From an uncultured bacterium (GTDB lineage: Bacteria > Cyanobacteriota > Vampirovibrionia > Gastranaerophilales > Gastranaerophilaceae), in assembly GCA_949298805.1 (NCBI GenBank), contig CASFXY010000003.1:1-64000 (forward strand): a stretch of DNA of 64,000 nucleotides. Direction: 5' to 3'. Under the pieces are notes generated by a model. It was not told the DNA's origin. It ran no database searches and saw only the letters and a list, made by a program, of their open reading frames with translations. Below are positions 1 through 64,000 of the stretch, piece by piece. Position numbers and translations under genes: made by a program. Numbering within the stretch: the first letter of the stretch is position 1; every line of letters begins with the position of its first letter.

Positions 1-44
1 TAAAAGCAAAAAGTATACTTCAAGAATGGAGAAACTTACAATGA
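1..44 (+). CDS. C-terminal end of a probable HigB/RelE-type toxin (partial)
   Basis: A reading frame entering from the left edge (codons from base 3) reads KAKSILQEWRNLQ and stops at TGA 42-44. This TGA overlaps the ATG of the next gene at 41 in an ATGA arrangement. The basic helical tail with a KAK motif resembles the C-terminus of Gp49-like addiction-module killer proteins (HigB/RelE superfamily), which normally precede the antidote type encoded next. Only 13 codons are visible, so the family call rests mainly on the neighbour. The overlap suggests translational coupling of toxin and antitoxin. Confidence 0.5.
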   Translation, partial: KAKSILQEWRNLQ

Positions 45-346
45 AAGAATTAAAGCATACAATAGATTTAGAAAATTATATAGTTAACGACTTAAAAACC
101 GATGAAGATATTAAATTATATCTAAATACAAGTTTAAAAGATTATATTGAAGATGGTGATTTTAATTCTTTTTATAGAGCATTAGAAATTGCCATTAAAT
201 CAAGAAATTCAATTTCAGGTTTTGCAAAGAAAATTGGAATGTCCAGAACTCATTTATACAGTTTATTTAAAAATGAAAAAGAACCTAAATTTTCAACCAT
301 TGTAAAAATATTCCATGAATTAGGTTTTGAATTAGAAATTGCGTAA
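41..346 (+). CDS. Addiction-module antidote protein, HigA-like HTH
   Basis: This small protein of about 101 residues resembles the putative addiction-module antidote family. An N-terminal segment with a DIKLYLNTSLKDYIEDGD-type stretch is followed by an Xre-like helix-turn-helix, roughly residues 55-95, with the motif SGFAKKIGMSRTHLYSLF. Such proteins neutralise a HigB/RelE-type mRNA interferase and repress their own operon. An ATG at 26 also exists, but the ATG at 41 is preferred: it has GGAG nine bases upstream and overlaps the stop of the toxin remnant (ATGA). The toxin lies almost wholly outside the window. Family assignment is by sequence pattern only. Confidence 0.75.
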   Translation: MKELKHTIDLENYIVNDLKTDEDIKLYLNTSLKDYIEDGDFNSFYRALEIAIKSRNSISGFAKKIGMSRTHLYSLFKNEKEPKFSTIVKIFHELGFELEIA

Positions 347-448
347 ATATCCAAATCTTATTGATAATTTGGGGTATCTCAATTTACAAGTAAAAATAAA
401 TTGCACTTTATTGCACTGGGCTAAAACAGGCTTTGTGAGCAGGATAGA

Positions 449-467
449 CCCTGAAATAAATTCAGGG
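449..467. repeat. Short palindromic element, CCCTGAA-N5-TTCAGGG
   Basis: A perfect 7-bp inverted repeat with a 5-bp loop. Translated on the minus strand its surroundings give the peptide HPEFISGS, a string I associate with small dispersed repeats in many bacterial genomes. That the element is dispersed here is recollection and inference; only one copy is in this window. Confidence 0.45.
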
Positions 468-520
468 TGACAGAAAATTAGTGCAAAAGAATGCAAGAAA
501 AGAGTACTTGAGTGCAAAAA

Positions 521-660
521 AAGTCCCCTGTATCTCAATACTAAAAAACAGCCTCAATCGTGCTGTCTGTTTGATTTTTTATTAAATTTTAAGTCCCCTG
601 TATCTCAATACTAAAAAACAGCCTCAATCGTGCTGTCTGTTTGATTTTTTATTAAATTTT
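521..660. repeat. Perfect 70-bp tandem duplication
   Basis: Bases 521-590 and 591-660 are identical. Each unit contains an imperfect hairpin (ACAGC...GCTGT, flanked by AAACAG...CTGTTT) followed by a T-rich stretch, so a unit could act as a weak terminator for the toxin-antitoxin operon. The lack of any mismatch indicates a recent duplication or ongoing homogenisation. Confidence 0.9.
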
Positions 661-767
661 CTCTGTCTCAATGTCCCAGAAACCTATTAATTAAATTTTC
701 TCCGTCTCAATGTCCCAGAAACCTATTAGTCATGGAAACCTATTATCAATGTCCCAGAAACTTATTA
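651..767. repeat. 39-bp tandem repeat, two full copies and a partial third
   Basis: Copy one is 651-689 and copy two is 690-728; they differ at one base (T664 versus C703). The core TCAATGTCCCAGAAACCTATTA recurs with one change at 746-767. The first copy overlaps the last ten bases of the 70-bp duplication, so the two repeat systems are interlocked. Confidence 0.85.
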
Positions 768-817
768 GCATTAAAAAAGCAAGGTCCAAAACCCTTGCTA
801 TTATTATCTTTTAAATC

Positions 818-891
<74 letters not shown>

Positions 892-992
892 CCGCATATT
901 TAATTTTGCTCGCGCACCCTTGGGGTGCTTATACGACGAAATTTTAACTCCGACCGTGCTTTTAAATTATCACAGACAAATTTTAAAATCAA

Positions 993-2690
993 CTACATTT
1001 TTTGAGGTGCGCTAACCCCTATTAAGTCAAGTGTTTTGCCAAGAATTACGGTAAAACAATATACGATTGCCAATCTTTTCTTTGACAGTTCTTTATCATC
1101 AGACAAAACTCTTGAATAATTGTAAAAATGATGAAATGCTGTTGCAAGTTCTTGTGAATATTTGCACAATAAATACGGCGCTCTTAATTTTGCTGCAGCA
1201 TTAATTATTGCTTTTGATTCTTCAAGTTTTAAAATAAGCGCTTTTGCAGCTTCCTTTGAATCATGACTTTGATTTTCATCAAACAGGCTTTCTATATTTG
1301 TATCTTTTTTGATTTCCGATAGTTCTTCGGTACTAAATAATGCCGGTAATTCACTTTTATTTTCCGTATCAATTCTTTTTTCAGTGGCTTTTCTTAAAAT
1401 TGAACAAGCTCTGGCATGGGCATATTGCACATAAAATACGGGATTTTTATCACTTTGACTTTTTGCCAAATCAATATCAAAATCAATAGTTGTGTCAATT
1501 GAGCGCATTAACATCCAAAATCTTGTTGCATCAACCCCAACCTCATCAACTAATTCATCCAATGTGACCATTTTTTTGCGTTTACCCATACGCATTTGTT
1601 CACCATTTTGTATTATATTCACAAGTTGTCCCAAGAGCACTTCAAGACAAGAGCTGTCGTAGCCTAAAGCATCAATTGCAGCTTTCATTCTAGGAATATA
1701 GCCATGATGATCTGCACCCCATATATTAATTAAACGGGTAAAACCGCGCTCAAGCTTATTTTTATGGTAGGCGATGTCAGCCGTTAAATAAGTATTTGTG
1801 CCATCGGATTTTTTAAGAACTCTGTCTTGAGAATCTGTATAATCTGAACTCTTAAACCATATTGCGCCGTCTTTTTGATATAATTTGCCCTTTTTATCCA
1901 ATTCTGCGACACATTTTTCAACTTCATTATTTTTATATAGTGATAATTCCGAAAAAAAACAATCAAAATGAGTTCTGAATTTTTCCAAAAGTTCTTTTTG
2001 CAATCTCAACATGTCTGCTTTTGCAAAATCGGCGTAATTTTCCTTTTCGCCTGATTCGATGTATCTTTTTGCACAATCAATTAAATATTCTCCGGGGTAT
2101 AAATCATCTTCCCAGATTACTTTTTCACCTTTAAGTTCTTTAACCCTTAATTCAAGAGAGCGAGCAAGTTTATTAATTTGATTTCCTGCATCATTTATAT
2201 AGAATTCCTGATAAACGTCATATCCGCAAAAATTCATGATATTGGCAAGGGTACTACCCAATGCTGCCCATCTTCCATGTCCGATATGAAAAGGCCCTGT
2301 AGGATTGGCGCTTACATACTCAAGATTTACTTTTTCTCCATGCCCTATATTTGATGAGGCAAAAAACTCTTTTTTATCAAGTATTTCTTCTACAATAGAA
2401 TTTAGCAGTTCTTTTTCGAGTTTAAAATTGATAAAGCCTGCTGCGGTATTTATGCTAAAGCCTTTTGGATTGATATAACGAGCAATATTTTGTGCAATAA
2501 TTGGCGGTGCCATTTTGGCAAATCGTGCAAGTGAAGCCACATTTACCGCATAATCGCCAAATTGTGTATTTTTAGGGATTTCACATATTGGGTTGAAATT
2601 ATTCTCTTGCAATTCTCCCAACTGTTTTTCTTCTATTGCTTTATCAATTGCCCCATGCACTAATTGTGCAAAAAAATCTTTTTTCATCAT
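993..2690 (-). CDS. argS: Arginine--tRNA ligase
   Basis: Class I aminoacyl-tRNA synthetase that charges tRNA-Arg in the cytoplasm. The protein has 565 residues, normal for the family. It has an N-terminal tRNA-contact (Add-1) domain, the HIGH signature at about residues 135-138 within NPTGPFHIGHGRW, and an MGKRKK element in the KMSKS-loop region, as in many bacterial ArgRS. It ends in the typical DALR anticodon-binding domain with the closing string IGVSAPQKM. Two Met codons lie at the start (2690 and 2687). A TATAAT box ends 7 nt before 2690, so the mRNA is probably leaderless or nearly so, although AAAGG in that spacer could weakly serve the second ATG. Confidence 0.97.
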   Translation of the reverse strand: MMKKDFFAQLVHGAIDKAIEEKQLGELQENNFNPICEIPKNTQFGDYAVNVASLARFAKMAPPIIAQNIARYINPKGFSINTAAGFINFKLEKELLNSIVEEILDKKEFFASSNIGHGEKVNLEYVSANPTGPFHIGHGRWAALGSTLANIMNFCGYDVYQEFYINDAGNQINKLARSLELRVKELKGEKVIWEDDLYPGEYLIDCAKRYIESGEKENYADFAKADMLRLQKELLEKFRTHFDCFFSELSLYKNNEVEKCVAELDKKGKLYQKDGAIWFKSSDYTDSQDRVLKKSDGTNTYLTADIAYHKNKLERGFTRLINIWGADHHGYIPRMKAAIDALGYDSSCLEVLLGQLVNIIQNGEQMRMGKRKKMVTLDELVDEVGVDATRFWMLMRSIDTTIDFDIDLAKSQSDKNPVFYVQYAHARACSILRKATEKRIDTENKSELPALFSTEELSEIKKDTNIESLFDENQSHDSKEAAKALILKLEESKAIINAAAKLRAPYLLCKYSQELATAFHHFYNYSRVLSDDKELSKKRLAIVYCFTVILGKTLDLIGVSAPQKM

Positions 2691-2697
2691 ACCTTTG

Positions 2698-2703
2698 ATT
2701 ATA
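2698..2703 (-). promoter_or_regulatory. -10 box for argS, probable leaderless promoter
   Basis: TATAAT on the minus strand, 7 nt from the first ATG of argS. Transcription would begin at or next to the start codon. Confidence 0.55.
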
Positions 2704-2830
2704 TCAAAAAAATATTAGTATTTTTTTGTAAATATTTGTAAAGTGTAAATTGATTTGTAGCAATTTTTGACAAAAATTATTTTTTTAATAAAATAGATAA
2801 GCACACAAAATAAAGATATGGAAACTTGAC

Positions 2831-3043
2831 ATGTCAAGAATTAATGGAATAAACTGCAGCAATACTGTCGGGTTGGGCTTGAGTTTATATACTAAACGCA
2901 GTTATGAAGATAACTCTGAAATGTATATTGCAAGCAAACTTGATAATTTGTATAGGCAAGCTATTTCTAAAAATACAGGATTTTTAAGAAAAAGATCATT
3001 AAGACAATTGGTCGAAGGTAACTATCTGGATAAAGAAGCTTAA
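2831..3043 (+). CDS. Small hypothetical protein, 70 aa
   Basis: I do not recognise this protein. It is 70 residues, mostly polar, with a basic C-terminal half (FLRKRSLRQL) and no membrane segment. The N-terminus MSRINGI resembles the M-x-I-x-x-I starts of other lineage-specific proteins in this window. Only a weak GGA precedes the ATG, at about 8 nt. Its stop codon overlaps that of the convergent small gene at 3040-3282. It stands alone between argS and nifU. Confidence 0.5.
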   Translation: MSRINGINCSNTVGLGLSLYTKRSYEDNSEMYIASKLDNLYRQAISKNTGFLRKRSLRQLVEGNYLDKEA

Positions 3044-3282
3044 TTATTTTTATCGCTTATCTGTCGAAGAATTTTGTTTATTTCGCTAAATTTAGCGAAA
3101 GCGTTTTGTTGAGCGTTTTTTTGATGCAGGTTTTTAAATAATATTTTCGAGGCATTTTCAAACAAACTCCCCCCTCTGATTTCACCAGAAAGTTTGCCGG
3201 CTTTATTTTTCAGAAATTCAAGAGCTGCCTTTTGGGAATATATGTATTGTTGATAATTATTTTTATTTTTTGAATCCTGCAT
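3040..3282 (-). CDS. Small hypothetical protein, 80 aa
   Basis: Unrecognised 80-residue, highly polar, basic protein, probably helical (runs such as LEFLKNKAGKLSGE and FSEINKILRQIS). It converges on the 2831-3043 gene with overlapping stop codons. I see no Shine-Dalgarno before the ATG. Without homologues the call rests on length and clean spacing alone, so it may be spurious. Confidence 0.35.
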   Translation of the reverse strand: MQDSKNKNNYQQYIYSQKAALEFLKNKAGKLSGEIRGGSLFENASKILFKNLHQKNAQQNAFAKFSEINKILRQISDKNN

Positions 3283-3344
3283 ACATTTTTATTATGCATT
3301 ATTTTATATTTTTTTCGCCATATTTAAGTTGTATTTTTTGTGCA

Positions 3345-3353
3345 TGCTATAAT
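3345..3353 (+). promoter_or_regulatory. Extended -10 promoter for nifUS
   Basis: TGCTATAAT, an extended -10 (TG-N-TATAAT), with no clear -35. It predicts a leader of about 23 nt before nifU, which carries GGAG at 3368-3371. Confidence 0.5.
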
Positions 3354-3382
3354 ATTGTTGATTTTATGGAGATAAATAATAT

Positions 3383-4195
3383 ATGTGGGAATATTCGGAT
3401 AAAGTTAAAGAACATTATAAAAATCCAAAAAATGTCGGTTCTATTGAAAATGCTGATGCCATTGGTGAAGCGGGGGCTCTTGCTTGTGGTGATAAATTAA
3501 AAATTTATCTGAAAATTGATAACGGTATAATAACGGATGCCAAATTCCAAACTTTTGGTTGCGGTTCTGCAGTTGCTTCTTCAAGTATATTAACCGAAAT
3601 GATAATAGGAAAAAGTATTGATGAAGTGAGAAAAATTACCAACAAAGATATAGCAGATGAGCTCGACGGTTTGCCGCCCGAGAAAATGCACTGTTCGGTT
3701 ATGGGGCATGAAGCACTTGAGGATGCTCTTAAAAATTATTTTGGAGAAAATCAAACTCCGCACAACAATGATAATAAGGAAAAAATTATATGCAATTGTT
3801 TTGGTGTAAGTGAATCAGATATCATAAAAGCTATTAAAAACGGTGCCAAAACTTTAGACGAGATAAAAGAGATTAATTATGCCGGCGGCGGATGTGCGCG
3901 TTGCATTCCTAATATTAAAATGTTATTGGATAGGTATGTTAAAAAAGATACAGAAGTTAATTCTGTACAATTTATATTAAAGATAAATAAAGTTTTGGAA
4001 ACTGATGTTGCACATGAATTGGGAAAAGATTCGGGCGGAATAGAGCTTGTAAATGTAGAAGACAAAGATGTTTATGTAAAATTAACAGGCACATGCTCGT
4101 CATGCAAAAATGCTGCGCTTACTCTTAAAAATTTTGTTGAAAAACAGCTAAGAGAACATGTAGATGAACAAATCAATGTTATAGAGGTAAAATAA
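3383..4195 (+). CDS. nifU: NifU-type Fe-S cluster scaffold, three domains
   Basis: Scaffold on which sulfide from the adjacent desulfurase and iron are assembled into clusters. The 270-residue protein has the full NifU layout. An IscU-like domain (1-120) carries cluster ligands C35, C60 and C104. A central BFD-like [2Fe-2S] domain (135-185) has C137, C139, C171 and C174. A C-terminal NifU domain (195-265) has the CxxC pair C238/C241. nifS follows immediately (stop TAA then ATG, no gap). No nitrogenase gene is in the window, so the pair probably serves general Fe-S assembly, as in other anaerobes. Confidence 0.95.
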   Translation: MWEYSDKVKEHYKNPKNVGSIENADAIGEAGALACGDKLKIYLKIDNGIITDAKFQTFGCGSAVASSSILTEMIIGKSIDEVRKITNKDIADELDGLPPEKMHCSVMGHEALEDALKNYFGENQTPHNNDNKEKIICNCFGVSESDIIKAIKNGAKTLDEIKEINYAGGGCARCIPNIKMLLDRYVKKDTEVNSVQFILKINKVLETDVAHELGKDSGGIELVNVEDKDVYVKLTGTCSSCKNAALTLKNFVEKQLREHVDEQINVIEVK

Positions 4196-5380
4196 ATGAA
4201 TCTTATATATTTAGACAATAATGCTACAACAATGGTTGCGCCGGAGGTTGTCGATGCCATGCTTCCTTATTTTACGCAAGAATATGGAAATCCTTCAAGT
4301 ATATATGATTTAGCCCATGGTGCAAATGAGGCCGTTAAGATATCGAGAGAAAAAGTAGCTGATTTTTTGGGTGCTAATGAGCCAAAAGAGATAATTTTTA
4401 CCTCGTGCGGTTCTGAATCTGCAAATATGGCAATAAAAGGAGTTTTAGATGTAAATCGTAATAAAAAACACATTATAACAACGCGCGTAGAGCATCCATG
4501 TGTGCTTAATTTGTATAAGGATTTAGAAAAAAGAGGTTATCAGGTAAGTTGGATTGATGTGGATTCAAAAGGTGATTTAAATATCGGACAATTGCTTGAA
4601 CTTGTAACAAATGATACGGCCTTAGTGTCGGTTATGATGGCAAATAACGAAACGGGTACCATATATCCTGTTGATAAAATATCTGAAGCCGTAAAAATGC
4701 GTAACCCGGAAACAAAAGTTTTTGTAGACGGTGTTCAGGCGGCGGGTAAAATTCCGATTAATTTAAAGGATACAAAAATAGATTTGTTTGGAATTTCCGG
4801 ACATAAATTTCATGCGCCAAAGGGTGTTGGTGCGCTTTATGTCAAAAAAGGAACTATGCTAAGTCCGCTTGTGGTTGGTGGACATCAGGAAAAAGGTAAA
4901 CGTGCGGGAACAGAAAATGTACCTTATATTGTCGGCATGGCCTGTGCCGCTCAACTTGCAAAGGACAGCTTGAATGATGAATTAACCAGAGTTAAATCAC
5001 TTAGGGATAAACTCGAAAAAGGTATTTTATCGAATGTTAAAAATGCAGTGCTTAATTCAAAAAGTTCAAATAGGGTTCCAAATACTACTAATATAGGTTT
5101 TCAATATGTTGAAGGCGAATTGATACTCTTACACTTGAACGATGAAGGAATTTGCGCAAGTTCTGGTTCTGCTTGTACGTCTGGTTCGCTTGAACCGAGT
5201 CATGTGTTAAGAGCCCAAGGCGTACCCTTTACTTCGCTTCATGGAAGTATAAGATTTTCGCTAAGCAGATATACTACAGAAAGTGAGATTGATTATACAA
5301 TAGAGAAACTGCCTCTAATCATACAAAAACTTGTAAAAATATCTCCTTTTCAAAAAGAACTGAATGAAATATTTAAATAA
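4196..5380 (+). CDS. nifS: Cysteine desulfurase NifS
   Basis: PLP-dependent enzyme that removes sulfur from cysteine and passes it as persulfide to the NifU scaffold. It is 394 residues, class V aminotransferase fold. It starts with YLDNNATT, has the PLP lysine K204 in SGHKFHAPKG, and the active-site cysteine C327 in the loop ASSGSACTSGS; this short loop marks the NifS/IscS class rather than SufS. It directly abuts nifU, so the two form one operon. Its end overlaps the convergent bioY-like gene by 8 bp. Confidence 0.96.
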   Translation: MNLIYLDNNATTMVAPEVVDAMLPYFTQEYGNPSSIYDLAHGANEAVKISREKVADFLGANEPKEIIFTSCGSESANMAIKGVLDVNRNKKHIITTRVEHPCVLNLYKDLEKRGYQVSWIDVDSKGDLNIGQLLELVTNDTALVSVMMANNETGTIYPVDKISEAVKMRNPETKVFVDGVQAAGKIPINLKDTKIDLFGISGHKFHAPKGVGALYVKKGTMLSPLVVGGHQEKGKRAGTENVPYIVGMACAAQLAKDSLNDELTRVKSLRDKLEKGILSNVKNAVLNSKSSNRVPNTTNIGFQYVEGELILLHLNDEGICASSGSACTSGSLEPSHVLRAQGVPFTSLHGSIRFSLSRYTTESEIDYTIEKLPLIIQKLVKISPFQKELNEIFK

Positions 5381-6071
5381 CCTCTTTTTTTGCTGATTTT
5401 GCCAGATTTTTAACTATAGAACTTCTCATCGCAATCCATAAAATCATTTTTGCGGGTATTGCAAGCAGCAAGAATATAAATGAAATTACTATATCGTAAA
5501 AAGTTTTAATGCCCCCAAGAGAATGTATGGCGGATGATACATAAGAAAAACTTACGACTTTTAGCACTGCTAAAAGTACGCAATATAGCATGCCGCAAAT
5601 GTGTATTGTTAAAACACCTATTACTGTTGCAAGAAAAATTCCTTTAAGATTATAATTTTTCTCCAAAATTCTTCCTACCGGAATAACTGCAAAAATATAT
5701 CCTAAAATATAACCGAACAATCCGCTTTTAACGTAATCTAATCCTCCACCCAAGGCAAATACGGGCCATATAAAAAAACCTACAAGGAGATATAAAAGCA
5801 TTGTTAAAAATCCGAAAACAGGTCCCAATATTGCCGCAATAAATAGAACAACAGGAATTTGCGGTACATAAGGATTTGAGACATTTTTTAATATAAATTC
5901 TCCTGCTTCATCAAAAGAAGGTAATACATGTGAAACATTTATTTGTGTAAAAGTTGCAACAATTATTAAAAGCAAACATAACAGGCATACTACTATTGTG
6001 CCGATACTTAAAGGAATTTTTTCTCCTCTGTATATAAACTCGTAATATTGCTCTTTAAATCTTTTATTCAT
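5373..6071 (-). CDS. bioY: BioY-like biotin transporter substrate-binding (S) component
   Basis: Integral membrane protein of 232 residues with about six hydrophobic segments. The region near residues 70-125 (VPQIPVVLFIAAILGP, then a GLDYVKSGLFGYILGY-type stretch) matches the BioY pattern, the S component of energy-coupling-factor biotin uptake. It is somewhat longer than usual BioY (about 190-200 residues), with an N-terminal extension. No EcfA/EcfT gene is adjacent. It overlaps rimI upstream by 8 bp and is probably cotranscribed with it. A different ECF S component remains possible. Confidence 0.7.
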   Translation of the reverse strand: MNKRFKEQYYEFIYRGEKIPLSIGTIVVCLLCLLLIIVATFTQINVSHVLPSFDEAGEFILKNVSNPYVPQIPVVLFIAAILGPVFGFLTMLLYLLVGFFIWPVFALGGGLDYVKSGLFGYILGYIFAVIPVGRILEKNYNLKGIFLATVIGVLTIHICGMLYCVLLAVLKVVSFSYVSSAIHSLGGIKTFYDIVISFIFLLLAIPAKMILWIAMRSSIVKNLAKSAKKEVI

Positions 6072-6585
6072 GTAAAACTAATTCTCCGATTTTTTCTTTT
6101 AAAGCTTCGTAACGTTTCTTATAGTTTTCGCTAAATATATTCTCACTCCACATAATAAGGGCATCTTCATTGTTATTCTGGTAATATTTTTTTCTTAATC
6201 CCAAAGATTTAAACCCAAAACTCTCGTATAATTTTATTGCCCCTTCGTTTGAAACTCTTACTTCAAGAGTTAAATATTTTATTTTTTCCTTATAACATTC
6301 ATTTAGCGCATTTAAAAGCAATGCCTTTGCGGCACCTTTTCTTCTGAAGTCGGGATGTATTGCTAAATTTGTAATATGTGCTTCATCTATTATTTTCCAT
6401 AATCCCAAATAACCTGCCATTACTCCATTTTGATTATATGCGCAATTGTATGTTGATATTTGATTATCAATTTCAGCAACGAAAGACTCTCTACTCCAGT
6501 GATGTTTGCCGTATGCAAGTGCCTCAATTTGCATTACTTCATCGAGAGAATTTAGGGTCATTTTTTCTATTTTGAATTTATCCAT
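6064..6585 (-). CDS. rimI: Ribosomal protein S18 alanine N-acetyltransferase (GNAT)
   Basis: GNAT acetyltransferase of 173 residues. The acetyl-CoA-binding motif is RRKGAAKALL (about residues 81-90), preceded by the ITNLAIHPDF strand and followed by the EVRVSNEGAIKLYESFGF signature shared by RimI proteins. RimI acetylates the N-terminal alanine of ribosomal protein S18. A C-terminal extension of about 25 residues goes beyond the usual length. TAAAAT ends 6 nt before the ATG, with no Shine-Dalgarno, predicting a leaderless mRNA. The bioY-like gene overlaps its end. Confidence 0.82.
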   Translation of the reverse strand: MDKFKIEKMTLNSLDEVMQIEALAYGKHHWSRESFVAEIDNQISTYNCAYNQNGVMAGYLGLWKIIDEAHITNLAIHPDFRRKGAAKALLLNALNECYKEKIKYLTLEVRVSNEGAIKLYESFGFKSLGLRKKYYQNNNEDALIMWSENIFSENYKKRYEALKEKIGELVLHE

Positions 6586-6591
6586 AAAGTT

Positions 6592-6597
6592 ATTTTA
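6592..6597 (-). promoter_or_regulatory. -10 box for rimI, probable leaderless promoter
   Basis: TAAAAT on the minus strand with six bases (AACTTT) to the ATG of rimI and no ribosome-binding site between. Confidence 0.5.
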
Positions 6598-6647
6598 GCA
6601 CAACAAATTGGGCGCATGCAAAGCGCCTTATATTGCCTAAGATGTTT

Positions 6648-7097
6648 TTATAATTGTGCACTTATATAAAAAGGCGTGTGTTCAACATTAAGATTTTTAT
6701 CATCTAAAATACCGCGGTTTAATTGGGTATAAGATGTATCTTTTGAATTAAAACACTTCTTTAAAAAATCATAAGCAATTTTGGGATTGCAACTTTCGCC
6801 GCAAGTAAATAAGTCTACTGCTGCATATCCAAGCTCAGGCCAAGTATGTATTGCCAAATGGCTTTCAGATATTATAACCACACCCGATACGCCGTGTGGG
6901 GCAAAAAGGTGAAAACATTTGTTAACAATTGTAGCACCGCATTCAAGTGCAGCTTCCACCATATATTTTTCAACCAACTTTGGATTATTTAATACGTTAG
7001 GGTCACATTCAAAAAATTCAGCAAGTATGTGTCTGCCAAGATAGCGCGTGTGAGTTTTAAGTGTTTGCTCACGAGCTTCAAGAGTTGTTATCGCCAA
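6648..7097 (-). CDS. speD: S-adenosylmethionine decarboxylase proenzyme
   Basis: Makes decarboxylated SAM, the aminopropyl donor for spermidine. The 149-residue proenzyme is of the short bacterial class. Self-cleavage at E78-S79 in ISESHLAIHTWPE would give the pyruvoyl cofactor from S79; H84 and C99 (DLFTCGES) are the conserved processing/catalytic residues. The start is a TTG at 7097, eight bases after a perfect AGGAGG (7106-7111). An ATG between them (7100-7102) is out of frame and hits a stop after four codons. mtnA, which salvages the methylthioadenosine by-product, is also in this window. No spermidine synthase gene is adjacent. Confidence 0.95.
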   Translation of the reverse strand: MAITTLEAREQTLKTHTRYLGRHILAEFFECDPNVLNNPKLVEKYMVEAALECGATIVNKCFHLFAPHGVSGVVIISESHLAIHTWPELGYAAVDLFTCGESCNPKIAYDFLKKCFNSKDTSYTQLNRGILDDKNLNVEHTPFYISAQL

Positions 7098-7254
7098 TTC
7101 ATATTCCTCCTGATATTTTATGTACTATTTTATTATGCTAGATAATATTACAACATAAGAAAAAAACACACAAGTAATTTTTTTATTTACATATTTAAAT
7201 TTTATTTTAACATTCTTTTACAATTTTTTCTTATCCCATTAATCTATTTTGTAA

Positions 7255-7260
7255 TAAAAT
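7255..7260 (+). promoter_or_regulatory. -10 box for the response regulator, probable leaderless promoter
   Basis: TAAAAT followed by six bases (TTCTTT) and then ATG at 7267. No Shine-Dalgarno is possible in this spacer. Confidence 0.55.
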
Positions 7261-7266
7261 TTCTTT

Positions 7267-7998
7267 ATGAGTAAAATTCTTGTAATTGATGATGATCAAT
7301 CTATTTGTGAGCTGATTAAAGTAAATTTAGAGCTTGCGGGGCATAACTGTAAATATTGCACGGATCCGATAAAGGGTTATGCTTTAATTAAGCAGGAAAT
7401 GCCCGACCTTTTGATTTTGGATGTTATGATGGGTGAAATTGACGGATATTCTCTTGCTCTTAAAATAAGACAAAATGAAAATACAAAAAATATTCCCATA
7501 ATTATGTTAACAGCCTTAGGCGAACTTCAAGATAAGCTTAAGGGTTTTAATTCAGGTGTGGATGATTATTTGACAAAGCCTTTTGAAACGGAAGAACTAA
7601 AGGCTCGAGTACTTGCTTTATTGAATCGTTCCGGTCTGATTGCTCAATCATTAAGGTATAAGGAAGTTTTGACCCTTGGTGATATTACCTTGATTCCTGA
7701 AAGCTACAGTGTAAAAATATTGGATAACAGTACAAAATTAACACCGATTGAGTTTGAGATTTTGAATGTTTTAATGCAACATCATGACGAAATGGTTTCT
7801 TCAAAAGTCCTTTTAAAGGAGGTTTGGGGTTATCAGGGTGATGAAGATATAGATACAATAAGAGTACACATAAGACATCTTCGCTCAAAAATCGATAAAA
7901 TTTCTGATGTTAAAAATAAATACATTGAGACAATATACGGAGGGGGATACAGATTAATCCCTACAGGCGTAAAATCTAAAAATAAAACGAACGGATAG
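7267..7998 (+). CDS. OmpR/PhoB-family response regulator
   Basis: Two-domain transcription factor of 243 residues. The receiver domain (1-120) has the acidic pocket D8-D10, the phospho-acceptor D52 in LLILDVMMG, the switch threonine in IIMLTALGE and the lysine in DDYLTKPF. A winged-helix DNA-binding domain follows (about 135-235), with TPIEFEILNVLMQH and the recognition-helix region DTIRVHIRHLRSKID, ending in the wing GGGYRL. No histidine kinase is next to it, so its partner is unknown. The Ctp protease gene follows after 2 bp, so the two are likely cotranscribed. Confidence 0.93.
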   Translation: MSKILVIDDDQSICELIKVNLELAGHNCKYCTDPIKGYALIKQEMPDLLILDVMMGEIDGYSLALKIRQNENTKNIPIIMLTALGELQDKLKGFNSGVDDYLTKPFETEELKARVLALLNRSGLIAQSLRYKEVLTLGDITLIPESYSVKILDNSTKLTPIEFEILNVLMQHHDEMVSSKVLLKEVWGYQGDEDIDTIRVHIRHLRSKIDKISDVKNKYIETIYGGGYRLIPTGVKSKNKTNG

Positions 7999-8000
7999 AA

Positions 8001-9245
8001 ATGTTTAAAAAATTAAAAAATATACAACTTGCGATTTTATGCTTGTCCCTCATTGTTCTTTTTGGTGTAAGTTTTCAAAATTATAAACAAGCACAAATTG
8101 AACGTATAAATGAAATATCTTCAAGTTCATATATAAATGAAGAAAAAGCCAGTCCGAAAGACCTTTTTCTTGAAAGTTGGCTGCTTGTGAAACAAAGTTA
8201 TGCCGAGCCTCATCTTAATGATCAGAATTGGCACAGATGGAAAAGGAGATATGTAAATAAAATAGCAGATAATGATGATGCTTATGTTGCAATAAATACA
8301 ATGCTTGCAAGCTTGGATGACCCTTATTCAAGACTTCTGTCAAAAGAAGAATTTTTGGAACAAAGCAATTCAATAGAGTCCAAAATGTATGGTATAGGTG
8401 TAAATATTGCATCGGTTTCAGGCAAAATATATATAGTTAATGTTATCAAAGGCTCTCCTGCGGATTCTTCGGGTTTGAAACAGGGGGATATGCTTGTCAG
8501 TGTAGACAATCATCAGATAAAAGGAAAGTCGATATTTCAAGTTGCTCAATACATAAAAGGCGCCTTAAATGAGACAGTTACCCTTGTTATACTAAGAGAA
8601 GGTGAAAAAATTACAAAAAAAATTAAACGTGCGGAAATTAAGGTCAAGACCGTTGAGTGTGCAAAGCTTGATAAAGATACAGGATATATTCATATCATAA
8701 GTTTTATAGGAAATGATACCCCTATTGAATTTATAAATGCAATGAATAAAGTAAAAGATGCAAAAGGACTTATTTTGGATTTGCGCGGAAATACGGGTGG
8801 GCTTTTTCAAAACGCGGTTTTTGTGGCAAATCTTTTCTTAAAAAGCGGAGATATAGTAAGTGTAATAGGACGTGACGGATTAAGCAGCTCATATAGAGTC
8901 CAAAGTGGTGAATTTGTATATGATAAACCGCTGGTTGTACTGGTTGACGGAGATAGTGCATCGGCTTCAGAAATTGTATCGGGCGCACTAAAAGACAACA
9001 ATCGTGCAAAAATAGTCGGAACAAAGACTTTTGGCAAAGGTGTTGTGCAAAAAATTTATGCCTTGCCTAATCAAATGGGTATGAATTTAACAATTGCCAA
9101 ATATTTAACCCCAAGCGGCAGGGATATTAATGAAAAAGGCATAGAACCCGACTATGAAGTTACTTTTACAAGGGACGATGTGAATAAAAATTTTGATCGC
9201 CAACTTGAATTTGCAAAAAATTTAATTGCCAAACAAATTAAATAA
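8001..9245 (+). CDS. C-terminal processing protease, S41 family
   Basis: Periplasmic serine protease of the CtpA/Prc family. It has 414 residues: an N-terminal signal anchor (about 8-25), a PDZ domain (about 125-205, with GIGVNI and GSPADSSGLKQGD) and the S41 catalytic domain. The predicted dyad is S321 in DSASASEI and K346 in KTFGKGVVQ, with the usual 25-residue spacing. Such proteases trim C-termini of envelope proteins. The gene follows a response regulator by 2 bp, which suggests envelope-related regulation. It converges on tsaD with one base between stop codons. Confidence 0.94.
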   Translation: MFKKLKNIQLAILCLSLIVLFGVSFQNYKQAQIERINEISSSSYINEEKASPKDLFLESWLLVKQSYAEPHLNDQNWHRWKRRYVNKIADNDDAYVAINTMLASLDDPYSRLLSKEEFLEQSNSIESKMYGIGVNIASVSGKIYIVNVIKGSPADSSGLKQGDMLVSVDNHQIKGKSIFQVAQYIKGALNETVTLVILREGEKITKKIKRAEIKVKTVECAKLDKDTGYIHIISFIGNDTPIEFINAMNKVKDAKGLILDLRGNTGGLFQNAVFVANLFLKSGDIVSVIGRDGLSSSYRVQSGEFVYDKPLVVLVDGDSASASEIVSGALKDNNRAKIVGTKTFGKGVVQKIYALPNQMGMNLTIAKYLTPSGRDINEKGIEPDYEVTFTRDDVNKNFDRQLEFAKNLIAKQIK

Positions 9246-9246
9246 A

Positions 9247-10221
9247 CTAAGCTCTTGAAAATACTTCCAGTTCAAGAGAATCCTTGCATTTTATCGGATT
9301 AAAATATGCGCAAGAACCTACCATTGCCGCATTATCCGTGCAATATTTCATCTTTGGCGCATAAGTTTTATAGCCCTTATCATTCAGTGCAAAAAGTTTT
9401 TTCCTGAGTTCGGAATTTGCCGCAACCCCTCCTGCGCAGACGATAGTATTGCAATTGTACTTATCTGCCAGATTTAATGTTTTTTTGATTAAGGTATCCG
9501 ATACTCTTTCTTGGAAACTTGCACAAATGTCATTTATTGGCATTTCTTTATCTTTGTAACTTTGCGTAAGTCTTAAAAGTGCCGTTTTAAGACCCGAAAA
9601 ACTAAATTCATCTTCCCCGACTTTTGCTTCCGGTAATTTATAAGCGAATGGGTTTCCCTCTTGCGCTAATTTGTCCAGCATAATTCCGCCGGGATAGGGC
9701 AGTCCCATAAGACGGGCTACTTTATCATACACTTCTCCTATTGCATCATCAATAGTGGAGGCAATAATTTTTTGATTGTTAAATTCTTTAACATGTATTA
9801 TTTGAGTGTGTCCTCCTGAAACAAGCAAACATATAAATGGCGGTTTTAGGTCAGATTCTATAAAATTTGCACAAACATGTGCCTGTAAATGGTTAACGCC
9901 TATATATGGTTTATTATGCACAAGTGAAAGAGTTTTTGCTGCATTTAAACCGACAAGCAAACAACCTACTAATCCGGGTCCGACCGTTGAAGCAAAAGCA
10001 TCTATTTGTGCAGGTTTTATTTGTGCCTGCTCAAAGGCTTCTCTTATAACAAGACCAATTGATTCAAGATGTTCACGTGCAGCAACTTCCGGAACTACAC
10101 CCCCGAATTTTTGATGCGTTTTAATTTGAGAGAATACAACATTTGACAGAACTTCACGCCCGTTATTTACAATGGCGCAAGCAGTTTCATCACAGCTTGT
10201 TTCTATTGCAAATATCAGCAT
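9247..10221 (-). CDS. tsaD: tRNA N6-adenosine threonylcarbamoyltransferase
   Basis: Transfers the threonylcarbamoyl group to A37 of ANN-decoding tRNAs, with TsaB and TsaE. It has 324 residues, slightly short of the usual 335-345. The ASKHA-fold N-terminus is IETSCDETA, the metal-binding histidines are H111 and H115 in NHLQAH, and the nucleotide site has VSGGHTQ and CAGGVAANSELR. GGGAG lies ahead of the ATG, so this gene has a normal leader. It is divergent from the TPR/NHL gene. Confidence 0.96.
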   Translation of the reverse strand: MLIFAIETSCDETACAIVNNGREVLSNVVFSQIKTHQKFGGVVPEVAAREHLESIGLVIREAFEQAQIKPAQIDAFASTVGPGLVGCLLVGLNAAKTLSLVHNKPYIGVNHLQAHVCANFIESDLKPPFICLLVSGGHTQIIHVKEFNNQKIIASTIDDAIGEVYDKVARLMGLPYPGGIMLDKLAQEGNPFAYKLPEAKVGEDEFSFSGLKTALLRLTQSYKDKEMPINDICASFQERVSDTLIKKTLNLADKYNCNTIVCAGGVAANSELRKKLFALNDKGYKTYAPKMKYCTDNAAMVGSCAYFNPIKCKDSLELEVFSRA

Positions 10222-10270
10222 TTTTTCTCCCTTTATAACTTATTACCATTGTAATATTATCCTTTTTTGG

Positions 10271-10276
10271 TATAAT
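10271..10276 (+). promoter_or_regulatory. -10 box for the TPR/NHL gene, probable leaderless promoter
   Basis: TATAAT followed by nine bases (AATATTACC) and then ATG at 10286. No Shine-Dalgarno lies between. Confidence 0.5.
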
Positions 10277-10285
10277 AATATTACC

Positions 10286-11191
10286 ATGAAAAAAAGAATA
10301 TTAAGCTTATTTTTTTCATTTTTTATTGTAACTACCCTTGCTTTTGTACCGGCTGTAAATGCCTATACGCTTGAAGATGCGACTTCTTTATATAATCTGG
10401 GTATTGATTATTATTCGCAAAATCAAGTGCACAAGTCAATGGATTACTTCAAAAAAGCTATTTCTATTGACCCTAAATTTTATGAAGCTTATTATAATCT
10501 TGCTCAAATTCAAGCTTCTTACGGTTATACAGATTCCGCGATAAAAAGTTATGAGAAAGTAATACAATTAAAACCTGATGATTATGAAAGCATTTATGAG
10601 TTAGGCAGGCTTTTATATAAACGCGGTTATTTAAACAAGGCCTTGTCTTGTCTGGATAAAATTCCTTTAAACGAGGATGTATATACTCAAGCACTTGTAC
10701 TTGAAAATAAAATCAAAAAAAGACAAGCAGAGCTTTTGGCAATTCAAAAACAGAAAGAAGCAGCGCAAGTACAATTGCAAAATAAAATTGAAACGGCACC
10801 TGTTAGTGTGACCGAACAAAAAGAGTCTTTGCAAACAAATATCATAGTTAATCTTAAAGCGCCTTCGGGTGTTGCAGCGGATTCAAAAGGAAATGTTTTT
10901 GCAGCAAGTTTTTCAGACAATAAGATATACAGGATTACTCCTGAAGGTTCAAAGGATGTGTATGTTGAATCGCCAAACCTTGGTGGTCCTGTAGGTATCG
11001 CAACGGATGATTTTGATAATTTGTATATTGCAAACTATACAAAAAACAATATTTTAAAAGTAACTCCCAGTGGGGTAATAAGTGAATTTGCAAAGCTTAA
11101 AAAACCATATTGTATAGGCATTGACAAAGCAAGAAAATTGCTTATTGTTTCAGAACAAGACGGTAATAATATTTTAAAATTTGAGCTTTAG
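10286..11191 (+). CDS. Secreted TPR and NHL-repeat protein
   Basis: A 301-residue exported protein. It has a signal peptide (MKKR, hydrophobic core, cleavage after VNA at about residue 26), three TPR units (about 30-135, e.g. AYYNLAQIQASYGYTDSAIKSYEKV), a charged Gln/Lys linker and three NHL-like beta-propeller blades (about 190-300, e.g. APSGVAADSKGNVFAASF). Three blades do not close a propeller, so it may oligomerise or be truncated. The reading frame extends upstream to 10172, but that part lies over tsaD; the signal peptide fixes the start at 10286. The stop overlaps that of convergent dnaA. Function unknown. Confidence 0.85.
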   Translation: MKKRILSLFFSFFIVTTLAFVPAVNAYTLEDATSLYNLGIDYYSQNQVHKSMDYFKKAISIDPKFYEAYYNLAQIQASYGYTDSAIKSYEKVIQLKPDDYESIYELGRLLYKRGYLNKALSCLDKIPLNEDVYTQALVLENKIKKRQAELLAIQKQKEAAQVQLQNKIETAPVSVTEQKESLQTNIIVNLKAPSGVAADSKGNVFAASFSDNKIYRITPEGSKDVYVESPNLGGPVGIATDDFDNLYIANYTKNNILKVTPSGVISEFAKLKKPYCIGIDKARKLLIVSEQDGNNILKFEL

Positions 11192-12564
11192 CTTTTTATA
11201 AATTTATTCAAATCTTCTATTGTTTCTTCAAGTTCTTTATTTGTTAAAGCATCTTTTTTAATTTTATCGCAACTGTAAATAACTGTGGTGTGATTTTTAT
11301 TAAAAGCCTCTCCTATTTCAGGTAAGCTCATTTGTGTTATTTCGCGACACATATACATTGCAAGCCTCCTTGCGTTTGCAATATCTTTAGAACGCGAACA
11401 GGAGAGGATATCTTCTTTTTTGACACCCAAGAATTTTGCGGTTTTGTCTATAATATTTTCGGGTGTAATTTTTTTTGAATTTGCATTTAAGTTAAGAATT
11501 TTTTGTGCAAGCTCGGTGGTTGCCTCAACTCCCTGAATAGAGGCGTATGCACTTAGCTTGTTATATGCACCTTCAAGCTCTCTTATATTTCTGTTGAAAG
11601 TTTTTGCAAGCAGTAGCGCAACATCATCGTTTATTTCAAAGTTAGAGCGCAGTGCATGCTTTTTTATAATTTCAAATCTTGTATTTAAGTCGGGGATTTG
11701 TATTTCAACATTTAAACCCCATTCGTATCTGCTTTTTAGTCTGTCGGGAGTGCATACAAGTGATGAAGGAGGTCTGTCGGAAGCAAAGACAATTTGCTTT
11801 CCCGCATGAAACAGCACATCAAAAATGCTGAAAATTTCTTCTTCGGTTCTTTGTTTGCCTTCTGCAAATTGGATATCGTCAAGCAAAAGAACATCTATGT
11901 TTCTGTATTGGTCGCGCAATTTTTTCATTTTAGAGTTTCTTTCGGCAAGAACGATTCCTGATTCTGTTAACTGGTTAGTTATTTCTTCGGCTTTTGCATA
12001 TTTTACTTTTAATGTGGGGAAATTTTTTAAAATTTCATGTCCTATTGCTTGCATTAAATGCGTTTTACCAAGTCCTACATTGCCGTATATATAAAGCGGA
12101 TTGTATTTTTGCCCGGGGGCTTGCGCTACCATTTTTGCAACATTGAAGGCAAAATTTGAATTTTCACCGCAAACAAAATTGCCAAAAGTATATTTTAAAT
12201 TTAATCCGCAAAACGAATGCATTTGTTTTAGGTTATCTATTTGCTCTTGTACAAGCGCATGTTCCTGAGGTCGTTTTATTATTTTTTTCTTTGATGGTTT
12301 TGTATCATCAAGTACTATACGAACACTTCTTTTAAGCGAAGTAACTTTTTGCAATGCTTCTTCTATTTCCGATAAGTATTTTTGTGTCAAAACTTGTATG
12401 CCAAAGCCTTGGTTGCTTTTCATCAGGAAAATTCCATTAGAAGGATTTTCATATAACGGCAAAGCAGGTTCAAGATTATTGAGCCATGTGTGGGCAGTTT
12501 CGGGAATATTAATTTTTATCTCGTCAATAACTTTTTGCCAAGTTTCAAGCTCTTGCTGTTTCAA
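11188..12564 (-). CDS. dnaA: Chromosomal replication initiator DnaA
   Basis: Initiator ATPase that binds DnaA boxes at the origin. It has 458 residues: an N-terminal domain I (1-80), a short linker, an AAA+ module with Walker A GNVGLGKT (161-168) and Walker B VLLLDD (225-230), and the C-terminal DNA-binding domain with the DnaA signature around SLPEIGEAFNKNHTTV. The start is a TTG at 12564, five bases after AAGGAG. dnaN and recF are not adjacent and I see no DnaA-box cluster beside it, so the origin is probably elsewhere. It is divergent from the radical SAM gene. Confidence 0.97.
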   Translation of the reverse strand: MKQQELETWQKVIDEIKINIPETAHTWLNNLEPALPLYENPSNGIFLMKSNQGFGIQVLTQKYLSEIEEALQKVTSLKRSVRIVLDDTKPSKKKIIKRPQEHALVQEQIDNLKQMHSFCGLNLKYTFGNFVCGENSNFAFNVAKMVAQAPGQKYNPLYIYGNVGLGKTHLMQAIGHEILKNFPTLKVKYAKAEEITNQLTESGIVLAERNSKMKKLRDQYRNIDVLLLDDIQFAEGKQRTEEEIFSIFDVLFHAGKQIVFASDRPPSSLVCTPDRLKSRYEWGLNVEIQIPDLNTRFEIIKKHALRSNFEINDDVALLLAKTFNRNIRELEGAYNKLSAYASIQGVEATTELAQKILNLNANSKKITPENIIDKTAKFLGVKKEDILSCSRSKDIANARRLAMYMCREITQMSLPEIGEAFNKNHTTVIYSCDKIKKDALTNKELEETIEDLNKFIKS

Positions 12565-12640
12565 AACAACTCCTTGAGAATTTTTAAGATGTAGCCATTC
12601 CTAAATTTTGTAACTATTTTACTATAAACATTCTGTGTAG

Positions 12641-12646
12641 TAAAAT
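12641..12646 (+). promoter_or_regulatory. -10 box for the radical SAM gene, probable leaderless promoter
   Basis: TAAAAT followed by six bases (TAAAAA) and then ATG at 12653. No Shine-Dalgarno is present. Confidence 0.5.
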
Positions 12647-12652
12647 TAAAAA

Positions 12653-13744
12653 ATGAAAAATATTTTTGACTATTCAATATTATTTGATTTTTTCAGAAAT
12701 GCTTATGCTGATTTATCATATAGAAATCCCTTGAAAAATGCACCTTTGCCGTTGAGATATTTTTTTGAACTTACTTACAGATGTAATTTAAAATGCCCCT
12801 ATTGTTATGTGGGTTGTGAACGTAACAAAAATGAGCTTACGACGGATGAATGGTTTAAAATTATAGAACAAATACCTTTTTATTCATTTGTTACCCTTGT
12901 TGGAGGTGAGCCTCTGTTAAGAGCTGATTTTAAAGAGATTTTATTTAAATGCGCAAATAAAACCATGGGCAAATTAAATGTTGTTACAAACGGTATTTTA
13001 ATAAATGATGAAATTGTCGAGGCTTTTATTAAATCAAAAATGTTGCTGCTTTCTGTTTCTCTTGACGGTTGGGGCGAAACCCATGATAACAATCGAGCTG
13101 CCAATGGGATTTTTGAAAAAATAAAATCTAACTTAGATAATTTGAATGACAGAAAAAAACGTCCTATGGTTGATATTAAAACAATTGTTCTTGAAAATAA
13201 TATTGAAGACATTTTAAAACTATATGAATATTGCACAAAATCAGGTTTTGAATTTTTAAGTATTTCCTTTTTGAGAAATAATAATCTTAAGCAAAATTCA
13301 ATTTTGCATGAAGAATTTTCAGATGAATTTTATCAAACAAATTACCCGATAGAGCAATATTTTAACATTGAAGAATTTGAGAAAATTTTTAGAGAAATAT
13401 ATAAAATAAAAAAACATTCAAAAACCAAAATACGCTTTTCGCCTAAGTTCGAAGGCGGAGGTTATGAAAATGAAATGAGAAAAATCAGAGAGTTTTTTAC
13501 TCAAAAAAACACTCTTTTGCCTAAAGATATATATTATCCTTGCAAATTCCCATTTTCAAATATGATGATAAATCCGCAGGGGGATGTTTATCCTTGTCTT
13601 TCATTAAAAATAGGCAATGTTAAAGACAAAAAGATAATTGAAGTGTATAATGAAGCAAAGTTTAAATGTTTCAGAAATAATCTAAAATATTCAAAAGCTT
13701 TCACATCTTGCCAGATGTGTTGCGAGTTAAAAGTTAAAGACTAA
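12653..13744 (+). CDS. Radical SAM protein with SPASM-type C-terminus
   Basis: A 363-residue radical SAM enzyme. The SAM-cluster motif is C44-x3-C48-x2-C51 in TYRCNLKCPYC, with an extra C55. The (beta/alpha) core includes VGGEPLLR. The C-terminal region has cysteines C297, C315, C339, C353, C356 and C357 around GDVYPCLSLKIGN, a SPASM-like auxiliary cluster arrangement. SPASM enzymes often modify ribosomal peptides, but others act on proteins or small molecules. The M16 protease gene starts 10 bp downstream, a pairing reminiscent of PqqE/PqqF or AlbA/AlbF systems. No precursor peptide is evident nearby. Substrate unknown. Confidence 0.88.
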   Translation: MKNIFDYSILFDFFRNAYADLSYRNPLKNAPLPLRYFFELTYRCNLKCPYCYVGCERNKNELTTDEWFKIIEQIPFYSFVTLVGGEPLLRADFKEILFKCANKTMGKLNVVTNGILINDEIVEAFIKSKMLLLSVSLDGWGETHDNNRAANGIFEKIKSNLDNLNDRKKRPMVDIKTIVLENNIEDILKLYEYCTKSGFEFLSISFLRNNNLKQNSILHEEFSDEFYQTNYPIEQYFNIEEFEKIFREIYKIKKHSKTKIRFSPKFEGGGYENEMRKIREFFTQKNTLLPKDIYYPCKFPFSNMMINPQGDVYPCLSLKIGNVKDKKIIEVYNEAKFKCFRNNLKYSKAFTSCQMCCELKVKD

Positions 13745-13754
13745 GGAGAATATA

Positions 13755-16397
13755 ATGCAAAGAGCTTTAAAAAAGTTTTTAATCCTATTAATCATTATTT
13801 TTGCCGCGATTGTGCCTTTGGAAGCAAAAGAGTATGTTAGTCAAAAACTTAAAAATGGACAAACGGTTGTTGTTAAACAAGTTACCGACAATCCTACGGT
13901 TACGATTAACACATGGATTAAAACTGGCTCTATCAATGAAAATGATAAAAATTCCGGTGTTGCACATTTTTTAGAGCATTTGTTTTTTAAAGGAACAGAA
14001 AAAAATCCGACCGGAACATTTGAAAGAGTGCTTGAGAGTAAGGGTGCTTTAACAAATGCCGCCACAAGTAAAGATTTTACCCATTATTATATAACAATAC
14101 CTTCTAAAGATTTCGATTTAGCTTTATCTTTGCATGCCGATATGTTGTTAAATCCGCTTATACCAAGGAGAGAGCTTGAAAAAGAAAGACTGGTCGTTCT
14201 TGAAGAAATTTCAAAAGGTAAAGATAGCCCAACAAGTGTTATGTGGGAAAATCTTTTTAACCTTATTTACGGCTCACAAGAACCGAAACATCCTTATTTC
14301 AGACCTGTTATAGGTAAAAAAGAAGTTATCGAAACAATAACAAGAGAAGAAATACTTGATTTCTATAATAAATTTTATCTGCCTGCTAATATGACAACTG
14401 TTATTGTAGGGGATATAGAACCTGATGAAGCAATAAAAAAAGTTGAAGAATATTTTTCGGTAAACGAAATAAAGCCTTATGCAGAACCTGTTTATCCTAA
14501 AATTTTCCCAATAGATAAAATTTTAAGCGTAAACGAAGATATGGACGTTAATCAGGAATATATGGTAATTGCTTTTAAGGCGCCGAAATTTAAAGATGAC
14601 AAGGACAATTATGCCCTTGATGTTCTTGCGACAATTTTGGGCGATTCAAAAAGTTCAAAATTAAACCAAATATTAAAAGAACAAAAGCATCTTGTATATT
14701 CTATTAGTGCTTCCAATTCATCTTTTATGGACGATGGGCTTTTTACAATCGGTGCAACTTTTGATGCCAAAAATGAGGATGAAGTTAGAAAAGAAATTTT
14801 TAACGAAATAAAAAAAGTACAAAGTGCTGAGCTAACAGATGCCGAAATTAAAAAAGCTAAAAATATGATTAAAACCGATACTTATTATTCGCGTGAATCA
14901 ATATCAAATATAGCGGATGAGTTAGGATATTTAACAATGCTATGGGGCGCAACCTCTTATTATGATAACTACTTGAACAATATTGACAAGGTAACTAAAA
15001 AACAAGTTATTGCGGCAGCAAAAAAATATCTTACTGTTTCAAAATATGCTGTTTCAACAATTACTCCGAAGAATGAAAATGTAAAGGAAATAGCTCAAAT
15101 TGCAGCAGCGGCCAAAATTCCTTTTGAGCCAAAAGTATTGGAACGGAACAAAAATGCAACAAAATATCTTTTACCAAACGGTTCGCAATTGATAATTAAA
15201 AAAAATAATTCAAATTCAATTGTGGCAATAGATATTGAAGCCAAGGGTTCAAAAATTCTTGAAAAAATCCCATCAACAGGCATGCTTGCTGCTGCTGTTG
15301 CAAAACAAGGAACAAAAAAATATTCAAATGCCGAATTTGCGAATTTATTAGACGAAAAAGGCATAAAACTTGCTCTTTCATCGGGTTCGGATGTATTTTC
15401 AATTTCAATGCAAACTACCCAAAATGAGCTTGACGGCGCGCTTGATATTTTAAACGAGCTTGTGAATAATCCTGTTTTTTCTGCATCCGAAACAGAAAAA
15501 ATTAAAAATTTAAAGACGGCAGATTTAAAGAAAATTCAAGACAGTGCCTTATCTATTGGATTGGACGAATTTAAAAAAAATGCTTTCGAAGGCAGTTATT
15601 ACGGACAAGACTCAAAATTTCTTTTAAATAAAATTCCTTCCGTTACACCGGATGATATAAAGGAATATTATACACGCGTTTTAAATCCTGAAAATATGGT
15701 TATTTCAATTGTCGGCAATGTTGATGAAAAGGTTATGGCAAAAAAGATTAATGAAATATTTAAGAATAAAACAGGAGATAAAATAAATTATAAGGAAGAA
15801 AAAATTAATGTTTTTAATCCTCAAAAGAACATTGATTTAACTTTTAAAAAGCCGGATACTCAAACTGCATGGGTTTTTGTAGGATACAAAACCTGTCCTA
15901 TATATAACGAAAAAGATATCGCAACTTTAAAAGTTATTAATGCAATTTTGGGTGAGGGTATGAGTTCAAGGCTTTTTCAGAATTTAAGAGAAGAAAAAGG
16001 GCTTGCTTATTCTGTCGGCTCTACAATGCTGCAAAATATACTTGACGGAAGTTTCGTAGCTTATATTGGCACTAACAATAAAAGCACGGATATTGCAAAA
16101 AAAGGTATGCTTGACGAGATTGGACTTTTGAAAAAAGAGTATGTGACTCAAAAAGAACTTCAAGAAGCAAAAGATAAAATATTGGGGAATATTGTAATAT
16201 CTCTTGAAACGAATATGGATGATGCTTCGTTATTGGGCTACTATGCAATAAGCGAGCGCGGAATTGATTATCTTGAAACATATAAAAAATTAATCAACAG
16301 TGTTTCTCAAACAGATATTCTTGAATTTGCAAATAAATATTTCTCAAAACCATATATATCCGTTATTGTAAAGGGAAATGATTCTGTGATAAAATAA
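13755..16397 (+). CDS. M16-family zinc protease, secreted, two-halved
   Basis: A pitrilysin/insulinase-type metalloprotease of 880 residues with an N-terminal signal peptide (about 1-24). The first M16 half carries the inverted zinc motif H71-F-L-E74-H75 and the downstream glutamates E150/E151 in VVLEEISKG. The second half (about 460-880) has the fold but no HxxEH, as in one-chain M16 enzymes where only one half is catalytic. AAGGAG precedes the ATG. The 10-bp gap behind the radical SAM gene and the 7-bp gap to the helicase gene suggest one transcript. It would act in the periplasm. Confidence 0.93.
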   Translation: MQRALKKFLILLIIIFAAIVPLEAKEYVSQKLKNGQTVVVKQVTDNPTVTINTWIKTGSINENDKNSGVAHFLEHLFFKGTEKNPTGTFERVLESKGALTNAATSKDFTHYYITIPSKDFDLALSLHADMLLNPLIPRRELEKERLVVLEEISKGKDSPTSVMWENLFNLIYGSQEPKHPYFRPVIGKKEVIETITREEILDFYNKFYLPANMTTVIVGDIEPDEAIKKVEEYFSVNEIKPYAEPVYPKIFPIDKILSVNEDMDVNQEYMVIAFKAPKFKDDKDNYALDVLATILGDSKSSKLNQILKEQKHLVYSISASNSSFMDDGLFTIGATFDAKNEDEVRKEIFNEIKKVQSAELTDAEIKKAKNMIKTDTYYSRESISNIADELGYLTMLWGATSYYDNYLNNIDKVTKKQVIAAAKKYLTVSKYAVSTITPKNENVKEIAQIAAAAKIPFEPKVLERNKNATKYLLPNGSQLIIKKNNSNSIVAIDIEAKGSKILEKIPSTGMLAAAVAKQGTKKYSNAEFANLLDEKGIKLALSSGSDVFSISMQTTQNELDGALDILNELVNNPVFSASETEKIKNLKTADLKKIQDSALSIGLDEFKKNAFEGSYYGQDSKFLLNKIPSVTPDDIKEYYTRVLNPENMVISIVGNVDEKVMAKKINEIFKNKTGDKINYKEEKINVFNPQKNIDLTFKKPDTQTAWVFVGYKTCPIYNEKDIATLKVINAILGEGMSSRLFQNLREEKGLAYSVGSTMLQNILDGSFVAYIGTNNKSTDIAKKGMLDEIGLLKKEYVTQKELQEAKDKILGNIVISLETNMDDASLLGYYAISERGIDYLETYKKLINSVSQTDILEFANKYFSKPYISVIVKGNDSVIK

Positions 16398-16404
16398 TAA
16401 AACA

Positions 16405-18726
16405 ATGTACGGATTTAATTTTGAGCTGGATGATTTCCAAAAAGAGGCAATTGAACATATAAAAAACGGAAAAAGTGTCGTAGTTTGCGCACCCACCGGT
16501 GCGGGAAAAACTTGTATTGCTCAAAGTGCAATACATCTTGCACTTGAGAATGGTACAAGAATTTTTTACACAACACCCCTTAAAGCTCTTTCGAATCAAA
16601 AGTATTTTGATTTTTCTCGTGCATACGGAGAAGATAAAGTGGGGCTTTTAACCGGTGATACTACTATAAACCGCGAAGCTCAAATTGTTGTTATGACAAC
16701 AGAAGTATTTAGAAACATGCTTTACGGTACAACTTTTGGTACGCTGAAGGATAATCTTAAAGAAGTAAAATATGTCGTGCTTGATGAAGTTCATTACATG
16801 AATGATGAGCAGCGCGGAACTGTATGGGAAGAAAGTATTATCTATTGTCCCACAAATATTCAAATAATTGCATTAAGCGCGACGGTTCAAAATTCAAAAC
16901 AACTTACAAATTGGATAAATACTGTACATTCGGGTACCGAACATGTCTTTACCGATTTTCGTCCCGTACCATTGAGGTTTTATTACTATGACAGCTCAAA
17001 GCCTGATACTGTTTTGCCGCTTTTAACTCCCGAGGGTAAGTTAAACAAGAAAATTAAACCTGAGAGCAAGTATAAATATTTTAATAAGAAAACTGCGGTG
17101 AAAAATCCTGTTGCATCGATTGTTTTGGCTTTAAAAGAAAAAAACATGCTTCCTGCCATTTATTTTACTTTTTCGCGTAAAAAGTGCGATGAAAATGCTC
17201 AAAAATGTTCAACTTTAGAGCTTTTAACCAAAGAAGAAGCACAAAAAGTAAATAGGCTGGTTGATGAATATATAAAAGAAAATCCGTATTTGGAAAACAA
17301 TTCACAAATAGAGCTTGTTAAAAAAGGTGTAGCATCTCATCATGCCGGACTTTTGCCGGGGTGGAAAGTATTGATTGAAAGACTTTTTCAACAAGGGCTT
17401 ATAAAAATAGTGTTTGCAACAGAAACGCTTGCGGCAGGAATAAATATGCCCGCACGCACAACGGTAATAAGTTCTATTTCAAAGCGTACGGATGAAGGTC
17501 ATCGAACGCTAAGTGCCAATGAGTTTTTGCAAATGTCGGGTAGAGCGGGACGCCGCGGTATGGATGAAATAGGATATGTTGTAATCGTTGGTACTCCTTT
17601 TCAAACTCCTGATGAAGTAGCTTCTCTTGCAACTTCCGAGGCTAATCCGTTGGAGAGCAAATTTTCGCCTTGTTATTCAATGGTTTTAAATCTTTTGCAG
17701 CGCTTTAGTCTTGATGAGGCAAAAGAACTTATATTAAAAACCTTTGGCTATTATTCTTCATCGGATAGAATTTCTCCCCTTTTGGCGCAAATGGAAGAAT
17801 ATGAAAATATTATAAACGCAGCAAAAAGCTATAAGTGCCATTTGGGATTAAAAAATGATGATTTTATAGAATATAATAAGCTTAAAAATATGTATGTCGA
17901 AACGCGTACAATATTTAAGACTTTAAAGAGGCAAGCCCACAAATCAGGCAAAAAAGATACTCCCGAAGTTGCGGAATTTGGTAGAAAATCAAAAGAATTA
18001 TTCAGAAAAATAGAACATTTCGGATGTGATACCTGTAAATTATATAAAAAGCATAAAAAAGAGCTTGAATTGCTTGCCCGATATGAAAAAAAAGCTCGTC
18101 AGTTAAAAAAAGAAATTGAGTTTCAAAAAGATGTTTATTGGCAAAAATTTCTTGCGCATAAAAATATTCTAGAACAAACAGGAAACCTGATTGATAATTT
18201 TCCGACAGACAGGGGCAAAGTTACTATGGCTCTTAGAACTGAAAATGAATTGTATTTGTCAGAAATTATTTTAAGCGGTCTTTTAGACGACTTGAATCCT
18301 GCGGAATTGGCTTCGGTAATTTGTGCTTTGGCTTGCGAGGAAATGCGAACAAAGGATGAATGTGTTATAAATCCGCCCTGCCAAAAAGTGAGAAAAATAT
18401 TGGGAAAAATAAAAGATATAAGGAGAAAGATTTATATTTTAGAACGTGATTATAAAATTGAAAACACTATGAATTTACATTCACACTTTTGCTCACTAAT
18501 TGAATTTTGGGTAAATTCGGATAATACAGATACCCTTCCCATTAATGCTTGGGAAGAAATGTTTAAAAATAGTGAATTTTCTCAGGGCGACGTTGTTCGC
18601 GCTTTTAAACGAACAATTGATATCTTGCGTCAAATAACAATAATAGACGGACTAAAGCCCGAGCTTATTGAGAATGCCAAAAAAGCAATTCGTTCAATTA
18701 ATAGAGAACCGGTAAATGTTGATTAG
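16405..18726 (+). CDS. Ski2-like DExH-box RNA helicase
   Basis: A 773-residue superfamily 2 helicase of the Ski2/Mtr4 type found in Cyanobacteria and some other bacteria. Motif I is APTGAGKT (29-36), motif II is DEVH (127-130), motif III is ALSATV, motif V is FATETLAAGINMPAR and motif VI is QMSGRAGRRG. The C-terminal part has a helical region with C-x2-C (CDTCKLYKKHKKEL). Such helicases unwind structured RNA for processing or decay. It starts 7 bp after the M16 gene. Confidence 0.93.
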   Translation: MYGFNFELDDFQKEAIEHIKNGKSVVVCAPTGAGKTCIAQSAIHLALENGTRIFYTTPLKALSNQKYFDFSRAYGEDKVGLLTGDTTINREAQIVVMTTEVFRNMLYGTTFGTLKDNLKEVKYVVLDEVHYMNDEQRGTVWEESIIYCPTNIQIIALSATVQNSKQLTNWINTVHSGTEHVFTDFRPVPLRFYYYDSSKPDTVLPLLTPEGKLNKKIKPESKYKYFNKKTAVKNPVASIVLALKEKNMLPAIYFTFSRKKCDENAQKCSTLELLTKEEAQKVNRLVDEYIKENPYLENNSQIELVKKGVASHHAGLLPGWKVLIERLFQQGLIKIVFATETLAAGINMPARTTVISSISKRTDEGHRTLSANEFLQMSGRAGRRGMDEIGYVVIVGTPFQTPDEVASLATSEANPLESKFSPCYSMVLNLLQRFSLDEAKELILKTFGYYSSSDRISPLLAQMEEYENIINAAKSYKCHLGLKNDDFIEYNKLKNMYVETRTIFKTLKRQAHKSGKKDTPEVAEFGRKSKELFRKIEHFGCDTCKLYKKHKKELELLARYEKKARQLKKEIEFQKDVYWQKFLAHKNILEQTGNLIDNFPTDRGKVTMALRTENELYLSEIILSGLLDDLNPAELASVICALACEEMRTKDECVINPPCQKVRKILGKIKDIRRKIYILERDYKIENTMNLHSHFCSLIEFWVNSDNTDTLPINAWEEMFKNSEFSQGDVVRAFKRTIDILRQITIIDGLKPELIENAKKAIRSINREPVNVD

Positions 18727-18811
18727 TATTAAATTTTGTAAATATTCTATATTTAATTGTTAATATTTTAAATTGTGCTGCATTTTTAAATTTGTTAAAT
18801 ATGGAGTTTTT

Positions 18812-20524
18812 ATGCAGGTTAGCAAAATTACAAATGTGTATCCGGATAATAAAAATGAATTAAAAAAACAAAAAAGTGCAATTTTGCCAAAAGCAAAAGC
18901 CGAAAAGCCTTTTTTGTCTGATGTTGCATCTTCATATATAAGGGCTAATTATGCACCCTTATCCTTTAAGGGAAATGTAAAAGAGATAAAGGACGCCTAT
19001 ATTATTACAGGCGAGTCTGATGATGTTCCTTTGTTGGCTACCAAAAAGAATAATTCTTATGTTGTAGATTTTGATTCGCAAACAGAAATAGTTTACGGTA
19101 AACATGCCTATAGCTATTTGAAAGACAGGGATTATTTTGAATATGATACGCAAATCATATTTCCAAAAAAAGCATCGGGAAGGCTTATTACAAAGTATGG
19201 CAAAGAAATAAAATTGGGTGAAAATTCAGTTGCATTAATAAATGCAGGAACAAATGCCTCGGTCAAAGTCGACCAAGGTTATCCTATGATTATTTTGTCT
19301 AAAAAAGATTATGATTGGTATGAGCGTTACAAAAAAGATGCAAAAGATGAAACAATAAAAAATAAATTTTTAGAGTTGATTTATTATAATTCTCATCTTT
19401 ATGACGGAAATTTTTCTTTACATGCATTATTACCTTCAAAATTAAATGAAGTCAATTTCTTATCTTCGGTGGGTATTGATAAATATAAGTCGAGAAATAA
19501 CATTCTGGAGGATTTATACCAAAAAAGAGAACTTCTGTCGCAACAAGACAAAGAACAAGTTGAATTTGCAAAAGAACTTGCAGATAAATTAATTCAAGAT
19601 GGTATAATATCAGAAAAACAAGACGGGTATTATCGTTTTAATATTTTATATAACCCTGAGTACGAAGAAAAATATTTATTCCAAAAAGGTTATACCAAAG
19701 AGCAAATCGAAACAATTATGCCGGTATTTAAAAAAGCTCGACAAGCCCGCATGGATTCTAGATTTTCATTTAAAAACCCTGTAAAAGATTATCCTCCCGA
19801 GTTAATTATAAAAATGAAACAACACGGAATATTACATGATAACAAAAAACTTGCTGACGAGTTTATATTCTGGAAAGATGTTTTTGCAAACGAAACAGAT
19901 ATGTGGAATAAATTGCGCCAAGAAGGTTTTAGTGATGATGAAATAAAAATCATTGTTGATAATTGGAAAAAATATAATATGACCGGTTATGACCTTAGCG
20001 GATTGAGATTTATTGATTCACAGCTAGCAGTTTATGATTTTTCGGGCAAATTAAATAATTGGACTCAAGAAGGTACAAATTGGATAACTAATTCGACAGC
20101 ACTTTCTTCGGGAAGTGGAACCTCTCCTTTTGTAGGTGTTTCTATGGTGCAAAGTGATAAAAGCGAAATTTTACCCATGTCAGCCATAAGAAGTGAAGAA
20201 AAATTACACGCACATCCGAATTTAGAAGAAAAAAGACAAACGGAAATTTATTTAATAACAAGCGGGGCAGCTGCGCTTAATGTGGTTAAAGACGGTAAAA
20301 GCCAAGTAAAAATATTGCATGAAGGAGATTTGGCAGTTGTGGGTCCCGGGGTTATGCATTCCATAAATTCAATTGCCGGCGAATATGAACACATAGTTTC
20401 ACAAGTCCCATCTGCTTTTCAATACGGTTTTAGCTTTAAACAAATTGTGGAACCGCCAAAGGATTATGACGAAGAAAAACTGGCACAAGAAGCTTTTATG
20501 CTTCTTGAGGACTATAAATCTTAA
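18812..20524 (+). CDS. Unknown cupin-domain protein with SFKG motif
   Basis: A 571-residue protein I do not recognise as a whole. The basic N-terminal region contains SFKG at 51-54. A beta-rich segment follows (about 65-170), then a helical middle with two similar units, LFQKGYTKEQIETIMPVFKK and LRQEGFSDDEIKIIVDNWKK. The C-terminal cupin domain (about 440-545) has the histidine-bearing strand KLHAHPN, EIYLITSGAAAL and VVGPGVMHSI, which could bind a metal. The reading frame opens at 18773, but the ATG at 18812 has GGAG five bases upstream. It converges on glmS with only 3 bp between stop codons. Confidence 0.75.
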   Translation: MQVSKITNVYPDNKNELKKQKSAILPKAKAEKPFLSDVASSYIRANYAPLSFKGNVKEIKDAYIITGESDDVPLLATKKNNSYVVDFDSQTEIVYGKHAYSYLKDRDYFEYDTQIIFPKKASGRLITKYGKEIKLGENSVALINAGTNASVKVDQGYPMIILSKKDYDWYERYKKDAKDETIKNKFLELIYYNSHLYDGNFSLHALLPSKLNEVNFLSSVGIDKYKSRNNILEDLYQKRELLSQQDKEQVEFAKELADKLIQDGIISEKQDGYYRFNILYNPEYEEKYLFQKGYTKEQIETIMPVFKKARQARMDSRFSFKNPVKDYPPELIIKMKQHGILHDNKKLADEFIFWKDVFANETDMWNKLRQEGFSDDEIKIIVDNWKKYNMTGYDLSGLRFIDSQLAVYDFSGKLNNWTQEGTNWITNSTALSSGSGTSPFVGVSMVQSDKSEILPMSAIRSEEKLHAHPNLEEKRQTEIYLITSGAAALNVVKDGKSQVKILHEGDLAVVGPGVMHSINSIAGEYEHIVSQVPSAFQYGFSFKQIVEPPKDYDEEKLAQEAFMLLEDYKS

Positions 20525-20527
20525 TTT

Positions 20528-22378
20528 TTATTCAACAGTTACCGATTTGGCAAGATTTCTTGGTTGGTCAACATCCTTACCTAGATATTCCGCTATGTAG
20601 TATGCCAAAAGTTGCAGCACAACAATGTTTAATGCCGGTGATAAATTGTCCGAAATATCGGGTATAATAAGTATGTCATCAAACAGCTCTTTATGTTTTT
20701 TGTCAATATAATTTGAAACACCTATTAACTTGGCTTGACGGGCTTTTGCTTCTTCGCAATTGGACATTACTTTATCATATACTATTCCTTTGTTTAAAAT
20801 TGCAAGAACCGGCATGGTTTCATCAAGCATTGCAATAGGTCCGTGTTTTAATTCTCCGGCACTATATCCGGTTGCATTAATATAGCTTATTTCCTTGAGT
20901 TTTAATGCCCCCTCAAGAGCTGTCGGAAAATTAATTCCGCGAGCAATAAAAATAAAATCCTTAAAACTTGAATACTTCTTTGCAACAGTTTTTATATTTT
21001 CTGTATTATTTGTAATCATCTCTATTTTATTTGGCAATTCAAGCATTTCTTGTTTTAGTAAAATAATTTCTTTGTTGTTTGTTGTCTTTTCATCCTTAAT
21101 TTGAGTTAAATAAACTGTTAATAAATATAATGACAAAAGCTGAGCCACATAAGATTTAGTAGCTGCAACCGATACCTCAATTCCTGCATTAACCGGCAGC
21201 AAACTATCTGCAAGACGTGCCATTGTACTATCAGGACGATTTGTAATTATTAAAACATGCGACCCTTTTTCTTTTACTTGCTTAATTGCAGTAATTGTAT
21301 CCGCTGTTTCACCTGATTGAGAAATACCTATTACCAGAGTATTTTTATCAGCTATTGTATCTCTATATATATACTCGCTTGATGCTTCAACATCGGTAGG
21401 TATTTTTGCATATTTTTCCAGAATATATTTTCCTACCAACCCCGCATGCAGCGATGTTCCACAAGCAATAATTTGTATTCTGTTAATATTTTTCAAATCA
21501 TTTGTATTTAATTTTACATCTTCAAGAACAATGGGTGCTTTTGAATCTTTTAATTTTCCGTTTAATACATTTCTTGCTACATCACTTTGCTCATGGATTT
21601 CTTTAAGCATATAGTGCTTATATCCCATTTTAGAAAGAGAAACAGGTTCAAAAGGTAGCATTTCAATTTTATTTTCAAGTATATTGCCTTCTAAATCAGT
21701 AATTTTAATTAAATCTTTCTTAACTTCGGCAACTTGATTGTCATTTAAGTATATTGCTCTTTTTGTATATTCAATTATTGCAGGTATATCGCTTGCAATG
21801 TAATTTTCACCTTCTCCCACACCAATTATCAACGGGGCATTTTTTCTTGCAACTATAATTCTGTCTTGCAGCGTTTTGTGCATGGCGCAAAACGCGTATG
21901 CACCTTTAATTTTTTTAACCGCATTTGTCATAGCTTTAAGCAAATCTTTACATTTTGAAAATTCATGCGCTATTAAATGTGCAGCGACTTCCGAATCTGT
22001 TTGGGATTTAAATTCGCAACCGCACTTTTCAAGTTCTGCTTTTAATTCCTTGTAATTCTCTATAATTCCATTGTGAACCACAACAAGACTACCGCAGTTA
22101 CATGTATGAGGATGTGCATTGAGTTCTGTAGGAAGCCCATGAGTTGCCCAACGAATATGACCTATTCCAACAACTGATTTATTGCATATATTTTGTTCTT
22201 TGTTTAAAACTTCTCGTAAATTGTTTAGCTTCCCCGGTGCTTTAAAAATTTCTATTTTATTTTTTGTCATAAGAGCAACACCTGAGGAATCGTAGCCTCT
22301 GTATTCAAGATAAGAAAGCCCTTTTAATAAAATTTCGCTTGCTTTTTTGTTTCCTATATATCCTACTATTCCGCACAT
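20528..22378 (-). CDS. glmS: Glutamine--fructose-6-phosphate aminotransferase
   Basis: First committed step to UDP-GlcNAc for peptidoglycan and lipopolysaccharide. It has 616 residues, typical length. The class II glutaminase domain begins with the catalytic C2 (MCGIVGYIG), has RWATHG and the HNGIIENY strand. Two SIS isomerase domains follow (CGTSLHAG; SQSGETADT), and the C-terminus is QPRNLAKSVTVE. AAAGGA precedes the ATG. The 62-bp gap upstream is too short for a glmS ribozyme. Confidence 0.98.
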   Translation of the reverse strand: MCGIVGYIGNKKASEILLKGLSYLEYRGYDSSGVALMTKNKIEIFKAPGKLNNLREVLNKEQNICNKSVVGIGHIRWATHGLPTELNAHPHTCNCGSLVVVHNGIIENYKELKAELEKCGCEFKSQTDSEVAAHLIAHEFSKCKDLLKAMTNAVKKIKGAYAFCAMHKTLQDRIIVARKNAPLIIGVGEGENYIASDIPAIIEYTKRAIYLNDNQVAEVKKDLIKITDLEGNILENKIEMLPFEPVSLSKMGYKHYMLKEIHEQSDVARNVLNGKLKDSKAPIVLEDVKLNTNDLKNINRIQIIACGTSLHAGLVGKYILEKYAKIPTDVEASSEYIYRDTIADKNTLVIGISQSGETADTITAIKQVKEKGSHVLIITNRPDSTMARLADSLLPVNAGIEVSVAATKSYVAQLLSLYLLTVYLTQIKDEKTTNNKEIILLKQEMLELPNKIEMITNNTENIKTVAKKYSSFKDFIFIARGINFPTALEGALKLKEISYINATGYSAGELKHGPIAMLDETMPVLAILNKGIVYDKVMSNCEEAKARQAKLIGVSNYIDKKHKELFDDILIIPDISDNLSPALNIVVLQLLAYYIAEYLGKDVDQPRNLAKSVTVE

Positions 22379-22440
22379 AAAATATTCCTTTAATCCCTTT
22401 TAATTCAGCTATTTTATTACACAAAAAAATATCAATCAAA

Positions 22441-23499
22441 TTAAGATTTCATAAAGAGATTATTCAATTCTTGCGGTTTAAAAATTCCATATTCTGTTAT
22501 AATGCCTGTTATTAGCTCGCTTGGCGTTACATCGAAACTCGGATTGATAATTTTTACACCGTCGGCACATATTTTTTTACCGTTAATTGTAGTAACTTCT
22601 TCTTCCCCTCTTAATTCTATGGGTATATGCTCTCCTGATTTTATTGACATATCTATTGTTGATTTTGGTGCTGCAATGTAGAATGGTATATTGTGGTATT
22701 TGGCTGCAATAGCAACAGTGTATGTTCCGATTTTATTTGCAGTATCACCATTTGCGGCAATTCTATCCGCACCGGTTACAACAACATCAATTATACCTTT
22801 TTTCATAAAGTACGAACACATGCCATCAGTAATTAGTGTTACCGGAATTCCGTCTTCCACAAGTTCAAAAGTTGTAATGCGCGCACCTTGTTGTCTGGGT
22901 CTGGTTTCATCTGCAAAAACTTGAACAGTGTTATCTTTTGCATAAGCACTTCTTACAACCCCAAGTGCCGTACCATATCCTACTGTTGCAAGAGCGCCTG
23001 CATTACAGTGAGTAAGTATAGTTGCGCCTTTTGGTATAATTTGTGCGCCATAATCGCCAATTTTTTTATTAATTTCCATATCTTCGTTTTCAAGTTTTAT
23101 GGCGTTTTCAATAAGATTATGGGTTATTTCTTCTTTTGTGCCCCCTTGATTTACGATTTTAAGCTGTTCGTTAAGTGCCCAGCTTAAGTTGACCGCAGTC
23201 GGTCTTGATGAATTAATATAATCCATTCCTTTTTTTAATTTTTCCGTAAAATTTTTTTCGTTACTTTTTAAAAGTTCTATTGCGCATAATGCCGCCCCAT
23301 GCGCACCTGAAATTCCTATTGCCGGCGCACCTCTTACTATCATTTCTTTTATGGCTTTATACATTTGTTCGGTTGTTCTTATGTCAACTTTTTTATATTC
23401 ATAAGGAATTAACGTTTGGTCAACCATTCTTGAAATGCCTTCAAGCTCGCCTGTTTTTACCCATTCTACAGTTTTAATTTTAGAGTGAAATTCGCTCAT
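22441..23499 (-). CDS. mtnA: S-methyl-5-thioribose-1-phosphate isomerase
   Basis: Methionine-salvage isomerase that converts methylthioribose-1-phosphate to the ribulose form. It has 352 residues, usual for MtnA, in the eIF2B-alpha-like fold. Motifs include RGAPAIGISGA, the catalytic cysteine in ILTHCNAGALAT and the aspartate in VVTGADRIAANGD. AAAGGA precedes the ATG. Other salvage genes are not adjacent. speD at 6648-7097 is a likely source of the methylthioadenosine precursor. glmS follows on the same strand. Confidence 0.96.
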   Translation of the reverse strand: MSEFHSKIKTVEWVKTGELEGISRMVDQTLIPYEYKKVDIRTTEQMYKAIKEMIVRGAPAIGISGAHGAALCAIELLKSNEKNFTEKLKKGMDYINSSRPTAVNLSWALNEQLKIVNQGGTKEEITHNLIENAIKLENEDMEINKKIGDYGAQIIPKGATILTHCNAGALATVGYGTALGVVRSAYAKDNTVQVFADETRPRQQGARITTFELVEDGIPVTLITDGMCSYFMKKGIIDVVVTGADRIAANGDTANKIGTYTVAIAAKYHNIPFYIAAPKSTIDMSIKSGEHIPIELRGEEEVTTINGKKICADGVKIINPSFDVTPSELITGIITEYGIFKPQELNNLFMKS

Positions 23500-23510
23500 T
23501 AATTTGTCCT

Positions 23511-23984
23511 TTATTCAATATGTATGTCTATTTCTTCGATGTCGTCAGGTTTTTTTTCAAATTGTGAAAGTAGAAATATTGCCCCCATTCCTGTTGTTGC
23601 ATTTGTTAGTGCCACAAGTATTCCTATTGTAACAACTATAACAAGAAAGAGCCAAAAAGTGTCAAAATTTACTATATAAGGTATGCCATAAGAGTAATAT
23701 GACGGAATAAATGCATGTATTATAAGTACCAGCGGTGTAAAAATTGCAAAATATGCAACCGTTGAACAAAAACCGACCATTGCCCCAAGGGCTGCACCTT
23801 GCTGATTTTCAAGAAAACCTATTTCATTTTTTGCTTTCATAAAAAATATAATCGCAGGCGCACATAAAAGCCCGAGAGCAAAGGCTACAAGACCTATTAA
23901 AAAACCTATAATGCCAACCAATGCTAATATAGCACCTAAAATAAATGCATAAATTGCGGCTTTTTTTGCTATTAGTGTATTCAT
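23511..23984 (-). CDS. Small multi-pass membrane protein of unknown function
   Basis: A 157-residue hydrophobic protein I cannot assign. It has about four transmembrane segments: roughly 8-30 (Gly/Ala-rich), 33-50, 68-92 and 108-140. The tail is short and acidic (DDIEEIDIHIE). It is probably a DUF-type small permease-like or structural protein. The start overlaps the ruvC stop by 4 bp (ATGA), and mtnA starts 11 bp after it ends, so it sits in a ruvC-mtnA transcript. Confidence 0.75.
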   Translation of the reverse strand: MNTLIAKKAAIYAFILGAILALVGIIGFLIGLVAFALGLLCAPAIIFFMKAKNEIGFLENQQGAALGAMVGFCSTVAYFAIFTPLVLIIHAFIPSYYSYGIPYIVNFDTFWLFLVIVVTIGILVALTNATTGMGAIFLLSQFEKKPDDIEEIDIHIE

Positions 23985-24472
23985 ATTATCTCCCTGTTTT
24001 TAATTTCTAAATTTCTGGCATGGCAAATGCCAATTGCTATTGAATCTATTGTATCATCCAATTTGGTATTGGAACTGAGTTCTACATATCTTTTAACCAT
24101 AGATTTTACTTCATCTTTACTTGCTCTGCCATGACCTGTTAGGACTTGTTTTATGACAATCGGAGTATATTCTCCCGTTTCAACCCCGGATTCCTCAAGT
24201 GCTGCAAGAATTACGCCGCGAGCTTGGGCTACCGGAATTACAGTTTTTTGGTTTTTAAAAAAGAAAAGCTGTTCTATTGCTGCACATTGCGGGTTGAATG
24301 TAGTGCAAATTTGCTTTATGTCGCGGTAAATTTCTGCCAACCTTTTTTGATGGGGCATGTTTTTATCTGTCTGTATAGAACCGCATGAAATAAGCTCATA
24401 GCCGTCATCTTTGGCTTCTATTATACTATAACCGGTTATTCCAATTCCGGGGTCTATTCCTAAAATTCTCAT
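23981..24472 (-). CDS. ruvC: Holliday junction resolvase RuvC
   Basis: Endonuclease that cuts four-way junctions made in recombination. It has 163 residues, normal length. The RNase H-like fold has catalytic acids D7 (LGIDPGIGITGY), E67 (AAIEQLFF) and the C-terminal DDTIDSIAIGICH pair. RuvA and RuvB are not in the window. TATAAT ends 7 nt before the ATG and no Shine-Dalgarno lies between, so the mRNA is probably leaderless. Confidence 0.96.
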   Translation of the reverse strand: MRILGIDPGIGITGYSIIEAKDDGYELISCGSIQTDKNMPHQKRLAEIYRDIKQICTTFNPQCAAIEQLFFFKNQKTVIPVAQARGVILAALEESGVETGEYTPIVIKQVLTGHGRASKDEVKSMVKRYVELSSNTKLDDTIDSIAIGICHARNLEIKNREII

Positions 24473-24479
24473 AAAATTA

Positions 24480-24485
24480 ATTATA
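24480..24485 (-). promoter_or_regulatory. -10 box for ruvC, probable leaderless promoter
   Basis: TATAAT on the minus strand with seven bases (TAATTTT) to the ruvC ATG. Confidence 0.55.
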
Positions 24486-24536
24486 TTATGAAAGAAAACT
24501 CAAGGGTGAGAATTTAATAAAAATATATAAAATAAA

Positions 24537-24561
24537 ATGCGATTTGATTTTCAAATCGCAT
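24537..24561 (-). terminator. Hairpin with 11-bp perfect stem
   Basis: ATGCGATTTGA and TCAAATCGCAT around a TTT loop. On the minus strand it is followed by a T-rich run, so it would terminate a minus-strand transcript arising from 24562-24760, where I see no gene. It could instead be a regulatory or processing structure upstream of ruvC. Confidence 0.45.
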
Positions 24562-24703
24562 AAGTCAAGAAAGGAATGGTTAGACTATTAACATTTGAAT
24601 TATTACACAAAAAAAATTACTATGCAAATTTCTTAATATATTGTAACGTTTGCTAAACATTTTGTTGTATAGATAAAGATTAAATAAAAATGATATACAT
24701 TAC

Positions 24704-24763
24704 TGGACAAAAATTTTTTTTGGGTGTAAAATACTAAAGCTTTATTAAAAGAAGGTATTTTAC
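24704..24763 (+). promoter_or_regulatory. Promoter and inverted repeat before the 26-codon ORF
   Basis: TGGACA (24704-24709), a 17-bp spacer and TAAAAT (24727-24732) form the best sigma-70-type promoter in the window. A perfect 9-bp inverted repeat, GTAAAATAC (24726-24734) and GTATTTTAC (24755-24763), covers the -10 and ends exactly at the ATG. It encloses the palindrome TAAAGCTTTA and the Shine-Dalgarno GAAGG. Position suggests an operator; the right arm also overlaps the ribosome-binding site. Confidence 0.6.
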
Positions 24764-24844
24764 ATGTTAAGAAATTTATTTGAATTGTTGCGACGTAGAT
24801 TTTTTAAAGTGCAGGAGGCTCGCGTATACGTTCGTATAGATTAA
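24764..24844 (+). CDS. 26-aa basic peptide, small ORF
   Basis: A short reading frame starting MLRNLFELLRRRFFK and ending YVRID. GAAGG lies eight bases before the ATG, a near-consensus promoter lies upstream and a GC-rich hairpin terminator ends 46 bp after the stop. The whole unit would give an RNA of about 150 nt. The peptide is arginine-rich and amphipathic in its first half. I do not recognise it. It could be a small membrane-associated protein, a toxin-like peptide, a leader peptide or the coding part of a regulatory RNA. Confidence 0.5.
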   Translation: MLRNLFELLRRRFFKVQEARVYVRID

Positions 24845-24863
24845 TAAATTTAATATGAATTTT

Positions 24864-24890
24864 AAAGAGCCGCCCTTAAAGCGGCTCTTT
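24864..24890 (+). terminator. Hairpin terminator after the 26-codon ORF
   Basis: AAAGAGCCGC and GCGGCTCTTT form a perfect 10-bp GC-rich stem around a 7-nt loop, ending in a short T run (TTTT). It separates the 26-codon ORF from the 24-codon ORF and the gene at 25068. Confidence 0.75.
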
Positions 24891-24973
24891 TGGTTTAAAA
24901 ATGTAAATATTAATACTAAAAAGAGCAAAAAAAATACGTCACATGCGTTTAAAAAAAAGTGAAGGTTAATAAT

Positions 24974-25048
24974 ATGAAAAATCTCAGACATACTTTACAA
25001 ATTAAAGAAAGGGTTCAAAAGTTGATGAACCTTGTTTGGGGACTATAG
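24974..25048 (+). CDS. 24-aa small ORF upstream of the 25068 gene
   Basis: A short frame starting MKNLRHTLQIKERVQKL and ending NLVWGL. GAAGG lies eight bases before its ATG, and the stop is 19 bp ahead of the next gene's ATG. It may be a real small protein or a leader peptide coupled to the gene at 25068. The predicted peptide is basic and helical. I know no homologue. Confidence 0.4.
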   Translation: MKNLRHTLQIKERVQKLMNLVWGL

Positions 25049-25067
25049 AAATTTGTAAGGAAAAAAT

Positions 25068-26396
25068 ATGTCAAATTTAAGCATAACAACAAGATTAATT
25101 CAGGAATTGAGCAATAACAGCGGGTCTGTCGTGCCCATAGCCGCTAAAGACACATTAAGCAATTGTGCTATTACTTATATTTACGACAAACAAGCATCAA
25201 AGGAAGATGGCAAGGAAAGAGCCATAGAGGAATTTGGTACCGAAATACTTTGGATTGGCGGTATTCCACTTCTCAAAAAACTTTTCGACAAAACTGTATA
25301 TAGGTTTTTTAAAGCTGATCCCAAGTTCGACATCAGGAATCTTAAAGAAAACTCACAAGGTAAGCTTGATAGGCTTGAGTTTTTGGCGAAAAATGCAAAA
25401 GATGCTTCACAAAAACAAATTCTTGAAAATATTTTAAATAATCCGAATTTGCAAAGATTGTATAAAAAACTCCATGTTGCAAAATTTATTGTTGCTACAG
25501 CGGCAACATTGGGCGGCTTGAGCGCACTTATTGTATATAAGCAAAAAACAACTCAAAAAGAGCTTGAAAACAAATACAAACAAAGGTTGCTTTTTGAAAA
25601 CGAGTTAAAAAATGATTTAAGTCAGCAAAAAATCTTTAGTAAATTTTTGGAAAGTAAAAAAGATGTTTCTTTTTCCGGTAATGCAGCAAAATTTTTGACT
25701 GATTTTATGTATAATCCTGTTAAAAACATGTCCATATTAGATGCGGGAATTACTGCAACAAGATTAAAAATGGGCAGAAAAGGCGAAAGATTTGAAATCG
25801 GATTTAAAGAAGCTTTTCAAATACTTTTTATATACGGATTGGCAAAGCCAATTGAAAAGGGACTTGAGAAAATAAGTAAAAAAATATTTAAAAAACCAAT
25901 CGCAAATGAATTTCAACTTTTGAGTAACGAAAAACTTGCAGATTTAATTAAATCTCCGGATTTAAAAGACTCGATTCAAACTTTTATGTCTAAAAAAGGT
26001 GACGATGCTTTGCAATACATCTTTAATCATGATAATGCCCTAATAAAAATGCTCAAGATATCGGGTGATATACCGACTATAAAGGGCTCTGACGGCATAA
26101 TTGATTCTTTTGCTCATATTGATTTGGAAAATGTCAAAAATGCCGCAGGTAATATTTTGGAGTTGCTTGATGCTTGCAAGGGCAAACCTGATGCAAATAA
26201 ATTTTTAAAACAAGTTAAAAATTACAAGGCGGCTGCGATAGTTTTAAATATATTGATAGGTGCTGCTGCAATAGGTATAGCGCAGCCAATGGTAAATATA
26301 ATTTTAAGAAAAAAGAAAAATAACGGACAAACAGCAAATCCGGCATTTAAAAATATTGAACAGGAAATGGCACAAAAGTTTGCGTTCAAAGGTTAA
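25068..26396 (+). CDS. Unknown membrane-associated protein with SFSG/FKG motifs
   Basis: A 442-residue protein of unknown function. It is mostly helical and basic. Hydrophobic segments lie at about 138-160 (VATAATLGGLSALIVY) and 390-415 (VLNILIGAAAIGIAQPMVN), with weaker ones near 60-75 and 235-250. A SFSG motif lies near residue 202, and the protein ends in FAFKG. In layout (Lys-rich, paired hydrophobic segments, F-K/S-G motif) it resembles the two proteins at 48505-50300, so all three may belong to one lineage-specific group. AAGGA precedes the ATG. The stop overlaps the convergent 26393-26629 gene. Confidence 0.75.
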   Translation: MSNLSITTRLIQELSNNSGSVVPIAAKDTLSNCAITYIYDKQASKEDGKERAIEEFGTEILWIGGIPLLKKLFDKTVYRFFKADPKFDIRNLKENSQGKLDRLEFLAKNAKDASQKQILENILNNPNLQRLYKKLHVAKFIVATAATLGGLSALIVYKQKTTQKELENKYKQRLLFENELKNDLSQQKIFSKFLESKKDVSFSGNAAKFLTDFMYNPVKNMSILDAGITATRLKMGRKGERFEIGFKEAFQILFIYGLAKPIEKGLEKISKKIFKKPIANEFQLLSNEKLADLIKSPDLKDSIQTFMSKKGDDALQYIFNHDNALIKMLKISGDIPTIKGSDGIIDSFAHIDLENVKNAAGNILELLDACKGKPDANKFLKQVKNYKAAAIVLNILIGAAAIGIAQPMVNIILRKKKNNGQTANPAFKNIEQEMAQKFAFKG

Positions 26397-26629
26397 ACTT
26401 CAATAAACAAACGCCTGCCGACAATATTTGGTTTGCCATTGTAATAGCCCGCAAAATATCCTCCATTTACAGGCGTATTCTTGCCGTAACTTTCGGATGA
26501 ATTAAAACTTGAGCCTAAGAAAGGATTTTCTCCTTGTGCAAAAGGATTATAGCTTTTTTTAGTACTGACAGGTGCGCTTTGTGTGGTTTGAATTGATTTT
26601 GTTATCATTGAAACCAGATTTGTAAACAT
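26393..26629 (-). CDS. Small hypothetical protein, 78 aa
   Basis: Unrecognised. The N-terminus is polar and Ser/Thr-rich; the middle is Asn/Gly/Phe-rich (NPFAQGENPFLGSSF). The C-terminal strand-like tail NGGYFAGYYNGKPNIVGRRL looks like the most structured part. AAAGGA lies six bases before the ATG, which supports translation. It converges on the 25068 gene with a 4-bp overlap of the ends. Confidence 0.65.
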   Translation of the reverse strand: MFTNLVSMITKSIQTTQSAPVSTKKSYNPFAQGENPFLGSSFNSSESYGKNTPVNGGYFAGYYNGKPNIVGRRLFIEV

Positions 26630-26833
26630 TTTATTCCTTTCGCATATAGTTACATGATTTATATAATGTTTTTTATAAACAAGTCTATATTAATATTACC
26701 GAAATTGTTGCAAAAAATTAAAACAAATTTACGAAAAATCATCTGTTTGATTGGTATTTTATTATGCTAGAAATTGTTTTAAAAAAAATCTGTTAAAATT
26801 AACAAATTCATGCTAATATTTTATTAAGCATTT

Positions 26834-26857
26834 AAACAGGGATTTTTTTGCCTGTTT
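26834..26857 (+). promoter_or_regulatory. Hairpin in the rny leader
   Basis: AAACAGG (26834-26840) and CCTGTTT (26851-26857) form a 7-bp stem with a T-rich loop, about 30 nt upstream of the proposed rny start. It may act in control of rny expression; RNase Y autoregulation is a speculation. Confidence 0.4.
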
Positions 26858-26887
26858 AACTTAGGTATATATAAGAGGTACAGAACA

Positions 26888-28420
26888 ATTAATTACACAA
26901 TTTATATAGCAATTGCAGTTTTAACAATAGCGCTGATTATTTCGGTTATTTTAAATGTAAGACAAAAAACAAAACTTGAAGTATTTGGTGAGAATGAAAA
27001 AAAACTGCAAAAAGAATTTGAAGAAAAGGAAAGTTTTTTAAAAAAAGAAGCAATGATTGCTGCAAAAGAGCAACTTCATTTTGAACGTCAAAAATTTGAC
27101 GATGAAGTGCGCGAAAGACGTTCTGAAATAAATCGCCTTGAAAATTCTTTAATGAAAAAAGAAGAACAACTTGAGGACAGAGTTCAAAAAAATGTTGATA
27201 AAGAGCATGAGCTGAATAAAAAGTATGATGAACTGCTCGATAAGGAAGATTATCTGGCTGAAATCGTTGCAAAACAACTTTCAGAACTTGAACGCGTTGC
27301 TCAGATGTCGCGCGAAGAAGCTAAAAATATGCTTCTTGAGCAGTTAAAATCAGAACTTGCACAAGAACAAGTACAATTAATTCGTGAAAACGAACAAAAA
27401 ATAAGAGAAACGGCTGAAGAAAAATCAAGAGAAATACTTTCTCAAGTTATGCAAAGATGTGCTATTGAGCAAGTTATAGAATCTACAGTTTCTGTGGTTT
27501 CACTTCCTTCGGATGAAATGAAGGGAAGAATAATAGGTCGTGAAGGTAGAAATATCAGAACTCTTGAAACCTTAACGGGAGTTGATTTAATAATTGATGA
27601 TACGCCGGAAGCTGTTGTGCTTTCATCGTTTGACCCTGTCAGACGTGAAATTGCCAGACTTACAATTGAAAAACTTATAGCGGATGGCAGAATACATCCT
27701 GTCAGAATTGAAGAAGTTTACGAAAAATCTACTAAAGAGATAGAAAATAAAATGAAACAAGAGGGTGAGCGTGCAGCTCATGACCTCGGAATTATGAACC
27801 TTAACAAAGAGCTTACCAAGACTCTTGGACGCTTATATTATAGAACAAGCTATGGTCAAAATGTGCTGAAACACTCTATTGAAGTGGCGCAAATCGCCGG
27901 TATGTTGGCATCCGAATTGGGCGCTGACGTAAATCAGGCAAAGCGTGCAGGCTTGTTGCATGATATTGGTAAAGCCGTTGATCAAGAGCAGGAAGGCACC
28001 CATATTTCTCTGGGTGTTGAACTTGCAAGAAGATATGGCGAAAAAGAAGAAATAGTTCATGCAATCGAAGCTCACCATGATGACGTTCCGGCGCATACAC
28101 TTGTCGCTGCTTTGGTTAAAATAGCTGATGCTGTTAGTGCGGGCAGACCCGGTGCAAGGCGCGATACGCTTGAAATCTATATTAAACGCCTCAAAAAGCT
28201 TGAAGAAATTGCAAGCAGTTACGAGGGTATAAGGCAGTCCTTTGCAGTTCAGGCAGGTCGCGAAGTTAGGGTTGTAGTTCAGCCCAATGTTTTTGATGAC
28301 GCGGCAAGTGCTAAATTAGCTCGTGATATTGCAAAACGCATTGAGGATGAACTTGAGTATCCAGGACAAATCAGGGTTACTGTTGTCAGGGAAGCAAGAG
28401 TTACTGAAATTGCGAAGTAA
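26888..28420 (+). CDS. rny: Ribonuclease Y, probable AUU start
   Basis: Membrane-anchored endoribonuclease that starts mRNA decay. Read from ATT at 26888 the protein is 510 residues, the usual RNase Y length. It has an N-terminal transmembrane helix (about 2-24, IYIAIAVLTIALIISVIL), a long charged coiled coil (25-200), a KH domain with GRIIGREGRNIR (213-224) and an HD domain with LLHDIGKAVD (H358-D359). The first ATG in frame (27053) would remove the anchor and part of the coiled coil. No ATG, GTG or TTG lies between the in-frame stop at 26825 and 27053. AAGAGG (26873-26878) sits nine bases before ATT. ymdB follows, the usual partner. Confidence 0.93.
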   Translation: MNYTIYIAIAVLTIALIISVILNVRQKTKLEVFGENEKKLQKEFEEKESFLKKEAMIAAKEQLHFERQKFDDEVRERRSEINRLENSLMKKEEQLEDRVQKNVDKEHELNKKYDELLDKEDYLAEIVAKQLSELERVAQMSREEAKNMLLEQLKSELAQEQVQLIRENEQKIRETAEEKSREILSQVMQRCAIEQVIESTVSVVSLPSDEMKGRIIGREGRNIRTLETLTGVDLIIDDTPEAVVLSSFDPVRREIARLTIEKLIADGRIHPVRIEEVYEKSTKEIENKMKQEGERAAHDLGIMNLNKELTKTLGRLYYRTSYGQNVLKHSIEVAQIAGMLASELGADVNQAKRAGLLHDIGKAVDQEQEGTHISLGVELARRYGEKEEIVHAIEAHHDDVPAHTLVAALVKIADAVSAGRPGARRDTLEIYIKRLKKLEEIASSYEGIRQSFAVQAGREVRVVVQPNVFDDAASAKLARDIAKRIEDELEYPGQIRVTVVREARVTEIAK

Positions 28421-28422
28421 AA

Positions 28423-29226
28423 ATGTCTAATGAATTTAAGTTGCTTTTTCTCGGTGATGTGGTAGGACGTCCCGGTAGAAATATTGTTAAAGATTTTTTA
28501 AATAATACATGTGCATGCAATAAGTATGACTTTATAGTTTTGAATGCTGAAAATGCTTCACATGGGTTTGGTTTGACCAAGAAAAATCATGATGAATTTG
28601 TTGAAATGGGTGTAAATTGTCTTACTTCCGGTAATCATATTTGGGACAAAAAAGATATTTTTGCATATATAAATGAATCACAATGCTTAATACGTCCTTA
28701 TAATTATCCGGATGCTATGGGTGTCGGCTATAGGGTTTTTGATAATATTATAATAATCAATATGTTGGGCAGAACTTTTATGCCCCCTATTAATTGTCCG
28801 TTTCATGCTCTGTCGGAACTTGTGGAAAAGCTTAAAAAAGAATGCGATTTTGAAAATAAAATTTCTTTTATAGACTTTCATGCTGAGGCTACTGCAGAGA
28901 AAATTTGTTTTGCAAGATATGCACAGAGTCTTGGAATTAAAGCAGTTGTCGGAACGCATACACATGTTCAAACTGCCGATGAAAAAATTATCGGCGAAAG
29001 TTGTGCGTATCTTTCAGATGTTGGTTTTTGCGGTTCTTCTGACGGTGTTATCGGCATGGAATACGAAGGATCCCTGAAACGTCTTACAACTTCAATTCCT
29101 GCGCGTTTTGATGTTGACGAGTCAGATTTTTCTCAAATAAATGCCTGCGAAATATTTTTTAATAAAAAAACGGGCATTCCAAAAAAAATTAAACGAATTA
29201 ATTTTATTAGTGAGGTAAAAAAATGA
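28423..29226 (+). CDS. ymdB: YmdB-family metallophosphoesterase
   Basis: A 267-residue metal-dependent phosphodiesterase of the YmdB/TIGR00282 family, which hydrolyses cyclic nucleotides in characterised members. Motifs include FLGDVVGRPGR at the N-terminus (first metal aspartate), NAENASHG, TSGNHIWD and a C-terminal VVGTHTHVQTAD histidine cluster. It starts 2 bp after rny, a gene pair conserved in many bacteria and linked to RNA-level regulation. Confidence 0.93.
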   Translation: MSNEFKLLFLGDVVGRPGRNIVKDFLNNTCACNKYDFIVLNAENASHGFGLTKKNHDEFVEMGVNCLTSGNHIWDKKDIFAYINESQCLIRPYNYPDAMGVGYRVFDNIIIINMLGRTFMPPINCPFHALSELVEKLKKECDFENKISFIDFHAEATAEKICFARYAQSLGIKAVVGTHTHVQTADEKIIGESCAYLSDVGFCGSSDGVIGMEYEGSLKRLTTSIPARFDVDESDFSQINACEIFFNKKTGIPKKIKRINFISEVKK

Positions 29227-29239
29227 CAGGAAGGTAAAA

Positions 29240-30091
29240 GTGAAAATCGACTTGCACATTCACACCACCTACTCGGATGGCGCATATTCTCCCGAGCAGG
29301 TGGTTGATACGGCACTTGATTGTAGTCTTGATGTTATTGCTTTGACAGACCATGACAATATTTTGTCGCATAAAATAGCATCAGATTATGTTAAAAAACA
29401 GGGATATAAGCTTGAAATTATTCCGGGTGTCGAAATTAACACAATCTATAAAGGTTACGAGGTTCATATTTTAGGTTATTATATGGACCCTTTAAATCAT
29501 GATTTTTGCGAGCTGTTGAAATCTCAACAAGAAGCTCGTGTTAATCAAACTACAAAAATAGTTGAACTTTTAAATAAAAAAGCCGGTATAAGAGTTAAAT
29601 ATGAGGATATTAAATCTTTGGTAGCTCAAGGGGGTAGTATCGGACGACCGCATATTGCTCGTGCAATAGTTAGTGCAGGCGGCGTTGCAAATGTCATGGA
29701 GGCTTATTCAAAGTACATTAATGATTCTTCTCCGGTATATGTTCCAAGAAAAACAGTAAGTCCGCACGATGCTGTTGAGATAATTAATGATGCAGGCGGC
29801 ATACCTGTTTTTGCCCATCCTATTGATGTTGATATATCCGAAAAACTTACAAAAGAGCTTGTAAGTTATGGGCTAAGGGGTATTGAGGCATACCATCGCA
29901 AGCATTCTCCTGCAGTTGTTGAATACTTTTCTTCACTTGCGGAAAAATTTGGTTTAATAATAACCGGCGGTTCGGATTTTCATGCGCCCTCAGTTAATCA
30001 TGGCGCAATTTTGATGGGTAAAAATTTTGTTCCTTCTTGGGTATATGACGAACTTATAAAGGAAAAGAAAAGAATTGAAATGTCATATTAA
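29240..30091 (+). CDS. PHP-domain phosphoesterase
   Basis: A 283-residue PHP-fold metal-dependent phosphoesterase of the YciV/RnaAM type (RNA 5'-end or nucleotide phosphatase activity in relatives). It has the N-terminal metal motif DLHIHTTYSDG, ALTDHDN, the E-V-H-I-L-G-Y strand, GRPHIARA and the C-terminal GGSDFHAP. The start is GTG at 29240 with GGAAGG upstream. It lies 13 bp after ymdB and is followed by a terminator, so rny-ymdB-PHP form one transcript with an RNA-metabolism theme. Exact substrate is unknown. Confidence 0.88.
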   Translation: MKIDLHIHTTYSDGAYSPEQVVDTALDCSLDVIALTDHDNILSHKIASDYVKKQGYKLEIIPGVEINTIYKGYEVHILGYYMDPLNHDFCELLKSQQEARVNQTTKIVELLNKKAGIRVKYEDIKSLVAQGGSIGRPHIARAIVSAGGVANVMEAYSKYINDSSPVYVPRKTVSPHDAVEIINDAGGIPVFAHPIDVDISEKLTKELVSYGLRGIEAYHRKHSPAVVEYFSSLAEKFGLIITGGSDFHAPSVNHGAILMGKNFVPSWVYDELIKEKKRIEMSY

Positions 30092-30114
30092 AGGCTCATA
30101 TTTGAGCCTTTTTT
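30090..30114 (+). terminator. Rho-independent terminator after the PHP gene
   Basis: AAAGGCTC and GAGCCTTT form an 8-bp stem around a 6-nt loop, followed by a T run. It overlaps the stop codon of the PHP gene and closes the rny operon. Confidence 0.85.
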
Positions 30115-30188
30115 AAATTGTTACATTTTTGATATTTTTTACACATGGGATAAAATGTTTATGCGATAATTAAATTTCTGGGGATACT

Positions 30189-30749
30189 ATGACAAGAAGT
30201 GAAACAATAAAATCAATAATTAAATTTTTAGAATTAGCGTTAAGTGAAAATGGTTTTTTGTTTTTTTATGAAATAAAAAAATCTTTTAATGGCGATGAGG
30301 ATTTATTTTTTGATTTTCTGTTTCATTTTTTAACTATTCAAAAAGATGGTAAAATTCCTTTTGAAGAAAGGCTTTATGCAGATTTTTGCACATATTTTTC
30401 CCGTATGCTGGAGATGTGTTGTGAAGAAAAAGTGCTTGAACAAATTGCACGTTATGCTAAATATTACTTAATGTTAAAGCTTGAGTATATCGATAATCAA
30501 GATTTTGCACGCAGCATTTCGGTGATAAACGCTTACGAGGCTTGGGATGCTTATCCTTTTTTGCTTGAAGTCATGGATGATTATGAAAATAACCGGATTG
30601 ATTCAAATGCGCTTTTAAATATGTTAAATATGGTAGAGGATTTAGCGTTTAAGAGATTGCAAACTGGTGAAAACAATAATTTGTCTGCTTTGGGTATGGA
30701 TATTAACAAAATGCTTTATATTTCAGGCAATAACAGGAATGCGGGCTGA
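30189..30749 (+). CDS. Hypothetical protein upstream of obgE
   Basis: A 186-residue helical protein of unknown function. The segment at about 108-160 (INAYEAWDAYPFLLEVMDDYENNRI, then LNMVEDLAFKRL) resembles the helical core of DUF262/GmrSD-type proteins, but the catalytic N-terminal motifs of that family are missing. This may only be fold similarity. A GGGGAT ribosome-binding site precedes the ATG. Its TGA overlaps the obgE ATG by one base, so the two genes are translationally coupled. Confidence 0.75.
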   Translation: MTRSETIKSIIKFLELALSENGFLFFYEIKKSFNGDEDLFFDFLFHFLTIQKDGKIPFEERLYADFCTYFSRMLEMCCEEKVLEQIARYAKYYLMLKLEYIDNQDFARSISVINAYEAWDAYPFLLEVMDDYENNRIDSNALLNMLNMVEDLAFKRLQTGENNNLSALGMDINKMLYISGNNRNAG

Positions 30750-32029
30750 TGGCAACATTTATTGATAAGGCAAAAATCAAAGTTATTTCTGGGCGCGGCG
30801 GGAACGGTTGTGTTGCTTGGCGTAGAGAAAAATTTGTTGATAAAGGCGGCCCTGCAGGTGGTGATGGCGGGCGCGGCGGTAATGTATATTTGGTGGCAGA
30901 TGAAAATATGTCTACACTTTTAGACTTTACCTATAAATCTGTATTTCATGCTCAAGACGGTGAAAACGGAAAAAACAAGAACTGTCATGGGCAAGGTGGT
31001 AATGATTTATATCTAAAAGTACCGGTAGGTGTTATTGTAAGAGATTTAAAAACAGGAAAAGTTATAGCCGATTTAAATGAGAATGAAAAGACTATTTTGG
31101 TTGCCAAGGGTGGCAGGGGCGGCAGAGGTAACGCAAGGTTTGCAACTGCTCAAAAAAGAAGCCCTCAGTTTTGCGAACCTGGCGAAGCATCCGTAGAGCG
31201 CGAACTTGAATTGGAGTTAAAACTTATTGCTGATATTGGTCTTTTAGGAATGCCAAATGCCGGCAAGTCAAGTTTTATAAGTCTTATAAGTTCCGCACGT
31301 CCAAAAGTTGCCGATTATCCTTTTACAACTCTGACACCTAATCTCGGTGTTGTTAAAAAGCCCGACGGCGACGGTTTTATTGTCGCAGATATTCCGGGTC
31401 TTATTGAAGGTGCTTCTGAGGGGATTGGCTTGGGTTTTGAATTTTTGCGTCATATTCAAAGGTGCAGATTTTTTATCCATATTGTTGATATGAGTGCATC
31501 AGATCCTGTTGCAAATTATATTAAAATAAATAAAGAACTTGAAAAATACGACAGCGAGCTTTTAAAAAGACATCAAATATTGGTGCTTAACAAAAAGGAT
31601 ATTGTTGAAAAAGATAAAATTGATAATTTAAAAGAAAATTTAAAAAAATACGACAGTGATATTTTCATTATTTCTTGCGCTACCTCAGATGGCGTAAAAG
31701 AGCTGTTAAATCATATTTTTAGCCTTGTAGACATGCTTCCGCGTTTTGATATTGAAATTGAAGTTGAGCATGACAGTGATTTTGATAACAATGATGATTC
31801 TGAATTTTTTATTACAAAACTTAATAAAAATACATATAGTATTTCAGGCGGCAAATTAAAAAGATTGGTTGCAGTTACGGATGTAAAAAACGTTCAGCAA
31901 ATCAGGCGCCTATCTAATATTATGGATTCTATGGGCGTTTGGGGGAGATTGCGTGATTTAGGAATTAATAATGAAGATACAGTTATTGTAGAGGGAGTTG
32001 AAATGATTTATACTGATAATTATTTTTGA
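30749..32029 (+). CDS. obgE: GTPase ObgE/CgtA
   Basis: Essential ribosome-associated GTPase. It has 426 residues: a glycine-rich Obg domain (1-158, with GGPAGGDGGRGG), a G domain (about 159-330, with G1 GMPNAGKSS, G3 DIPGLIEGA and G4 NKKD) and a C-terminal OCT domain (about 345-426) present in only part of the family. It functions in 50S assembly and stress responses. The start overlaps the stop of the preceding gene (TGATG). Confidence 0.97.
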   Translation: MATFIDKAKIKVISGRGGNGCVAWRREKFVDKGGPAGGDGGRGGNVYLVADENMSTLLDFTYKSVFHAQDGENGKNKNCHGQGGNDLYLKVPVGVIVRDLKTGKVIADLNENEKTILVAKGGRGGRGNARFATAQKRSPQFCEPGEASVERELELELKLIADIGLLGMPNAGKSSFISLISSARPKVADYPFTTLTPNLGVVKKPDGDGFIVADIPGLIEGASEGIGLGFEFLRHIQRCRFFIHIVDMSASDPVANYIKINKELEKYDSELLKRHQILVLNKKDIVEKDKIDNLKENLKKYDSDIFIISCATSDGVKELLNHIFSLVDMLPRFDIEIEVEHDSDFDNNDDSEFFITKLNKNTYSISGGKLKRLVAVTDVKNVQQIRRLSNIMDSMGVWGRLRDLGINNEDTVIVEGVEMIYTDNYF

Positions 32030-32159
32030 AAATAGTTTTTTTGTATGATTTTTTACAAAATTTGACGACAAGTTAATAAGAATATATGATAATAAATATT
32101 GAGTATACATGTTAATCAATAAATTAAAGAATAGTTAGCGGATAAAATTGAGAAAATAA

Positions 32160-33353
32160 ATGTTTTTTGAGGACGAAAAAGAAAATTTAGATAGCATTGA
32201 TAATCTTGATGATTTAGATCTTGATTTAGATGATGATATTGATGACGAGTCAATCAGTTGGGATGAGTTATTAAAAGATAGCTCTACAGACGTTGACATT
32301 GTTTCAATTGCTTCGGATAAAAGTGCAAAAGTTGAGTCCAAAACAACTAAAACCAAAAAATCTAAAGAAAAAGTCAAGAGCATTAAAGAAGATATTCAAA
32401 GTGAGGATGTCGATATTACTTTGGATGATACGTCGGATAAGGGTGAAGATGTATCTCGCAAGAAAGATGCTTTTGAAGTTTTTGGCGGTGATGACAAGGA
32501 AGAAGTACTTGTTGATGTCGATAATGTTATGGATGATGAAGACAAAAGTATTCTTAATCAATTAGACGATTTAGAGGTTTCGCAAGAGCTTGAAAAAGTA
32601 GCCCAAGATGAGGACAATAGTCTTGGTATAGGCATAAAAACTGACGACAAACAGGTTAGTATACCGGTTATTGCAGGTGCTATTTTTGCAGCAGTTTTAG
32701 TTTTAGGCTCTTTATTCTTCATATTTGTCGCACCAAAGAAGGCAAATATTGATATTGCAAAAACTCCGCTTGTCCAAGAAGGTAGCAAAAATAATGCAAT
32801 AGAGGACAAGCAAGTTAAACAAGATAATGAGCAGGAACAAATCCCTGTTATGAATGATAATGAGGCAAAGAAATTAAAACCGGATAAAAAAATTGTAGTT
32901 TCGGTTGAAAGCGCAGGAAGATTAAATCCGTTCTTACCTACTTTTGACGACTTTAACAATAATTATTATGCCGGTATTCCATCGGATATATTAATGCCAC
33001 CTGATAAATATGGCGAGGAGACAGATGCACAGGAGTTATTGAAAGTATCTGTTTCGGGTATACTTTTTGACAGTATAAAGCCTTCAGCAATAATAACAAT
33101 AAATGGAATAGATTATTTTGTTCAAAAAAACGATATGGTTGATGATTTTCTTGTGCTTGATATTAACCGCCAATTTGTTGTTATTAAAAAGGGTACAAAT
33201 ATTTATAAGGCTTCTGTTGGCGAAAGATTTAGCCAAAATGGTGAAATTAGCGGTGCTGCCGTGTATGGTTCGGGTGGCATCAGGCAATATAAAAGTATTT
33301 CAAGTGACTATACTTCGGCATCAGATGTTGAAGTCCGTCCGATAGAAGAATAA
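32160..33353 (+). CDS. PilP-like inner-membrane protein with acidic cytoplasmic domain
   Basis: A 397-residue bitopic protein. It has a long Asp/Glu-rich cytoplasmic part (1-165), a single transmembrane segment (about 167-190, SIPVIAGAIFAAVLVLGSLFFIFV) and a periplasmic part. The end (about 255-370) starts with GRLNPFLP and has a small beta domain (LLKVSVSGILFD to KASVGERF) like PilP/GspC. It precedes the secretin by 31 bp, the usual place of pilP. pilM, pilN and pilO are absent here, so this one protein may cover part of the alignment complex; that is inference. Confidence 0.72.
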   Translation: MFFEDEKENLDSIDNLDDLDLDLDDDIDDESISWDELLKDSSTDVDIVSIASDKSAKVESKTTKTKKSKEKVKSIKEDIQSEDVDITLDDTSDKGEDVSRKKDAFEVFGGDDKEEVLVDVDNVMDDEDKSILNQLDDLEVSQELEKVAQDEDNSLGIGIKTDDKQVSIPVIAGAIFAAVLVLGSLFFIFVAPKKANIDIAKTPLVQEGSKNNAIEDKQVKQDNEQEQIPVMNDNEAKKLKPDKKIVVSVESAGRLNPFLPTFDDFNNNYYAGIPSDILMPPDKYGEETDAQELLKVSVSGILFDSIKPSAIITINGIDYFVQKNDMVDDFLVLDINRQFVVIKKGTNIYKASVGERFSQNGEISGAAVYGSGGIRQYKSISSDYTSASDVEVRPIEE

Positions 33354-33384
33354 GTATTAAAATAATCTAGGAGTAAAAAATATA

Positions 33385-35361
33385 ATGTTTACGCAAAAAA
33401 CAAAAAGTTTAGTTCAAAAATTTACAGTGTTGCTAATGTTATTTTCTTTTGTTCAATCGTCTTGGGCAGGACTTGAATTGAAGTTTTCAAATGAAAATGC
33501 ATCTGCTGAAAAAATTGCGTATTCAAATTTTGATACGCCGGCAAATTATTATGATATTGATGACGGCGAGCCTAATATACTTAATATAAATAACTATGTT
33601 AAAAAAGGTGACAACAGCATAATTAATTTAAATGAAAATGTGCAGATTACAAATTCTAAGTCTAAAATTAATCTTTCACTTAGAGATTCTGATGTTAAGC
33701 AAGTTTTAAGAATGTTTGCACAAAAAGCCGGAATGAATGTAATCTTCCATAATTCCGTAGATGGTAAAGTAACGCTTGATCTTGTCAATGTTACATTGAA
33801 TGATGCATTTTTATTGGTTTTGCGTTCCGCCGAGCTTACTTATGTTCTTGATGGTAAAAACATAATTGTTGCTTCAATTAAAGATGGTTCAAAACTTAGT
33901 TTTACAAAGCAAAATCTTAATATAATTCCAATTAAATACGAGAGAGCTCAAAATATTGCAGACTTTTTGAATAACAATATTTTTGGTTCGAATATTACTG
34001 GCTTGTCTAATGACAAAATTGTTACTTCTAACCCTGCCACAAATGAGTTGCTTTTGTTCGGAACTCAAAATGACTATGAAGTGGCAAAGAAGATTGCGCA
34101 AAAATTAGACAGAAAGCCTATGATTAACACATTTAAAGTTAACCATACAACACCTAAAGAAATGGCAATGCTGATTTGCAGTACATTTGTTGAGGTTAAT
34201 AAAAAAGTTTCAACAGAAGATGAAGACGATTTGGCGGAAGATGACGACGACGATGAAGCAGATGATGAAGAAGAAATTAGAAAAGTCAAGCTTGGTAGCG
34301 GAATAGTTGCTTGTCGTGCTACTGAGTCTGTTGCACGTGGTGACTCGGATCAGCAAGGTCCTGTTGGCGGAATGAGTACAGATAATGCAATTAAAATGTT
34401 TGGTTCTTCTCCTCTTGCTGTAGTTTATTTCCCTGAGCTTGGAACAATCAACATTAATGGCGGTTCTTATGAACAAGTTAAAATGATTAAAGAATTTATT
34501 GAACAAAATGATAAAAAACAGCCAATGGCTTATGTTGAGATGACTGTAGTTGAACTTAATGAAACCGGTTCTAAAGAATTTGCTAATGAATGGAGTTTGT
34601 GGACACCGTTTATCAGTTTGAGTTTTGACACTGCCAACGGGCTTGCAACCGATGCAAATCATCCTACTTTCTTTATGGGAAGAAGCTATACCGCATCTGA
34701 AACAACAACGGGTGATGATGGGCAAACTACCACTACAAGATATACGGTAGATAAGTATAAAGGTGATTCTACATTGGTGTACAGGTTAAAATATCTTGTG
34801 CAAAACGGTAAGGGCAGAGTGCTTACCAATCCAAAAATTATGGTCACAAATGGTCAAAAATCAGTTATTGATATGACATCTGACTATGTTAAAACTGTAA
34901 AGTCTGAAATGCTTACTACAATTGATAATGCCGGCATATCAAGAACATACGAAGTGGGTGATGATGAAGGCCTAAAAATTGAATTATTGCCTTTCATTAG
35001 TCCTGATGGCTATGTCTCAATGAATATAAAACCTGAATTTGCTACAATTAAAGAGAGAATATATGCACCGGGTCAGGCAGGTGTTGACGAATTGCAAGCT
35101 ACTCTTTTACAAAGGCGTGATTTATCTTTGAACAATATAAGAATTAAAGATGGCGAAACACTTGTTCTTGCAGGCTTGATTAAAGAAAATGAAACTCAAC
35201 AAGTTACTAAAATACCTGTTCTTGGCGACTTGCCTTTAGTTGGTGTGTTCTTCAGAACTTCATCAAATCAAAAAACCAAAGAAGAACTTGTAATTATGAT
35301 TACTCCGCACATTGTGTATTCTTCCGAGGATATTGCTAATATTAAACCTATAGATTTATAA
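33385..35361 (+). CDS. pilQ: Type IV pilus / type II secretion secretin
   Basis: Outer-membrane ring through which the pilus passes. It has 658 residues: a signal peptide (cleaved near SSWA, about 27), an N0/STN domain (about 90-160, VKQVLRMFAQKAGMNVIF), N1-type domains (about 170-380) interrupted by an acidic insert (about 278-299, mainly Asp/Glu), and the secretin core (about 390-650) with GKGRVLTNPKIMVTNGQKS and the signature VLAGLIKENETQQVTKIPVLGDLPLVG. AGGAG precedes the ATG. Gene order PilP-like, secretin, PilB, PilC supports a pilus rather than a secretion system, though the two are homologous. Confidence 0.92.
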   Translation: MFTQKTKSLVQKFTVLLMLFSFVQSSWAGLELKFSNENASAEKIAYSNFDTPANYYDIDDGEPNILNINNYVKKGDNSIINLNENVQITNSKSKINLSLRDSDVKQVLRMFAQKAGMNVIFHNSVDGKVTLDLVNVTLNDAFLLVLRSAELTYVLDGKNIIVASIKDGSKLSFTKQNLNIIPIKYERAQNIADFLNNNIFGSNITGLSNDKIVTSNPATNELLLFGTQNDYEVAKKIAQKLDRKPMINTFKVNHTTPKEMAMLICSTFVEVNKKVSTEDEDDLAEDDDDDEADDEEEIRKVKLGSGIVACRATESVARGDSDQQGPVGGMSTDNAIKMFGSSPLAVVYFPELGTININGGSYEQVKMIKEFIEQNDKKQPMAYVEMTVVELNETGSKEFANEWSLWTPFISLSFDTANGLATDANHPTFFMGRSYTASETTTGDDGQTTTTRYTVDKYKGDSTLVYRLKYLVQNGKGRVLTNPKIMVTNGQKSVIDMTSDYVKTVKSEMLTTIDNAGISRTYEVGDDEGLKIELLPFISPDGYVSMNIKPEFATIKERIYAPGQAGVDELQATLLQRRDLSLNNIRIKDGETLVLAGLIKENETQQVTKIPVLGDLPLVGVFFRTSSNQKTKEELVIMITPHIVYSSEDIANIKPIDL

Positions 35362-35369
35362 TAGCGCAA

Positions 35370-37694
35370 ATGACCAATGATTTATTAGATAAACTTATAA
35401 AGAAAATTAATTTCGAACATGCTAATAATTTTGAATTAGCAGTCGCTAAAGAGTACTCTTTTGTACCGATTAATGTTCAGGGTGATTCATTCTTCGTTGC
35501 GGTTTCGCCTGATGCAGACAAGGAAAAAATAATAGAGTATATAAAGCCGATTGTTGATAAAAAAGTAGAATTTATTTTTCTTTCTAAGCAAAATTTTGAT
35601 ACATTGTTCGATGGTTTTTTGAAGAAATTTTCATCAACATTTGGTAGTGTTCTTTCTAATGATTTTGATAATGACCCTTTTGCCGATGTATCTTTTGAAC
35701 AAAAAGAAAATGTGGGTGTTGAGTCAAATGCGAATTCTAAAAAAAATAATTCTGGACCTTCGGATGAGTTGAGTATTGATATAAATGATGATGACATTGA
35801 TATTGATTTGTCTGATGATGATGAAATTTCTCTAGATAGCGATGATATGAGTCAGGATGTGTCACCTTCCAAACCTATTCAAGTTCAAAACGGTGACAGT
35901 GACAAAAAAACTTCTGAGCAATCAGATAAACAAATTAAACGTGGTGATATCAACTCTGTAGAGGCGCCTGCTACAAAAAAAATTGGCGAAATATTAATTG
36001 AGGAAGGGCTTATTAATGATAAGCAGCTAACAATGGCGTTAGCTGAGTCAAAAGTTTTGGGCATTCCGCTGGGTTCTGTGCTTGTAAAAATGGGCTTTAT
36101 TACCATAAAAGAGTTAAAAGAAGCTCTTGGTGCACAAATGGGTGTGCAGCTTGCTACTGCAGAGCAGTTAAAGGCGCTGCCTACGGCAATTTCAATATTG
36201 CCTGAGGATTTTGTACGCGAGAATAAAGTTATTCCCCTTAGTATGACCGATAAATCTCTTGTTGTCGGTATGGTCGACCCGGGAAATTCAAAAACCATTA
36301 ATGAAATTGTTTACCAAACGGGTTTGAAACCTACGGTTATAATGGTTACTCATTATGAGTATGAGGCATTTTTACAAACTTATTATGAGAACGAGCGTGA
36401 AGCTGCCAATAAAATGCTCAAGGAAATTGAAAACGAGCGTGTTGAGGCAGATAATTCCGATTCACTTTGGGATCAGGTTGAAAGTGAGATACGTGATACT
36501 TCCGGTACTGTTGCAAAATTTGCAAACAAAATTGTAACGCTTGCGATTGACCAAAAGGTTTCAGACATTCACATTGAGCCTCGACTTGTCGGATATGTTG
36601 TTCGATTTCGTGTTGATGGTACATTGCGCGAAGTTTTAAAAATACCTGCTAAAGTTGATTCAGCTGTTGTTTCACGCTTTAAGGTGCTTGCTCGTATGAA
36701 TATTGCTGAGCATAGACGTGCTCAAGACGGCAATTTCTCTATCAAGTATAAGAAAATGCAGCATGATTTTCGTGTCAACACTCTTCCTGTCGGTAACAAA
36801 GAAAAAATGGTTATCAGGGTTTTAGCGCCCGCCATTACTGATATGAGTAATGAAAAAGTAATTTCAATTGATGGAATTTCTGCGGATGATAAAAAGAAAA
36901 TTGAGTATTTAATCTCTCTGCCAAACGGTATTGTTCTCACTTCCGGTCCTACTGGTTCCGGTAAAACAACAACACTTTATTCTTTAATAAGAACCCTTAA
37001 TTCTGAAGATGTAAATATTACTACAATTGAGGATCCTATTGAAATTAAAATGGATGGTGTTAATCAATCTGCAGTCAATCCTAAAGCAGGGATAACGTTT
37101 GCAAACTGTTTGAGAGCTATTTTAAGACAAGACCCTGATATTATACTGGTTGGTGAAATTCGTGACTTTGAAACTCTTGAAGTAGCTATTTCCGCTTCTC
37201 TTACAGGGCACCTTGTATTAAGCACCATTCACACGAACTCGGCTGCTGCTACGATTACTCGTCTTATAGAAATGGGTGCAAAGGATTATCTGATTTCTTC
37301 TACTGTTACAGGTGTTATTGCACAAAGGCTAGTAAAAAAACTTTGTCCGGAATGCAAAGAAGCTTACAAGCCAACAGAAGAAGAAGCACGAAAAATATTG
37401 ACCGATCCGCAAGACATTAAGCGTTTAATGGAAACAACTATTTACAAAGCTTGCGGTTGTCCATATTGTAATGACACCGGATATTCAGGCAGGACAGGTG
37501 TTTTTGAAATCATGTTGATTAATAAAGAAATGAAAAAAATGATTGCTCAACGTGCGCATGATGTCGAATTAGAGGACTATGCAATTAAACATGGTATGAA
37601 AACGCTTAAAATGTCTTGCTTAGAGCACATAATTAACGGTGTTACGACAATTGATGAATTTGTAAGAATTTTAGGTATTGCTAGAGATAATTAG
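35370..37694 (+). CDS. pilB: Type IV pilus assembly ATPase PilB
   Basis: Cytoplasmic hexameric ATPase that drives pilus extension. It has 774 residues: a small N-terminal domain (1-90), an Asp-rich linker (about 137-160), a MshEN domain (about 200-330; IGEILIEEGLINDKQL and LKEALGAQMGVQLA, the type that binds c-di-GMP in MshE), and the ATPase domain with Walker A GPTGSGKT (about 525-532), Asp box and His box. The zinc tetracysteine is CPEC (about 660) and CGCPYC (about 693-698), typical of extension rather than retraction ATPases. It starts 8 bp after the secretin. Confidence 0.94.
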   Translation: MTNDLLDKLIKKINFEHANNFELAVAKEYSFVPINVQGDSFFVAVSPDADKEKIIEYIKPIVDKKVEFIFLSKQNFDTLFDGFLKKFSSTFGSVLSNDFDNDPFADVSFEQKENVGVESNANSKKNNSGPSDELSIDINDDDIDIDLSDDDEISLDSDDMSQDVSPSKPIQVQNGDSDKKTSEQSDKQIKRGDINSVEAPATKKIGEILIEEGLINDKQLTMALAESKVLGIPLGSVLVKMGFITIKELKEALGAQMGVQLATAEQLKALPTAISILPEDFVRENKVIPLSMTDKSLVVGMVDPGNSKTINEIVYQTGLKPTVIMVTHYEYEAFLQTYYENEREAANKMLKEIENERVEADNSDSLWDQVESEIRDTSGTVAKFANKIVTLAIDQKVSDIHIEPRLVGYVVRFRVDGTLREVLKIPAKVDSAVVSRFKVLARMNIAEHRRAQDGNFSIKYKKMQHDFRVNTLPVGNKEKMVIRVLAPAITDMSNEKVISIDGISADDKKKIEYLISLPNGIVLTSGPTGSGKTTTLYSLIRTLNSEDVNITTIEDPIEIKMDGVNQSAVNPKAGITFANCLRAILRQDPDIILVGEIRDFETLEVAISASLTGHLVLSTIHTNSAAATITRLIEMGAKDYLISSTVTGVIAQRLVKKLCPECKEAYKPTEEEARKILTDPQDIKRLMETTIYKACGCPYCNDTGYSGRTGVFEIMLINKEMKKMIAQRAHDVELEDYAIKHGMKTLKMSCLEHIINGVTTIDEFVRILGIARDN

Positions 37695-37702
37695 AGGTAA
37701 AA

Positions 37703-38929
37703 ATGCCAACTTTTTCATATACTGCATTAAAAAATAATAAAGATATTGTTAAGGGCAAAATTGATGCTCTTGATGCACGCTCGGCACGTGATGCAATAAA
37801 AAAAATGGGGCTTTTGCCAACAAAAATCAGTGATGATTCGGTTAAAGAATCTAACTCAAAAGCTTCCGAAAAGAAGAATATTCGCGTTAAGAATATAAGC
37901 GCTTTTTCTCTAAAGGATAAAATTGAATTTACTCAAACTTTGCAAATCTTAACCTCAACCGGTATTCCAATCATTGAAACACTTGTCTTTTTGGAGAATA
38001 ATGCTCAAGCAAAACCAATTAGAAGTATCGCGCATGAGTTAAGAAGAAACATTATTGTTGGGGGTCTTACCCTTGCTGAAACGCTTGAACGCCACAGAAA
38101 AATTTTTGGCAGAGTTTACGTCGGACTTGTAAAAGCAGGGGAGGATTCAGGTGAATTGGATAAAACGCTTACCCGTATGCTTGAGTTGCTTAAAAAACAA
38201 GACGATATAAAAAGCAAGGTAATTGGTGCTTTAATTTATCCTATTTTTGTCATACTTTTGGCTTGTGTTGTTGTTACGGTTATGCTTGTTTTTGTATTTC
38301 CGGCATTTAAAGAGATGTTTGATAATTTGGGACGTGAATTACCTTTAATGACTCAAATATGTATGTCCTTGGGTTTATTTATAAGGAAATTTTGGTTTAT
38401 TCCAATTATTGCAATTGTGTTTTTAGTTTTAGCGGTAAAACACATACTTTCTAACGATGTAACAAAAAGACCTGTGGATGCTTTTCTTTTAAAGGTACCT
38501 TTGCTGTCCGAATTATTAAGATTTTCAAATTATTCAAATTTTCTTGCGGTTTTGCAAGTCGCGTATGAAGCGGGTATTCCTATTGTTGATTGTTTATATC
38601 TGGCAAATATGACACTTGATAATTTAGTTTTAAAGGATGCTATTTTTCAGGCTACATCCAGAGTTCAACAAGGTACCCATTTGTCTGTTGCCTTAAGGGC
38701 ATCAAATCAAATCCCCAGTATGATGACCTTTATGATTGCAACAGGTGAGCAATCAGGTAGATTGGGCGAATTACTCCATCATTGTACAACTTTTATTGAC
38801 CAAAGGCTTGATGGTATTATTGATAAATTTACAAAGCTTGTCGAGCCGGCAATGCTTATATTTATAGGCGGTATTGTTTTATTCTTGGCTTTATCGCTAT
38901 ATATGCCTTTATTCGCCGCTTACGGTTAA
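37703..38929 (+). CDS. pilC: Type IV pilus inner-membrane platform PilC
   Basis: Polytopic platform protein of 408 residues with two GspF domains (about 75-195 and 275-395) and three transmembrane segments (about 175-200, 225-250 and 380-400). Motifs such as FTQTLQILTSTGIPIIETL and EQSGRLGELL are typical of PilC/GspF. It works with PilB to add pilin subunits. GAGG precedes the ATG, 8 bp after pilB. It is the last gene of the cluster; no pilin, PilT or PilD is here. Confidence 0.94.
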   Translation: MPTFSYTALKNNKDIVKGKIDALDARSARDAIKKMGLLPTKISDDSVKESNSKASEKKNIRVKNISAFSLKDKIEFTQTLQILTSTGIPIIETLVFLENNAQAKPIRSIAHELRRNIIVGGLTLAETLERHRKIFGRVYVGLVKAGEDSGELDKTLTRMLELLKKQDDIKSKVIGALIYPIFVILLACVVVTVMLVFVFPAFKEMFDNLGRELPLMTQICMSLGLFIRKFWFIPIIAIVFLVLAVKHILSNDVTKRPVDAFLLKVPLLSELLRFSNYSNFLAVLQVAYEAGIPIVDCLYLANMTLDNLVLKDAIFQATSRVQQGTHLSVALRASNQIPSMMTFMIATGEQSGRLGELLHHCTTFIDQRLDGIIDKFTKLVEPAMLIFIGGIVLFLALSLYMPLFAAYG

Positions 38930-38936
38930 TAACCTG

Positions 38937-39234
38937 CGAAATAAATTTATTACGCGGCTTGTGCCGCGTTTAAATTTATGAGCAGGCATTAGGTGTGTGA
39001 GCGCGAACGGGAAGGCGAGAGCCTTGCCGACAGCGCGAAACCGTACCAAACGAAATAAATTTATTACGCGGCTTGTGCCGCGTTTAAATTTATGAGCAGG
39101 CAGCGTAAGCCGGTGCGATAGTGAGCTTTTAAAAAGCGAACGCGCACTGCGGTGTGCTTTCAGCCTTGCCGACAGCGCGAAACCGTACCAAACGAAATAA
39201 ATTTATTACGCGGCTTGTGCCGCGTTTAAATTTA
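38937..39234. repeat. GC-rich palindromic repeat cluster between pilC and tpiA
   Basis: Three copies of CGAAATAAATTTATTACGCG-type units at 38937-38988, 39051-39102 and 39193-39234 (the last lacks the final ten bases). Each holds the hairpin CGCGGC-TTGT-GCCGCG inside AAATTTA...TAAATTT arms. A second shared block ending AAACCGTACCAAA precedes copies two and three (39020-39050 and 39162-39192). Between the copies lie different GC-rich sequences. There is no gene here; stops interrupt all frames. The element looks like a REP- or MITE-type family that is much richer in GC than its surroundings. Confidence 0.85.
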
Positions 39235-39299
39235 ACTTACTTAAAATAATCTTTTATGCTATTATTTTAATGTTATTTTAGATTTTAAGGAGTTTAAAA

Positions 39300-40076
39300 A
39301 TGAGCAGAAGACCAATTATTGCCGGTAACTGGAAAATGCACAACAATCGTGAAGAAAGCAAAAAGCTTGTTTGTGCTATTAAAGATTCTATTTCAACTAT
39401 TGACAAAGATGCATTACCTGAAGTTGTTGTAGCGCCTGTCTTTACGTCTTTAGATGTTGTTAGTGAAAGCATTTGCAATTGTGGTTGCGAAAGAATTAAA
39501 TTAGCAGCACAAAATTGTTTTTATGAACCTAAAGGTGCTTTTACGGGTGAAATTTCTATTGATATGATTAAAGATTTTAATGCAAAATTTATCATTATCG
39601 GACATTCTGAGCGTCGACAAATCTTTGGCGAATCGGATGAGATGATTAATAAAAAGGCATTAGCTATTATTGAATCTGGTTTGACACCTATTATTTGCTG
39701 CGGCGAAACTCTTGAACAACGCGAATTGGGCGTTACTGATTCTCATATTGCTTCTCAAATTGTAAAAGCTTTAGATGGCGTAAAGCCTGATGATGTAGCA
39801 AATGTTGTTATCGCTTATGAACCTATTTGGGCAATTGGCACAGGTAAAACTTGTGATAGTGTTGAAGCTAACAGAGTTATTAAGGGAATTAGGTCTACTT
39901 TGGCTCAAATTGCAGGTAATGAAAATGCCCAAAAAGTGAGAATTCTCTATGGCGGTTCGGTAAAACCGGAAACAATTAAAGAGCAAATGGCACAATCGGA
40001 TATAGATGGCGCTTTGGTGGGCGGCGCAAGCCTTAAAGCGGATAGCTTTGTTGAAATTATAAAAGGTGCTATGTAG
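39300..40076 (+). CDS. tpiA: Triosephosphate isomerase
   Basis: Glycolytic interconversion of dihydroxyacetone phosphate and glyceraldehyde-3-phosphate. It has 258 residues. The active-site lysine is in GNWKMH near the start, the histidine in IIGHSERR, the catalytic glutamate in AYEPIWAIGTGK and the phosphate loop in YGGSVKPE and GALVGGASL. AAGGAG precedes the ATG. A hairpin terminator follows. Confidence 0.98.
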   Translation: MSRRPIIAGNWKMHNNREESKKLVCAIKDSISTIDKDALPEVVVAPVFTSLDVVSESICNCGCERIKLAAQNCFYEPKGAFTGEISIDMIKDFNAKFIIIGHSERRQIFGESDEMINKKALAIIESGLTPIICCGETLEQRELGVTDSHIASQIVKALDGVKPDDVANVVIAYEPIWAIGTGKTCDSVEANRVIKGIRSTLAQIAGNENAQKVRILYGGSVKPETIKEQMAQSDIDGALVGGASLKADSFVEIIKGAM

Positions 40077-40092
40077 AATATGAAGCACAAAT

Positions 40093-40121
40093 AAAACGAC
40101 CCTATTTAAAAGGGTCGTTTT
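40093..40121. terminator. Bidirectional terminator between tpiA and metW
   Basis: AAAACGACCC and GGGTCGTTTT form a perfect 10-bp stem with A and T tracts on both sides, so it can stop the convergent tpiA and metW transcripts. Its right edge touches the metW stop codon. Confidence 0.85.
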
Positions 40122-40710
40122 ATTTTGTAATAACAAAAACAGCTTCTTCTGTAAAAAAGTTAGTAATTGTTCTTATTAATATTCCGCTTCTGGCTTTTTT
40201 TCTTGTAAGATAAATTGATTCTTCAATTTTTATACCCCTTTTTTTGCAGAATTCAAAAAAGTCATTAACGGTTAAAAGGTGTATATTGGGAGTATTATAC
40301 CACTCATAAGGAAGCACTTTGCTTTTAGGCATTTTGCCTTTAAAAAACAGATAAAACCTGACTTTCCAGTATGCAAAGTTTGGAAAACTGACAATAGAGC
40401 GTTTTGCAACTCTTAACATTTCCTCCATAACATATTCAGGATTGTTTGTTGATTGCAATGTTTGATTTAAAATTGCATAGTCAAAACATTTATCAGGGAA
40501 TTGTTTTAAGCCTTTATCCAAGTCCCCCTGAATTATACTAAGTCCCTTTTCAAGTGCCTCTATTACGCAATTTTCGTCTATTTCTATCCCTACTCCGGTT
40601 ACTTGTTTTTTATCAATAAGCATTTTAAATAACGCACCGGAACCGCAACCTAAGTCTAATATTTTAGATTTTTCTTTTACAAGTTGTATTATCGCACTGT
40701 AGTTAAGCAT
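40120..40710 (-). CDS. metW: Methionine biosynthesis protein MetW
   Basis: A 196-residue SAM-methyltransferase-fold protein of the MetW family, with the SAM motif ILDLGCGSGAL (about 19-29) and the family string FPNFAYWKVR. MetW is found beside metX and supports homoserine acylation, as an activator of MetX in studied cases. GAAGGG precedes the ATG. It follows metX by 1 bp on the same strand, so the two form a metXW operon. Confidence 0.93.
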   Translation of the reverse strand: MLNYSAIIQLVKEKSKILDLGCGSGALFKMLIDKKQVTGVGIEIDENCVIEALEKGLSIIQGDLDKGLKQFPDKCFDYAILNQTLQSTNNPEYVMEEMLRVAKRSIVSFPNFAYWKVRFYLFFKGKMPKSKVLPYEWYNTPNIHLLTVNDFFEFCKKRGIKIEESIYLTRKKARSGILIRTITNFFTEEAVFVITK

Positions 40711-40711
40711 T

Positions 40712-41809
40712 TTAACCCTTCAAAAAACTTTCTATAATTTTTGTTTGCTTTTCCCATTCAATTAAAAATGCATCGTGACCGCAAGCACTTTTTAGTTCCA
40801 CAAATGAAACTTCTTTGTTATTTTTAATTAATGCGTCTGCCATAATTTTTGCCTGTTCTGTTGAAAAAAGCCAATCTGAAGAAAAGGAAATTATTAAAAA
40901 TCTTGAATTTGTTTTCTCCATAGCTTTTTCAAGCGAACCGTATTTTCTTGCAGGATCATAATAGTCGACTGCTTTTGTAATATACAGGTAACTGTTTGCA
41001 TCAAACCTGTCTACAAAAATTCTTCCCTGATGCTCAAGATAACTTTCCACTTGAAAGTCTACGCCAAAATCAAAAGATGGTTTGTCCTTAAAATCTCTAC
41101 CAAACTTGTTATGCATTGCTTCTTCGCAAAGATAGGTTATATGCCCAACCATTCTTGCAATACTGAGTCCGCGCTCCGGGTGTTCCGAATTATAATAGTT
41201 TCCGTTATTAAAATTTTTATCTGAAATTATTGCATTTCTGCCAACCGCATTAAAAGCTATGCCTTGAGCTGTTAATCTTGGAGTGCAAGCAATAATTATT
41301 GTTGATTTAACCATATTCGGATATTCTATGGACCATTCAAGAGCTTGCATACCACCCATTGAGCCGCCAACAACAATAAGTTTTTTTACACCTAAATGTT
41401 CAATTAATTCTTTTTGCACCTTTACCATATCATTTACCGTTATGACAGGAAAATCAAGGGCATATTCTTTGCCGGTATCAGGATTAATTGATGAGGGTCC
41501 TGTTGTGCCTTTGCACCCACCCAAAACATTTGAGCATATAACAAAAAATCTTTTTGTATCAAAAGCTTTGTTATCACCTATCATTGTGTCCCACCAGCCG
41601 GGCTTTTTGTCTTCATGCGAATGATAGTAAGCAGCATGAGCATCTGCTGTTAGAGCATGCAAAATTAAAATCGCGTTATCCCTTTGTTCGTTTAATTTAC
41701 CGTATGTTTCGTATGCAACTTGAATATTTTTCAGTTCTCTGCCGCATTCAAGTTTAATGGGTTTATCAATTTTATAATATTTTGTCTCGACAAGAATTTT
41801 TTCATCCAT
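40712..41809 (-). CDS. metX: Homoserine O-acyltransferase MetX
   Basis: Alpha/beta-hydrolase that activates homoserine by acylation for methionine synthesis. It has 365 residues. The nucleophile S150 lies in VVGGSMGGMQALEW; the rest of the triad is the aspartate in FSSDWLFS and H345 in CGHDAFL. The oxyanion region has LILHALTADAHA. Whether acetyl or succinyl is used cannot be read from this; acetyl is the usual form. An extended -10 (TGCTACAAT) ends nine bases before the ATG, so the leader is very short. A perfect inverted repeat at 41837-41862 lies just upstream. Confidence 0.94.
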   Translation of the reverse strand: MDEKILVETKYYKIDKPIKLECGRELKNIQVAYETYGKLNEQRDNAILILHALTADAHAAYYHSHEDKKPGWWDTMIGDNKAFDTKRFFVICSNVLGGCKGTTGPSSINPDTGKEYALDFPVITVNDMVKVQKELIEHLGVKKLIVVGGSMGGMQALEWSIEYPNMVKSTIIIACTPRLTAQGIAFNAVGRNAIISDKNFNNGNYYNSEHPERGLSIARMVGHITYLCEEAMHNKFGRDFKDKPSFDFGVDFQVESYLEHQGRIFVDRFDANSYLYITKAVDYYDPARKYGSLEKAMEKTNSRFLIISFSSDWLFSTEQAKIMADALIKNNKEVSFVELKSACGHDAFLIEWEKQTKIIESFLKG

Positions 41810-41818
41810 AACACAAGC

Positions 41819-41827
41819 ATTGTAGCA
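41819..41827 (-). promoter_or_regulatory. Extended -10 promoter for metX
   Basis: TGCTACAAT on the minus strand, with nine bases to the ATG and no Shine-Dalgarno. The transcript would start within about three bases of the start codon. Confidence 0.5.
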
Positions 41828-41836
41828 TAATCAAAT

Positions 41837-41862
41837 TAAAGTTTATCTTATTGTAAACTTTA
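41837..41862. promoter_or_regulatory. Inverted repeat upstream of metX, candidate operator
   Basis: TAAAGTTTA and TAAACTTTA form a perfect 9-bp inverted repeat around an 8-bp centre. It lies about 10 bp upstream of the metX extended -10 and about 85 bp before the divergent gene at 41946. The place fits a repressor or activator site. The regulator is unknown. Confidence 0.45.
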
Positions 41863-41945
41863 GTATAAATTTTGTAAAAAAAGCAAAAGTTTTTCTAAAG
41901 TGTGCCGATAGTAGAAATATAACAATACACATATAGGAAAATTAT

Positions 41946-43229
41946 ATGGAAAACTTTGGAAACCATAAAAGTGAAGGGCAAGATACAGGCATTTCGATTT
42001 ATTCTCGTTCAATAAATTTATTGGATGATGACCCGCTTGAGGAGATTTTTGCACTTAATTTAGGCGATTTTCTGACCGAACATTTGATAAATCCGGAACT
42101 TGCACACAAGATAGGTGATAAAGTCAGGGACAAAAACGAAAGCTTGAAAGAACAACTAAGAGAACTTGTCTCTATATATTCTATTGATAACACCCTTTCG
42201 CTTTTGGGATTTAAAAACGATGAAGATTTTGTTATTTACAATTCAATAGCAAAGACTATAAAACTTATGCTCTCTCTGGAGGAGTGCAATATTTATCTAA
42301 GCAATAAAGGCGATGAATTAAAACTTCGCGGTAACAGCGATGATAAGATTGATAGAGCAATTGGTGAATATATCTTTGATTCTCATAAAGAAGAAAAAGA
42401 CGTAGTATTTGTAAAAGATGGTTTGCAAATAAGTGTTTTTCCTATGAAAAACAATTTTGAATGCATAGGTTCTATTGAAATTATAAGAAAAGCAGACAAG
42501 CCTCTTGAAAAACAATTTGAACAACTGATAAAAATAACCGCGGGTTTATTTGTTACTTCTTTGGGCTTGCAAAAATTAATAGATGAAGTTAACAGACTGA
42601 TTTCGCAAAAGATAGTTTCGACTTCCGAATTACAAAATCTGCGAGCACAACTAACAGCTATAATAGGTGATTTAGGTGATCAGCAGCAGTCATTCGTTGA
42701 AAAACTTGCTTATGCGGTTGATTGTAAAGGTAAATATAAAAATAACCATTCAAAAAATACTGCGGAACTTTCAAGAGAGATTTGTCACTACCTTGAATTA
42801 AATGAAAAAACAACAGATTTAATATATTATGCAGGACTTTTACAAAACATAGGCAAAATAACTCTAAGCGATGAATTGTTCTGTAAAAAAGAAAAGCTTA
42901 CAAAAGAAGAATGGGAAAAACTGCAAGAGCACCCAAATGCCGGTGTAAGTCTGCTTATGAACATAAACTTTATGTCTGAAGTTGTTCCATACATTCATTA
43001 TCAGCGTGAACGTTGGAATGGTCAAGGTACACCGGAGGGTTTAAACGGTAATTCAATACCATTCGGCTCAAGGATAATTGCACTAGCAGATGCTTATTGT
43101 GCTTTGCTTGAGGATAGGCCTCAAAGGGAAGCTTTAAGCAGTCAAGAAGCACTTAAAATTCTTCAAAGTGAAAGTGGCGTTAAGTGGGATCCTGTTGTAG
43201 TGGATGCACTTGTTAAGTTGAAATCTTAG
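41946..43229 (+). CDS. GAF plus degenerate HD-GYP protein
   Basis: A 427-residue protein with a GAF-like sensor region (about 75-210) and a C-terminal HD-GYP-like domain (about 260-425). In canonical HD-GYP c-di-GMP phosphodiesterases the metal site has HDIGKI and the later motif HHE...GYP. Here H268 (NHSKN) is kept, but the HD pair is Q300-N301 (LLQNIGKI), the HHE region reads YQRERW and GYP reads GTP (GQGTPEGL). The domain therefore probably lacks phosphodiesterase activity and may act as a binder. An AGGA ribosome-binding site precedes the ATG, and a terminator follows. Confidence 0.85.
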   Translation: MENFGNHKSEGQDTGISIYSRSINLLDDDPLEEIFALNLGDFLTEHLINPELAHKIGDKVRDKNESLKEQLRELVSIYSIDNTLSLLGFKNDEDFVIYNSIAKTIKLMLSLEECNIYLSNKGDELKLRGNSDDKIDRAIGEYIFDSHKEEKDVVFVKDGLQISVFPMKNNFECIGSIEIIRKADKPLEKQFEQLIKITAGLFVTSLGLQKLIDEVNRLISQKIVSTSELQNLRAQLTAIIGDLGDQQQSFVEKLAYAVDCKGKYKNNHSKNTAELSREICHYLELNEKTTDLIYYAGLLQNIGKITLSDELFCKKEKLTKEEWEKLQEHPNAGVSLLMNINFMSEVVPYIHYQRERWNGQGTPEGLNGNSIPFGSRIIALADAYCALLEDRPQREALSSQEALKILQSESGVKWDPVVVDALVKLKS

Positions 43230-43251
43230 CATAAGTCAAAAAAGTTAGACT

Positions 43252-43276
43252 ACTCCCTTTGAATAAGGGAGTTTTA
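43252..43276 (+). terminator. Rho-independent terminator after the HD-GYP-like gene
   Basis: ACTCCCTT and AAGGGAGT form an 8-bp stem with a 5-nt loop, followed by a long T-rich run. It lies between two convergent genes. Confidence 0.85.
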
Positions 43277-44815
43277 TTTTTTTCTGTTTTTATTCCTGTG
43301 TGCCGGGTATCCATATATAAAATATATTATAATTCCTATTAATATCCATATTGGAAAGATAATTGATGATGTTTTTAGCGTTTTTAGCGAGTATATTATC
43401 AGACCCGAACAAAAAACTATTCCAAGAATAGGAAATAATGGCACAAAGGGAACTTTAAACGGTCTTTTTCTATTTGGGTCGGTTTTTCTTAAAATAAGTA
43501 CAATAATACATATAATGATAAATGATGTAAATGTTCCAAAGTTACAAAGCTCGGCAGATATATTTAAGTCCATAAATATTGAGCCTATGGCAACAACAAT
43601 ACCACAAATCCAAGTTAGCAGATTGGGCACCCTTGTTTTTCTGTTAACCACTCTTAATGAGCGTGGTAAAAACTTATCACGGCTCATAGAGTAGAGTATT
43701 CTTGCTGTGCCCAACTGATATACTAATAATACTGATGTTAAACCTGCAATTGCACCTGCTGAAATAAAGCCTGCAAACCAATCTTTTCCGACATGTTGCA
43801 TTGCATGAGCTATTGGGGCTTGAATGTCTATTAGCTTATATGGGACCATACCTGTTAAAACCAGTGCAACGCCGATATAAAGAGCGGTACAAATTGCCAA
43901 TGTGCCTAAAATGCCTATAGGAATATCTTTTTGGGGATTTTTTGTTTCTTCGGCAGTTGTTGATATGGCATCAAATCCAATATATGCAAAGAAAATTAAA
44001 AAAGTCCCCATTAGTACACCGGAAAATCCGTTAGGCATAAAGGGTGTCCAATTTTGCGGCTGAACATATTGAGAGCCTGCAATAATAAAAGTTGAAATTA
44101 TAAAAATATTTATTGCAACCATAATACCGGCAAATCTGGTAGATTCCTTGACCCCTTTTACAAGAATTAAAGTTATCAGTAAAACTATAAAAATTGCGGG
44201 CAAATTAATTGCAAAAGGTATTCTATCAAAAATAAACGGTATTTTATCATGTATATCAAGTCCATATTTATCACACATTATACTGATTGAACGGTAATCA
44301 TTTCTAAGCCAAATCGGAAAATGTGTAATAAAATCAGGTAAAACATGTTTAAAGCCTTTTAAAAACTGTGCAAAATAGCCACTCCAAGCGCTTGTTATAG
44401 TTATGTTTCCTATTGCATATTCAAGCATTAAAATCCAACCTACTACCCAGGCCATAAACTCACCCATAGTTATATATGTGTATGTATAGGCCGAGCCTGC
44501 AATTGGTATCATAGCGGCAATTTCCGAATAGCAAAGCGCAGAAAATATGCTGGCAATTGCAGCCAAAATCATTGAGAGCACAATAGCCGGTCCCGCTCCT
44601 GCACCTTCGGGTCCGCCTACTATTGCGCTGCCTACAATTGTGAAAATTCCGGTTCCCACAACAGCGCCAATGCCAAGAATTATAAGATCAAATGCGCTCA
44701 GAGTTTTTTTGAGCTCGGATTTTTTAGATGTTTCTATAACCTCATCGACAGATTTTTTTTCAAGTAAGTTAAGGGCAAAATTTTTAAATCCACCCTTTAA
44801 TATTTTATTTTTCAT
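43274..44815 (-). CDS. APC-family amino acid permease, copy 2
   Basis: Inner-membrane amino acid/polyamine transporter of the APC superfamily (CAT/YfnA type), 513 residues, about 12-13 transmembrane segments. The N-terminal signature is LSAFDLIILGIGAVVGTGIFTIVG and the loop after TM6 has GFDAISTTAEETKNPQKDIP. It is closely similar along its length to the preceding gene's product, so the pair is a tandem duplication. Its start overlaps the stop of copy 1 by 11 bp, with no clear Shine-Dalgarno, suggesting coupling. Substrate cannot be told from sequence. Confidence 0.92.
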   Translation of the reverse strand: MKNKILKGGFKNFALNLLEKKSVDEVIETSKKSELKKTLSAFDLIILGIGAVVGTGIFTIVGSAIVGGPEGAGAGPAIVLSMILAAIASIFSALCYSEIAAMIPIAGSAYTYTYITMGEFMAWVVGWILMLEYAIGNITITSAWSGYFAQFLKGFKHVLPDFITHFPIWLRNDYRSISIMCDKYGLDIHDKIPFIFDRIPFAINLPAIFIVLLITLILVKGVKESTRFAGIMVAINIFIISTFIIAGSQYVQPQNWTPFMPNGFSGVLMGTFLIFFAYIGFDAISTTAEETKNPQKDIPIGILGTLAICTALYIGVALVLTGMVPYKLIDIQAPIAHAMQHVGKDWFAGFISAGAIAGLTSVLLVYQLGTARILYSMSRDKFLPRSLRVVNRKTRVPNLLTWICGIVVAIGSIFMDLNISAELCNFGTFTSFIIICIIVLILRKTDPNRKRPFKVPFVPLFPILGIVFCSGLIIYSLKTLKTSSIIFPIWILIGIIIYFIYGYPAHRNKNRKK

Positions 44816-46376
44816 TATTTTCTGATTTTCTTTGCTTTTTATAACCGTAAGATAAATATATTAATATTCCAAGTGCCAACCACAGTGGAAATAATACTCT
44901 TGAGGTAGTCAGGAATTGCATTGAATATATCATTAAGCCGCCACAACAGAATACTCCTAAAAGTGGGAAAATTGGAGAAAAAGGAACTTTAAACGGTCTT
45001 TTTCTGTTTGGGTCGGTTTTTCTTAAAATTAACACTGCAATACAAACTATAATAAAAGAGGTAAATGTTCCAAAATTACATAATTCTGCGGCTGTTGATA
45101 TATTTAAAAATAATGTTCCTAAAATACATATTAATGCTGTCATTATTGTAATTATGTGCGGAGTTTTGTATTTTTTGTGTACTGATTTAAGTAAAGATGG
45201 CAAATAATTATCTCTGCTCATTGCAAACAAAATTCTTGTTCCGGCGAGCATTAAAACTAAAAGAACAGAAGTAAGCCCTGTTAAGGCACCAAGGGAAATC
45301 AACCCTGCTACCCAATCTTGACCCGCCACCCTCATCGCATGTGCTATTGGTGCGTGCGTGTCGATTTGAGCAATTGGCACCATACCTGTAAGCACAAGCC
45401 CCACCAGTACATATACAATTGTGCAGACGGCAAGCGAACCTATTATTCCTATTGGGAGGTTTTTTTGAGGGTTTTTTGTTTCTTCGGCAGCTGTTGCTAT
45501 TGCATCAAAGCCAATATAAGCAAAGAAAATAATGAACGCGCCCATAAAAATACCTTCAAAACCGTTTGGTGCAAACGGTACCCAGTTTTCAGGTTTTACA
45601 TAAAAGGCACCTGTGAATACAAATAAAGCAATTACGGCTAATTTAATAATAACCATAATTCCTGCCATATTGGTTGATTCTTTTATCCCTTTAATTAATA
45701 TTGCAGCCATAAATAAAGTAATTATAATTGCGGGCAGATTGAAACAAAGAGGAATTCCCGCAATTGATGGAATAACGTTTGATGCATCAATACCTTGTTT
45801 GCTTAGAGTATTTAATGCACTTCCATAGTCGTTTATAAGCCAAATTGGCGGATTTGTAATAAAAGATGGCAAAAAAGGAAAACCTTTTAAAAATTGGATT
45901 AAATACCCTGTCCAAGCATTTACTACTGCGATATATCCCACAAGATATTCAAGCATTAAAACCCATCCTACAATCCAAGCCAAAAACTCGCCCATTGTAG
46001 CGTATGTGTATAGATATGCAGAACCGGCAGCCGGAATCATTGAAGCAAATTCACTGTAGCACATTGCAGAAAAAACACATGCAAGTGAAGCTAAAACCAT
46101 TGAAACTACAAGTGCAGGTCCTGCGCCCGCGCTTTCGGGTGAACCTGCAGCAGCAATTCCAACCACTGTAAAAATTCCTGAACCGATTATTGCCCCTACA
46201 CCCAATATTATAAGGTCAAACGCACCCAAGGTTTTTTCTAATCCTCCCTTGCTTGCATTTTCAATCATTTCATCAGGATTTTTTGTTTTAAATAAATTTT
46301 TTACAAAATTTCCAATCGCTCCGACTTCAAATTTTTCTTCGCACGCATTGTGCAAGTTGTTGTTAATCTCTTTCAT
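44805..46376 (-). CDS. APC-family amino acid permease, copy 1
   Basis: Second APC permease, 523 residues, same architecture: LGAFDLIILGVGAIIGSGIFTVVG at the N-terminus, GFDAIATAAEETKNPQKNLP in the middle and the shared C-terminal string LILRKTDPNRKRPFKVPF. It follows glyQ by 19 bp on the same strand and precedes its paralogue. Divergence in the periplasmic loop near residues 170-200 may reflect different substrates. GAAGG directly abuts the ATG, an unusual spacing, so the exact start is uncertain. Confidence 0.92.
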   Translation of the reverse strand: MKEINNNLHNACEEKFEVGAIGNFVKNLFKTKNPDEMIENASKGGLEKTLGAFDLIILGVGAIIGSGIFTVVGIAAAGSPESAGAGPALVVSMVLASLACVFSAMCYSEFASMIPAAGSAYLYTYATMGEFLAWIVGWVLMLEYLVGYIAVVNAWTGYLIQFLKGFPFLPSFITNPPIWLINDYGSALNTLSKQGIDASNVIPSIAGIPLCFNLPAIIITLFMAAILIKGIKESTNMAGIMVIIKLAVIALFVFTGAFYVKPENWVPFAPNGFEGIFMGAFIIFFAYIGFDAIATAAEETKNPQKNLPIGIIGSLAVCTIVYVLVGLVLTGMVPIAQIDTHAPIAHAMRVAGQDWVAGLISLGALTGLTSVLLVLMLAGTRILFAMSRDNYLPSLLKSVHKKYKTPHIITIMTALICILGTLFLNISTAAELCNFGTFTSFIIVCIAVLILRKTDPNRKRPFKVPFSPIFPLLGVFCCGGLMIYSMQFLTTSRVLFPLWLALGILIYLSYGYKKQRKSENNEK

Positions 46377-46395
46377 CCTTCAAGAATTTTCCAAT

Positions 46396-47271
46396 CTACT
46401 TTTTAAGTAAAGGAAAACCTAGGCTCTCCCTTTGTTTCACATATAACTTGGCAACAGCTGCTGCCATTGTTCTTACTCTGTTAATATAATTAACTCTTTC
46501 ATCCTTTGAAATAACACCTCTTGCATCAAGTAAGTTAAAGGTGTGCGAGCATTTTAAAACCCAATCGTAAGCAGGTAAAACAATTCCTGCTTCAAGAGAG
46601 GAAAATGCTTCCGCTTCGCATAAGTCAAACATTTGAAACAATCTTTCGGGAGTTGAATACTCAAAATTATATTTTGATTGTTCTATTTCGTTTTGTAAAT
46701 ATATATCACCGTATTTCAGATTGTTATCCCACATAACATCGTATACTGAATTGACATTTTGTAAATACATTGCAATGCGTTCCAAGCCGTAGGTAATTTC
46801 AAGTGCAACCGGTTTGACTTCAAGCCCGCCTACTTGTTGAAAATATGTGAACTGGGTTATTTCCATGCCATCAAGCCATACTTCCCAACCCACACCTGCA
46901 GCACCCAATGTCGGGCTTTCCCAATTATCTTCTACAAATCTTACATCATGTTTGGATAAATCAATTCCTATTGCCTCAAGAGATTTTAAATAAATATCTT
47001 GAGCATTGTCCGGTGACGGTTTTAAGATTACCTGATATTGAAAATAATGACCAAGGCGGTTTGGATTTTCACCGTATCTTGCATCCGTCGGACGCCTGCA
47101 AGGTTCAATCATAGCGACACTATATGGCTCAGGGCCCAATGACCTTAAAAAAGTTGCGGGGTTCATAGTTGATGCACCTTTTTCGATATCATAAGGCTGT
47201 TGAATAATACATCCGTTATCAGACCAATATTTTGATAAATTTAATACAAGTTCTTGAAAAGTTATTGTCAT
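46396..47271 (-). CDS. glyQ: Glycine--tRNA ligase alpha subunit
   Basis: Catalytic subunit of the bacterial alpha2-beta2 glycyl-tRNA synthetase. It has 291 residues, normal length, with [18 protein letters not shown] at the start, class II motif 2 around [23 protein letters not shown], and the [22 protein letters not shown] motif near the end. The beta subunit gene glyS is not adjacent, which is less common. Promoter TTGCGT-17-TAGAAT ends seven bases before the ATG with no Shine-Dalgarno, predicting a leaderless mRNA. Confidence 0.97.
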
Positions 47272-47278
47272 AATTTAA

Positions 47279-47307
47279 ATTCTATTACAAGTGTATAATT
47301 TACGCAA
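47279..47307 (-). promoter_or_regulatory. Promoter of glyQ, probable leaderless
   Basis: On the minus strand TTGCGT (47302-47307), a 17-bp spacer and TAGAAT (47279-47284), then seven bases to the ATG. The transcript should start at or next to the start codon. Confidence 0.6.
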
Positions 47308-47327
47308 ATTAAGATTTTGTAAAAGAA

Positions 47328-47357
47328 AGCCTCCGGTTTTACACAGAGGCTCTGTGT
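47328..47357 (-). terminator. aroF terminator with an alternative hairpin
   Basis: On the minus strand AGCCTC and GAGGCT form a stem followed by a T-rich run (terminator). ACACAGA and TCTGTGT form a competing 7-bp hairpin that shares bases with the first. The two cannot form together. Confidence 0.6.
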
Positions 47358-47364
47358 ATCAGAA

Positions 47365-48399
47365 CTACATATTTTTATTATCGTAATCAATTCTGCCGAT
47401 AAGTTTATTTAACTTTTTGGCAATATCTTTGAATTGTTCGATACTTAAACTTTGCGCACCATCTGAGGAGGCATGGTCAGGGTCATGATGAACTTCAATC
47501 ATAAGTCCATGGGCACCTGCTATAAGAGCTGCTTTGCCCATAGGTTCAATAAGATATCTTTTACCTGTGCCATGTGATGGGTCAACAATTATTGGCAAAT
47601 GAGAGTATTTTCTTATAATAGGAACTGCTGCAACATCCAGAGTATTTCTTGTAAAGTCGTTATCAATTCCTTTTATACCTCGTTCACAAAGAATTACGTT
47701 AGGATTGCCATTGTATACTACATATTCGGCAGCAAGTAAAAATTCTCTTATTGTAGCTGCAGGTCCTCTTTTAATCATGACTGGCTTGTCAATTCTACCC
47801 AAAGCTTTTAACATTTTAAAGTTTTGCATATTTCTTGCGCCGACTTGTAATATGTCTGCATATTTACAAACAAGAGGTATGTCCATTGTGTCCATAATTT
47901 CCGTTACAACAAGCAACCCTGTTTCTTTTCTCGCTTGCGCAAGATATTCAAGCCCTTTTTCTTCTAAGCCTTGAAAATCGTAAGGCGAAGTTCTGGGTTT
48001 AAAAGCCCCGCCTCTTAAAAATTGACAACCCATTTCTCTTGCTGCTTTTGCGACTTTTAAAAGTCCTTCATAATCTTTTTCAACACTGCAAGGTCCGGCC
48101 ATAATGACAGGTCTTTCAAGTCCGCCTATTTTTACGCCGTTTTTAAATTCAATAATTGTGTCTTCTTCTTTTGTACTTCTCGAAACCAGTTTGTAGGGTT
48201 CCTGAATTACTTTTACTTCGCGCACACCTTCAAAGGTGTTTATACTTGTTGAATTAATTTTTGTTTTATCCCCTAAAACTGCAACTACAGTCAAATGTTC
48301 TCCCCTGTTAATGTTTACTCTTAAACCTTTTGACTGTATGTAGTCGACAACTTGTCCGATTTGTTCTTCTGTTGCCTTTGGTTCCATTACGACAATCAT
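47365..48399 (-). CDS. aroF: 3-deoxy-7-phosphoheptulonate (DAHP) synthase
   Basis: First enzyme of the shikimate pathway. It has 344 residues: an N-terminal ferredoxin-like regulatory domain (1-70, MIVVMEPKATEEQIGQVVDYI) fused to the class I DAHP synthase barrel with AGPCSVE, LRGGAFKPRTSPYDFQG, VMIKRGPAATI and VDPSHGTGKR. This is the type I-beta form seen in Thermotoga and many Gram-positives, normally feedback-sensitive through the N-terminal domain. GGAG precedes the ATG. Confidence 0.95.
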   Translation of the reverse strand: MIVVMEPKATEEQIGQVVDYIQSKGLRVNINRGEHLTVVAVLGDKTKINSTSINTFEGVREVKVIQEPYKLVSRSTKEEDTIIEFKNGVKIGGLERPVIMAGPCSVEKDYEGLLKVAKAAREMGCQFLRGGAFKPRTSPYDFQGLEEKGLEYLAQARKETGLLVVTEIMDTMDIPLVCKYADILQVGARNMQNFKMLKALGRIDKPVMIKRGPAATIREFLLAAEYVVYNGNPNVILCERGIKGIDNDFTRNTLDVAAVPIIRKYSHLPIIVDPSHGTGKRYLIEPMGKAALIAGAHGLMIEVHHDPDHASSDGAQSLSIEQFKDIAKKLNKLIGRIDYDNKNM

Positions 48400-48437
48400 G
48401 TTTATACTCCAACTTAGTACTGTTACAAATAAATATT

Positions 48438-48477
48438 AAAGCACAAAAATAACATTTTAGTGAATTTTTTGTGCTTT
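48438..48477. terminator. AT-rich hairpin between the 48505 gene and aroF
   Basis: AAAGCACAAAAA and TTTTTGTGCTTT form a 12-bp stem with a 16-nt loop and T-rich flanks. It could terminate the minus-strand pair 50300-48505. The low GC and the large loop make it weak. Confidence 0.5.
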
Positions 48478-48504
48478 TTAAAGTTTATAAAACTTATTAT
48501 TTAA

Positions 48505-49419
48505 TTAATCATCATCGTCATCATGTTCATCATTGTCTTCATTATTATTGATTTGTGATTTTTGCATTTTTTGCTCATCTGTTCCATTTGCTTGAGTATT
48601 TTCTGTTAAAGCTTGATGTTTTGTTTTTTCTTTTACCAATTTAACTATTTTGCCTGCAACGGGAACCATAAGAACTGTGACCAGAAATCTTACCGTGATT
48701 GCAAATACGGTTAAAGACTTTGCTTTGTTGAAGTTTTTCGTGTATTCTTTTATTTTTGTTCTGAATTCTCTCGACCTTAGTATATCTTCGCTGAGTTCTT
48801 CAATATTTTTGCCTTCTATTTTATTTGCAATATCAGGCATACTTGTTATTACATTATCGAGGACTTCTTTACCTTTTTGCAAACAAAGTGCACCCTTGAC
48901 TCTGTCTAAAACAACATCGCTTCCTTTGTCGATAAGTGCTGCCATTGTTGAAGATACTGCGGTTACTGTTATGTTATTTATCATAAGAGGCATTTTTCTT
49001 TCTTCTTCTATTTTTTTAGATTTTCTTGTATTGTTTACATAGAAGAAAGTTATTGCAAATGATGCTAAATCAGCCATTCTTGCTGATGGTTTTTTAAATT
49101 TGTTTAATTTATTTACAAGATTTTTAGAAGTTTCGGTATTACTTGCCTTACCTATAACCCAAGCGATGCCTTTTATTATTTGCTCATATCCTTTATTTGC
49201 ATATTCTTTTGTCTTTTTTACAAAATCTATATCATTTATAAATTTAATAATCTTATTTGGTTCTTTATTTACCTTATCAGCTTCGGCAAAAATATTCTGA
49301 AAAGAACTTTCAATAGCGATTTTTATAGCATTTTGGACATCATCACCGTATTTGCTTATGGTGGATGCACCTTTAAAGTTTTGATTTTTTCCGTTTTGTA
49401 CAACAGGAGTTATCTTCAT
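48505..49419 (-). CDS. Unknown membrane-associated protein with NFKG motif
   Basis: A 304-residue protein of unknown function. The N-terminus has NFKG at 14-17. Hydrophobic segments lie near 115-130, 145-165 and 237-258 (FAITVRFLVTVLMVPVAGKIV), separated by Lys-rich helices. The C-terminus is extremely acidic, ending in a run of Asp. It overlaps the stop of the upstream gene by 4 bp (ATGA) and shares its layout, so the two likely make interacting or paralogous proteins. Confidence 0.75.
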   Translation of the reverse strand: MKITPVVQNGKNQNFKGASTISKYGDDVQNAIKIAIESSFQNIFAEADKVNKEPNKIIKFINDIDFVKKTKEYANKGYEQIIKGIAWVIGKASNTETSKNLVNKLNKFKKPSARMADLASFAITFFYVNNTRKSKKIEEERKMPLMINNITVTAVSSTMAALIDKGSDVVLDRVKGALCLQKGKEVLDNVITSMPDIANKIEGKNIEELSEDILRSREFRTKIKEYTKNFNKAKSLTVFAITVRFLVTVLMVPVAGKIVKLVKEKTKHQALTENTQANGTDEQKMQKSQINNNEDNDEHDDDDD

Positions 49420-50300
49420 TTTACACCGCCTCCTGCAAATTGTTTGAATACTTCTTCATTTTGGTTTAGAACTATTTGTTCTCCTTTTATTTGTGCTTGA
49501 GCTTTCTTGGCAGCTTCTTTTTCCGCTTTTCTTTTGCCAAACAGTAAATTTAAAAGGTGTGGCATAAAAGCTATTGTTATAGCTGCTTTTGTAGGTGTTA
49601 TACCAAGATCTGCAACTTTTTTATAAAAAGTAGAATATGCATCAGCTAAATCGCCTGCCATTACTTTTTTACCGTTTTTCATTGTCATTACCACTTCATC
49701 ACCAAATTCTTTGGGGTCAATTAATCTTCTGTATTTCGGATCATTTATATATTTAGGCAGATTACTTGTTACTTTTTTGACACTTTTTGAAATTGGTGTC
49801 AGGATTATTGCGGAGAGAACAAAACCGGTTACCGCAGCAACAAAGTTTTTGGTTGCCGCCATTTGTTTATCTTCTTCTTCTGCACCTGGCATTGCAAGGA
49901 CACAAATGGGTTTTAAGAGTCCTGCAAGGAAAATTGTTATAATATTCTCAAAAAGCGCTTCATTTTTGTTGACAAGTCTTAAGCCTCTGTTTACAAATGA
50001 TGAGTTAACAAAATTATATGCCAACTTACCCGGCTTTTTTATGTCTTTATATTCTCTTATTCCTTCGTTAACCAATTTAGTTAAGTTTTTTTGGACTATT
50101 TCGGCGGTATCTGTGCTTAAACTTGCAGACCCGCTAAAGTTTACACTTTTAGCGGGTCTGTTATTATTTTTTACACTCTCTTTATTTGTGCCTGTATGGT
50201 TATCATAATAATCTAAACTTTGCTTTATTTTATTCTTCGCATTCATTTTTTGCGGCGAAGAATAAAAATTAATTTTTGATGTTAAATGCTCGATTCTCAT
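49416..50300 (-). CDS. Unknown membrane protein with NFSG motif
   Basis: A 294-residue protein of unknown function, start set at 50300. It has a basic, Asn-rich N-terminus with NFSG at 54-57, two to three hydrophobic segments (about 112-130 IITIFLAGLLKPICVLAMPG; 145-170 AAVTGFVLSAIILTPIS; about 240-258) and a C-terminal AEKEAAKKAQAQ helix. The reading frame opens at 50318, but the Met at 50300 follows TATACT by six bases and no Shine-Dalgarno is present. It precedes and overlaps the 48505 gene. Confidence 0.75.
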   Translation of the reverse strand: MRIEHLTSKINFYSSPQKMNAKNKIKQSLDYYDNHTGTNKESVKNNNRPAKSVNFSGSASLSTDTAEIVQKNLTKLVNEGIREYKDIKKPGKLAYNFVNSSFVNRGLRLVNKNEALFENIITIFLAGLLKPICVLAMPGAEEEDKQMAATKNFVAAVTGFVLSAIILTPISKSVKKVTSNLPKYINDPKYRRLIDPKEFGDEVVMTMKNGKKVMAGDLADAYSTFYKKVADLGITPTKAAITIAFMPHLLNLLFGKRKAEKEAAKKAQAQIKGEQIVLNQNEEVFKQFAGGGVK

Positions 50301-50306
50301 GGTATT

Positions 50307-50312
50307 AGTATA
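50307..50312 (-). promoter_or_regulatory. -10 box for the 49416-50300 gene, probable leaderless promoter
   Basis: TATACT on the minus strand with six bases (AATACC) to the ATG at 50300. It would place the upstream Met at 50318 outside the transcript. Confidence 0.5.
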
Positions 50313-50338
50313 AAGCAAAAAAATTTTTTTCTTTGCTA

Positions 50339-50360
50339 GTGTAAAAATATTGTTTTACAC
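50339..50360. promoter_or_regulatory. Inverted repeat GTGTAAAA-N6-TTTTACAC, candidate operator
   Basis: Perfect 8-bp inverted repeat about 27 bp upstream of the TATACT box of the 49416-50300 gene, and about 11 bp past the end of the gshB-like gene. It contains the TGTAAA-N6-TTTACA spacing known for TyrR-type sites, but no TyrR is visible here. It could instead be a weak terminator for the gshB-like gene. Confidence 0.4.
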
Positions 50361-50371
50361 TTCTTAATAAT

Positions 50372-51352
50372 TTAGCAAATGTTTGCAAAACCTTGCTTTG
50401 CGGTTTTTAAGATATAGTTTTCCAATTTATCTGTTATTATTTTTTCTAAATTTATTTTGTACAAAGAGTTGATTTCTTTTATAAAAAAGCATGGGCTTGT
50501 AATATTGATTTCAATGACTTTTCCGCCTATTGTATCAAGTCCTGCCATAATTACACCGTCATCATTCAGTTTTTTTGAAATAATATTTTCAATTTCTTTT
50601 TCTTCTTTTGTTAAAGTTGTAAATCTTAAATTTGCATCACAATGGTCATTAAATTTGAAATCATCATTTGTTGCTACTTTTTGTACGGCATATTCCAGAA
50701 TTTCCCCGCAAATGTAGATGAGTCTTTTATCTCCGTCTTTAATTTGTGGTAAAAATTCTTGCACCATAACCGTTGTTTTTCCGTTTTCGGTAGCGGTATT
50801 GATTATTGTATTTGTATTTTTGTCACCTTGATACAAATAAAATACACCGCTTGAAAAACAACGGTTAAGAGGTTTTATAATTATTTCTTTATTTTCTTTT
50901 AAAAACTCTCTTATAATAAGAGGATTTGATGTAACTATATTTTTTGGCGCAATCTGAGGAAAATCATTTATATAAAGTTTTTCGTTTTTATTTCTTATTG
51001 CCTCTGGTGAATTTAAAATAAGGGTTTTCTCTTTGTTTACCAAACTTAAAATATATGTTGCATTGATGTAATTTATGTCAACGGGAGGGTCAGGTCTGAA
51101 AAATATTGCGCTAAAATTATCAAGAGAGATGTTTCTGCAATCTTCTTTCTTAAAAAGTTCGTCGTTTTTAAAATACGTTTCCGTGCAAAAACAGTGCGGA
51201 AGTGCATTTGTAATGTTGAGCATATTTTTTGTCGCAACAAAAACATTATAAGAACGTTTTAAGAATTCAACATTCAGCCAAAAATTTGTTACAAGTTTAT
51301 TAAATTCAAAATATTTAAATTCTAATTCATCTATAATAAAGAGTATTTTCAT
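50372..51352 (-). CDS. gshB: Glutathione synthetase-like ATP-grasp ligase
   Basis: A 326-residue protein that resembles prokaryotic GshB, which joins gamma-glutamylcysteine and glycine. The N-terminal domain has FFRPDPPVD and NATYIL; the ATP-grasp part has NSPEAIRNKNEKL, IIKPLNRCFSSGVF, QEFLPQIKDGDKR and the metal-binding INITSP. The glycine-rich loop normally reading near GRGE is changed to DANLRF. No gshA is nearby, and anaerobes often lack glutathione, so the product could be another peptide. It is divergent from the 51424 gene. Confidence 0.8.
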   Translation of the reverse strand: MKILFIIDELEFKYFEFNKLVTNFWLNVEFLKRSYNVFVATKNMLNITNALPHCFCTETYFKNDELFKKEDCRNISLDNFSAIFFRPDPPVDINYINATYILSLVNKEKTLILNSPEAIRNKNEKLYINDFPQIAPKNIVTSNPLIIREFLKENKEIIIKPLNRCFSSGVFYLYQGDKNTNTIINTATENGKTTVMVQEFLPQIKDGDKRLIYICGEILEYAVQKVATNDDFKFNDHCDANLRFTTLTKEEKEIENIISKKLNDDGVIMAGLDTIGGKVIEINITSPCFFIKEINSLYKINLEKIITDKLENYILKTAKQGFANIC

Positions 51353-51410
51353 AATAATATAAATTATATAATAAACAAAACGTACGATTTTAAAAAATTT
51401 TTTTATATTG

Positions 51411-51416
51411 TATAAT
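51411..51416 (+). promoter_or_regulatory. -10 box for the 51424 gene, probable leaderless promoter
   Basis: TATAAT followed by seven bases (TACTGCC) and then ATG at 51424. No Shine-Dalgarno lies between. Confidence 0.55.
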
Positions 51417-51423
51417 TACTGCC

Positions 51424-51633
51424 ATGAATAAATGTCCTTTTAATAATGAGTACTGTAATAACGAATGTGCTTTATTTGTTTCAAAAGACGAACTCAACGA
51501 ACTTGTTGTTAACAGATTAAAAGCTATTGGGGTTTTTAACGATACTAATGGTGGAATATGTTCCATAAAGTCGCTTGCATTAGCACATTCTCGTTATATG
51601 TTTGAAAATACTACGGTGTATAACAAGAATTAA
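51424..51633 (+). CDS. Small Cys-containing hypothetical protein, 69 aa
   Basis: Unrecognised 69-residue protein. The N-terminus has three close cysteines (C4, C11 and C15 in MNKCPFNNEYCNNECALFV) and a fourth lies at about residue 46 (GGICSIKS), which could bind a metal such as zinc. This CPF...C...CALFV start recalls small proteins seen in Firmicutes phages and genomes, from memory only. The TPR gene follows after 15 bp, so they are likely cotranscribed; this gene probably heads the long plus-strand run. Confidence 0.65.
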   Translation: MNKCPFNNEYCNNECALFVSKDELNELVVNRLKAIGVFNDTNGGICSIKSLALAHSRYMFENTTVYNKN

Positions 51634-51648
51634 GAAAGAAAATTATCC

Positions 51649-52689
51649 ATGCATAAAGAAATTTTAATTGAAGAATTAAAAAAGAAAATAGCTCACTTGC
51701 CTGATTGTGATGAAAATTACAGAGCACTTGCGAATATATATGTTGCCGATGAAGATTATGAAAATGCATTAAGCGTTTATGAGGCTCTGCTCGATAAATT
51801 TCCGGATGATATGCAAGCCCTTATAAATACCGGAAGTATCTATTTCTATAAAAAGAATTACGAAAAAGCGATAGAAAATTACTTAAAAGCAAGCAGGTCC
51901 GATTCGTCTTCTTTTGCGGTTAATTATAACCTTGGAAATGTTTATGCTGAAATAGGCAGTTTTTCAAATGCTCTTAAATATTATAATAAAGCTCTTGAAA
52001 TTAAACCTGATACTGCAGATGTATACAGTGCGATAGGTTTTTTATATCAGGATAATGATGATTATCAAGAAGCCCGCAGATACTATCAAAAGGCAATTGA
52101 TATTGAACCTCAGTGTCCTGAATATCATATAAACCTTGCAAATGTGTATCAGAAAATTAATGATTATGAATTGGCGTGTAAGCATTACAAGATAGCTTAT
52201 GAATTTGATACATCAGACAAAAAAGCATGTCTTTGCCTTGCAAATGCTTATGCTTCTTTGGAAAAATTTGACGAAGCCGAAAAATATTTCGAATATACAA
52301 CAAAAATTGATCCTAATTATTATTCAGCTTGGGTTTGCAGAGCTATTGCAAAGGCAGATGAGGGTGATTTAGATAATGCAATAATATTATTTAAACACGC
52401 AATCGAACTTGATGTTTCAAAACCCAATGCATATTTGTTGTTAGCTAATGTTTTGATGGGCGAAAAGCGTTATCAGGAGGCCATTTCCTTATATGAAAAA
52501 GCGCTAAAACTTGCAAATAACCCGACCAAGATATTTGTGTTGATGGCAAATGCCTATATTATGCTTGATATGCATGCAGCAGCCGCAAAATATTATCGCC
52601 TTGCCATGAATGAAGAACCGGATAATCTTGAAATTAAGCTTATATATACGGATATTGCAAATAATTTTATATTAAAAAAGGTAAGTTAA
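51649..52689 (+). CDS. TPR-repeat protein
   Basis: A 346-residue protein made of about nine tandem 34-residue TPR units (for example FAVNYNLGNVYAEIGSF and ALKYYNKALEIKPDTADVY). It has no signal peptide or membrane segment, so it is probably cytoplasmic. TPR proteins act as scaffolds; no partner can be named. A second TPR protein lies at 54884 in the same run. Confidence 0.9.
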   Translation: MHKEILIEELKKKIAHLPDCDENYRALANIYVADEDYENALSVYEALLDKFPDDMQALINTGSIYFYKKNYEKAIENYLKASRSDSSSFAVNYNLGNVYAEIGSFSNALKYYNKALEIKPDTADVYSAIGFLYQDNDDYQEARRYYQKAIDIEPQCPEYHINLANVYQKINDYELACKHYKIAYEFDTSDKKACLCLANAYASLEKFDEAEKYFEYTTKIDPNYYSAWVCRAIAKADEGDLDNAIILFKHAIELDVSKPNAYLLLANVLMGEKRYQEAISLYEKALKLANNPTKIFVLMANAYIMLDMHAAAAKYYRLAMNEEPDNLEIKLIYTDIANNFILKKVS

Positions 52690-52690
52690 T

Positions 52691-53107
52691 ATGCGCCAAA
52701 ACGGCATCGGAGTTCAATTAATAGAAAGAATAATAAGTTCGCTTTCGTATTTTACGTTCGGTATTGCCGGAGTTGTATGGATAATTGTTTGTTATATATC
52801 GAAAAATTCCATGTCGCATTTTTGTTCTTATAACATATACCAGTCCATATTTTTTTCAATTTTTATTTATGTAATTTCGCTTTTTTGTTCAATAGTTGCG
52901 GGAATTTTAAGCGCAGTACCTTTTTTAGGCAAAATAGTAAATGATTTTTCAATCTTTTTTGCGCAAACTCCAATTTATTTTGGCTATACTCTTTGGGGTT
53001 TGTTGATATTCGTTGTTACTTGTTATCTTGCACTTTTTGCTTTTTTTGGCAGGTACCCTTATTTACCTTTTATTTCTGATGTTATTGGTTCAAATTTTAG
53101 GAGATAG
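52691..53107 (+). CDS. Tic20-like small membrane protein
   Basis: A 138-residue protein with four hydrophobic segments (about 15-35, 48-70, 75-100 and 100-120). The pattern CSYNIYQSIFFSI matches the Tic20-family R-F-N/H-x-x-Q-A-I element, and the C-terminus FFGRYPYLPFISDVIG matches the family's GxYPxIPxIS end. Tic20 homologues are typical of Cyanobacteria and plastids; their bacterial function is unclear. AAGG lies about nine bases before the ATG. The FliO-like gene follows at 5 bp. Confidence 0.6.
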   Translation: MRQNGIGVQLIERIISSLSYFTFGIAGVVWIIVCYISKNSMSHFCSYNIYQSIFFSIFIYVISLFCSIVAGILSAVPFLGKIVNDFSIFFAQTPIYFGYTLWGLLIFVVTCYLALFAFFGRYPYLPFISDVIGSNFRR

Positions 53108-53111
53108 TATA

Positions 53112-53519
53112 ATTAAAAAGTTTTTTGTTATCTTTTGTATTTTTTTAAATACCCTTTCAGCTTTTGCTATGGACTCACCGTATTCTTCGCAAGAGTTTCA
53201 GGAAGTACTTAAGCATGATACTTATGAGCCGAATTATTTTACATTAATTTTCGGATTAATAATAGTTATATGTTTGATATATTTTACAGGTTATTTTTAT
53301 CAAAAACTTATTGGTGTAAATTCCAAAATAAATAAAAAAGCAGGCATTGATAACAATTTTGATAAAGTCAAAATTATCTCATCCACTCCCTTAGGGCAAG
53401 GCAAATGTATTTATATTGTTGAAATTAGAGGTAAGCATTTGGTATTGGGGGCGACAGATAATCAAATTAATTTGCTAAAGGAATACGATACATTTGATAT
53501 TAAAAAGGAAACCGATTGA
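53112..53519 (+). CDS. FliO-like membrane protein, probable AUU start
   Basis: Read from ATT at 53112, the product is 135 residues. It starts with a textbook signal peptide (KKFFVIFCIFLNTLSAFA), then has one transmembrane segment (about 39-58, FTLIFGLIIVICLIYFTGYF) and a FliO-type domain (VKIISSTPLGQGKCIYIVEI, then RGKHLVLGATDNQINLL). AGGAG (53099-53103) lies eight bases before the ATT. The frame extends up to an ATG at 53013, but that overlaps the preceding gene by 95 bp; the next ATG (53169) lies after the signal peptide and has no ribosome-binding site. No other flagellar gene is nearby, so a role outside flagella is possible. Confidence 0.75.
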   Translation: MKKFFVIFCIFLNTLSAFAMDSPYSSQEFQEVLKHDTYEPNYFTLIFGLIIVICLIYFTGYFYQKLIGVNSKINKKAGIDNNFDKVKIISSTPLGQGKCIYIVEIRGKHLVLGATDNQINLLKEYDTFDIKKETD

Positions 53520-54385
53520 TGCGCAGAACTGTTAAAATTGGTAATTATAACATTGGCGATTTGAGTCATTGCTTTATTATTGCCGAAATTGGTATTAATC
53601 ATAACGGCGATATTAACCTTGCAAAAAAACTTATAAAAATGGCACATGATTTAGGTGCAGATGCGGTTAAATTTCAAAAAAGAACGGTTGATGTCGTCTA
53701 TACAAAACATGAACTTGAAATGGAACGTCCAAATCCTTTTGGGAATACAAACGGAGATTTAAAAAGGGGTTTGGAGTTTGGTTATGATGAGTATAAAATT
53801 ATTGATAATTACTGCAAAAGTTTGTCTATATTGTGGTTCGCCTCTTGTTGGGATGAAGCTTCGGTAGATTTTATTGAACAGTTTAATCCCCCATGTTATA
53901 AAATTTCTTCCGCTTCTCTTACTGATGATGGTTTAATTTCTTATATTAAGAGCAAAGGGCGCCCAATTTTACTTGCGACCGGTATGAGCACCCAAGAGCA
54001 AATTGACCATGCGTTAGAAATTTTAGGGCAGGATAATATTATACTTATGCACTGTACCTCAACATACCCAAGTCGTGAAGATGAATTAAATTTAAATGTA
54101 ATTCCAAACTACATAAAGAAGTATAACTGTCCAATAGGTTACAGCGGGCATGAAAAAGGTGTTTTTCCATCTGTTTTGGCTGCTTCAATGGGCGCTTGTG
54201 CGGTTGAGCGACATATTACTACGGATAGAACTCTTTGGGGGTCGGACCATCCGGCGAGCCTTGAGCCGGACGGATTAAGGCGACTTGTTCGTGATATAAG
54301 ACTTTTAAACGTTATAAAAGGTGACGGGAAAAAGGTTGTTTATAATTCAGAGTTGCCTATAATTAAGAAACTTAGAAGGAAATAA
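53519..54385 (+). CDS. neuB: N-acetylneuraminate synthase-type enzyme
   Basis: A 288-residue NeuB-domain enzyme that condenses phosphoenolpyruvate with a hexosamine to form a nonulosonic acid. Motifs are IAEIGINHNGD, DAVKFQKRT, KISSASLTD, LLATGMST and the C-terminal IGYSGHEKGV and ACAVERHITTD. The SAF domain of many sialate synthases is missing, so it is a short form. The ATG at 53519 overlaps the TGA of the FliO-like gene, with AAGGA upstream. The phosphatase gene follows at 3 bp, which fits a route with a 9-phosphate intermediate; the exact sugar is unknown. Confidence 0.9.
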   Translation: MRRTVKIGNYNIGDLSHCFIIAEIGINHNGDINLAKKLIKMAHDLGADAVKFQKRTVDVVYTKHELEMERPNPFGNTNGDLKRGLEFGYDEYKIIDNYCKSLSILWFASCWDEASVDFIEQFNPPCYKISSASLTDDGLISYIKSKGRPILLATGMSTQEQIDHALEILGQDNIILMHCTSTYPSREDELNLNVIPNYIKKYNCPIGYSGHEKGVFPSVLAASMGACAVERHITTDRTLWGSDHPASLEPDGLRRLVRDIRLLNVIKGDGKKVVYNSELPIIKKLRRK

Positions 54386-54388
54386 AAC

Positions 54389-54868
54389 ATGTTGAATTTA
54401 TCAAAAAATATAAAGCTTGTTGCATCTGATTTTGATGGTGTATTTACTGACGGTTCCGTATATTTAGATGAAGATTTAAAACAGGTAAAAAAAATTAATT
54501 TCTCTGATATTATGGGAGTATCAAGACTTTTAAAGGCTGGCTATAAATTTGCTATAATTTCGGGCGAAACTTCAAATATTTTAAATTATTTTAAAAATAA
54601 ATTTAATGTCGAGGATATATATGGCGGTGTTCGCCAAAAAGGAGTTGTTCTTTCGGAAATAATGCAAAAATACTCGCTTAGTGCAGATGAGGTTTTGTAT
54701 ATAGGGGATGATGTAAATGACTTACCTGCTTTTGATTGTGTAACTTATAAAATTGCGCCTTATAACGCTAACCCTTTATTGAAATTGCGCACAGATATAC
54801 AAATTACCGGAAATTCGGGTGGAAATGGCGCTTTTCGTGAACTTGTTGAAGACCTTTTAAATTCATAG
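54389..54868 (+). CDS. KdsC-family HAD phosphatase
   Basis: A 159-residue HAD phosphatase of the KdsC type, without a cap domain. It has the DxD motif in VASDFDGVFTDGSVY, the serine motif in FAIISGE and the acidic motif in YIGDDVNDLPAF. Such enzymes release phosphate from KDO-8-P or nonulosonate-9-P. Next to neuB, nonulosonate-9-phosphate is the more likely substrate; KDO-8-phosphate is the alternative. Confidence 0.88.
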   Translation: MLNLSKNIKLVASDFDGVFTDGSVYLDEDLKQVKKINFSDIMGVSRLLKAGYKFAIISGETSNILNYFKNKFNVEDIYGGVRQKGVVLSEIMQKYSLSADEVLYIGDDVNDLPAFDCVTYKIAPYNANPLLKLRTDIQITGNSGGNGAFRELVEDLLNS

Positions 54869-54883
54869 TAGTATTATTTTAGA

Positions 54884-56596
54884 ATGTTTAAGTTTTTTTA
54901 TAAAATTGCAAAACGTGTTAATGAGTTTAATGCTCTCATAAATGACTATAAAAATGTCGGAAAAGAGGTGTCCTTGCCTTCTTATGCCTATGTGAACTGG
55001 GGAATGCAATTGGCTGAGTCCGGCAAGGAAGATGAGGCGCTTGAAAAGTTTAAACTAAGTGCGGATATGGTAAATTCAACCCCCGAGGCATTTGTTAACC
55101 TTGGGATAATATGTGCAAAAAAAGGTAATTTCGAAGAAGCTTGTAAATTTTTCAGAAAAGCAATAAAAATTGATGAAACCTGCGCAAGAGCATGGACTCT
55201 TTTAGCAAGTGCCTATGGTGAATTGGGAAATTATAAAGAAGCAAAGAAAGCATTCAAAATTTCGCTTAAATACGATAAAAGAAACTTTCAAACATATTTA
55301 AATCAGGGAATATTTCTTGCAAAAACCGGTGAATCAAATGAGGCGCTATTGAGCCTTAAAAATGCTTATGCCTGTAACCCCCAAGAGCCGCAAAGTACTT
55401 TTTTGTCAGGCATTATATACTCTCAGATGAAAAACTATGATGATGCAGTTAAAATGTTTAAACTTACGGTAAGTACTTCGCCTTTTCATGCAGAGGCGCT
55501 TTACCATCTGGCTTTTTGTTACTACCAACTTAAAAATTACGAGCTTGCAATTAATTACGCTAAAAAATCAAAAAGTGCCAGCCCTACAAAAATTGAAAAT
55601 TTTATCATAATTGCAGAAAGCTATATGGCTCAAAAAAATAAAGAGGACTGTTTTGCAATATTTGATGAAGCAAAAAAGGCAGGTCTTATTTCATACCAAT
55701 TACTTTATTCTAAAGGCGTTGCGTATCAATCTTTTGATATGTGGCAAGAAGCAATTGATATTTTTAAATCAGCAGTAGAGCTTGATGAGGCTAATTTTTA
55801 TGCTCATTATGGGCTTACTCTTTCTTATTTAAAATTAGAAATGGACGAGGATGCAAAAAATGAGTTACTAAAAGTCATTGAATTAAATCCTAACCACACG
55901 GTTTCGATGTTTAATCTTGCACAGTTGCTTTTTAAACAAAAAGATTATGACGGCGCAATATATTGGTACAAGAAAACTATTTCCGTTGATGCAAAACTTG
56001 TTAATGTGTATTTTAATATTGCTAATGCTTACCAGATGAAAGGTGAGCTTCAAAAAGCCGTTAAATACTGGGAAAAATCCGTAGAGTATGATAATAACAA
56101 TGTCGGTGCACTCTTAAACCTTGCAAATACATATTCGACTCTTGGTGATAGTGCGCTTGCTTTAAGAAAAGCCAGAAGTGCCTATATTATCGATAAGAAA
56201 AATCCTGATGTTATCATGAGTTATGCAATTATTCTTTTGAAAGAAAATGACATATATAGTGCAAGAGAAAAATTTGAAGAAGTTCTCCAAATTAATCCCG
56301 AGCTTACGGTTGCAAGATTTGCTCTTATAGAGTGTTTAATAAAAACAAATAAACCAAAAGAGGCAATGGCTGACTTGGAAAAATTCAGAAACGAATATTC
56401 GGATAAAAAAGAATTTATGATGTTAAATCTTCTTGCATATTTAAAAATTGATGAAATGGAAAATAATAATTATTTAATTGCACAAATAATTGAGATTTGT
56501 GATAAAATATTGACTGCAACAGGTGAAGATTCTTGGGTGCAAAATGTTAAAGATGAATATATAAAGAAGCAAGACAACATAAACTGTAAAGGATGA
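54884..56596 (+). CDS. Large TPR-repeat protein
   Basis: A 570-residue TPR protein with about 13 repeats (for example FVNLGIICAKKGNFEEACKF and YHLAFCYYQLKNYELAINY), starting after a 40-residue lead. No signal peptide or membrane segment is seen. It follows the neuB-phosphatase pair and overlaps the lysC start region, within one long transcript. Role unknown. Confidence 0.9.
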   Translation: MFKFFYKIAKRVNEFNALINDYKNVGKEVSLPSYAYVNWGMQLAESGKEDEALEKFKLSADMVNSTPEAFVNLGIICAKKGNFEEACKFFRKAIKIDETCARAWTLLASAYGELGNYKEAKKAFKISLKYDKRNFQTYLNQGIFLAKTGESNEALLSLKNAYACNPQEPQSTFLSGIIYSQMKNYDDAVKMFKLTVSTSPFHAEALYHLAFCYYQLKNYELAINYAKKSKSASPTKIENFIIIAESYMAQKNKEDCFAIFDEAKKAGLISYQLLYSKGVAYQSFDMWQEAIDIFKSAVELDEANFYAHYGLTLSYLKLEMDEDAKNELLKVIELNPNHTVSMFNLAQLLFKQKDYDGAIYWYKKTISVDAKLVNVYFNIANAYQMKGELQKAVKYWEKSVEYDNNNVGALLNLANTYSTLGDSALALRKARSAYIIDKKNPDVIMSYAIILLKENDIYSAREKFEEVLQINPELTVARFALIECLIKTNKPKEAMADLEKFRNEYSDKKEFMMLNLLAYLKIDEMENNNYLIAQIIEICDKILTATGEDSWVQNVKDEYIKKQDNINCKG

Positions 56597-56598
56597 AA

Positions 56599-57858
56599 AT
56601 GGGAATTGTAGTTCAAAAATTCGGCGGCACATCAGTTGCTGATTCCGAAAAAATTAAAAATGTAGCCGATGCGGTAATTAAAGAAAAATTAAACGGAAAC
56701 AAAGTAATTGTTGTTGTTTCTGCCATGGGGCACACAACAGATAATTTAATTAAATTGTCAAAAGAAATTACATCAACGCCTCTGGATAGAGAGATGGATA
56801 TGCTTTTGTCTACGGGTGAACAGGTTTCGATGTCATTACTTGCAATGGCAATTAATGAAAAAGGTCATAAGGCTGTAAGTTTAAATGCTATGCAGGTCGG
56901 AATTTTAACCGAACCAAACCATTGTAGAGCTCGAATTGTAGATATAAAACAGGAAAGAGTAAAAAGACATCTGGACAACGGTGAAATTGTTATAATAGCA
57001 GGATTTCAAGGAATAACAACCGATGGTGAAATAACAACCCTTGGCAGAGGCGGTTCGGATACTTCGGCAGTTGCACTTGCCGCCGCATTTAAGGCCGACA
57101 GATGTGATATTTATTCTGATGTTGAAGGTGTTTATACAACAGATCCCAGAGTGGTCCCGACTGCACAAAAATTAGAGGTTATATCCTATGAAGAAATGCT
57201 TGAATTAGCACGTGTCGGCGCAAACGTTTTGCATCCAAGATCTGTAGAAACTGCAAAACTTTGCGATGTACCCATGGGGGTGCGCAGCTCTTTTAAACTC
57301 GATGACTTAGGAACATTAATAATAGGAGTAGATAAAATGGAATTGCACAAACCTGTTACAGGATTAGCATGCGACAGTTCTCAAGTAAGAATAGTTATTT
57401 GTGATGTTCCGGACAAACCGGGCAATGCAGGAAAGCTTTTTACCTTACTCGCAAACTGTGGCTTGAGTGTCGATATGATTATTCAATCTTATGCGAGAAG
57501 CATGGGAAATACTAATGATATTGCATTTACAATTGATAAAAATGATGTCCCGAAATTTGATAAAGTTGCCCCTGAAATAAAAAGCATAATGAATCCCAGT
57601 AATATTCACATTGATGAAGATATTGCAAAAGTTTCTATTGTGGGTGCAGGCATGATTGACAGGCCCGGTATTGCAGCTACTATGTTTGAAACTCTTGCTA
57701 AATTGGGTATAAATATTAAGATGATTTCTACCTCTGAAATTAAAATAAGCTGTCTTGTTGAAAAATGTCACGCAAAGGAAGCGGTTGTAGCTCTATGCAA
57801 TGTTTTTGAACTTGATGGCGCAGATATTGCTGACGTTAAAGGTGATTTACCCGTTTAA
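56599..57858 (+). CDS. lysC: Aspartate kinase
   Basis: First step of the aspartate pathway to lysine, methionine and threonine. It has 419 residues: kinase domain with VVQKFGGTSV at the start, FQGITTDGEITTLGRGGSD, and TTDPRVVPTAQKL; two ACT regulatory domains at the C-terminus (about 265-415, with VCDVPDKPGNAGKLF and SIVGAGMIDRPGIAA). This layout is typically inhibited by lysine and/or threonine. An ATG at 56593 is in frame, but the one at 56599 has AAAGGA five bases upstream and gives the usual MGIVVQKFGG start. Confidence 0.96.
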   Translation: MGIVVQKFGGTSVADSEKIKNVADAVIKEKLNGNKVIVVVSAMGHTTDNLIKLSKEITSTPLDREMDMLLSTGEQVSMSLLAMAINEKGHKAVSLNAMQVGILTEPNHCRARIVDIKQERVKRHLDNGEIVIIAGFQGITTDGEITTLGRGGSDTSAVALAAAFKADRCDIYSDVEGVYTTDPRVVPTAQKLEVISYEEMLELARVGANVLHPRSVETAKLCDVPMGVRSSFKLDDLGTLIIGVDKMELHKPVTGLACDSSQVRIVICDVPDKPGNAGKLFTLLANCGLSVDMIIQSYARSMGNTNDIAFTIDKNDVPKFDKVAPEIKSIMNPSNIHIDEDIAKVSIVGAGMIDRPGIAATMFETLAKLGINIKMISTSEIKISCLVEKCHAKEAVVALCNVFELDGADIADVKGDLPV

Positions 57859-58760
57859 TGTTTAAACTGATTTGCGGACTTGGAAATTCAGATACTGAGA
57901 ACATAAAAGCCCTTGTTAAGCTTTATGCTAAAGCAGGGGCTTGGATGTTTGATGTTTCTCCTTTTGCATTACATGCACTAAATGAAGCAATAAAAGAGGT
58001 TAATCTAAACCCAAGTGATTATAAGTTTTGCGTTTCTATACCTATCGAGGGTGATATACACGGGCGAAAGGCAAAAATTCTACATAATAAATGTTTTAAA
58101 TGCGGAAAATGTATAAAAAAATGTCCGCAAAATGCTATTAATTATTTTGAGATTAGTGCAGATAAATGCATAGGTTGCGGTATTTGCAAGAAAGTTTGTT
58201 CCAACGGTGCAATTAAGATGTTTGATAAAACAGATTATTTTGACGAGCTCAAAAGAAAATTGAAAACAGATTTAAAACTTGATTGTGTTGAATTGCATGC
58301 ATCTGTCGGAAGTAAAAATCTAGTCCTTAAAAAATTAAAAAAAATTTGCAAAAAATATAAAGGTGAAATTAGTCTTTGCATTTCAAGAAAATATTTTTCA
58401 ACCCAAGATGCTTTGGAGATAATCGATAAAGCAACTGAAATTACAAAGTATAACAAAGCATTTTATATTCAAGCGGATGGAAATTCCATGAATGGTGCTA
58501 ATACCGAGTTGACATCCACAATTGAATGTGCTGCTTTTGCACTTGCTTTAAAAGAAGCGGGTGTTGATGAGAAAAAAATTATTTTAAGCGGCGGTGTTAA
58601 CGAGTATACTCCCAAATTGTGCAAAGAGCTATCCCTTTCTCCATTGGCAATTGCTTTTGGCACTTACGCGCGAAAAGCTGTCGCAAATCATGACCATCAG
58701 AAGGCTTTTAATATTGCAAAAAACCTTGTGAACTGTACATTGGAGGATTGCCAATGCTAA
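57858..58760 (+). CDS. LdpA-like Fe-S protein
   Basis: A 300-residue protein that matches cyanobacterial LdpA (light-dependent period) in layout. It has FKLICG at the start with a YAKAGAWMFDVSP segment, two 4Fe-4S motifs (CFKCGKCIKKCP at about 80-91; CIGCGICKKVC at about 103-113) and a C-terminal region with QADGNSMNGANTE, LSGGVNEYTPKL and AFGTYARKAV. In Synechococcus LdpA senses redox state for the circadian clock. No clock gene is here, so it probably has an older Fe-S or redox role. The ATG overlaps the lysC stop; tilS overlaps its end. Confidence 0.75.
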   Translation: MFKLICGLGNSDTENIKALVKLYAKAGAWMFDVSPFALHALNEAIKEVNLNPSDYKFCVSIPIEGDIHGRKAKILHNKCFKCGKCIKKCPQNAINYFEISADKCIGCGICKKVCSNGAIKMFDKTDYFDELKRKLKTDLKLDCVELHASVGSKNLVLKKLKKICKKYKGEISLCISRKYFSTQDALEIIDKATEITKYNKAFYIQADGNSMNGANTELTSTIECAAFALALKEAGVDEKKIILSGGVNEYTPKLCKELSLSPLAIAFGTYARKAVANHDHQKAFNIAKNLVNCTLEDCQC

Positions 58761-60058
58761 TTGTCGATAAGGTAAAAAAATATTTAGAAACGCTTGATAT
58801 AAAAGGAAAAGTTATCTGTGCCTTATCCGGCGGTTGTGACAGCGTTGTTTTGTTGCATATATTGTATTCTTTAGGGTTAGATATTGTTGTTGTGCATTTA
58901 AATCATAACTGGCGCGGCGAGGAGTCTTTGCGCGATGAAGAATCTTCAAGAACATTTGCAAAAAGTCTTAATCTTGAGTTTTATTCCGAAACACTTTCAA
59001 ATAAAGTTAAAAAGACGGAAACAGAAGCACGTGAGGCAAGATACTTATTTTTTGCAAAGTGTGCAAAGAAATATAATTCAAATTTTGTTTTTCTTGCTCA
59101 CAATAAAAATGATAATGCCGAAACTCTCTTGTACAGGGTGATTAAAGGAACAGGTTTAAAGGGATTGTGCTCTATACCAAAGCAAAGAGATATTTTTTAT
59201 CGCCCGTTGCTTGATGTTGAGCGTTCGGAGATTGAAAAGTATGCTCTTGAAAATAATTTGCAATATGTTAAAGACAGTTCAAACGAATGTATAAAATATC
59301 AACGAAATTTTATCAGAAAAGAAATTTTACCGCTTTTAGAGAAGATTAATCCTGATGCAATTTGCGCTTTGAATAATCTTGCAAATTTATCTTGTATGCA
59401 TTATAAATTGCTTTCAAATATTATTGATGAAACAAAAAAAGAAATTTTTTATGATGACAAAATAATTCTTGATAAATATTTAAATTTATCCCTGTCGGCA
59501 AAATATGAAATAATTAACGATTTTTTGCGTAACGATTTAAAATATTGCGATTTAAAAAGAATTAAATCTTATGTTGAATTTATAGAGGCTAATCATAGTA
59601 AATCTTCCAAAAAATCAATAAAGGCAAATTTATTTCTTGAAATTTCAAACGGATATATTTTTAAATCTTCTCCGAATAAAAAAAATATGACTGAACTCAA
59701 AATAAATGGCGAAGGAGAATACGCTTTTTGTGAGAAAAAGGTTGCATTGAAGAAATTTTCCGGACCTTTAGATTTTAAAAATTTGGAAAATGCACATTAT
59801 TTAAGTCTTGATTTTAGCAATCAGGTTGTATTGAGAACAAGACGTAACGGGGATATTTTTACTCCTTTTGGCATGAAATCCGGAACAATGAAATTAAAAG
59901 ATTATCTTATTAATAAAAAAATACCGCGACAAATTAGAGATAATCTGTTATTATTGGCATGCGGCAATGAAATTTTGTGCATTTTGGGTATTCAAATCAG
60001 CCAGAAAGTTGCTGTTGATGACAAACAAAATTGTTTTTTTGTAAAAATTATGGAGTGA
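58754..60058 (+). CDS. tilS: tRNA(Ile)-lysidine synthetase
   Basis: Modifies C34 of tRNA-Ile(CAU) to lysidine so that it reads AUA. It has 434 residues: the N-terminal PP-loop domain with ALSGGCDSVVL (the SGGxDS motif), HLNHNWRGEES and FLAHNKNDNAET, a middle TilS domain, and a C-terminal domain with LRTRRNGDIFTPFGMK and KIPRQIRDNLLLLA. A TTG at 58748 is in frame, but the ATG at 58754 has GGAGG seven bases upstream. It overlaps the LdpA-like gene by 7 bp. hpt follows, a common gene pair. Confidence 0.95.
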   Translation: MLIVDKVKKYLETLDIKGKVICALSGGCDSVVLLHILYSLGLDIVVVHLNHNWRGEESLRDEESSRTFAKSLNLEFYSETLSNKVKKTETEAREARYLFFAKCAKKYNSNFVFLAHNKNDNAETLLYRVIKGTGLKGLCSIPKQRDIFYRPLLDVERSEIEKYALENNLQYVKDSSNECIKYQRNFIRKEILPLLEKINPDAICALNNLANLSCMHYKLLSNIIDETKKEIFYDDKIILDKYLNLSLSAKYEIINDFLRNDLKYCDLKRIKSYVEFIEANHSKSSKKSIKANLFLEISNGYIFKSSPNKKNMTELKINGEGEYAFCEKKVALKKFSGPLDFKNLENAHYLSLDFSNQVVLRTRRNGDIFTPFGMKSGTMKLKDYLINKKIPRQIRDNLLLLACGNEILCILGIQISQKVAVDDKQNCFFVKIME

Positions 60059-60060
60059 AT

Positions 60061-60588
60061 ATGTCCGATAAAGAATTAAAAGTTTTAATTGATGAAAGAA
60101 CTCTAAGTCAAAGAATTAAAGAACTTGCGTTGGGCATAAATGCTTATTACGGTACAAAAAACGAGCTTACCGTTGTTTGTGTTTTAAAAGGTGCGGTTAT
60201 GTTTTTTTGTGAATTAGCTAAGCATTTGAAAATGCCTGTAAGAATGGAGTTTGTTAGTCTTTCAAGTTATGGTGATGCCCAAAAATCTTCCGGTAAAGTT
60301 TCGGCTTTGAATTTATCCTTGCCGCCGCTTGAAGGAAAAAATGTTCTTGTAGTAGAGGATATTATGGATACAGGACTAACGCTTAATTTCTTGCTTGATT
60401 TTATACGTTCAAAATGTAAAGCAAAAAATGTAAAACTTGCAGTTATGTTTGATAAAAAATGTGCGCGTAAATACCCGCTTGTACCCGACTTTTATGCTTT
60501 TGATGTGGATGATAAATTTATTGTCGGTTTTGGTTTGGACTATCTTGAATTTAATCGAAATTTACCTTATATAGGGTATTATGAATAA
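60061..60588 (+). CDS. hpt: Hypoxanthine phosphoribosyltransferase
   Basis: Purine-salvage enzyme of 175 residues. The PRPP-binding motif is VLVVEDIMDTGLTL (about 97-110), with FVSLSSYGDAQKSSG in the flexible loop and DFYAFDVDDKFIVGFGLDY at the C-terminus. The frame opens at 60031, but the ATG at 60061 has GGAG five bases upstream. It starts 2 bp after the tilS stop. Its end overlaps the convergent spmB by 10 bp. Confidence 0.95.
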   Translation: MSDKELKVLIDERTLSQRIKELALGINAYYGTKNELTVVCVLKGAVMFFCELAKHLKMPVRMEFVSLSSYGDAQKSSGKVSALNLSLPPLEGKNVLVVEDIMDTGLTLNFLLDFIRSKCKAKNVKLAVMFDKKCARKYPLVPDFYAFDVDDKFIVGFGLDYLEFNRNLPYIGYYE

Positions 60589-61115
60589 AAGAAAAATCTT
60601 GATATAATAATTGCTGCTATAATACCTGCAATGTCTGCCAAAATTCCTGTTAAAATTGCATGTCGGTATTTTTTTATACCTACTGCGCCAAAATAAACCG
60701 CTATTACATAGAAAGTAGTTTCTGAACTTCCGGCTATAATTGCACTTAATTTTGCAGCATAAGAATTTGCGCCGTGTGTATTTACAATTTCACCAAATAA
60801 TCCCAAAGTTGCGCTTCCTGAAAGCGAACGTGTTATCATTAGAGCAAGAGTGTCTGCAGGGATTTTTAACGCTTCAAGAGGGGTTTTAAAAATATTGTAT
60901 AAAAAATCTAATGCCCCTGAGGCTCGAAACATTGAAACAGCTACTATTATCGCTATAAGATAAGGGAGAATTTTTATTGCTACCCAAAAACCCTCTTTTG
61001 CGCCGTCGCAAAAATTTTCATATAAGGGTACTTTTTTGTAAGTGCCGTAAATTAAAATTGTACTTATAATAACAGGTAAAATCCAAACAGAGATTGCATT
61101 TAGAATTTCTTGCAT
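60579..61115 (-). CDS. spmB: SpmB-like nucleoside-recognition membrane protein
   Basis: A 178-residue membrane protein of the SpmB/YjiG family with a Gate (nucleoside recognition) domain and about five transmembrane segments. Motifs include LITRSLSGSATLGLFGE and AIIAGSSETTFYVIAVYFG, which contain the conserved ends of the gate. In Bacillus, SpmA and SpmB affect spore core dehydration, but homologues occur widely in non-spore-formers and are probably transporters of small molecules. It follows spmA directly. Confidence 0.88.
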   Translation of the reverse strand: MQEILNAISVWILPVIISTILIYGTYKKVPLYENFCDGAKEGFWVAIKILPYLIAIIVAVSMFRASGALDFLYNIFKTPLEALKIPADTLALMITRSLSGSATLGLFGEIVNTHGANSYAAKLSAIIAGSSETTFYVIAVYFGAVGIKKYRHAILTGILADIAGIIAAIIISRFFFYS

Positions 61116-61691
61116 TTAAAATACCCTCTCTAAGATTTTTGAAATTACCACAGCACATATAAATGATATAGTTGTAACAATCAAAACAGGCAAAATTATT
61201 TCTGTTGGATTGTTGGCGCCTGATGCTGTTAAAATTGCAAGTACTGTGGCAGGTACCAGTTGAAAACCCGCAGTATTCATCGCAAGCAGAGTACACATCG
61301 CATTAGTCGCTGTTTTTTTATCCCCCTTGTTTTCTTTTTGTAAATCCTCCATGGCTTTAATGCCAAAAGGAGTTGCCGCATTTGTCAGTCCAAGCGCATT
61401 TGCACTAAAGTTAAGAGCTATATTTGAATATGCATCTGAATTTTTATTAACATCTTTAAAAATTAGACCAAGAGCAGGCGATATTAAATTTGAAAAAATT
61501 TTAATTAATCCTGATGTTTTTGCAATTTTTACAATGCCTAGCCAAAATGCCATTATTCCGATAAGCGAAAAAGCAATTTTCACCGCTGCTTGAGATGATT
61601 GCAACATAGCATTAACCACATCAGTCATTTTTCCGTTAATTGCTGCAAAAATAAAAGATGTAATTATTAAAAATAACCAGATGTAATTCAT
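61116..61691 (-). CDS. spmA: SpmA-like nucleoside-recognition membrane protein
   Basis: A 191-residue membrane protein of the SpmA family, with IMAFWLGIVKIAKTSGLI, FSANALGLTNAATPFGIKAMEDLQ and CTLLAMNTAGFQLVPAT, the usual gate-domain strings. It abuts spmB (ATG next to the preceding stop), so the two form a heteromeric membrane unit. No sporulation gene is in the window. The substrate is unknown. Confidence 0.9.
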   Translation of the reverse strand: MNYIWLFLIITSFIFAAINGKMTDVVNAMLQSSQAAVKIAFSLIGIMAFWLGIVKIAKTSGLIKIFSNLISPALGLIFKDVNKNSDAYSNIALNFSANALGLTNAATPFGIKAMEDLQKENKGDKKTATNAMCTLLAMNTAGFQLVPATVLAILTASGANNPTEIILPVLIVTTISFICAVVISKILERVF

Positions 61692-61692
61692 T

Positions 61693-62334
61693 TTAACCGC
61701 GTAATTGATTTATAAAATAAGACTCTCCGGCAGCACTAAGGGTATATTTATGTGTGCCATCCTCCTCTTTTGTTTCAATAAAACCTCTTGTTCTTGCCTC
61801 ATCAATAATTGAAAGAACAACAAGTGAACCGGTCGCGGGGTAAAATTTTGAATTTAGCATTTTAATTGTAAAGAAATTAATATTAAGAACTCTTTTTATA
61901 TAATAAGCACTTATTATAAAATCTGAAAATATATTGCCACTTTTATTTGCTGCTAAAAAGTCCCCCAGATTTATATAGATTTCTTGTTGTGAATTTTGCA
62001 CCTGTTTATTTACGGGTTGTTCTTGTGCAACTGGTGTTTCCTGAACAAAATTCGGCTGTGTGTACTCAATTTGCACTGCTGCCGGCTCGCTTTGCATTGG
62101 TTGAGAAAACCGTGGTGTTTGTTGCTCTTGGTCAAATCCTTGAAGAATTGTTTGCAGTTGAGCCATTTCTTGCGTATAAGCTTTTTTTGGCGCAGCATAA
62201 GGTGCGCTTTCAATCTTTCTGTTTACAAAATTTTCTAAATATCTATCCATTTCGTAAGCCAGCAAAGCCCCGTTTTTTGCAACAACTTCCATTTGTGCAT
62301 TATTACATTTAATTTTTAAACGATAAGTACTCAT
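61693..62334 (-). CDS. Hypothetical protein with C-terminal winged-helix-like domain
   Basis: A 213-residue protein of unknown function. The N-terminal part (1-50) is a short alpha/beta segment, followed by a Gln/Pro-rich low-complexity linker (about 55-130). The C-terminal part (about 130-213) has a pattern like a winged helix (VLNINFFTIKMLNSKFYPATG, DEARTRGFIETKEEDG). It starts 4 bp after the 41-aa gene and ends 1 bp before spmA, so all four genes form one minus-strand operon. AAGG lies eight bases before the ATG. Confidence 0.72.
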   Translation of the reverse strand: MSTYRLKIKCNNAQMEVVAKNGALLAYEMDRYLENFVNRKIESAPYAAPKKAYTQEMAQLQTILQGFDQEQQTPRFSQPMQSEPAAVQIEYTQPNFVQETPVAQEQPVNKQVQNSQQEIYINLGDFLAANKSGNIFSDFIISAYYIKRVLNINFFTIKMLNSKFYPATGSLVVLSIIDEARTRGFIETKEEDGTHKYTLSAAGESYFINQLRG

Positions 62335-62338
62335 CTAA

Positions 62339-62464
62339 TTAACCTTGTTTCTTAAGTATTTCTTCACGCCATTTTGCAAGTTGCTGTTCTACAAATTCTG
62401 CATCATCAGATGACAATTCAATTTCTATCTCACCTTTTTTCATTTTAAAAACGTATTCTGCCAT
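62339..62464 (-). CDS. Small acidic protein, 41 aa
   Basis: A short gene starting MAEYVFKMKKGEIEIELSS and ending REEILKKQG. GAGGA lies seven bases before the ATG. The next gene starts 4 bp after its stop. The peptide has a strand-like first half and a helix (AEFVEQQLAKWREEIL) in the second half, which looks like a folded small protein or a partner of the following protein. No homologue is known to me. Confidence 0.7.
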   Translation of the reverse strand: MAEYVFKMKKGEIEIELSSDDAEFVEQQLAKWREEILKKQG

Positions 62465-62668
62465 GTTAAATTCCTCTTTTTTATATTATTATCATATATT
62501 TTTTTCTAATCAACAAATTTTTTAACAAAAATTTATATCTTTTCTTGAAATTTAATAAAAAATAATTAAAACTGTTAGTGTAATTCGGTCGTTTGAATGA
62601 ACACTCGTTGATATTCCTGTTCTATACTAAAATTGGGAGTATCAGGTTTAAAAATCGGGGATATAAAT

Positions 62669-64000
62669 TTGTATAATTCTATACATCCAATAAATATAAC
62701 ATATAGAAACCCAAGGCAGTCAAGTTCACTGTCAAATCCTGACACTCAAAACCAAGAGCATACACCTGTATCATACGAGAACGGCAGCAATGCCCAAGAT
62801 AACAGGCAATTTCCCAATGGTACAAAGGTTGCTATTGATTATACAAAAAATACCGTTAACATCTCCCAAATTGTAACTGATTTTAAAAGTACGGTTATTG
62901 CAATAGGTGCGCCCGAAGATGTTTCAAGCGAAGTTAATTCCTATCTTTCTCTTGTAGAAAAGGAATCTCAAAAAGCAAATCCTTCAAGAGATATTATTTT
63001 TTCAAATTTAATTAATGCATCAAAAATTTCAGATGCTTATATTCACCAAGAATTATCCAAAAAAAACGGTAATGCGCCGAAAAACGTTGTTGAAGGTTGG
63101 ATTGATGCATTATTTAAACAAAGAGTAGAATTAAAAGCTGATGCTACGCATATTAATCCTGATTTTCAATTAGATATTCCCGATAAAAAAAGAACACAGC
63201 AAACACCTAAAAGTGAGCCTAAAAGTAATGAGGATGAATTTAAAAGGGCACAACCTTTTGCAAGAGAACTTCCCGCCGAAGATACTGTTCAAATTCAAGA
63301 TGAGGAAGAATTCTCATCGCTTATTCGACAAGATTCGGCAATTTATGATGCAAATATCGAACAATCAGACATCAATGGGCAGCAAAGTTATGTGCAAATC
63401 GAACATGACACTCCTCATAAGTTAACAAAAAAAGAAGAAACAATTGAGTATAAAACAATTGAACCGGATAGCCTGATTAAAAACACCCAAGAAATAGCAT
63501 TACATGAACCTGTTGCGCCTGATGAGGATGTGCAAATTCAACAACAAACAGAATCAATTCCCTATCCGGATGTTGCAAAACCGAAAAAACCCTCTTATAT
63601 CACAAGCGAACATGACAGAGTTTTATCAAAATCGCTGAAGGATGCAAAAACATACCTTATTCTTGACGATGACCCCGCGCTTGCACTTGAAACTTTAAAT
63701 AATGCTTTGGGCGAAGTCAAGTCTGATACCAATAAAAACTTGCGTGCTGCTTTGCATTTCGAGCGAGGAAAAATTTTTGATGATTATGACTATGTTAATT
63801 ATGCCTTGCGCGATTATTACGAAGCTACCAAATGTAACGATGATAATTTAAAATCGCAGGCACACTTGCGAATGGCAAGAATTTATGATGATTATGTAGA
63901 TTTTGAACCCGCTGTAGAACATTATCAGGATGCTGTTGCGTATAGCGGTGAAGCCAGTAATCTGCGCGCTCAGACAAAAATATTGAGCGAGATGGCATCT
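62669..64000 (+). CDS. Large TPR protein, 5' part (runs off the edge)
   Basis: An open frame of 444 codons without a stop reaches the right edge. The start is TTG at 62669 with GGGG (62657-62660) eight bases upstream. The first 340 residues are polar, low-complexity and rich in Gln, Glu and Asp (for example EDTVQIQDEEEF), with a possible helical unit near 70-140. From about 345 TPR units begin (AKTYLILDDDPALALETLNNAL, AALHFERGKIFDDYDYVNYALRDY). No signal peptide is seen. It is divergent from the spmAB operon. Function unknown. Confidence 0.8.
   Translation, partial: MYNSIHPINITYRNPRQSSSLSNPDTQNQEHTPVSYENGSNAQDNRQFPNGTKVAIDYTKNTVNISQIVTDFKSTVIAIGAPEDVSSEVNSYLSLVEKESQKANPSRDIIFSNLINASKISDAYIHQELSKKNGNAPKNVVEGWIDALFKQRVELKADATHINPDFQLDIPDKKRTQQTPKSEPKSNEDEFKRAQPFARELPAEDTVQIQDEEEFSSLIRQDSAIYDANIEQSDINGQQSYVQIEHDTPHKLTKKEETIEYKTIEPDSLIKNTQEIALHEPVAPDEDVQIQQQTESIPYPDVAKPKKPSYITSEHDRVLSKSLKDAKTYLILDDDPALALETLNNALGEVKSDTNKNLRAALHFERGKIFDDYDYVNYALRDYYEATKCNDDNLKSQAHLRMARIYDDYVDFEPAVEHYQDAVAYSGEASNLRAQTKILSEMAS

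Follow-up and report, generated by a model that had tools for sequence, protein, structure and literature searches.

The rny locus and its start region

The window analysed here, a stretch of 64,000 nucleotides, comes from a draft genome of the Gastranaerophilales (1.68 Mb in 32 contigs) and carries an RNase Y gene, rny, which we place at 26888..28420 on the forward strand, as are the elements of its start region described below. The product was identified by the RNase Y profile TIGR03319 (RNase_Y), which it matched with 674 bits, above the curated cut-off of 454.35. Upstream of rny, a 442-residue open reading frame on the same strand (25068-26396) had no NCBIfam match. Directly 3' of rny, the segment 28423-30091 holds a TIGR00282-like metallophosphoesterase gene (238 bits, cut-off 254) followed by a PHP-domain gene, whose best match was RNase RNM (182 bits vs a cut-off of 375). 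These two genes perhaps form an RNA-turnover cluster with rny.

The rny frame is open from 26828, directly after an in-frame TAA at 26825-26827. Scanning the sequence for open reading frames, we found no ATG, GTG or TTG between this stop and the ATG at 27053, which is codon 75 of the frame (counting from 0) and its first canonical codon. The first-pass annotation had claimed that the gene lacks a standard start upstream of 27053, and this holds. The alignment to TIGR03319 begins at profile position 4, corresponding to base 26906, and the part encoding RNase Y therefore begins well upstream of ATG 27053. Between the stop and this point lie a Shine-Dalgarno-like ribosome-binding site (RBS), AAGAGG (26873..26878), a nine-base spacer (26879..26887; here TACAGAACA) and an ATT (26888..26890). 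Translation from this ATT gives a protein of 510 residues ending at the TAA at 28418-28420, in agreement with the motif position, spacing and product length given earlier. Directly after the AUU follows the hydrophobic stretch IYIAIAVLTIALIISVIL, as judged by eye alone. We use AUH for AUU, AUC and AUA (ATH in DNA) and speak of an AUH start where a canonical start is absent at the place where the protein must begin and an AUH codon stands at normal distance from an RBS, both of which are the case for rny. The observation that rny has no standard start codon and that ATT 26888 is its best start is thus confirmed, and from the sequence the call of AUU 26888 as the start codon is very likely right.

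Further upstream, the element TGCTAATAT (26811..26819) was largely kept in the genus alignment, and the leader 3' of it varied; it may represent an extended -10 promoter element. A promoter consensus scan did not report TGCTAATAT and found 3 promoters where 3.1 were expected, i.e., no excess. The leader itself can fold into a hairpin with a 9 bp stem and a 10-base loop (26832..26859; by eye, 26832-26840 pairs with 26851-26859), and the fold had a z of -1.80, with 9 of 200 shuffles as good. A hairpin just upstream of the start, as described in the first-pass annotation, does exist, but it is not conserved: inspected by eye, the alignment shows it in just four (L003, L004, L006, and L017) of the 15 genomes of the genus, and a conserved leader hairpin was rejected.

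Conservation and history of the start codon

The AUU-start reading was checked in relatives by aligning the rny 5' ends of 15 genomes of the genus. All of them showed the same arrangement, an invariant AAGAGGT, eight variable or partly conserved bases, and ATT at the start site (15/15), while ATG was found at this site in none. The same 15 genomes were also examined for another conserved start preceded by an RBS of its own, and none was seen. In three of them an ATG lies in frame nine codons upstream, and in one a TTG lies in frame thirteen codons upstream; both codons lie 5' of the RBS and are not common to the other genomes. The 12 closest rny loci in the named collection (L020-L031), nine of them from Candidatus Gastranaerophilales and one from Candidatus Galligastranaerophilus intestinavium, were 96-99% identical in protein.

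For the order, 111 rny loci were drawn from 110 of the 202 genomes searched (G000-G201), a non-random choice made for genus coverage; loci whose 5' end is missing (such as L016, L162, and L163) were excluded. Also excluded was L018 (G005:C62), a Clostridium-like second match in G005 (7% contamination), which shows 54% identity and has the look of a foreign contig. An order-wide search for RNase Y in 192 genomes gave no match in two (G193 and G034) and a weak match in G030. The 111 5' ends divided into ATT (32), ATC (31), and ATA (9), giving 72 AUH loci with an RBS, and ATG (38) and GTG (1). Beyond the genus, the same RBS followed by ATT, ATC or ATA was thus present in 57 more loci, and AUH rny starts occur in 23 genus labels. 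The search pattern was written after the motif had been seen; it fixes the G at -5 and AT[ACT], and limits positions -6, -4, -3, -2, and -1. The loci outside this pattern are the 39 with canonical starts, none of which is placed among the AUH groups in the tree described below; for three of these rows (L154, L272, and L279) the automatic start choice is doubtful. As 39 of the 111 loci start canonically, an AUH codon is not required for rny. In a second collection, all 32 Gastranaerophilales loci (L032-L062 and L090) showed ATT (25) or ATC (7) by eye; overlap with the first set was not removed, and some may be the same genomes.

Between the in-frame stop and the AUH, a canonical codon was absent in 54 of the 72 loci and present in 18; in the eight codons 3' of the AUH canonical codons were absent in 50 loci and present in 22, and 35 loci were free of them on both sides. 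The loci free of canonical codons favour an AUH start, and those that have one count against it. The in-frame stop lay at most eight codons upstream of the AUH in 32/72 loci, and in L103 and L158 it even sits between the RBS and the ATH, two codons 5' of the latter.

Within the RBS, G was found at -11 in 70/72 and at -10 in 69/72 AUH loci. GAGGU should presumably pair with the usual anti-Shine-Dalgarno sequence; the 16S tail was searched for in the 15 genus genomes and recovered in 0/15, so that this pairing is an assumption for rny. When one locus was taken per genus label (23 in total), every position from -13 to -1 carried 1.07-2.0 bits, and between +5 and +29 the values were 0.09-0.81 bits at 22 of 25 positions. 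The spacer (order consensus TAYAGGACA, or UAY-AGG-ACA in the mRNA) is nearly as conserved as the RBS, although this conservation is partly built in, as the search pattern fixed the G at -5 and restricted -6 to -1. It was not seen before infC or ispH, the two other genes with AUH starts considered below. Its AGGA, two bases 5' of the AUH, is too close to act as the RBS of that codon; the spacer may instead serve as RBS for a downstream AUG, where one is present, or as a site for another factor.

A quick rny protein tree was built from 96 rows (62 AUH, 27 canonical, and 7 Bacillota), 89 of the 111 order loci being long enough; it left 25 forks open. AUH and canonical starts were separated by two changes on this tree, compared to a mean of 28.2 after shuffling (0 of 500 shuffles as low). 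The canonical rows are a pair of f6 genomes plus a single clade of 25 rows; this clade is nested in f1, inside which AUH is the older state. Within the AUH rows, six changes among T, C, and A were counted at the third base, and ATG appeared in 0 rows of the AUH groups. The AUH start of rny is widespread and probably old in the Gastranaerophilales; the canonical f6 pair may branch deepest, so the first state at the level of the order may have been either.

Of 117 genomes sampled from the class, 41 gave an RNase Y match, and 38 of these belong to the window's family and are full length or nearly so; 56 genomes without a match stand outside the list. Among the matches listed, only three came from outside the order, all weak and partial (42-70 residues, with 6.1e-5 as the best E). 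We therefore dropped the class's other orders as an outgroup and used Bacillota rows in their place. As RNase Y matches are nearly confined to the window's family, the gain of rny probably dates to the base of the order, to judge from this sample.

AUH starts in infC and ispH

To place rny within its genome, 864 kb (about half of the genome) were scanned. The 836 open reading frames found there, each 80 codons or longer, were screened for an AUH start that has an RBS and lacks a canonical start within 8 codons. This gave 13 mechanical AUH candidates, of which three were accepted by protein identity, namely rny, infC, and ispH; the other ten were set aside by eye for implausible N-termini and weak RBSs. 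A second, less extensive scan that used different thresholds (464 kb, 403 frames) yielded 15 candidates and the same three genes. With three AUH starts accepted among 836 frames in half of the genome, the genome is not generally lax in its start codons, and general laxity is an unlikely explanation for the start of rny.

The infC gene (L137, G000:C6:8093-8602) has an HU-like gene just upstream; rpmI and rplT were sought directly 3' of it by eye in the L137 frame listing, and none was recognised in the stretch covered. infC starts with ATT in 15/15 genus genomes. In the other rows of the order, the mechanical picks (n = 44) were ATT (19), ATA (19), ATC (5), and ATG (1); some picks have an adjoining second AUH codon (for example L212, L228, L243, L244, and L250), and in L248 the start of the contig truncates the gene. 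For 21 of the 22 genus labels that have a canonical rny, infC was mechanically assigned an AUH start. The exception is G031 (L249), where an RBS with ATT is also found. G031 carries both kinds of rny, with one copy starting at ATG and one at ATA (L141/L165); the ATG copy groups with the canonical f1 clade. Since infC keeps its AUH even beside a canonical rny, the two starts do not change in step, and the idea that both genes moved jointly to AUG was rejected. In 13 rows from other orders the mechanical infC picks (3 TTG, 4 ATT, 3 ATA, and 3 none) are unreliable, because several frames carry long N-terminal extensions.

ispH showed an apparent AUA start (AAAGGACGTGTTTTAA-ATA) with a stop directly before it in 7/7 loci from six genus genomes (L330 and L303:13974, both from the same genome, G000:C11; L319, L324, L331, L336, L338, and L343). 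In the window's genome the first canonical codon of ispH lies 62 codons in, and a canonical start near the N-terminus is also absent in several other members of the order.

A probable weak start codon and a proposed control of RNase Y

AUH codons are poor P-site partners of the initiator tRNA, and IF3 discriminates against them. We consider it likely that AUU 26888 starts rny, that this weak codon keeps RNase Y low, and that RNase Y output tracks the stringency of start-codon selection in parallel to infC. AAGAGG, nine bases upstream, would direct the ribosome to AUU 26888, where the weak codon would permit a low rate of RNase Y synthesis. Since IF3 rejects AUH in the P site, output should follow start-codon stringency: relaxed discrimination would give more RNase Y and stricter discrimination less, in the same sense as for infC. 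The position of the AUU, its RBS, its conservation and rarity, and the use of AUH in common with infC can be read from the sequences compared; that ribosomes would in fact initiate at the AUU, and do so weakly and in dependence on IF3, we infer, the dependence on IF3 from other bacteria.

E. coli pcnB, whose AUU start was reportedly described by Binns and Masters in 2002, encodes poly(A) polymerase, which acts in RNA decay. It is thus an RNA-decay gene limited by an AUU start, as is proposed for rny, although the two proteins are unrelated. According to PMC9410913, pcnB is the sole other gene of E. coli with an AUU start besides infC, in which the AUU is linked to self-regulation. S. aureus infC starts with AUA (PMC9410913 and PMC13009471). 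Both infC genes resemble rny in having an AUH start behind a good RBS, as does the infC of the window's own genome. However, infC encodes the discriminating factor itself, so that its loop is autogenous, whereas rny would be a target in trans. In S. aureus reporters, AUU or AUA gave about 10% of the AUG level in poor medium and, for ccpN, up to 30% in rich medium; ccpN (AUA) and cvfC1 (AUU) have conserved non-canonical starts that cut expression (PMC13009471). These are different genes, and their extended Shine-Dalgarno pairing was not seen by eye for rny. Among cyanobacteria, a proteogenomic study of Nostoc 7120 assigned ATA or ATT starts to eight revised genes and ATA to two novel ones (PMC8557916). 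On the precedents of E. coli and S. aureus, a weak start discriminated by IF3 may limit RNase Y and link RNA decay to initiation. In B. subtilis, RNase Y cleaves infC mRNA, and RNases Y and J1 partly control IF3 in this way, linking decay with translation (review PMC3997798); the arrow proposed here runs instead from IF3 to rny. We treat a reciprocal loop between RNase Y and infC, on the B. subtilis pattern, as no more than an idea.

In the accessible text of the open-access literature on AUU and other non-canonical starts, RNase Y, IF3, and the Gastranaerophilales, no report of an rny gene with an AUU start was found. Few genes with AUU-type starts are known, and rny would add one to this small kind, and a regulatory role of its start is plausible. 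A second RNA-decay gene carrying AUU, beside E. coli pcnB, suggests that bacteria may repeatedly have tied RNA turnover to the stringency of initiation.

The AUU might also be used without any regulatory role, setting a fixed low level or simply being tolerated given an adequate RBS, and we put the chance of this somewhat short of even. The derived clade of 25 rows, which lives with canonical starts, agrees with it. On the other side, AUH was kept in 23 genus labels while its third base switched six times between T, C, and A, and no row of the AUH groups has ATG at the site, though one change would make AUG.

A different possibility concerns g14, f2, and f5, whose classified loci have an ATG 3-4 codons 3' of the AUH. 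There the true start could be this ATG, with the AGGA of the spacer as its RBS and the AUH as an upstream or alternative start; we hold this to be possible but rather doubtful. The derived clade uses an ATG near that place, and g14 may be an intermediate. Such an ATG is absent, however, in the window's genus and in g18, g20, g23, and g22 (except L102, at +6), and the distance from AGGA to ATG would be at least 11 bases.

Initiation at ATG 27053, producing a shorter RNase Y without membrane anchor, is highly improbable. This ATG is the first canonical codon in frame and would be picked by a gene caller restricted to ATG, GTG, and TTG, but the profile match reaches back to base 26906, the conserved RBS precedes the AUU, and in other relatives the first canonical codons fall at varying places. 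Annotation limited to these three codons would truncate RNase Y and drop its likely membrane anchor. Loss of a normal start through a sequencing or assembly error, which a draft of 32 contigs might invite, is the unlikeliest explanation of all, because the other 14 genomes of the genus share the RBS and the ATT, and another 57 loci have ATH.

Returning to stringency control by the AUU, an extension of it can be offered only tentatively: IF3 and RNase Y may form one stringency-controlled group in the Gastranaerophilales, with the UAY-AGG-ACA spacer adding a second layer. As both genes start at AUH, IF3 and RNase Y, a main enzyme of RNA decay, would rise together when discrimination is relaxed, and mRNA decay would be globally coupled to the state of translation initiation. 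The spacer would then perhaps offer a second RBS, used by an AUG further downstream as in g14, or a site at which RNase Y itself binds or cleaves. For such questions the order supplies natural AUU, AUC, AUA, and AUG variants at one gene.

Follow-up and report, generated by a model that had tools for sequence, protein, structure and literature searches.

A fliO gene that appears to start at AUU throughout most of a genus of Gastranaerophilales

The stretch of DNA analysed here, referred to as the window, comprises 64,000 nucleotides from a 1.68 Mb genome (G000) of an uncultured member of the Gastranaerophilaceae, and one of its flagellar genes raises a simple question: at which codon does its translation begin? 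A first-pass annotation, made from the sequence alone, placed the start of a FliO-like gene at an ATT triplet lying in frame with the gene, eight nucleotides behind an AGGAG Shine–Dalgarno (SD) motif, and the coordinates it gave are correct (Table 1). The identity of the gene is strongly supported, with profile matches above the cut-offs for both PF04347 (E = 1.3e-11, 44.8 bits against 22) and TIGR03500 (56.8 bits against 55.25). Translation from the ATT would begin with a putative signal peptide whose design, a Lys-rich start, a hydrophobic core and an AxA-like end as judged by inspection, is common to the relatives. A hydrophobic segment, TLIFGLIIVICLIYFTGYFY, also recognized by inspection alone, precedes the matched domain. 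The predicted protein would resemble the FliO family (PF04347/TIGR03500) in its putative signal sequence, single membrane segment and small C-terminal domain, and would differ from it in that AUU replaces the canonical start.

Table 1. Coordinates of the fliO locus and of the other AUU-started gene in the window
Feature	Position	Strand	Basis or remark
fliO SD motif AGGAG	53099..53103	+	within tail of upstream gene; seen in sequence
Proposed fliO AUU start codon (ATT)	53112..53114	+	codon conservation in genus and sister genera
Putative signal peptide (f)M-KKFFVIFCIFLNTLSAFA	53112..53168	+	sequence, by inspection; similar design in relatives
fliO CDS, 135 codons plus stop (53517-53519)	53112..53519	+	PF04347, TIGR03500
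Upstream gene, 138-aa membrane protein, stop TAG 53105-53107	52691..53107	+	
In-frame ATG	53079..53081	+	absent from first-pass annotation; rejected as genus-wide fliO start
rny (RNase Y), other AUU-started gene	26888..28420	+	SD GAGGT 26875-26879; TIGR03319, 674 bits

A single fliO was found in each of the 15 genomes of the genus, and FliP (PF00813), the known partner of FliO, is likewise encoded in each. Nearly all of these genomes hold two FliP-family genes, with frames of 259 and 220 aa (in G000 at C20:2054-2632 and C18:7361-7933), the second possibly being part of another type III-like system. Directly 3′ of fliO lies a neuB-like nonulosonic acid synthase gene, which in G000 overlaps it by TGATG (window 53517-53521); this fliO–neuB arrangement persists in most sister genera (loci L017-L031) and suggests a possible connection to flagellin glycosylation.

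Several canonical codons lie in frame near the ATT. As first reported, a start at TTG 53013 would create a 95-bp overlap with the upstream gene, and ATG 53169 has no SD before it; that list missed ATG 53079, which would give a 29-bp overlap, and further TTGs such as the one at 53085. The motif AGGAG-N5-9-ATT occurs nine times in the window against a mean of 10.5 expected from shuffled sequences. An SD followed by ATT is thus at chance level, and the case for an AUU start rests on conservation.

This conservation is extensive. The codon aligned with 53112 is ATT in 13 of the 15 genomes, ATA in one (G009) and ATG in one (G002), and AGGAG is kept in 14 of them, about 4-8 nt 5′ of the start codon. 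In sister genera, ATG precedes the signal peptide at all 15 loci, typically as ATG AAA AAA. No relative was found with a canonical start at another place, since the ATG of G002 occupies the same position and those of the sister genera likewise stand before the signal peptide. On this comparative evidence the AUU call at 53112 is strongly supported and sound, and fliO of the genus appears to start at AUU, an unusual trait that almost all of its species share.

Three readings would place the origin of the protein elsewhere. In the first, translation begins at an upstream canonical codon (ATG 53079, TTG 53085 or TTG 53013), giving an N-extended signal peptide in which the AUU is merely an internal isoleucine codon. 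Upstream canonical codons are indeed in frame in four species, G000, G012, G011 and G004, which retain an upstream ATG that could yield some N-extended product; none of those in G000, however, has an SD, and in ten of the 15 species an in-frame stop is followed by no ATG, GTG or TTG before the aligned start codon. The in-frame stop begins only 6 and 3 nt before the aligned ATT in G010 and G006, respectively; in G006 a TTG directly follows the ATT (ATT TTG). ATG 53079 was rejected as a genus-wide start because in ten relatives it is followed by in-frame stops or is out of frame, and ATA 53109 was set aside because it is found only in G000, other species having different codons there. The manner in which the upstream stretch evolves also argues against this reading. 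Among ten species with equal spacing, variation in the 60 nt before the ATT reaches 0.30 at fliO-frame position 2, against 0.04 and 0.10 at the other two, and this position corresponds to the third codon position of the upstream gene. The stretch therefore varies in the upstream gene's frame and is not fliO coding sequence; the region before 53112 shows no conservation in that of fliO. Neither of the two outcomes that the first-pass annotation had named as refuting it was therefore observed. After the ATT, the fast-evolving signal-peptide segment shows a weak third-position excess (0.38/0.30/0.50), and fliO downstream of it a strong one (0.20/0.09/0.50). We consider an upstream start improbable.

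The second reading holds that translation starts after the signal peptide, at ATG 53169 or its equivalent, so that the protein lacks a signal peptide. An ATG is present at this position in G000 and several close relatives, but it has no SD, and more distant species carry CAA, CTT or GAA there. G007 and G010 contain no canonical codon in the 50 codons (150 nt) following the aligned start either, so that a canonical start in these species would cost the protein its signal peptide along with most, if not all, of the membrane segment. Given also the ATG before the signal peptide in the sister genera, a start this late is very improbable.

According to the third, fliO has no start of its own and is expressed by ribosomal frameshifting from the upstream gene, whose AGG and AGA codons and stop lie just 5′ of the junction. 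The shift required would differ between species, since the upstream stop and fliO stand in frame relations 1, 2 and 0, with gaps of 4, 3, 2, 0 and -1 nt among the genomes, and the in-frame stops of G010 and G006 would intervene. The occurrence of all three frame relations rules out a common frameshift fusion, leaving this reading with only a minimal probability. The same variation in frame relation and gap indicates that the start codon tracks the fliO frame through insertions and deletions.

With the start position placed at the AUU, its history can be considered. A tree built from rny, infC and fliO places G002 as the earliest branch; the other 14 genomes form the ATT clade, on a branch that is only moderately supported (82/92), and the simplest history would be a single ATG-to-ATT change. 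Whether the identity of the codon matters is a separate issue. It may be that the AUU is the start yet has no function as such: with stop–start coupling and a strong SD the codon would hardly matter, and a chance ATG-to-ATT change would have been fixed by drift and then persisted. The upstream stop is only 0-4 nt away, a single origin suffices, and ATA is tolerated in G009, all of which agree with neutrality. On the other hand, none of the 14 descendants has reverted to ATG despite third-position divergence of about 0.5 per codon, and infC, rny and ispH keep AUH starts across the genus in the same genomes. We regard neutrality as possible though somewhat doubtful.

The explanation that we favour as a whole, with a probability of roughly 0.85, is that translation of fliO in this genus begins at AUU 53112 through the AGGAG, coupled to that of the upstream gene and with a low yield. 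The start position, codon conservation, SD, stop–start proximity and, as the simplest history, one ATG-to-ATT change are what the sequences show; coupling, reduced FliO yield and sensitivity to IF3 are parts that we infer. Lying in the upstream gene's tail, the AGGAG would place the 30S subunit at the AUU, which would presumably be read by the ordinary initiator tRNA-fMet(CAU) despite a mismatch at the third position: the 39 tRNAs found in this genome (94.8% complete) include one initiator type, with anticodon CAU, and no special initiator tRNA with another anticodon. FliO should accordingly still begin with formyl-methionine. The upstream stop lies 4 nt before the fliO start in the window and 0-4 nt before it in 14 genomes, the two genes of G002 overlapping as ATGA. 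With the SD in the upstream tail, this proximity has what we take to be the anatomy of translational coupling, and ribosomes terminating on the upstream gene would probably feed the fliO start.

As a weak start, the AUU would likely hold FliO to a low, upstream-coupled yield. In Staphylococcus aureus reporters, AUU and AUA starts give about 10% of the AUG yield (PMC13009471), and non-canonical starts are subject to repression by IF3 (PMC5472188). FliO acts as a chaperone during assembly and is missing from the completed basal body (PMC5542435), and this membrane protein would be needed only while the FliP–FliR export gate is assembled. Since FliO is not part of the finished structure, a low yield would suffice.

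How widespread are such starts? The first-pass annotation counted two independent AUU cases in 64 kb, the one besides fliO presumably being rny, and took them to suggest that the lineage uses AUU regularly; both cases are conserved, but the lineage-wide generalization is too strong. A scan for SD plus ATT in a single genome was too noisy to be useful, its matches being mostly internal. We compared a sample of G000 (864 kb, 783 predicted genes) with 1.2 Mb of G014, which gave 538 orthologue pairs. Across these pairs, an ATT identical in both species within the first 25 aligned positions was preceded in each by a properly spaced SD in 14 of 409 instances (3.4%), as against 186 of 6687 (2.8%) for other codons and 105 of 569 (18%) for ATG; ATT thus shows no enrichment at SD spacing over background. 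An earlier version of the screen picked up many ordinary ATG genes whose conserved leaders were short, and its third-position filter lost fliO. A strict screen covering ten near-cognate codons (ATT, ATA, ATC, CTG, ACG, AAG, AGG, GTC, GTT and GTA), which may miss fast-evolving or very short N-terminal extensions, passed four genes in the 538 pairs (about 0.7%): infC (ATT), rny (ATT), ispH (ATA) and fliO (ATT). None of the remaining near-cognate codons gave a passing gene. AUH starts would accordingly occur in roughly 1% of genes, a real but small conserved set that would mislead standard annotation. As a positive control for fliO, infC has its ATT start in 15/15 genus genomes.

For rny, every one of the 13 genus loci checked keeps ATT 26888, and its leader AAGAGGTAYAGRACA-AT[TCA] recurs in other families through much of the order (window 26875-26890; loci L089-L118); the leader and AUH codon may mark an AUH start used across the order, or else an RNA element close to the start. 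ATG, GTG or TTG occurs soon after the rny leader in several other families. In the genus loci that were inspected (L214 in G000 C11), the ispH (LytB) gene has an ATA start immediately behind a TAA. Near the aligned position, TTG stands in sister genera and CTG or ATC in many other families, while ATG is rarely seen (L189-L218); TTG, CTG, ATA or ATC is found in the start region of most loci inspected. In rpoC (L088; G000 C14, gene ending at 6311), the SD-led TTG of G014 is out of frame in G000 owing to a small indel, which reflects either an assembly error or a real change.

The best-known precedent is E. coli infC, which encodes IF3, starts at AUU and is autoregulated by IF3. Like it, fliO carries its AUU behind a strong SD, and the infC leader of the genus, GGAGATAAAACA-ATT, is similar to that of fliO, GGAGATAAAAAA-ATT; the infC AUU, however, serves autoregulation, whereas no feedback is known for fliO. 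E. coli pcnB, reported to start at AUU (Binns and Masters 2002, as cited in PMC1780047 and PMC13009471), resembles fliO as an ordinary gene with this codon, which in pcnB is taken to limit expression; fliO differs in being another gene, in another phylum, at a stop–start junction. In S. aureus, cvfC1 starts at AUU and ccpN/citZ at AUA (PMC13009471), also with strong SDs and conserved within their group, those starts having been established by ribosome profiling and reporters and that of fliO by comparative evidence only. The rare GTC start of Streptomyces sigR restricts the output of one member of a translationally coupled pair and is repressed by IF3 (PMC5472188). The fliO start would likewise be a rare one in a coupled pair, with AUU instead of GTC and with regulation that is demonstrated for sigR and conjectural for fliO. 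On the comparisons above, fliO is a putative addition to the known AUH-started genes (infC, pcnB, cvfC1). A literature search found no relevant report of an AUU start in fliO and, judged by title and abstract, nothing on non-canonical starts in Melainabacteria.

For annotation, the consequences are direct. As the first-pass annotation anticipated, gene callers limited to ATG, GTG and TTG would misplace these few genes; the result in fliO would be a truncated or distorted signal peptide, with the membrane segment affected as well in some species. The FliO family is already annotated inconsistently, sometimes via wrong start codons (PMC12403147). For regulation, one speculative and rather unlikely idea is that the AUH set (infC, rny, ispH, fliO and a few more) is jointly repressed by IF3 in Gastranaerophilales, its weak starts being actively kept. 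If true, RNA decay, isoprenoid synthesis and flagellum assembly would all be tuned by how much of a single initiation factor is present. The four-gene set makes such IF3-linked control directly testable. Conserved AUU starts outside infC have been documented in very few cases. In fliO the change from AUG to AUU apparently occurred once and was kept across the genus, which, with its AUG-bearing early branch, would offer a comparative natural experiment.
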